DNA from: a virus
Virus record (IMG/VR): IMGVR_UViG_3300037070_005936
Location: 1 to 20,949 of that record
DNA: 20,949 nt
Reading direction: 5' to 3' (one strand)
Within the stretch, counting starts at the first letter, position 1; every line of letters starts with the position of its first letter. Below, piece by piece: positions 1 to 20,949 of the stretch. The translations under genes and the position numbers were made by a program. The notes under the pieces are model-generated. The model was not told where the DNA came from. It worked only from the letters and a program-made list of their open reading frames with translations, and did not search any database.

Positions 1-602
1 CTGCCCGCGACGATGTTCTGTCGCCAGTCGTCTTCGGCCTGGTTGCGAGCGTCGAGGATTTGACCGGCGGCTTGCCGGGCAGCATTGATGCGCATCTGCT
101 CCTGGGCAGCCAATAGGGCGCCGCTCCGCCCCCCGCCGCCGGCCCCGAACTGGGCCCGCAAGTCTGCGTTTCCGTTGCCGATCTGACCCTGCAAAAGCTC
201 TTCGATCAACGCTTGCTCTTCGCTGATGTCGATGTCGGGATCGTTGTTGATGAGCGGGTCCCAAGCTTCGGGACCCGCAGCAGGGGGAGCAGCTGCAGGA
301 GAAGGGATGACTCCCGACGCCGTATCGAACCGAGGGTTGCCTCCCGTAGCGTTGGAGGTGGCGGTGGGATTCGGATTCGGAGGTGGAGGCGTGTTCCCGC
401 CCGGAGGGGCGTTGCTAATCCTAGACTTACCGCCGGGCGGGGGCGTGTCCCTGCGTGCGGCATCCTGCGCAGCCCGCACTCGGGTGTTGGTCGCCGGTAC
501 AACCGGCGCCACCTCATTTCCCTCCGGCTTCATCAGGTCTTCGTCGTCCTTCATGCGGTAGGGCGCTTGACTGGGCCGGGTTAGCTGGCGTTTCGGTGGC
601 AT
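1..602 (-). CDS. Structural-region protein, C-terminus cut by window edge
   Basis: The open frame runs from ATG at 602 to the left edge without a stop, giving at least 200 residues. The N-terminal third is polar and basic. Residues about 50-100 are rich in Pro, Gly and Asn. The last ~65 residues turn acidic and then Ala/Gln/Arg-rich and probably helical, after a Gly-rich GAGGGGRSG stretch. It is the last gene visible in the minus-strand structural series and begins 17 bases after the stop of the 328-residue gene. AAGGGG lies upstream of the ATG at a somewhat long distance. A second in-frame ATG at 554 has no better ribosome site. No known family is recognised. Position suggests a virion or injection-related protein, which is inference. 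The frame is supported by codon-like composition and by the absence of stops. Confidence 0.7.
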   Translation of the reverse strand, partial: MPPKRQLTRPSQAPYRMKDDEDLMKPEGNEVAPVVPATNTRVRAAQDAARRDTPPPGGKSRISNAPPGGNTPPPPNPNPTATSNATGGNPRFDTASGVIPSPAAAPPAAGPEAWDPLINNDPDIDISEEQALIEELLQGQIGNGNADLRAQFGAGGGGRSGALLAAQEQMRINAARQAAGQILDARNQAEDDWRQNIVAG

Positions 603-619
603 GAACATTGGGGTACCCC

Positions 620-1606
620 TTAGCGGTCGTTGAACAGTACCAGATACGCGAAGTTCACGGCGTCCGTACCCGTGGTCCGGTCGATCCGAGCGTAGTTGTC
701 ATCCGTCGGGTCGTCCGGGTCCGTGACGCCCTGAGTTGTGGCCCCAGCTTGGGGGGTTACGGACGTCGTCAGGTTTGTCGCACCCGTCCCGGTGAGCGCG
801 GTTGAGATGAGATTTGCTGCGTTGGCGGTGTTGCGCAACGAGAACGTGACCGCAGAGGTTACTGCACACACCAATCCGCCAAAAAGATGAGTGTAGCGCC
901 GCCCCGACGCTGGGACGCGGGTGTCCCGCAAGTTGGCAGTGAGGGCGCCCCCCGCACCGTAGTGTCGTCGGGTAACCACCTGCATGGACCTACTGAGATT
1001 CTCAACGCCGTTTAGCGCTGAAATCCGAGCCGAGGCGTCCGAAACGATGGTGTTGAGATCGGTGTTGCTGGTCAACAGCCCCGACCGGGGGAGGGAGGCT
1101 TGGTAGTCTTCGAGATCGAACGGCGTGGTGTCCATACGACTAGTCCGGATGTGCACAACCGCCTTACAAGCAGTCAGAGTCCAGGCGCCGGCTCCCGTTA
1201 CGTCTAGGAGAGCTACCAGAGAGTTGTTAGCCCCCACAGAAACAACGTTAGAAGAAGACCCGACGAATCGTTGTCCAATAGCCGTTACCGGGACGGTAAC
1301 AACTGTCCCTTGGCCTCCGACTATGTCATTAACCAAAAGCGAGAATGTATTTCCAGAAGCAGTAGAGACGACCACCATCTCAATACCGACAATATCATAC
1401 CCCCACGGGGCGGGAATGATGTAAAACCGAGAGTCGATGGGATCGACAGAACTTAGCGTTGTAAAATCCAGTACATAACTGCTGTAAGTGTATCTGCGGT
1501 CCCGCAAATCCTGGATGTCCCTCGCAACAGAACGCAAGTTCTCCAAAATGAACCGCGGGGCCAGGTTCTCCCCAGTCTTCCACCGGTAAAGCCCATGAGG
1601 TCTCAT
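620..1606 (-). CDS. Structural protein, 328 aa, probably tail-associated
   Basis: This protein of 328 residues is rich in Ser, Thr, Val and Ala with few Lys, typical of beta-rich virion proteins. The N-terminal ~40 residues are polar and Arg-rich, and the remainder reads as beta strands alternating with small-residue loops. No catalytic motif is seen. The start is chosen at ATG 1606 because it overlaps the previous stop as ATGA and has GAGGTGG about 6 bases upstream. A GTG at 1615 in the same frame would overlap that ribosome site and is less likely. It follows the 175-residue gene by translational coupling and sits downstream of the propeller-like protein, so a role in the tail or tail appendage is inferred. 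The family is not recognised. Confidence 0.8.
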   Translation of the reverse strand: MRPHGLYRWKTGENLAPRFILENLRSVARDIQDLRDRRYTYSSYVLDFTTLSSVDPIDSRFYIIPAPWGYDIVGIEMVVVSTASGNTFSLLVNDIVGGQGTVVTVPVTAIGQRFVGSSSNVVSVGANNSLVALLDVTGAGAWTLTACKAVVHIRTSRMDTTPFDLEDYQASLPRSGLLTSNTDLNTIVSDASARISALNGVENLSRSMQVVTRRHYGAGGALTANLRDTRVPASGRRYTHLFGGLVCAVTSAVTFSLRNTANAANLISTALTGTGATNLTTSVTPQAGATTQGVTDPDDPTDDNYARIDRTTGTDAVNFAYLVLFNDR

Positions 1607-2130
1607 CGTCGCCACCTCGGCCGCAGCACCATTGTTCCGACCGACCGCGTGATTGCGGATGCGGATGTGAACGTCATCCGGAGCTGATACCGGACGCCCC
1701 GCGCCAAGTACAACACCGGGCCAGACCGCCCCGTATCTGTAAAGTCAGTACGCGTAGCAACTACCTCAGCGACACCTGAGGTCGTGGCGGCGACTGACCA
1801 TGTTTGCCCCAAGGTGTAGACGGCGGAAGTCGTGAACGAACCGTCCACCTCCACTACGATGGAGGACAAAGCCAAGGTGCATGAGCGGGGCGTGGCGTCT
1901 GGGTTCCACAACGACAATGCGAGCGTTACCAACTGCATGTCATCTTGAGGGACGAACTCGAGAGTACGAGTGCTTGTGTCAGTGACGTCCAAGCCCCCAA
2001 GGACGTCTAACTCTAGTGAGACGTCATGACCGACACTGGACGTGTCGGTCGCTGTAACCAAATCCGTAACCAGCTGGTCAAAGTCGGTATTGATGCTGGC
2101 GGCCGTAATCGTGCCGGATGGGATGGTCAT
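1603..2130 (-). CDS. Small beta-rich structural protein, 175 aa
   Basis: The 175-residue product is rich in Thr, Ser and Val, with strand-like segments throughout and two short basic patches at the C-terminus (ending RPRWRR). There is no signal peptide and no membrane segment. It starts with ATG at 2130, with GAGG seven bases upstream. The ATG overlaps the upstream stop as ATGA, and its own stop overlaps the next start in the same way, so it is co-translated with both neighbours. Its segment VATRTDFTDTGRSGPVLYLARGVRYQLR resembles an Ig-like or jelly-roll sandwich by eye, but I cannot assign a family. A virion or tail role is inferred from position. Confidence 0.75.
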   Translation of the reverse strand: MTIPSGTITAASINTDFDQLVTDLVTATDTSSVGHDVSLELDVLGGLDVTDTSTRTLEFVPQDDMQLVTLALSLWNPDATPRSCTLALSSIVVEVDGSFTTSAVYTLGQTWSVAATTSGVAEVVATRTDFTDTGRSGPVLYLARGVRYQLRMTFTSASAITRSVGTMVLRPRWRR

Positions 2131-3539
2131 TGGTTTGGCCTCTTCTTGCCCGGGCCTTTGGTCGTCACGGTCGCGGCGCCGCCCACGCGGGCGAGGCTGT
2201 CCTGAACCGCGATCGTAACTGCGATTCGATCCAGACGTTCGGCAAACATAAACTGCCGTGACCGTACGCGACCCTCATAATAGATGGCGGTTCCCCACGC
2301 GTCGGTCCCAATGACAGGCGATTGCTGCGGCAGCACGCCACTAGCTTTACCTGTATCGTTCACAGCCACATAGCTGTTGGTGTAGGCGTCAGTTGTAAAG
2401 TCGACGTACCGCACGACCGTGGAGTAATCGGGCGGAATGTCGACGTGACTGAACCAGGTTGCGAGGACTTCGACCACGCCCGTGTCCTGATTGCCACTGA
2501 GACGTAGTACATTGGACCCAAGCGCATCAACGTACATTTCCGTACCGTCTTGCTCCAAGAGCACGCCGGCAACCCCAAACGAGGCGTTGTTGATGTACCA
2601 CCATCCCGCAGTATTTGTGGCTGTGTCCTCCATGTAAGTGTAAAGGCCGATTGAGATGATCGGGCCTTTCTCGCCCTCGAGCAGCCGCCCCTCGCGCAAA
2701 TCTGGAAAAATCATGGCAGGCGTCAAGTCTGCCGACACCGGGCCGCGGTCAGGGCTCTCGTTGATGATGGTTTCGGCAGCGCCTTCTTGATCGATGCGGC
2801 GGTACCCTCGAGCCGTCAATCCAAGCAGACGGCCGCGGACGTTGGCCACGTTGTTGTATGACGCACAGCAGTAATCCGTCAGCTTAGACCACTGGGTGAC
2901 ATTAACGATGTCACCCGATGCTGCGGCAGCTTGAGGAAGCGCCCATACCCCCGTCGTCGTGGCAAGCACCAGCGCTCCGCCTGCACTGACGGTAAGGCCA
3001 AAGACATTCCCCCCGGGACTCGCGGCAACGTTGAAGGCTTTGAAGGTCTGTGGCGTGCCGCCCGAGGAAAAGTACAGTGTGTTGGAGTCCGCAACGATGG
3101 CGCGGTCCGCCCATGCCACGCAGATTCCCCTCGGGATGTCCAAGGGGACAGCATCGCTCCCATCCGAAACCGGGGTCGCTAGCACTAGACCCGATCCGAC
3201 GATGCCCCACACTGAAGGGAAGTCCGGCGACGCAATGAGGATTTGATCCCCGATCACTGCGTACGAGGCTGCCCTACAGGGAACCGTAGAGCCTGTATCG
3301 TAGTCCTCAACCTCATTGAAGTCTTCATCGTACACAACCACACGGGTGGTTGTGGCCGTAAGAACTACGTAGTGCCAAGTTTCACCTGTGCGGCTATTTT
3401 GCACAGAAAACGCGGCTCCGATGGATGAAAACGGAATCGCAGCTGCTCGATGCAGCCCGGGGCGGACCACCATCTCTCCGCTTGGGTTCGTCCACACATT
3501 TCGCTTCTGAAACTTGGTGAGGTCTAGTGGGATTCTCAT
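2127..3539 (-). CDS. Tail hub/stabilisation-like protein, probable beta-propeller, 470 aa
   Basis: The 470-residue protein begins with a segment about the gene content of a tail scaffold (FQKRNVW, then PSGEMVVRPGL), followed by many repeated beta-strand blocks such as YVVLTATTTRVVVYD, IGDQILIASPDFPSVWGI and RAIVADSNTLYFSSGG. This organisation, an N-terminal 'read and start from a point' motif followed by propeller blades, resembles the packaged-DNA stabilisation proteins (P22 gp10-like) and tail nozzle proteins of podoviruses. The match is by pattern only. The C-terminus is basic (GPGKKRPNQ). It overlaps the beta-helix gene stop by ATGA at 3539 and the 175-residue gene start at 2130. No strong ribosome site precedes it, so translation is probably coupled. 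Confidence 0.7.
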   Translation of the reverse strand: MRIPLDLTKFQKRNVWTNPSGEMVVRPGLHRAAAIPFSSIGAAFSVQNSRTGETWHYVVLTATTTRVVVYDEDFNEVEDYDTGSTVPCRAASYAVIGDQILIASPDFPSVWGIVGSGLVLATPVSDGSDAVPLDIPRGICVAWADRAIVADSNTLYFSSGGTPQTFKAFNVAASPGGNVFGLTVSAGGALVLATTTGVWALPQAAAASGDIVNVTQWSKLTDYCCASYNNVANVRGRLLGLTARGYRRIDQEGAAETIINESPDRGPVSADLTPAMIFPDLREGRLLEGEKGPIISIGLYTYMEDTATNTAGWWYINNASFGVAGVLLEQDGTEMYVDALGSNVLRLSGNQDTGVVEVLATWFSHVDIPPDYSTVVRYVDFTTDAYTNSYVAVNDTGKASGVLPQQSPVIGTDAWGTAIYYEGRVRSRQFMFAERLDRIAVTIAVQDSLARVGGAATVTTKGPGKKRPNQ

Positions 3540-4288
3540 AGGTGGTTGCTCGCTACGGTGTCGCCGCCCGCCGCCGTGATTGTATTGCCGTTGCGATGGT
3601 TGCCAACAATCGTAGCAGTCCCTGCGCCCGCTGACGTGTCGACGTTCCCAAAGAACGTATTACCTGTAAGGAGAATACCCGCAGCCCCTGTATTCGCCAG
3701 TAGGCCCCCGAGGGAGCATCCGGTGATATGGAAGGTGCCTCCGGCGATCAGTGAGAGCGGGGTAAGGCCCATGTTACAGGCTAACACCCACACATTCGAA
3801 CAGGTGTTGAACGCGGAGTTGGCACTAGCCGACATTGTTTGCACGTTTCGAAAGGCCACGTTATCTCCGCCCGTGACCTGAAACGCTTTCTGGCTGCCTT
3901 GAAGACGGCAGTTGTCCATCAAGAAGGACGAACCAGACCCCAGGCATTGAAACGGAATCGTGACAGACGCATCCCCAAGCGCCATGTCTCGCACCGTCAG
4001 TGCCTCAACAAGGACACCGGTCGGTACGGTCAACAGAGATGTAAGGGAGTACCCCGAAGCTGTAAACAATCCGTAGGATCTGCTCGTAGCCCTGAGTACG
4101 ACACCTGAGTGCGCTGCCCTCAAAGTTACGGGGGCGGTCAGGTGCACGCTTGCAGTCAAGACGATGGTGCGACCCACGCCTTTGAGGGCGATGGCGTCGA
4201 GCGCATTTCGGAGTTCCCGCTCGTTCGACACGTAGCGTTCGAAGAGCTGCCCACCGGAGTCCTGTACTTGTTGCCATCGGAGGGCCAT
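3536..4288 (-). CDS. Right-handed beta-helix (tailspike-like) protein, 250 aa
   Basis: After ~45 polar residues the sequence falls into short repeating strands with turns: TIVLTASVHLTAPVTLRAA, GVVLRATSRSYGLFTA, SSFLMDNCRLQGSQKAFQVTGGDNVAFRNVQ, VWVLACNMG, TFHITGCSLGG, AGILLTGNTFFGN and TATIVGNHRNGNTI. The spacing and Asn/Gly turns fit a pectate-lyase-type right-handed beta-helix, as in phage tailspikes. No obvious polysaccharide-lyase or hydrolase catalytic set can be named. The start is set at ATG 4288, where the preceding stop and this start form TGATG. The frame stays open to about 4501, but that part is antisense-quality sequence over the adaptor gene. A role in receptor binding or as a tail appendage is inferred. 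Confidence 0.75.
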   Translation of the reverse strand: MALRWQQVQDSGGQLFERYVSNERELRNALDAIALKGVGRTIVLTASVHLTAPVTLRAAHSGVVLRATSRSYGLFTASGYSLTSLLTVPTGVLVEALTVRDMALGDASVTIPFQCLGSGSSFLMDNCRLQGSQKAFQVTGGDNVAFRNVQTMSASANSAFNTCSNVWVLACNMGLTPLSLIAGGTFHITGCSLGGLLANTGAAGILLTGNTFFGNVDTSAGAGTATIVGNHRNGNTITAAGGDTVASNHL

Positions 4289-4926
4289 CACCACACCCGG
4301 CAGACAAGAATCTGCTTCAGCGAGCGGTTCCAAGCCCACACGATGTAAGTCGAGTACCACTTGGGGGTACTCGGAAAGGGGCGCGCGCCGGGGATCTTGT
4401 TGATGGTCATGACCGAGCCGGCCAGCTGTTGCTCGAGGGCTAGGAGGTCCTCCCGCTTCTCGAAATCCTTGGTGGTGGCCATCAACGCGGCTCGGACGCA
4501 CACCCAGTGATCGAAAGTGTCCCAGCTATTTGCGCCCGTTGCTCCCACCCCCACCAGAGGGTGGGCGGAGTTTGTGGGCAAGGTGTAACCACGGGTATAC
4601 CGGACCTGCAACGTCCGCGTGACCGTGTCGGGAACCATGCGGTTTTCGATGGCTACGGTGCGGATGGGAAAATACCGAGTCCCAACCAACGCTGAGATCC
4701 CTCGGATGGAAATGGGAAGTTTGGTCGACATGTCGACCACGCCGCTGGTCGACGTCAGAGACTCCACCAAGTCGAAGCGGTCCCCTCCGCCCGATGCGTA
4801 GTCGTCCAGGGTCTGGACGAGCCCAAGCGAAAGCGCGCGGTCGACTTGGGTAGTCGACCAGCGCGTCCCGTCGTCATCAAGATGGTCGAGGAAGGTGGCC
4901 CGAGCATCAGCGAGCGTCAGGACCAC
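4288..4926 (-). CDS. Head-tail adaptor (connector-like) protein, 212 aa
   Basis: The N-terminal 55 residues (LADARATFLDHLDDDGTRW, STTQVDRALSLGLVQTLDDY) are helical and match the pattern of phage adaptor proteins that dock under the portal. A beta-rich middle (LPISIRGISALVGTRYFPI, RTLQVRYTRGYTLP) follows, and then a long helix (HWVCVRAALMATTKDFEKREDLLALEQQLAG). It begins at GTG 4926, with GAGG six bases upstream and just after the 124-residue gene. The order capsid, small gene, adaptor, tail proteins is usual for tailed phages. The assignment rests on pattern and position, so moderate confidence is given. Two inverted GTCGAC motifs inside the gene are noted separately as likely chance. Confidence 0.65.
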   Translation of the reverse strand: MVLTLADARATFLDHLDDDGTRWSTTQVDRALSLGLVQTLDDYASGGGDRFDLVESLTSTSGVVDMSTKLPISIRGISALVGTRYFPIRTVAIENRMVPDTVTRTLQVRYTRGYTLPTNSAHPLVGVGATGANSWDTFDHWVCVRAALMATTKDFEKREDLLALEQQLAGSVMTINKIPGARPFPSTPKWYSTYIVWAWNRSLKQILVCRVW

Positions 4927-4929
4927 ACG

Positions 4930-5304
4930 TCACCTCGAAAAGTACAGCCGCCCCTTGTCCGCTGAGCGGATGTCCGAAGCCAGCTCGTGTTGGATGTCTT
5001 GGAGACGGGCCTTCTTCTGCGCCGCTCTCCGCATTGCGGCTAACTCTTGCCGATGCCACCCGCTCCGCTCCTGTCTCCCGAGGCGGTTGCGCAGCACGTT
5101 GCGCCATGGGTAGGTTGGAGAGAGCTTGCACACGTCCCGATGGACGTGTGCAATGTAGCTCAACCCTTGCACGACTGGAAGCAGGGTAGGGACGTCCTCT
5201 CCAACAAGGACGTCCCCAAAGGAGGAGCGCATCGCGAACAATCCCCAACGCGGCCCAAGACGAGAAAGCTGCCGAGCGATTTCCGCGTCAGAGATGGTGC
5301 GCAT
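4930..5304 (-). CDS. Unknown 124-aa protein between capsid and adaptor
   Basis: The product has 124 residues and is strongly basic in its second half (RNVLRNRLGRQERSGWHRQ, RRAAQKKARLQ). It reads as a short globular N-terminus (SDAEIARQLSRLGPRWGLFAMR) followed by an extended helical region. It begins at ATG 5304 with GAGG upstream, 10 bases after the capsid gene stop. It might be a head-completion or minor capsid component, but no family is recognised. The coding sequence contains two strong inverted repeats (see 5126-5153 and 5189-5216). Confidence 0.7.
   Translation of the reverse strand: MRTISDAEIARQLSRLGPRWGLFAMRSSFGDVLVGEDVPTLLPVVQGLSYIAHVHRDVCKLSPTYPWRNVLRNRLGRQERSGWHRQELAAMRRAAQKKARLQDIQHELASDIRSADKGRLYFSR
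5126..5153. repeat. Perfect 12-bp inverted repeat with 4-base loop
   Basis: The left arm is TTGCACACGTCC and the right arm is its exact reverse complement, with loop CGAT. It lies inside the 124-residue gene, about 160 bases after the capsid gene ends. No T-run follows on the minus strand, so it is not a classic intrinsic terminator. It could be an mRNA structure that steps down expression after the capsid gene. Confidence 0.75.
5189..5216. repeat. 9-bp inverted repeat with 10-base spacer
   Basis: GGGACGTCC and GGACGTCCC flank a 10-base spacer. The core ACGTCC/GGACGT is shared with the neighbouring hairpin at 5126-5153, so four copies of the same core lie within about 90 bases. It is within the 124-residue gene. 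Confidence 0.6.
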
Positions 5305-5314
5305 GCGGTCAACC

Positions 5315-6514
5315 TCAGTCGGTCAGGGCGGAGAAGCGGCCGGTTCCGTTACGGCGAAGAACGCGCAGGTTGAACATACCAAGCACTTGCACATCGTACG
5401 TCAGGGTCGTGTCCGAGATAAGCGCTGCGCCCCATCCCATGCTGCCCTTTTTGCCGCCATCAAGCTCGGGTTCGAAATCCTGGAACTCGTGGAGGAGAAC
5501 GTCTTTGTCGTTGAACATGAAGACATCGGTGTCATCAACGTTCTCGTCGCAGATCCAGGGGATGCCTTCCAACTCGAAAGCAGCGCCCCCGACGGCATCC
5601 ATCTTACCGGTCGTGAACCGGCGGTTGTTGATGAGCAGGTTCGAATACCTCTCCTCATTCAATCGATTCGAAACGATGTGCGTCGGCTTCCGACCACGCT
5701 TACGGGCCATTGCCGTGATCATTCGGCGAAGGCTGGTCGTCTGCAAAGTCGTGGTCGTGCTGTCGAGGATGCCGGCCCAGTCTCGAGCGGTGTGAACGAC
5801 GCTGTAGAGTGAAGCCGCTGCCGTGACGTCCGAGAGCGACACCATCGGGTTGCCGCGCGCGCCACGGAGATACAGCGTGTAGGTCGTGAGCCACTGTGTG
5901 AGGTTTCCGCCGGCGTTGGTTCCCACGAAGGTCACGACGGGGTTCGAGCCGTCGAGCGGCGCCGTGATGGCCGCGACCACCAGGGTGTCTGCGCCTTGGC
6001 CCTCGATGGGCGACGCACCGTTCCACACCTCGAAGCCCATGCCGATGCGGAGACCCGCTGCGGACGTGACCGAGAACGTCGTCGACGCGGCGTTCACGGT
6101 CGCCGTGGGAGAACCGAGCGACTGCACGAACACCGAGCGACCGAGCTGGCGGCCGAGCGTCGAGCCACAGGTTTCCATCTGCTCGTTCACCAGGTTGATG
6201 CCGTCCTGGAGGGACGACGCCAACTTGGCTGCGACGCGGGGGATTTCCACGCGAGCGAAGAACGGAATCGGGAGGTACGTCCCCTGGACAGGCTGGATGC
6301 TGCCGCCGGCGGGAAGCGTGCCGCCGTCCGAGAGGATCGAGGTCGAGGACAGCTCGCCGCCCTTGATGTTCACGACACCGAGCTTGTCTTTGATCTTCTT
6401 GCGCTTGATGACCCCTTCACCAACGAAGGGGCACTCCATGTTGACTTGCTCGTTGACGACGGAGTTGGTGTAGCGACCGACCAGCGAGGAGATTTGCGAG
6501 ACCGTGATGGGCAT
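5315..6514 (-). CDS. Major capsid protein (HK97-fold type), 399 aa
   Basis: The 399-residue protein is the main capsid subunit, assembling the icosahedral head. Visible features are an N-terminal arm (residues ~1-60), a GTYLPIPFFARVEIPRVAAKL stretch leading into the spine helix (QDGINLVNEQMETCGSTLGRQL), and a C-terminal part (VSNRLNEERYSNLLINNRR, LEGIPWICDENVDDTDVFMFN, YDVQVLGMFNLRVLRRNGTG) typical of phage coat proteins that bind a peptide-based scaffold. Between about residues 132 and 205 is a Thr/Val/Ala-rich insert with beta strands (STTFSVTSAAGLRIGMGFEVW), probably an added domain exposed on the capsid surface. It starts directly after the scaffold gene with GGAAGG upstream. This assignment is based on pattern and its place after a scaffold. 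Confidence 0.85.
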   Translation of the reverse strand: MPITVSQISSLVGRYTNSVVNEQVNMECPFVGEGVIKRKKIKDKLGVVNIKGGELSSTSILSDGGTLPAGGSIQPVQGTYLPIPFFARVEIPRVAAKLASSLQDGINLVNEQMETCGSTLGRQLGRSVFVQSLGSPTATVNAASTTFSVTSAAGLRIGMGFEVWNGASPIEGQGADTLVVAAITAPLDGSNPVVTFVGTNAGGNLTQWLTTYTLYLRGARGNPMVSLSDVTAAASLYSVVHTARDWAGILDSTTTTLQTTSLRRMITAMARKRGRKPTHIVSNRLNEERYSNLLINNRRFTTGKMDAVGGAAFELEGIPWICDENVDDTDVFMFNDKDVLLHEFQDFEPELDGGKKGSMGWGAALISDTTLTYDVQVLGMFNLRVLRRNGTGRFSALTD

Positions 6515-6515
6515 T

Positions 6516-7364
6516 TCAGCCGCCTTCCAGTGACAGGAGGAAAGACTCTTGAGCTTCCAAGGAGTGGCCGCTCTTGAGACCAGTGCTGTTGCGACCAGGC
6601 CGAATCGTCTTCGGCGCGGCCCGGTTTCCCTCGACCTGTGCTTTCACGGGGTCAGCTTGAACCCCTCCGGCCACGGCGCGGGCAAGATTTGCGGCCACCT
6701 GGGCCATGGTGTACTTGCGGCCAGCCTGCATGCTGAACGCGTAGGCTTCCAAGATTTCGGACCGTTGGATGCCCTTGAACTGTTTGGTGAGGCCTTCAGC
6801 CTCGTTGTAGAACTTGTCAGCAAGGTCGTTCTGGGCCCGTTGCTGGGCGGTGACGGCGCGCTCCTCTTGGAGCTTCTTGTGGCCCAGCTCTTCGATCTTC
6901 TTCGTCTGCTCTTGCAGCTGGACGTCGAAGAGCTTCGCGTCTCGGGGGTCCAGTTGGTAGCCGGTCTCCTGGAGCACGCGGGCCAGGAGCTGCTGACGCG
7001 CCATTGCGTCAGCTTTCCACTGGTGGCCGAGGATGAGAGCTAGACGGCGTTCCGCTTCAGCAGCCTCAGCGCGCTTATCGGCTTGGTCGCGCTGGGCGCG
7101 AATGCGCTGGAACCGGGTCGGCTTCTTCGGCTCCTCTTCAGTAGGCTTTGCGACCGCTTCTTCAGCAGCCTCTTCACCTTCATCCGATTCTGCCTCTTCA
7201 CCGAAGTCCACGGGTGCGGGCGTCTCGGCCGCTTCCGCTTGGACTTCCTCTCCACTTTCCGTGGACTCCAACCCTTCCAGAAGCGCGGCCATCTCGTCTA
7301 AACGAGACACCGACGCATCGGGAGCGGGCGTGGAATCCAGTGCAGCGGTAGGAATGTCAACCAT
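6516..7364 (-). CDS. Capsid scaffolding protein, 282 aa
   Basis: The protein's composition is typical of a scaffold. The N-terminal ~80 residues are very acidic (EEAESDEGEEAAEEA). A long central coiled-coil rich in Ala, Glu, Arg and Gln follows (residues ~85-190, including RIRAQRDQADKRAEAAEAE and QEQTKKIEELGHKKLQEER). The C-terminal part is basic (AAPKTIRPGRNS), as in scaffolds that contact the coat protein electrostatically. It lies immediately upstream of the major capsid gene, with 1 base between stop and start. It begins at ATG 7364 with GAGG eight bases upstream. A scaffold helps coat proteins assemble into a procapsid and then leaves. No protease domain is seen. Confidence 0.8.
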   Translation of the reverse strand: MVDIPTAALDSTPAPDASVSRLDEMAALLEGLESTESGEEVQAEAAETPAPVDFGEEAESDEGEEAAEEAVAKPTEEEPKKPTRFQRIRAQRDQADKRAEAAEAERRLALILGHQWKADAMARQQLLARVLQETGYQLDPRDAKLFDVQLQEQTKKIEELGHKKLQEERAVTAQQRAQNDLADKFYNEAEGLTKQFKGIQRSEILEAYAFSMQAGRKYTMAQVAANLARAVAGGVQADPVKAQVEGNRAAPKTIRPGRNSTGLKSGHSLEAQESFLLSLEGG

Positions 7365-7373
7365 TGTTCATCC

Positions 7374-8132
7374 TCAGGCGTACTTCTTGCCGGTACGCTC
7401 AAACTCGTCCAACCCGCCTGCCACGTATTCGATGATGAATCGGTCAGTGGCCGCGATTGCGACGTTGTTGTACAGGACCGCCACATTGACGGACCCGTCA
7501 GCCGGAAACACTACTGTCGAAGCTTGAAGCACTGAGCCTGCCCGGAGGGAGCCGGTTGTTGCAATGGCGCCCGCAGCGCCCGCAGTTGCACCCGCGTTCG
7601 CATCTGGCGTGCCTGAGACGATCTTCTCCATGAACTTGACCGACTTCACCGACTGAAAGGGCACCCTCAATCCGATGCGGGTTCCGTCAAACCCGAGGGA
7701 CAGGATGTCCGACGTGGTGTTGTTGGAAATCGCAGTGATACTCGCCGAGGTGATCTCATCGATTACGATCGTACCTGCAACCGTCTTGATGCTCGTGTCG
7801 GTCGAGGTAGCCGTGATGTCTTGGACAACCCGCTTACCAAAGCGGCGACCGATGATGCGAACCGTCACGACCAAAGCGCTTCCGAAGGAAGCGTCTGTGA
7901 TGGAGAGGGTCGGAAGGCGCCCGTACCGTACAGGCGCTGCCGTGGCGATTGCGGACAAGAAGCATGCCGTTCCAGCCGTGGCAGCTGAAATCGACTGGTT
8001 TCCTTGTGCCCCGCCCGCGGTGGCCGCCGAGAAGTAGTCTACGTCCGCGGCCAACGGCAGGATAATGTCATCCCGCTCAAAGCGCTGGAAGGCACCGGGG
8101 CTGAGGTTCGAAGTAACGATTCCGAGGGGCAT
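7374..8132 (-). CDS. Unknown structural candidate upstream of scaffold, 252 aa
   Basis: The 252-residue protein is rich in Ala, Thr, Val and Ser, with many strand-like segments (VVTVRIIGRRFGKRVVQDITA, TIVIDEITSASITAISNNT) and a Gly/Ala-rich linker (PDANAGATAGAAGAIATTGS) before the last ~55 residues. It has no signal peptide or membrane segment. It begins at ATG 8132 with GGAG upstream, and its stop lies 9 bases before the scaffold start. Placement next to scaffold and capsid suggests a head decoration or minor head protein. No family is recognised. Confidence 0.7.
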   Translation of the reverse strand: MPLGIVTSNLSPGAFQRFERDDIILPLAADVDYFSAATAGGAQGNQSISAATAGTACFLSAIATAAPVRYGRLPTLSITDASFGSALVVTVRIIGRRFGKRVVQDITATSTDTSIKTVAGTIVIDEITSASITAISNNTTSDILSLGFDGTRIGLRVPFQSVKSVKFMEKIVSGTPDANAGATAGAAGAIATTGSLRAGSVLQASTVVFPADGSVNVAVLYNNVAIAATDRFIIEYVAGGLDEFERTGKKYA

Positions 8133-8148
8133 GGTGCTCTCCAGCTAA

Positions 8149-8171
8149 GACCGCGGGGCATGCCCGGGGTC
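8149..8171. repeat. Inverted repeat in the gap between the 174- and 252-aa genes
   Basis: A GGGCATGCCC palindrome is nested within GACC and GGTC arms. It sits in the 47-base gap upstream of the 252-residue gene, which is one of the few gaps in the minus-strand series. It may be an attenuator, terminator or RNA processing structure. There is no clear T-run after it. Confidence 0.4.
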
Positions 8172-8179
8172 GGGGTTTA

Positions 8180-8704
8180 TCAGGCAGTGACGGCAGCCGT
8201 CAGATCTTGAACCTGCTCACACGTGAAGCGGAGACGCTTCACGGTGAAGGTTGTGGAGCCAACGTTCACCGTGAGGGTGAGGACGTCTCCGCGTGCGAGA
8301 CGCAGATACCCTGTACCTGACATCGTCGGCACAGCAACCGCTGTGCCGGGCTGCGTGAACACAGCCCGTGCGCCGGGGGACACGTTCGCGGCAGCAGCCA
8401 CCGCTGCCCCATTCTTGAAGACTTCGAGGGTGATGACCTGACTATTGACCGGCGTGATTTCGCTGAGCGCGAAGGCAACGCGGTACAAACCAGCGCGGGC
8501 AATCGTGAAGCTTCCAGCCGTAGGCGCAATCGTCAGACCGAAGTTGGGCCCGGCAAGCGTCAAGGTCGCGTGAGCGATAGCGGTGGTAGCCGTAATCGCG
8601 AGGGCCACGCCCGTGTCGTCGTTGATGTAAATCTCGCCGCAGTGCGGCTCGCAGTTCAGACCGGGATAAGCGAGGCCTGCATCAGCGTTTACTCGGACCT
8701 GCAT
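8180..8704 (-). CDS. Jelly-roll (C1q/TNF-like) protein, possible head fibre or decoration, 174 aa
   Basis: From about residue 55 the protein has the pattern of a C1q/TNF-type jelly roll: GSFTIARAGLYRVAFALS, SQVITLEVFKNGAAV, TGYLRLARGDVLTLTVNVGS and TTFTVKRLRF. Such modules are common at the ends of phage fibres and surface proteins and often trimerise. The first ~50 residues hold three Cys-containing or acidic segments (LNCEPHCGEIYINDDTG) with no signal peptide. It starts at ATG 8704 with GGAGAG five bases upstream. Its place just after the lysis genes and before the capsid block suggests a head-associated appendage, which is inference. Confidence 0.6.
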   Translation of the reverse strand: MQVRVNADAGLAYPGLNCEPHCGEIYINDDTGVALAITATTAIAHATLTLAGPNFGLTIAPTAGSFTIARAGLYRVAFALSEITPVNSQVITLEVFKNGAAVAAAANVSPGARAVFTQPGTAVAVPTMSGTGYLRLARGDVLTLTVNVGSTTFTVKRLRFTCEQVQDLTAAVTA

Positions 8705-8749
8705 GTTTTCTCTCCAGGACGAGGACCTTGTCGGGTCCGAGGTAGACGA

Positions 8750-8974
8750 TCAGCGGGGGAGGCGGTTCTGGGCGGCGTCGACTGCCGTTTCGAGCGCCTC
8801 GACTGCGGCGTCGTCGACCTTGTTCGGCGTCTTTGCAGCGGCAACACGCGCATTCTTCAGCATTGCACGAAGGAAGGTGAAAAGGAATGTCAGCGCCACA
8901 CCGGTCGCAATGCCCGTGAGGATCCCCGTGCTCGACGGGTTCAGTGACGCCAGGATGTCGAGTGCGGATTTCAC
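8750..8974 (-). CDS. Small membrane protein, holin candidate, 74 aa
   Basis: The start is GTG 8974. It overlaps the endolysin stop as GTGA and has an AGAGGAG ribosome site five bases upstream, which decides the start although the frame is open further upstream. Residues ~15-38 form one hydrophobic segment (STGILTGIATGVALTFLFTF). The rest is a polar, Ala-rich helix ending in basic residues. Its size, single membrane segment and coupling to the endolysin gene fit a holin or a lysis accessory protein. The other membrane protein at 9429-9650 is an alternative holin. The exact class cannot be decided from sequence alone. Confidence 0.65.
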   Translation of the reverse strand: MKSALDILASLNPSSTGILTGIATGVALTFLFTFLRAMLKNARVAAAKTPNKVDDAAVEALETAVDAAQNRLPR

Positions 8975-9432
8975 GTGGTCTCCTCTTTGGGTATGCGGCA
9001 GAAACAGACGATACGGGGGTCTGAGATTTCGTGTGAAGCCTTTGCGACGCAATCACCGAGGTTGCCTTCTACCGTCCGAACGGAACCTTGGCACACTTCA
9101 ACAACGATGCCAACATGCCGACCCCGACCCGCGTCGCTTTTCCCGCGGGTCTTGAAGAACACGATGTCGCCCATTTGTGGGTCCTTGACCTCCCATCCGC
9201 GGGTCTTCATCTCTTTCTCGAAGTAAGCGACAGACGCCATCTCGTACCGATTCCAGGGAATGCGGAAGCTTGCCATCTCCAGGCAGAATCGGATGAATCG
9301 CGCGCACCATGGGAGGGGCAGTTCCCCCTTCAGAGAGTAGCGCTCGAACGGAGTCCCCTTGTTTGGGCCTCCCGCCTCCTTAACGCCTACTTGAGAGCGA
9401 GCCACGTCGACCAAACGATGAGGTGTACTCAT
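8971..9432 (-). CDS. CHAP-domain endolysin (peptidoglycan hydrolase), 153 aa
   Basis: The 153-residue protein looks like a single CHAP domain, which cleaves peptide bonds or the amide bond in peptidoglycan. The catalytic Cys is probably Cys43 in PWCARFIRFC, the His is His106 in GRHVGIVVEV, and Glu122 or Asn124 in VEGNLG completes the site. An early VDVARSQVGVKEAGG stretch matches the entry of CHAP domains. No separate wall-binding domain, signal peptide or membrane anchor is seen, so it depends on a holin-type partner to reach the wall. It begins at ATG 9432, overlapping the previous stop as ATGA, with AGGA six bases upstream. It is flanked on both sides by small membrane proteins. Confidence 0.85.
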   Translation of the reverse strand: MSTPHRLVDVARSQVGVKEAGGPNKGTPFERYSLKGELPLPWCARFIRFCLEMASFRIPWNRYEMASVAYFEKEMKTRGWEVKDPQMGDIVFFKTRGKSDAGRGRHVGIVVEVCQGSVRTVEGNLGDCVAKASHEISDPRIVCFCRIPKEETT

Positions 9433-9650
9433 TTGCGGTCCTGTCTAAAGTCCTGCCTTATCTGGTCCAACTCTCGTTGGATGCAGTCGAAGCCCGTCTC
9501 GATCGTGCTCTGGAGGGCCTTAAGGTCGGAGGCGTGAAGCGCCTCTAGAACAGCTAGCCGCTTGTCCAAGCCGAAAAACACCTTCGCCCCCGTCAGAATC
9601 GTCCCTAACAGGGAGAAGAGCGACACCACAACTCCAACAATCTCCAACAT
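9429..9650 (-). CDS. Small membrane protein with coiled-coil tail, 73 aa
   Basis: The start at ATG 9650 is decided by GAGG six bases upstream, although the frame is open further upstream. Residues ~4-27 form a single hydrophobic segment (IVGVVVSLFSLLGTILTGAK). The remaining ~45 residues are a heptad-like helix (LAVLEALHASDLKALQSTIE, IQRELDQIRQDFRQDRK). This layout fits a holin, or less likely a short inner-membrane spanin. No overlapping lipoprotein gene that would be an outer spanin partner is seen. It is coupled to the endolysin by an ATGA overlap, so a lysis role is likely. Confidence 0.65.
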   Translation of the reverse strand: MLEIVGVVVSLFSLLGTILTGAKVFFGLDKRLAVLEALHASDLKALQSTIETGFDCIQRELDQIRQDFRQDRK

Positions 9651-9658
9651 AAGCCACC

Positions 9659-10405
9659 TCAACGAAGGGGAAGGACCGGCCCACGAGCATAAAGCTCGGC
9701 CATTTGAGCATTTGTGAGCAGCACGGTCCAGAAGGCCGGGTTCCGTAAGAAGGCGCTGCGCAGACGCGGCAAACCGAAGGAAGCGCTGGCAAACACCAGC
9801 GGCTCGGAGGAGGGGGCTCCGCCACCCGATACATTCACCCAGTTCGCCCCGTTCACGGAAACCTGCGTTGCGCCGGCCGATATTCGCAGACCTACCAAAA
9901 CCCATTGAGCCGTGGGACCGGTCGCGATAGACGGAGCCGAATCAAAAAACCCTATATCGAAGACGCCGGCACCAGAAACGTTGAACTCGTAGACGTGCGA
10001 CGCAAACTCAGCGATCTGGATGAGGGCACCGTTCGAGTTTGGCTCGTCGATGAAGAGCCAGCCCGCGGCAGTTGGGGTTCCCCCAAAACCAGCGATGTTC
10101 GTCGCAGACGCCAGCTGGGCTGCCGCGGTGGCGGAGAACCGCAACGCAGGTCCGGCACTCGACGATGCAACGGTTAGACCGGTGCCGGTAACCACCAGTG
10201 GGGAGCCGCCCACCGCGCCGGTGTCTGCGACCTGACCCCCCGATATTGCTACCGTTGGCCAGTAGTGGTCGGGGGCGGGGGAAAAGGCATGAAAGGAGGG
10301 GCCCGAAGGCCCAACCCCCGTCTGATGCCCAAGACCGTGCCCCCGGTCGCCGATTGCAGCGCCCGTAAGCAGCAGTGCGGCAATCGGAAACAGAGTAGGT
10401 TTCAC
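9659..10405 (-). CDS. Exported LamG/concanavalin-like lectin-fold protein, 248 aa
   Basis: The first ~18 residues form a short hydrophobic signal-like segment (KPTLFPIAALLLTGAAIG). From about residue 80 the sequence reads as a laminin-G/concanavalin-like jelly roll: ALRFSATAAAQLASATN, GWLFIDEPNSNGALIQIAEF, QWVLVGLRISAGATQVSVNG and the final LTNAQMAELYARG motif common in such domains. The mature part has no Cys. It begins with GTG 10405, overlapping the previous stop as GTGA. Such domains bind glycans or proteins. In a phage late operon it could be a virion surface protein or an exported protein acting at the cell surface. Confidence 0.65.
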   Translation of the reverse strand: MKPTLFPIAALLLTGAAIGDRGHGLGHQTGVGPSGPSFHAFSPAPDHYWPTVAISGGQVADTGAVGGSPLVVTGTGLTVASSSAGPALRFSATAAAQLASATNIAGFGGTPTAAGWLFIDEPNSNGALIQIAEFASHVYEFNVSGAGVFDIGFFDSAPSIATGPTAQWVLVGLRISAGATQVSVNGANWVNVSGGGAPSSEPLVFASASFGLPRLRSAFLRNPAFWTVLLTNAQMAELYARGPVLPLR

Positions 10406-10710
10406 GGTGCAGAGGTCGCCGCAAGGAAAGTGTTGATCTGAGCGCGCGTTGCTGAGCGGATGAGGGGGGTCTCAGGGATGGGGTCGATAGTGAGACCGGC
10501 AGCGAGCGCCTCACTCTGAGCCTGCGCCGTCAGCGAACGCGCCCGCATCACCGTCACGACACAAGGGCTGTTCGGCGTGTTGTCGCAAGTGACAGTGAAG
10601 GATGCGACACGTGGGTTACCGAAAGCATCCGGAAACGTCGCGTAGGCGGCATAGGCGGCGCCTGCGAACAAACTGGCTACGAGGACTGCGAGAGATAGGG
10701 CCTTCTTCAC
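10402..10710 (-). CDS. Exported small protein, Sec signal peptide, 102 aa
   Basis: The N-terminus (KKALSLAVLVASLFAGAAYA) is a clean Sec signal peptide with a likely signal peptidase cleavage site after the AYA at residue 21. There is no lipobox Cys. The mature ~80 residues contain exactly two Cys close together (CDNTPNSPC), suitable for a disulfide bond in the periplasm, and a helical C-terminus. It starts at GTG 10710 with AGGAG six bases upstream, after the 324-residue gene stop at 10719. No family is recognised. It is one of four consecutive genes with export signals. Confidence 0.7.
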   Translation of the reverse strand: MKKALSLAVLVASLFAGAAYAAYATFPDAFGNPRVASFTVTCDNTPNSPCVVTVMRARSLTAQAQSEALAAGLTIDPIPETPLIRSATRAQINTFLAATSAP

Positions 10711-10718
10711 GGTATCTC

Positions 10719-11693
10719 CTAGTTGTCGGAAGTGGACACACCCACGAAAAGGTCATTGGCCATATCCGCGTAATGGATGCGGTAGGAGTCGTTGACATCC
10801 AACCCTGTCGTCGTGGCGAAGGTCGGCCCGGCATGGACGTTGGCAGCAGCTGGAAACGTGATGGTCCCACCCGCGTTCGAAACCACCACAATCTCAACCT
10901 CGCTACCAAGGATAGCCCCTGTTTCCGAAATCGTAACAATGCAGCCGGCCACATCGGTATTCGTGACGTAAACGACGCTCGATGTAGGCGTCAACGTCAG
11001 GCCCCCGAGCACTCCGCCCGCGCCTGCGTTGTCGACGCAGGCCGCAGACTGCCTGCGAGCAGTCGCTTGCAGCCCCTCGCCGTACACCCCCCACATCAGA
11101 ACCTTCGAGCCACCTGCTGCAGTCGCCAGCGTGTCGCCGACTCCGCCGATCAGAGTAGTCGCGGTCTTGTCGGCCGTAGACCCGATGAGCGCGTTGCCGA
11201 GCGTGTCGTTGCCGAGAAGAATCGCACCCTGGTTGCCGCTCGACGACATGGCAAAAGCCGATGTCAGGTCAAAGATTGCGATCTGCGACGAACTACCCCG
11301 CTCCATTACGATCTGATTGGTCGAACCCGAGCGGAGAGCAAGGAGCCCCGAGCCGTTGGGAAGCAGGCGCAAGTCTTCATTGGTACCGGTCGTAATGTCA
11401 TTCGTCACGCCGCTAACAACGATACCCTTACCGGCCACGATCGTTCCGGTGCCGTTCGGCGTGAGAGTCAAGCTCTCATCCGTGCCGGTTGTGATGTCTG
11501 TCGTCACACCGCTGTATACAGTACCGCCGGTCATCGTACAGCCCGTAAGGGCGCAGTAAAGGAGGTCCGCAGCAGCCTGTGTGAGACCCCCGCCTCCGGA
11601 GCCGCCGTCGCGGCCGATGGCCGCGGCGTAGGCTCGGTCTAGGGCTACAAAGACACTAAGACACAGGAAGACTACGAGTAGTTTTTTGCTCAT
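10719..11693 (-). CDS. Exported repeat-containing fibre-like protein, 324 aa
   Basis: It starts at ATG 11693, two bases after the previous stop. The frame is open for 17 further codons upstream, but those overlap the previous gene. Residues 1-23 are a Sec signal peptide ending DRAYA. A Gly-rich linker follows (GRDGGSGGGG), then two similar blocks (VTTDITTGTDESLTLTPNGTG and VTNDITTGTNEDLRLLPNGSG). Such repeats occur in phage fibre-like proteins. The mature protein has four Cys, an even number. The C-terminal ~90 residues are beta-rich with SEVEIVVVSNAGGTITFPAA. Fibre proteins usually lack signal peptides, so an exported fibre-like protein is unusual. Confidence 0.7.
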   Translation of the reverse strand: MSKKLLVVFLCLSVFVALDRAYAAAIGRDGGSGGGGLTQAAADLLYCALTGCTMTGGTVYSGVTTDITTGTDESLTLTPNGTGTIVAGKGIVVSGVTNDITTGTNEDLRLLPNGSGLLALRSGSTNQIVMERGSSSQIAIFDLTSAFAMSSSGNQGAILLGNDTLGNALIGSTADKTATTLIGGVGDTLATAAGGSKVLMWGVYGEGLQATARRQSAACVDNAGAGGVLGGLTLTPTSSVVYVTNTDVAGCIVTISETGAILGSEVEIVVVSNAGGTITFPAAANVHAGPTFATTTGLDVNDSYRIHYADMANDLFVGVSTSDN

Positions 11694-11695
11694 GA

Positions 11696-12100
11696 TCAAT
11701 AGCCGCTCATGACGACAAGGTTTACACTGGACCCTGCGCGGCAATACACCACCGGGTTGCTGTCAACCGGGAACGCAGCGCCGTCACATGCGGCTGTGTC
11801 CGTGCAGATGGGGTAGCCCTTGGTCGTGTCAGTCGTGACATCCGACCCACCGAGGTACACTGGTGTGGCCGACAAGTTTAGGAACCGCATCGCCTTCGCG
11901 CTCGCCACGCCGGCGGACGGCTTGATGACCAACGCGGCCGTGCCACACGTGAACCGGAACGACCGAATGGACGCCAGTGGATCAGATAGCCCGTGCGCCG
12001 GCAATGCGGCGACAAACAGCATAATAACCGCGACGGCCCCCACAACCCAAGCGAACGCAACCGTCCCAAGAAACATCTCGAAGAGGGAAATCTTCCTCAT
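11696..12100 (-). CDS. Membrane-anchored or exported small beta protein, 134 aa
   Basis: The N-terminus (residues ~8-36, FLGTVAFAWVVGAVAVIMLF) is one hydrophobic helix, an anchor or a signal sequence. The rest reads as a small beta sandwich (ALVIKPSAGVASAKAMRFLN, TPVYLGGSDVTTDTTKGYPI, SSVNLVVMSGY), a pattern seen in small phage capsid-associated proteins. Four Cys lie in the exported part, an even number compatible with disulfides. It begins at ATG 12100, overlapping the portal stop as ATGA. It is the first of four export-signal genes placed between portal and lysis genes. Confidence 0.7.
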   Translation of the reverse strand: MRKISLFEMFLGTVAFAWVVGAVAVIMLFVAALPAHGLSDPLASIRSFRFTCGTAALVIKPSAGVASAKAMRFLNLSATPVYLGGSDVTTDTTKGYPICTDTAACDGAAFPVDSNPVVYCRAGSSVNLVVMSGY

Positions 12101-13965
12101 TGCAAAACCGGTCCTTCTCCCGCAGCGGGTTGCATTGCGCTCTGCGCGGGTTGGAGTTTCTGACGGTACTCTTGCATCAGAGCCATGAGATTCGGCAGAC
12201 CAGGGTTGCCTCGATTTGCATTTGCGATACCTGACAACTCTTCAACAGCTATCTGAGGATCTGCTTCCTGGTCTGCCTTCTCCGGCTGGCCCTGCAGGGC
12301 CGCCTGCGCCTGCGCTCGAACGATGTCGCGACTGGCACGGGCAAACGCCGTGTCCTTGACGCCCGTCCGGGCGGTCTCCGCCATCGAGGGGTCCATGTTC
12401 CCGGCGGTGACCTGGTCCTGAGCCCCTTGAGCAGTCTCCGCCCGCATTTGAGACCGGCTTGAACCAGACTCGAGCTTCACATCGATACCGTACATGTCGG
12501 CACCGATGAACTGTTGCGAGGCAGCGAGCCCCTGATCGCCAGCAATCTGCGCCAGCCGCGGCGCCTTGACGTACTGCTGGTAGAGCTTAAGCACCTGTCG
12601 TGCCAACCGAATGATGGCTTTGTTGTGCGACCGTGAAGCCCCGGCCATCTTCATTGAGTCGAGCTTGTTCAGGTAGGCGATGCTCTTCGCCGAAGTCCCG
12701 GACTTCACGTTCTCCGCACCGGAGAGCAGCTCGTTCAGCCCGTACACCGTGTAGAGAGCCTGCTGGTTGTCCTCGAGCGACTGCACCAGCACGATGCTGC
12801 GTGGCGGAGGCTCGAGATACCGAACCGCCTGCGCCAGCTGTGGATCATCGACAGGCAGCATCTGATTGCCATTCTCCCATGCCTCGATGACCGAGGACGG
12901 AGCAATCAGCTTCTGAGAGGCGATCTGCTGGGATTGGACGTCGAGTGCAGCGACGTTTTTGTTGATTGCTCGCTGGATGATCGTCGCATCATCAACGTGA
13001 GTCGATCCAAAAGGTGAGTTGCGCCTAGCGCCACACTTCCAAACCGCCAACGGTAGCTCTTGATGCTCGTACGGAAACGCTTGGGCAGAGATAGGCTGAT
13101 TACCAACTTGAACCGCATAGAGACCTTTCGGGAATCGGGGGCCGGGGCGAAACCAAATCTCGATGATTTCGCAACCCTCTCGCCGCTCGCCCCAGTTGTC
13201 TGTGTAGGTCTGAGGCTCGGCATCCTCGGGATTCAGGCCCGCAGCTTCGAAAAGCGCCTTAGCCTCGAACCTGTCCGCCATCCGGCGGAAGAAGCACCAG
13301 GTGGCGTCCTCGATGTGTTCGGATCCATCGGTGCCGTAGTCGAACACCGAGACGACCTGGAGCGCCACATCACCCAGCGGTTCGCCTTGGCCCTCAAGCA
13401 CGGGTTCGCCTGAGGGCGAGTACATCGGCAATCCGGTGGCCTCATCGTAGACCGGCACACCGGGTGACGGCGGACCCCTCAATGGGTCCCACACCGCCTT
13501 GTAGCCGACACACGAGTGGGCCTGGACCCACTCCGCAGCACGGAAATCCATGTCCTCGAAGTCATGCGTCTGTTTAACGTACTCGAGAACTTTGTTCGCA
13601 ACTTCTGCCTTCGCCTGGTCGATACCTGGTTCAGCGGGCCAGCAGAATACCCACGGCGCATCTTCCAAGATGCGCGACGACCAGGTCAGCGACAGATTCC
13701 GCAGCAGGTTGCGTGACGTCTTCGGAACCTGCTCTGGCCAGTCCTCGGTGTCGACCACGTTCCATGCCGAGTCGATGTCGAGGAACTGCTCGCCGAGAAT
13801 CATTCTCTCGTTGTAAATCGAACGAGCAAGATTTCGCTGCGACCTGTCGTCATGAGTGTCAACACACTCACGCACCAGCTGCGACACCGTGAGGACATCA
13901 CCTGCGTCCTCAACCCATACATTGGGCAGCTCGATGTCGTCGCTCGGATCGATCTTAACCGGCAC
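12097..13965 (-). CDS. Portal protein, 622 aa
   Basis: This is the ring-forming gatekeeper at one capsid vertex, through which DNA is packaged and ejected. Its length and order after terL are right. The N-terminus (IYNERMILGEQFLDIDSAW) and the segment SRNLLRNLSLTWSSRILEDAPWVFCWPAEP are typical of portals of the P22/phage-portal group, followed by a wing-like region (YGTDGSEHIEDATWCFFRR), a stem region with NKNVAALDVQSQQIASQKLI, and a Gln/Ala-rich C-terminus. It begins at GTG 13965 with GGAG six bases upstream. It overlaps the 61-residue gene by 11 bases. The next gene downstream, with an ATGA overlap, is a small exported protein rather than the scaffold. Confidence 0.85.
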   Translation of the reverse strand: MPVKIDPSDDIELPNVWVEDAGDVLTVSQLVRECVDTHDDRSQRNLARSIYNERMILGEQFLDIDSAWNVVDTEDWPEQVPKTSRNLLRNLSLTWSSRILEDAPWVFCWPAEPGIDQAKAEVANKVLEYVKQTHDFEDMDFRAAEWVQAHSCVGYKAVWDPLRGPPSPGVPVYDEATGLPMYSPSGEPVLEGQGEPLGDVALQVVSVFDYGTDGSEHIEDATWCFFRRMADRFEAKALFEAAGLNPEDAEPQTYTDNWGERREGCEIIEIWFRPGPRFPKGLYAVQVGNQPISAQAFPYEHQELPLAVWKCGARRNSPFGSTHVDDATIIQRAINKNVAALDVQSQQIASQKLIAPSSVIEAWENGNQMLPVDDPQLAQAVRYLEPPPRSIVLVQSLEDNQQALYTVYGLNELLSGAENVKSGTSAKSIAYLNKLDSMKMAGASRSHNKAIIRLARQVLKLYQQYVKAPRLAQIAGDQGLAASQQFIGADMYGIDVKLESGSSRSQMRAETAQGAQDQVTAGNMDPSMAETARTGVKDTAFARASRDIVRAQAQAALQGQPEKADQEADPQIAVEELSGIANANRGNPGLPNLMALMQEYRQKLQPAQSAMQPAAGEGPVLQ

Positions 13966-14140
13966 GGGGGGCTCCGACGGAATCTGCCGTCAGTTCTACA
14001 AGACCTAGACCCGCACGTTCTAGCGCCGGCAGTAGACAATCGATCACGTAGTGTCTCGACGAACCGCCGACGGATAAAAACTCTTGGTCCGCTTCTCTCA
14101 CTACGGCCGTCAGCTGGCGGATTTCATCGTCTTTCGTCAC
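13955..14140 (-). CDS. Small unknown protein upstream of portal, 61 aa
   Basis: The 61-residue protein starts with GTG 14140. It overlaps the previous stop as GTGA, with GAGG six bases upstream. It reads as two helices (KDDEIRQLTAVVREADQEF, IDCLLPALERAGLGLVEL). No family is recognised. Its stop lies within the portal start, so it is co-translated with portal. It may be a small packaging or head accessory protein. Confidence 0.6.
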   Translation of the reverse strand: MTKDDEIRQLTAVVREADQEFLSVGGSSRHYVIDCLLPALERAGLGLVELTADSVGAPRAG

Positions 14141-14388
14141 ATCCCACCTCGGTACTGCGGCTTCGCTTGCGGAAGCACGTTGTCGACCTGCTCGCCCGTC
14201 TCTTCATCCGCAGGAGCCTCAAACTCCATGTCGGAGTTTGTCTTCTCGAAAGACTCTTTCGGTCCTTGAAACCGACATTGAGGACACTGCATCTCCTCCA
14301 TAGGAGCCTGGACGTCCTGAGACGGGGATTCGTCGCGGCTCATCGCCTGCATCAAGGCCCGCTGCTGCAGCATGGGGTCGTCGTTCAT
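14137..14388 (-). CDS. Small protein with CPxC motif, 83 aa
   Basis: It starts at ATG 14388 with GAGG six bases upstream. A TTG one codon earlier is in frame but less likely. The product has an acidic middle and C-terminus. It carries a single CPQC pair near residue 35, which is half of a zinc-ribbon; no second Cys pair is visible in the window of 83 residues, so zinc binding is doubtful unless it dimerises. It overlaps the next and previous genes by one to four bases. Function is unknown. Confidence 0.6.
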   Translation of the reverse strand: MNDDPMLQQRALMQAMSRDESPSQDVQAPMEEMQCPQCRFQGPKESFEKTNSDMEFEAPADEETGEQVDNVLPQAKPQYRGGM

Positions 14389-14756
14389 CAACCACCTCGA
14401 CGGAGAAGTTGGAGCAGCGCTTGACGCTCGAGCGCACGTTGTCGCGCCGGGTCTTCTTGCTCGTCAGCGAAACCGTCTGTAACCGAGCCGGCGAAACCCC
14501 CCGCGGCTTGGCCTACCTGACCGCCGATCTGAGCGCCCATCGGGCCGCCAAGAGCAGCTCCACCAATAGCGCCTGCGATAGGCAGCGCAGCTCGGTAGTA
14601 GTTGCCTACCATGCGGGGTATCGCGCCCCGCGCCTGCGCATCTGCATCCGCCTGAGGCGTCTCACGCAGCCGTTGATAGCTCGGTCGCGGCATAGACGAG
14701 GCAAATCTGTTCGTCTGCATGGCCGGACCGTAGCATGAAGCGGCCCAACCAGACAA
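14388..14756 (-). CDS. Glycine-zipper protein downstream of terL, up to 122 aa
   Basis: From about residue 59 to 90 the protein has an alternating Gly/Ala pattern (PIAGAIGGAALGGPMGAQIGG and on to GGFAGS), a glycine-zipper that often inserts into or crosses membranes. The rest is polar and Arg-rich with many Gln. The start is uncertain: TTG 14756, directly after the terL stop with AAAGG ten bases upstream, or the internal ATG at 14720. Function is unknown. In other phages, glycine-zipper proteins of this size are internal virion or membrane-interacting proteins, which is an inference here. Confidence 0.55.
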   Translation of the reverse strand: MSGWAASCYGPAMQTNRFASSMPRPSYQRLRETPQADADAQARGAIPRMVGNYYRAALPIAGAIGGAALGGPMGAQIGGQVGQAAGGFAGSVTDGFADEQEDPARQRALERQALLQLLRRGG

Positions 14757-16046
14757 CTACCACTTGCCTTTACGCTTTCCAAGTCGGCCCTGCAACGTGA
14801 ACACGTTTTTGGCCCGCTCTGTAGACGGAGCCACGTAAGGATGCGAGTGTACGTAACGATAGGCAAATCCAATGGCCATCGCGAGATCCTTCGGACCCTC
14901 AAACTTGCCCTTCTTGGTCACCAGCTTCTCGGCTTCCTCCCGCAGCTCGAGGCTGCCGGTCAGCCTCGCCTCTTCAATCCGTTGTCGGACCAACTGCATG
15001 CCCTCGTAACGGTTGGAGTCGGTTGTGTTCTGCTCAATGACCGACACGCCGAGCGACCTCAGGGACTGCACCGCGGCTCGACCGATACCGTTGGCTTCGA
15101 CCACGACTTTTGGCGAAGGTCCCTCCTTGTCAGCCTCGAGTTCCCAATACGATTTGTCATTCGGGGTGTACAAAGCGACGACCTGTCGAACCAGATGGGC
15201 CATCTGGTCGATGGTCGCCTCAGCGTTTTTCCACGATGCGACAAGAGACCAATCACGACGATCGACCAGAGCAAAAGCAGAGCTGTCACGACCAAGACCA
15301 CCTCCTGTGTCCACCCCCATCACCAGTTGTCGTGAGACCTGCTCTGGGGTTTTGTACAAATGTACGCCCGACTTCATCGTGAAGGGCGCCACTTCGGGAA
15401 GAGTGCGAAACCATGCCCCATCAAACGAGACGAACTCCCCTTCCGTGTACGCCCTAATCTCCTCCGGTGTGTAGCGGTCCAAGAGTCCGGAAAGGTACTC
15501 AGGCGGTAAGAAGAAGTTGTCCTTGGTCTTGGCTCGGATGACGTGCACATTCGGGTCTTTTGACAGCTCAAAGAACCAGTTCAGACCCTCGGGGGTTCCC
15601 GCCAGCGCGAGTTGGCGTCGACGAGCCTTGGGGTCCCGAACACGCGCCAACACCCGCTTGAAGACCTCTTCAGACTGAAGGGCAGGCTCGTCGATGAGCG
15701 CAAAACCGAGGTTCGCGCCCACAATCCGCTCAGGTTGGTCCCCCGAGCGGAACAAAATCTCGAACTTGTCCGCGATCGTCAGGACGTGGTTGTTGTTCTG
15801 GTACTTGTACGGGATGCCAAGGTCGCCCAAAACCTCCTTAAAGGAGGGAATAGAGGCATCGCTGCTAATGACATAGGTGGGAGAAACATACATCCCGGTA
15901 CAGGGGGCGTTTTCAATCCCAAGTAGGATAGTCTTGTAAACAGCGGCTCGGGTTTTCCCCGAGCCGTACCCGCCAACGAACAGAACCACGGGCGAAGTCG
16001 ACTCAATGAACTCCCGCTGAGCCTTCAGTAGCACCATGTCCGGCAA
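14757..16046 (-). CDS. terL: Terminase large subunit (packaging ATPase and nuclease), 429 aa
   Basis: This motor subunit pumps DNA into the procapsid and cuts it. The Walker A motif is GGYGSGKT (residues 25-32). Walker B is FALIDE (115-120), with Glu120 as the likely catalytic residue. The coupling motif LALAGTP is at 146-152. The RNase H-like nuclease domain starts near residue 240, with acidic residues Asp246 (VMGVDTGGG), Glu317 (VVVEANG) and Asp387 (GPKDLAM). The C-terminus is basic. The start is TTG at 16046, directly after the terS stop, with AAGG eight bases upstream; an ATG at 16037 would give a protein three residues shorter and lacks a well-placed ribosome site. The length is normal. 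Confidence 0.93.
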   Translation of the reverse strand: MPDMVLLKAQREFIESTSPVVLFVGGYGSGKTRAAVYKTILLGIENAPCTGMYVSPTYVISSDASIPSFKEVLGDLGIPYKYQNNNHVLTIADKFEILFRSGDQPERIVGANLGFALIDEPALQSEEVFKRVLARVRDPKARRRQLALAGTPEGLNWFFELSKDPNVHVIRAKTKDNFFLPPEYLSGLLDRYTPEEIRAYTEGEFVSFDGAWFRTLPEVAPFTMKSGVHLYKTPEQVSRQLVMGVDTGGGLGRDSSAFALVDRRDWSLVASWKNAEATIDQMAHLVRQVVALYTPNDKSYWELEADKEGPSPKVVVEANGIGRAAVQSLRSLGVSVIEQNTTDSNRYEGMQLVRQRIEEARLTGSLELREEAEKLVTKKGKFEGPKDLAMAIGFAYRYVHSHPYVAPSTERAKNVFTLQGRLGKRKGKW

Positions 16047-16451
16047 TCAGTCCGCCTTGTCTTCATCGGTCGATGACTCAGTCTTCGACCCAAGAAGAGT
16101 AGAACCGTCGGCGTCGACCAGCTTGATTTCGATATTCGCGCCACCGAACGCGGTTCGGGCCACCGCGTCATCGTACACCCGTCGGTTCACGGACTTGAGC
16201 AAGAACTGAAGCATGGACGCGTCACCCGCCATTGCGCGTCCCATCGCCTTGTCCGTCAGCAGGTCTTCCATCAGCTGGTTGAGCTGCTTCGCGAAGCCCT
16301 TGTCATTTCGCTTCCACTGATTGACGGAGTCGAACGGCACATCGACCGCAGCGGCAGCAGCACGGACCGTGCCGTGCTCTCCGAGAGCCCGGAGAAACCG
16401 CTCTTTGGGGGCCTTTTCCGGACGGGATTGGAGGGAAAGCTGGGTGAACAT
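16047..16451 (-). CDS. terS: Terminase small subunit, 134 aa
   Basis: Small terminases bind the packaging site and present DNA to the large subunit. Residues ~25-45 (VRAAAAAVDVPFDSVNQWKR) form a helix-turn-helix typical of the family. A helical oligomerisation segment follows (LNQLMEDLLTDKAMGRAMAG), then a beta/acidic C-terminus (LGSKTESSTDEDKAD). The start is taken as ATG 16451. A TTG at 16469 has no ribosome site. The ATG also lacks one, but a promoter-like pair sits so that transcription would begin at or next to this ATG (see 16458-16487). The downstream gene is terL, joined without a gap. Confidence 0.85.
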   Translation of the reverse strand: MFTQLSLQSRPEKAPKERFLRALGEHGTVRAAAAAVDVPFDSVNQWKRNDKGFAKQLNQLMEDLLTDKAMGRAMAGDASMLQFLLKSVNRRVYDDAVARTAFGGANIEIKLVDADGSTLLGSKTESSTDEDKAD

Positions 16452-16457
16452 CCAGGT

Positions 16458-16487
16458 AGTAAGCCACAAGGGCTACGCGTGTGTCAA
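16458..16487 (-). promoter_or_regulatory. Candidate promoter for leaderless terS
   Basis: On the minus strand a perfect TTGACA (16487-16482) is followed after 18 bases by CTTACT (16463-16458), and then six bases before ATG 16451. The -10 match is weak. The spacing from -10 to ATG is the same as at the two divergent promoters (17773-17801 and 18026-18054), and terS has no ribosome site, which is why it is listed. Confidence 0.35.
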
Positions 16488-16501
16488 GTCGGTCGTCAAT
16501 C

Positions 16502-16987
16502 TCATCGGTTGGTCCCTACAGGAGCCTTAGGGAAGGGCGCCGCAGCACGCGAAACACCTCGAACTACGCGGGAAACATAAGGACAGTTCGTACCAAACTT
16601 AGCCGCCACGTCCTGGCACGTCATGCCTTCAACTAGTACCAGTCTGCGCATCTCTGTGATGTCCTTGTCGGAGAATGCACAGGCTCTCTTACGCTTCTCA
16701 ATCGGTGAGAGAGCGTATATTTCCTGCATATGATGGATGTTCACGCACTTAAGATTCTCGCACGTACGACGGAGAATGGAGCCTGGGTTTAACCGTCGGC
16801 CGTGTAGCTCCCACTGGATTCTAGCAAGACCTCGGTACTCCGAGGTCCCATCCTTCAGAGAAACTTTGATGCGAGGCTGGCCATCGGCGTGATAGCTACC
16901 AACCCATTCCATACACCCGGTCATCTTATCTTTGGGTAGGGTAAGTTCCGCCACGCGGCGCTTGAGTGATTTGAGGGTGGGGCTCAC
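16502..16987 (-). CDS. HNH-like protein with C-terminal helix-turn-helix, catalytic His missing, 161 aa
   Basis: Residues ~25-90 follow the layout of small phage HNH nucleases of the HNH_3 kind: CMEWVGSYHADGQPRIKV, ARIQWELHGRR, then LRRTCENLKCVNIHHM. In that family the segment usually reads R-H-x-C-D-N-x-x-C-x-N-x-x-H, so the first catalytic or metal-binding His is replaced here by Arg74, and the His usually preceding the R-x-x-W is also replaced (LARIQW). The terminal His pair (85-86) is kept. Residues ~108-145 form a helix-turn-helix (CQDVAAKFGTNCPYVSRVVRG). It may be DNA-binding only. It begins at GTG 16987, overlapping the previous stop as GTGA. It sits right before terS, where HNH genes often occur. 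Confidence 0.7.
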   Translation of the reverse strand: MSPTLKSLKRRVAELTLPKDKMTGCMEWVGSYHADGQPRIKVSLKDGTSEYRGLARIQWELHGRRLNPGSILRRTCENLKCVNIHHMQEIYALSPIEKRKRACAFSDKDITEMRRLVLVEGMTCQDVAAKFGTNCPYVSRVVRGVSRAAAPFPKAPVGTNR

Positions 16988-17766
16988 GGGAGCACCAACT
17001 TTGGGGCCCGTATCGTCCAGGCAATCGCGGTCAGGGTCGCCGTCACTTCAGCTCGCACCTCCGGGTGGATTTCGAAATCCTTATTATGGTTGGGGTCTGT
17101 GAACAGTTCCGGCCGAGTCTTTACGAGGAAACTCTCCAACTCCTGGCGGAGAGAAAAGTCTGCGTCTGGAAGGAGCCTGCGAATGGTGTCGAACAGAAGC
17201 TCGCCTGGTGCTGGCGGAGGAATGCCCGCCTCCATCACCTCGGGTTCGGGCGGCAGTTCTTTGGCCAGGGCCAGCAGGCGTGCGGAGACTAGGTTCGGGT
17301 CCGTTTCAAGGATTTGGTGACATTGCTCCTGCTCATCCCACGGGAACATGGTTCGTCGGTCGTCCCGACAACGCACGACCAGGCGCGTTTTCGCCTTCTG
17401 GGATAACTGTGGAAACAGCTGGCCGATTAACCTCTCCAACGAGGGGCGTCTCCGAGAAGGTTTGGTGGCGGGTATTTGTTCCGGAACAGGCCGCGGTGTT
17501 ACGGAACGCGGCCGGGGCGAGATGAGTTCCGGAACGGCCATAGGTTCCTTTTGTTCCGGAACGTTCGGTGCCTCATTTCTCTGTTCCGGAACGACAGGTT
17601 CCGGAACAGAAGGTGCCTGTTCCGTACGATGTTCCGGAACGACAGGTTCGGTTACGGTCCTGTTTCTGTAGTGCCGGGTCTTGCAGACGTCGGAACAGAA
17701 GAGACGACGGACCGTCTTAGGGGTGAAGGGCAGCTGGCAGGCGGGGCAGGGACGTTCGGTTTCCAT
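16984..17766 (-). CDS. Zinc-finger protein with Val-Pro-Glu repeat linker, 260 aa
   Basis: The N-terminus is a probable zinc finger with Cys7, Cys10, Cys24 and Cys28 (CPAC and FCSDVC), followed by RHYRNR. A Pro/Glu/Val-rich linker (residues ~40-105) carries six V-P-E motifs. Residues ~105-260 are mainly helical (LERLIGQLFPQLSQKAKTRL and the final helix EVTATLTAIAWTIRAPK). All six V-P-E motifs are coded by the identical palindrome GTTCCGGAAC, while the bases on either side vary. This is better explained by DNA sites than by protein need. The gene starts at ATG 17766 with no ribosome site and a promoter placed exactly for a leaderless message. It is the first gene of the minus-strand series. 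Function is unknown; a DNA-binding regulator or replication protein is inferred. Confidence 0.75.
   Translation of the reverse strand: METERPCPACQLPFTPKTVRRLFCSDVCKTRHYRNRTVTEPVVPEHRTEQAPSVPEPVVPEQRNEAPNVPEQKEPMAVPELISPRPRSVTPRPVPEQIPATKPSRRRPSLERLIGQLFPQLSQKAKTRLVVRCRDDRRTMFPWDEQEQCHQILETDPNLVSARLLALAKELPPEPEVMEAGIPPPAPGELLFDTIRRLLPDADFSLRQELESFLVKTRPELFTDPNHNKDFEIHPEVRAEVTATLTAIAWTIRAPKLVLP
17478..17640. repeat. Six exact GTTCCGGAAC palindromes inside the zinc-finger gene
   Basis: Exact copies begin at 17478, 17526, 17553, 17583, 17598 and 17631. A one-mismatch copy GTTACGGAAC at 17498 is out of the V-P-E reading frame, and a hybrid GTTCCGTACG lies at 17619. Spacings are 48, 27, 30, 15 and 33 bases. 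Two more exact copies lie outside the gene at 17837 and 18463. Confidence 0.9.
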
Positions 17767-17769
17767 GGA

Positions 17770-17780
17770 CGTACGGTACG
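17770..17780. promoter_or_regulatory. CGTACGGTACG site overlapping the -10 of the minus-strand promoter
   Basis: This copy of the second palindrome family (reverse complement of CGTACCGTACG) covers the -10 box TACCGT of the minus-strand promoter and ends four bases before the start codon of the zinc-finger gene. A protein bound here would block transcription, so it is a candidate operator. Confidence 0.6.
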
Positions 17781-17801
17781 GTCGGAACAGTACGGTGTCA
17801 A
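17773..17801 (-). promoter_or_regulatory. Promoter for the minus-strand late series, leaderless start
   Basis: On the minus strand TTGACA (17801-17796), 17 bases, then TACCGT (17778-17773), then six bases and ATG 17766. The expected start of transcription falls on the A of the ATG, so the message would lack a leader. No ribosome site is present to contradict this. It mirrors the plus-strand promoter at 18026-18054. Confidence 0.6.
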
Positions 17802-17811
17802 GTTAGAATCT

Positions 17812-17821
17812 GTACCGTACG
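17812..17821. repeat. GTACCGTACG copy upstream of the minus-strand -35
   Basis: This 10-base copy of the second palindrome family is 10 bases upstream of TTGACA, a typical place for an activator or an upstream operator. It is the partner of the copy at 17770-17780. Confidence 0.55.
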
Positions 17822-17836
17822 GGCGTTGGGTAACAC

Positions 17837-17846
17837 GTTCCGGAAC
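17837..17846. repeat. GTTCCGGAAC copy in the divergent intergenic region
   Basis: This is an exact copy of the first palindrome family outside any coding sequence. It shows that the motif is not only the product of V-P-E codons. Confidence 0.75.
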
Positions 17847-17851
17847 AGGTA

Positions 17852-17880
17852 GTGTAGGGGGGTAGGAGCGCTACCTACAC
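17852..17880. repeat. Hairpin in the divergent region
   Basis: GTGTAG pairs with CTACAC and GTAG pairs with CTAC, with a four-G bulge on one side and loop GAGCG. No T-run follows. It is a candidate operator or RNA structure between the two divergent promoters. The rest of 17881-18025 is G/C-rich, with repeated CGTGCC/GGCACG and CCCCGGGGCCCC, and no gene is seen there. Confidence 0.45.
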
Positions 17881-18025
17881 GTAAAAGAGCTTTGGTCGAT
17901 CGAGACATGCACCCCCCGTGCCGCCCCGGGGCCCCACGTCGTGCCCTATGGGGGTTGGCACGGTCTTTGGGGCTGCGCTCGAGCATCGCCCAAACTCCAT
18001 GCCACTACATTCCCGCATCGGCTAC

Positions 18026-18054
18026 TTGACCTAGCGCTAAGCCCCTGCTACACT
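18026..18054 (+). promoter_or_regulatory. Strong promoter for the plus-strand early genes, leaderless start
   Basis: TTGACC (18026-18031), 17 bases, then TACACT (18049-18054) preceded by an extended TG one base upstream, then six bases and ATG 18061. Transcription should begin on the A of the ATG. No ribosome site lies upstream of the ATG. It is the mirror of the promoter at 17773-17801, with about 225 bases between the two -35 boxes. Confidence 0.7.
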
Positions 18055-18060
18055 CTCCCT

Positions 18061-18273
18061 ATGCACACGCACATCACTACCCCCGTCGTCGCCCTCCTTC
18101 CGGACGAAGACGTATGGTCCGACGTCACCATCGAGACCCAAACCTTCCCGGCCATGGCCGTGGCCGCGCGTGGCCGCGCGCATGCGGACGCCATCATCGC
18201 CAGGGTCGACGCACTGCGGGCCAACGGATTGACCTTCTGTGACGCGATGCGCATCGCGTCAGGCGAAGACTGA
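18061..18273 (+). CDS. Unknown 70-aa protein, first plus-strand gene, leaderless
   Basis: The start at ATG 18061 is set by the promoter six bases upstream; the frame is open upstream to 17941 but that part is before the promoter start. The 70-residue product has an acidic N-terminal part (LPDEDVWSDVTIETQTF) and an Ala/Arg-rich helix (AVAARGRAHADAIIARVDAL). Two tandem copies of TGGCCGCGCG lie at 18161-18180. The last codons form part of a 22-bp perfect palindrome at 18240-18261. No family is recognised. Its small size and place directly behind a strong promoter fit an early regulatory or host-takeover protein, which is inference. Confidence 0.65.
   Translation: MHTHITTPVVALLPDEDVWSDVTIETQTFPAMAVAARGRAHADAIIARVDALRANGLTFCDAMRIASGED
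18240..18261. repeat. Perfect 22-bp palindrome
   Basis: The half-site TGACGCGATGC is followed directly by its reverse complement with no spacer. It lies at the 3' end of the 70-residue gene, thirteen bases before its final base. Without a T-run or loop it is more suited to a dimeric DNA-binding protein or recombinase than to a terminator. Confidence 0.85.
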
Positions 18274-18282
18274 CCCTACGCC

Positions 18283-18314
18283 CGTACCGTACGCCCACCG
18301 GTCCGTACCGTACG
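18283..18314. repeat. Tandem pair of CGTACCGTACG sites
   Basis: Two exact 11-base copies at 18283-18293 and 18304-18314 are 21 bases apart centre to centre, that is, two helical turns. This spacing favours cooperative binding of a dimeric protein on one face of the helix. Confidence 0.75.
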
Positions 18315-18337
18315 CCCTCCCGGGGTCGCCCTCGACT

Positions 18338-18374
18338 GTTTGGTGGCGTTAGGACGCCGTCCGTACCGTACGGG
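18338..18374. repeat. Module A: GTTTGG, GGCGT-ACGCC arms, then CGTACCGTACG
   Basis: Order: GTTTGG (18338-18343), inverted arms GGCGT and ACGCC (18345-18358), then CGTACCGTACG (18362-18372) and GG. The same order with the other palindrome is found exactly 100 bases downstream at 18438. Confidence 0.75.
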
Positions 18375-18437
18375 TGTAGGTGTTGCACCAAAACTGCAAT
18401 CGAATTTCACTCCCGGAACAAGCGTGCGGTTATTCCG

Positions 18438-18475
18438 GTTTGGGGGCGTCCTGACGCCGCGCGTTCCGGAACGGG
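18438..18475. repeat. Module B: GTTTGG, GGCGTC-GACGCC arms, then CGTTCCGGAACG
   Basis: Order: GTTTGG (18438-18443), inverted arms GGCGTC and GACGCC (18445-18458), then CGTTCCGGAACG (18462-18473) and GG. It aligns base for base with module A, except that the palindrome of the first family replaces that of the second and three bases in the arm centre differ. Confidence 0.75.
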
Positions 18476-18527
18476 GTGATCTGACATTATGTAATCAAAA
18501 CGGCCCGCTCTCCAGCCTGTTTTGGGC

Positions 18528-18569
18528 GCGGGTTCCCGTCCCCCCTCTATAAGGGGGGACGGGACCCGC
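18528..18569. repeat. Very strong 18-pair hairpin with CTATA loop
   Basis: GCGGG-T-TCCCGTCCCCCCT pairs with AGGGGGGACGGGA-CCCGC, with one bulged T and loop CTATA. The stem has 18 pairs, almost all G-C. No T-run follows on either strand, so it is not a classic terminator. It lies in the plus-strand leader region between module B and the 103-residue gene. Confidence 0.85.
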
Positions 18570-18741
18570 CCCACCAGCTGGCTCACTTCGAGCGGGCATC
18601 ACAGACGACATCCGAACGCCATCAAAAAACGAAACTTTCCCGCCGCAGCCGCGATAATCTCTCCGCCGTAGTCCGGGACACCCCCCAAACATCCTGGGAA
18701 AAAATCCCTCCAAAACCCCCAGTTCCCATGCGGACCTAAAA

Positions 18742-19053
18742 ATGCTCGCTCAACTACTCCCCTCAGCCAAGCTGGTGCTCGAAGGCACCTTGACCCCACC
18801 TACAGCCGCCACAGACCTCCGCCTCATTGAGGCAGTCGGCCGAGCTGGCGCCCGTGCATACCTGCACTCGCCTACAATGATGGCTCTATACCTACCTAGC
18901 AGCCCGCCTCAGGCGATCCTGATGATGCCCCATGTCCACATTCATCAGCTCGGGGATAAAGAGTGCACACTCCTCGTCCCTGTGGCGTCCGCTCGTGCTC
19001 CGCTCAAATCCATCGGAGTAATGGTCAACGGGTACGACCCAGATCTCCGCTGA
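18742..19053 (+). CDS. Unknown 103-aa protein
   Basis: The 103-residue product has a helical first third (LRLIEAVGRAGARAYL) followed by strand-like segments (MMALYLPSSPPQAILMMPHV, CTLLVPVASARAPLKSIGVM). No signal peptide or membrane segment is evident. It starts at ATG 18742 with only a weak GGAC upstream. No strong ribosome site is visible. Codon pattern and balance of residues support a real gene. Its job is unknown; the place suggests an early gene. Confidence 0.6.
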   Translation: MLAQLLPSAKLVLEGTLTPPTAATDLRLIEAVGRAGARAYLHSPTMMALYLPSSPPQAILMMPHVHIHQLGDKECTLLVPVASARAPLKSIGVMVNGYDPDLR

Positions 19054-19065
19054 CCCTGGCGCAAC

Positions 19066-19086
19066 TATCGGCCCACGCAACCGATA
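19066..19086. repeat. TATCGG-CCGATA inverted repeat between two early genes
   Basis: TATCGG and CCGATA are separated by nine bases in the 68-base gap before the GTG-started gene at 19122. It could be an operator or a weak terminator. Confidence 0.35.
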
Positions 19087-19121
19087 ACCCAAGTGAACGC
19101 TCTGCCACAATGAGGTACTAA

Positions 19122-19358
19122 GTGAGGGAAGTACAAAAGTATGCAGGCTTTTTGTTTTCGCGTGATCAGAACGAAGCCCCTTCATTCGAGTGCGGCATCG
19201 ATCGATTCATAGAAAACATCAAATACGCGGAAGTCCGTAATCGAGGGATTACTATTGCGGCGGTGGCGTTGCTTCAATCCTACGCGAAGTGCACGTCAAT
19301 CGAGTCAGAGCGTGAGTACATCCTGCGTGAGATTGCGGGACTGGGGCGCGACGCATGA
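19122..19358 (+). CDS. Unknown 78-aa protein
   Basis: It starts at GTG 19122, decided by GAGGT five bases upstream. The product is a mixed alpha protein (CGIDRFIENIKYAEVRNRG, AAVALLQSYAKC, EREYILREIAGLG) with no membrane segment. Its codon use is less G/C-rich at the start than its neighbours. It overlaps the next gene as ATGA at 19355. No family is recognised. Confidence 0.65.
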   Translation: MREVQKYAGFLFSRDQNEAPSFECGIDRFIENIKYAEVRNRGITIAAVALLQSYAKCTSIESEREYILREIAGLGRDA

Positions 19359-19597
19359 GCCTCAAGCACCGCATCGTCAAGCTGACCGGTACCCGAGTAC
19401 CGTCGTCGCAGACGCACTACGATACCCTCGACGAGGCCATCATGGCGCTGTCCGACATGCTGAACGGTGCGCTGATCCACACGTCGGCCGGAATCAGCAC
19501 CGTGTTTGCCGACCCTGACGAAGATAAGTGCAGCGCCTACCCGTGCACGGCCGGGTGGGAGATCATTGAGGAACGCGTCTTCGACGGCGAAGACTAG
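19355..19597 (+). CDS. Unknown 80-aa protein
   Basis: It begins at ATG 19355, overlapping the previous stop. The product reads basic at the N-terminus (KHRIVKLTGTRVP) and acidic at the C-terminus (WEIIEERVFDGED), with a helix (DEAIMALSDMLNG) in the middle and two Cys (CSAYPC). No family is recognised. It belongs to the early gene series by coupling. Confidence 0.65.
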   Translation: MSLKHRIVKLTGTRVPSSQTHYDTLDEAIMALSDMLNGALIHTSAGISTVFADPDEDKCSAYPCTAGWEIIEERVFDGED

Positions 19598-19604
19598 GCC
19601 ACTC

Positions 19605-19625
19605 CCGAACCGCTTCGCGGTTCGG
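19605..19625 (+). terminator. 9-bp hairpin after the 80-aa gene, possible weak terminator
   Basis: CCGAACCGC and GCGGTTCGG flank loop TTC. A short T-containing tract (TACCTTTCCC) follows. It is in the 51-base gap before the winged-helix gene. It may reduce read-through or act as an RNA stability structure. Confidence 0.45.
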
Positions 19626-19648
19626 TACCTTTCCCTTACCGGGGCTAC

Positions 19649-19879
19649 ATGACCAACAAACAACGCATTGGGCCTCGCATGGCCGAGGCAGTGGAATACG
19701 TCCGCCAGCACCCTGGCTGCTCGATCGCGCCCGCGGCGCGCGCTATCGGGCCGTACGGGTCGACCATGTACGGCTACCGGGCGGTGCACCGGGCCATCAA
19801 AGCTGGCCTGATCTCTGCGGTGCGAACCGCCAACAAGTACGTCCTTACCATACCGGAGTCGTCATGCGATCTGATGTGA
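19649..19879 (+). CDS. Winged-helix-type DNA-binding protein, 76 aa
   Basis: The pattern RMAEAVEYVRQHPGCSIAPA, GPYGSTMYGYRAVHRAIKAG, LI and NKYVLTIPE is that of small winged-helix or MarR-like proteins common in actinophages and other phages: three helices with a turn at HPGCSIAPAARAIG and a C-terminal wing. It starts at ATG 19649 with GGGG five bases upstream. It might regulate the early genes or the palindromes described above, but no binding link can be seen from sequence. It overlaps the next gene by 16 bases. Confidence 0.65.
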   Translation: MTNKQRIGPRMAEAVEYVRQHPGCSIAPAARAIGPYGSTMYGYRAVHRAIKAGLISAVRTANKYVLTIPESSCDLM

Positions 19880-20238
19880 GACAATACCTCGAGACGGCGC
19901 TTTGGTCGTCAACGCACTTCGCCGATCAGCAAGATCACCGCGGGACATCGTTTGATGATCTGTACGATGTGTCGGATTTTGACGACGCGCAGGTCAAATC
20001 CGTGGAACAGACGCTTGACGATTTTCACGCCTATGTCGCAGAGACTCTCGGCGATGTGCTCGACGCGTTCGACGATACAGACATCGCACACGACCTGTGG
20101 CTCTCCCGCAATGGCCACGGCGCCGGTTTCTTTGACGGAGATTACGGTGAGCACGGTGATGCTCTGCAAGCGGCCGCTAAGACGTTCGGCAGTTGCGATC
20201 TTTATGTCGGTGACGATGGAAGGATGTATTTCACATGA
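19864..20238 (+). CDS. Conserved phage protein, NGHGAGF-type, 124 aa
   Basis: The product is acidic, with helical N-terminal half (DDAQVKSVEQTLDDFHAYVA). It has the segment HDLWLSRNGHGAGFFDGDYG and later GSCDLYVGDDGRMY. That segment order (DxWLxRNGHGAGFxDG, then DLYVGDDG) is found in a common but uncharacterised protein of many phages, a recognition by memory. It starts at ATG 19864 with GGAG five bases upstream. It overlaps the next gene as ATGA. Function is unknown. Confidence 0.7.
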   Translation: MRSDVRQYLETALWSSTHFADQQDHRGTSFDDLYDVSDFDDAQVKSVEQTLDDFHAYVAETLGDVLDAFDDTDIAHDLWLSRNGHGAGFFDGDYGEHGDALQAAAKTFGSCDLYVGDDGRMYFT

Positions 20239-20609
20239 TGCGAACGGCCTGTCGCGGCTACAAAAACCTCCAAACCGCCTCCTTTGCGTCCTACATCGAA
20301 AACGATGCGGCGACTTGGGATGAGATCCAAAAGGTTCTCGCGGGTCTGCTCCAAGCGGCCCCAGACGAGAGGGGCATGGTCAAATGCCTGACCGAGCACC
20401 TTAAAGCAATGCACGCCTGTTGGCTTGACGAAGCCACACTCGCGATAAGTGCCGCGAGTAAGGGTACATCAGCCGCGGGATGGCTCGGTCTGTCGTTCGC
20501 GGAGGATAAGCTTTTTGATGTTATGTCAGCCATCGATGTCTCTGAATGCGCAGAGACGTGGGTGGCTAGCTATCTGTACAACTTGGAGGTGGTTAGTGAT
20601 TCTGAGTGA
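20235..20609 (+). CDS. Conserved phage protein with YKN start motif, 124 aa
   Basis: The N-terminus CRGYKNLQTASFASYIENDA resembles the start of an uncharacterised family of small phage proteins that begin with a YKNxxTW-type motif; the Trp is replaced here (QTASF). A helical region follows (DEIQKVLAGLLQAAPD, MVKCLTEHLKAMHACW). It starts at ATG 20235 overlapping the previous stop; ATG 20238 is a possible alternative. It ends overlapping the next gene by 14 bases. Function is unknown. Confidence 0.65.
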   Translation: MMRTACRGYKNLQTASFASYIENDAATWDEIQKVLAGLLQAAPDERGMVKCLTEHLKAMHACWLDEATLAISAASKGTSAAGWLGLSFAEDKLFDVMSAIDVSECAETWVASYLYNLEVVSDSE

Positions 20610-20835
20610 CCGATTCTGGAACTGCATGCGAAATACACCCCGCGCCAAGACCCACGCCCAAGCAGATGCCGGGCTGGCGACGCTGATTGCCGAAGTCTAC
20701 TCACGCGAGGGCTCCTGGCCCGCGGAGCTGGCGTTCATCACAGAGCCGTCGCTGCCGAACCACGGCCGCATGCTGCGGTTCCTGGATTGCGGCCCGACGA
20801 CCCCTGACCGACCGTGCGCCGGGGATACGTTTTGA
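20596..20835 (+). CDS. Unknown 79-aa protein
   Basis: It starts at GTG 20596, set by a perfect GGAGGT five bases upstream. The frame is open further upstream but that stretch lies over the previous gene. The product reads RFWNCMRNTPRAKTHAQADAG, then LATLIAEVYSREGSWPAELAF, with three Cys in total. No family is recognised. It is in line with the early gene series. Confidence 0.65.
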   Translation: MILSDRFWNCMRNTPRAKTHAQADAGLATLIAEVYSREGSWPAELAFITEPSLPNHGRMLRFLDCGPTTPDRPCAGDTF

Positions 20836-20924
20836 TCTTCGCGGCGTTCCTCGGCATCGGCTGCTACATTGTGCATTGGGTCATTCAGACCTACCACTCA
20901 CACCTTTCAGACTTGGGTGGATGA
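20832..20924 (+). CDS. Micro-protein with one membrane segment, 30 aa
   Basis: TTG 20832 overlaps the previous stop as TTGA and has GGGGA six bases upstream. The 30-residue product is hydrophobic at the start (IFAAFLGIGCYIVHWVI) and polar after it. Its stop overlaps the next ATG as ATGA, which supports it being a real gene. A GTG at 20814 would make a 36-residue form but has no ribosome site. Confidence 0.45.
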   Translation: MIFAAFLGIGCYIVHWVIQTYHSHLSDLGG

Positions 20925-20949
20925 GTGCCTTGTTTTCCCAAGTCTCGCC
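20921..20949 (+). CDS. Gene start cut by the right edge
   Basis: ATG 20921 overlaps the previous stop as ATGA and stays open to the edge (MSALFSQVS). Nothing more can be said; it is listed because of the coupling pattern. Confidence 0.35.

Follow-up and report, generated by a model that had tools for sequence, protein, structure and literature searches.

Why would a phage carry two nearly identical modules exactly 100 bp apart, each with a different palindrome in the same slot? We approached this question in a 20,949-bp linear virus record, the whole of which is called the window here. The window is a tailed phage fragment, with a control region between its two gene blocks: the leftward genes include a P22-type portal, the large terminase, the small terminase and an HNH endonuclease, and short rightward genes run from 18061 on. 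The two modules and their parts are as follows.

18338..18374, + strand: module A, GTTTGG-N-GGCGT-NNN-GACGCCG-NN-CGTACCGTACG-GG
18345..18358, unstranded: inner inverted repeat of module A, GGCGT-TAGG-ACGCC, from a pattern search of the window
18362..18372, unstranded: palindrome of class 2 (CGTACCGTACG) in module A
18438..18475, + strand: module B, GTTTGG-N-GGCGT-NNN-GACGCCG-NN-CGTTCCGGAACG-GG
18445..18458, unstranded: inner inverted repeat of module B, GGCGT-CCTG-ACGCC, from the same pattern search
18462..18473, unstranded: palindrome of class 1 (CGTTCCGGAACG) in module B

Module A (from 18338, GTTTGGTGGCGTTAGGACGCCGTCCGTACCGTACGG) and module B (from 18438, GTTTGGGGGCGTCCTGACGCCGCGCGTTCCGGAACGG) are identical at 27 of 37 bases without a gap, and the preliminary description, which had aligned them base for base at this spacing, was correct in both coordinates and sequence. 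The slot is filled by CGTACCGTACG in module A and by CGTTCCGGAACG in module B; the first palindrome is odd (11 bp, centered on a C) and the second even (12 bp), so that their centers are half a base out of line. The pair is the top ungapped repeat of 17767-18741, with a score of 18 that was reached by 2 of 500 dinucleotide shuffles. The region is rich in palindromes, and for this reason it was the shared flank that we tested for surprise, conditioning on the seven non-coding palindromes: the 24 bases upstream of the A and B palindromes match at 18 positions in the same register, the remaining pairs among the seven match at 3-10 on either side, and a match of 18/24 among seven sites with random flanks has P ~1e-4 (20,000 simulations). 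Further, the perfect inverted repeat GGCGT-N4-ACGCC occurs only twice in the 20,949 bp, once per module (18345 and 18445), its arms kept and its loop varying between the two. Given the shuffle score, the flank probability and an inner repeat found in these two places alone, the modules are a real duplicated composite element, in which flank and slot were duplicated together. The proposal that the two palindrome families are exchangeable parts of one element is supported for the A/B pair, by the flank statistics and a shared half-site, GT[A/T]CCG; it does not extend to the other five of the seven non-coding sites, whose flanks are unrelated.

Two other explanations of the modules were tried and set aside. 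An RNA switch built from them was rejected because they fold no better than their shuffles (z 0.03 and -0.29), and a coding repeat was rejected as well, the overlapping ORFs scoring negative for coding.

Modules A and B supply two of the roughly 15 sites of an array spanning 17478-18473; its remaining features are these.

17478..17640, unstranded: intragenic cluster with six exact copies of GTTCCGGAAC (17478, 17526, 17553, 17583, 17598 and 17631) and variants at 17498 and 17619
17770..17780, unstranded: class 2 site (CGTACGGTACG on the + strand), lying over TACCGT, the -10 box of the predicted leftward promoter
17811..17821, unstranded: near-perfect class 2 site, TGTACCGTACG
17837..17846, unstranded: class 1 site, GTTCCGGAAC, in the stretch that separates the divergent genes
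18283..18293, unstranded: class 2 site, CGTACCGTACG, 10 bp past the stop codon of the first rightward gene
18304..18314, unstranded: class 2 site, CGTACCGTACG, 21 bp after the 18283 site

The window's most over-represented palindromes are GTTCCGGAAC (8 copies in 20,949 bp) and CGTAC[C/G]GTACG (4 copies), and every copy of both lies within this 1-kb array. Their common half-site, GTWCCG, reaches 25.5/kb in the region against 1.5/kb elsewhere, a 17-fold enrichment. These palindromes are probably protein-binding sites, and as a cluster they probably control transcription, perhaps also the initiation of DNA copying.

Our preferred reading, to which we give a probability of roughly 0.45, is that the array at 17478-18473 combines transcription control with a replication origin for one or more dimeric phage proteins, modules A and B being a duplicated composite site within it. 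The GTTCCGGAAC and CGTACCGTACG palindromes would be the sites of one dimeric phage DNA-binding protein, or of two related ones, reading GT[A/T]CCG. Near the divergent predicted promoters, such a protein would repress the leftward operon, because its predicted -10 box lies under a class 2 palindrome. Occupying the array as a whole, it would nucleate replication initiation or control it. At the inner GGCGT-N4-ACGCC, some 1.5 helical turns away, a second partner may bind. There is a precedent for such an array in those phage and plasmid origins that have part of their initiator sites within a coding region. The genes, predicted promoters and hairpin around the array are listed here.

16984..17766, - strand: 260-aa ORF with a Cys-rich N-terminus (zinc-ribbon-like by eye), a linker with six VPE motifs and a C-terminal part without known family
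17767..17801, - strand: predicted leaderless promoter PL, TTGACA-N17-TACCGT-N6-ATG(17766)
18026..18060, + strand: predicted leaderless promoter PR, TTGACC-N17-TACACT-N6-ATG(18061)
18061..18273, + strand: 70-aa first rightward gene, with codon usage resembling the phage's own genes and zero half-sites
18527..18572, unstranded: very strong hairpin 3' of module B, with an RNA folding energy of -44.4 kcal/mol and a z of -7

The intragenic cluster falls in the linker of the 260-aa ORF, where all six VPE motifs are coded GTT CCG GAA C. Within their codon families these codons have shares of only 23% (GTT), 35% (CCG) and 33% (GAA), and because VPE is nevertheless always written GTT-CCG-GAA, the constraint on the six intragenic GTTCCGGAAC copies is, judging by codon choice, one on the DNA; the same 10-mer is also present in non-coding DNA. 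One could argue instead that GTTCCGGAAC spread as a coding or mobile micro-repeat, by slippage within the VPE linker gene, with the outside copies as hitchhikers and A and B an unrelated small duplication. Two linker copies do have a longer unit in common, cctgtcGTTCCGGAAC, and three stretches of other phages (L016, L017 and L019) have GTTCCGGAAC arising in coding repeats, but in most copies the flanks differ while the 10-mer is exact, and perfect copies and class 2 palindromes also stand in non-coding DNA at a predicted promoter; we regard this as the least probable of the explanations weighed here. The protein itself gave no useful family match, no confirmed relative in IMG/VR and a weak partial match in phages. 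Its neighbor, the HNH endonuclease (16502-16987, between this zinc-ribbon-like gene and the small terminase), has a C-terminal HTH-like segment.

Two further sequences within this coding region had been put forward as links between the palindrome families. The hybrid GTTCCGTACG at 17619 does exist, and lying within the leftward ORF it is the weaker support for that. The 11-mer GTTTGGTGGCG at 17460 also exists but adds nothing to the link, because it is inside the ORF, lacks the ACGCC arm and is out of register, 18 bases before the palindrome core versus 25 in the modules.

The two predicted promoters have the same layout, TTGAC[A/C]-N17-TANNNT-N6-ATG. The pattern TTG-N16-18-TANNNT-N5-7-start has three matches in the window, two of them exactly at the divergent starts 17766 and 18061, and the third is apparently due to chance. 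A TANNNT about 12 bp upstream of the start points to leaderless mRNA, which is common in Actinobacteria and Deinococcus-Thermus (PMC3160421), and the predicted layout hints at a host of actinobacterial or Deinococcus-Thermus type. The spacer and -10 box of predicted PL are tiled with CCGTAC, GTTCCG and CGTACCGTACG half-sites, and a class 2 palindrome lies on the -10 box; no palindrome lies over predicted PR. Downstream, the hairpin at 18527-18572 has no T run on either side and is possibly a terminator or a cruciform; as it is so strong (z -7), rightward transcription may pass the modules and end there.

These promoters bear directly on the idea of a pure transcriptional switch without a replication role, in which two related repressors, a pair of the CI/Cro kind, would have their operators in the array, and modules A and B would be the two specificities placed next to each other. 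The divergent predicted promoters, the palindrome on the PL -10 box and a slot shared by two palindromes that are related yet distinct all agree with it, as does the orientation of the C-centered palindromes, which read along transcription in the four exact cases. Yet no site covers PR, there is no recognizable promoter at modules A and B, a dense six-copy cluster within a coding region would be unusual for a switch, and searches of the window proteins, from a fragment whose record ends at 20949, detected no gene for a CI/Cro-type repressor. Two competing repressors, as first suggested, are possible but unsupported; nothing points to two binding proteins, and we consider a pure switch rather unlikely.

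It could also be that a single protein binds both classes, with no dual specificity at all: a 37-bp unit would have been duplicated, and the slots would then have come to differ in A/T by neutral drift. The half-site GTWCCG is common to both classes, the sequence at 17619 is a hybrid of them, and PL is tiled with half-sites of both types. Drift, however, would not maintain an odd class 2 and an even class 1 palindrome that are both perfectly symmetric in several copies, and we think this explanation improbable.

The search for relatives returned little that bears on the locus. No relative retaining the control region was found among terminase and portal relatives or in DNA searches. The module pattern GTTTGGNGGCGTNNNGACGCC occurs in seven IMG/VR stretches, none with palindromes nearby; an identical 4.8-kb fragment (L009) ends at 16370, short of the control region. 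The sites are absent from the two closest relatives found (G001 and L033, 46-49% identical by terminase and portal, and 47-49% in the portal protein), in which the matching region is perhaps not included, and the loci scanned in 48 terminase relatives contained neither palindrome. There was no DNA match in phages, no match to the control region in plasmids, no match in Rfam and no relevant title in a literature search on the two motifs. Predicted structures of the 70-aa and 76-aa proteins were not reliable enough to be used. A different palindrome array, of eight copies (AGCCTAGGCT / CTGCCGCAG) at mostly 25-bp spacing, lies at 2880-3152 of L065, about 7 kb from a distant terminase relative.

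More was learned from GTTCCGGAAC itself, for which we compared the neighboring genes of 15 IMG/VR stretches with paired copies. The pairs lie in or beside Prim-Pol primases in two stretches (L012, at 8510-8542, and L018, at 5478-5611), a Toprim primase in one (L024, at 227-257), a weakly matched replication initiation protein in another (L022, at 413-526), a helicase gene (L025) and an HTH protein (L020). In L011 and L014 they adjoin replication protein phrog_22470, with weak profile matches (8e-6 and 1e-5), and L013, L015 and L023 have the same type of array and downstream polypurine tract; L021 is an A+T-rich repeat, and L016, L017 and L019 are the coding repeats mentioned above, which show that such repeats can mimic the pattern. 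Half-sites are enriched around the GTTCCGGAAC arrays of these other phages too, and class 2 palindromes are absent from all of these loci. In all, 5-7 of about 11 contexts are near replication genes, which is suggestive given that, by our rough estimate rather than by measurement, less than a tenth of phage DNA is so placed. Together with the intragenic copies, these sites at replication genes elsewhere would point to a replication-control array at least as much as to a switch.

In five of these phages (L011, L013, L014, L015 and L023), paired CTGTTCCGGAACAG-like sites 21 bp apart, followed by the polypurine tract, sit just 3' of a probable replication protein gene (the profile match was tested in L011 and L014), an arrangement that is likely a phage origin. 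Outside phages, GTTCCGGAAC pairs were absent from 396 actinobacterial genomes. Pairs of CGTACCGTACG were absent from the viral contigs searched and numbered 24 in bacterial genomes, mostly Streptomyces, none of them tied to GTTCCGGAAC arrays. Actinoallomurus spadix (L103, 7540-7577) has paired TACCGTACCGTACGGTTCAC 27 bp apart, which resembles an operator pair.

A bolder proposal, and a long shot, is that unrelated tailed phages with different primases share GTTCCGGAAC with GTTCCG half-sites as a recurrent signal of their origins, and that the second palindrome class evolved here, in the same slot of a duplicated module, to give an origin/operator array of two specificities. If the preferred reading is right, paired GTTCCGGAAC with GTWCCG half-sites would be a signature by which to locate the replication or control regions of uncultured phages, and one duplicated module with two related but differently symmetric sites would make the evolution of site specificity directly testable. 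As nothing more than a set of operators, the cluster would be an ordinary phage control region.

The locus can be set against several known systems. The GTTCCGGAAC pairs of L011-L015, L018 and L022-L025 have the same 10-bp palindrome and extra GTTCCG half-sites, but they have no class 2 palindrome and no module, their neighboring genes are different and there is no detectable kinship. The operators and stoperators of the cluster A mycobacteriophage L5 are asymmetric 13-mers that occur in intergenic spaces throughout the genome (PMC9283540); the sites described here are likewise many copies of one short site, some of them downstream of promoters in transcribed DNA, but they are symmetric and confined to 1 kb (17478-18473). 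With the lambda CI/Cro operators the locus would share divergent promoters, here two leaderless ones by prediction, and it likewise has a number of related operator-like palindromes, of which only one lies on a -10 box, that of PL. It differs in that no repressor genes are seen nearby in the window, that the sites spread over several hundred bp on both sides and into a coding region, and that modules A and B lie away from any recognizable promoter. As an origin, the array departs from the textbook and from classical iteron origins in the irregular spacing of its intragenic GTTCCGGAAC copies and in its base composition: A+T is at most 50% in every 50-bp window of 17700-18800, and an A+T-rich opening region was thus not seen. 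The window gave no identifiable replication gene and no known initiator fold. In phage lambda, the iterons lie inside gene O, as inverted-repeat sites for a dimeric phage protein, downstream of the rightward promoter (PMC5043065). Unlike that origin, the present array has two palindrome classes. Its intragenic part lies in the 260-aa ORF, whose product has no recognizable family. Like the lambda origin, the array is a cluster, within 1 kb, of inverted-repeat sites, candidates for predicted protein binding, that are partly coding and stand next to a control region.
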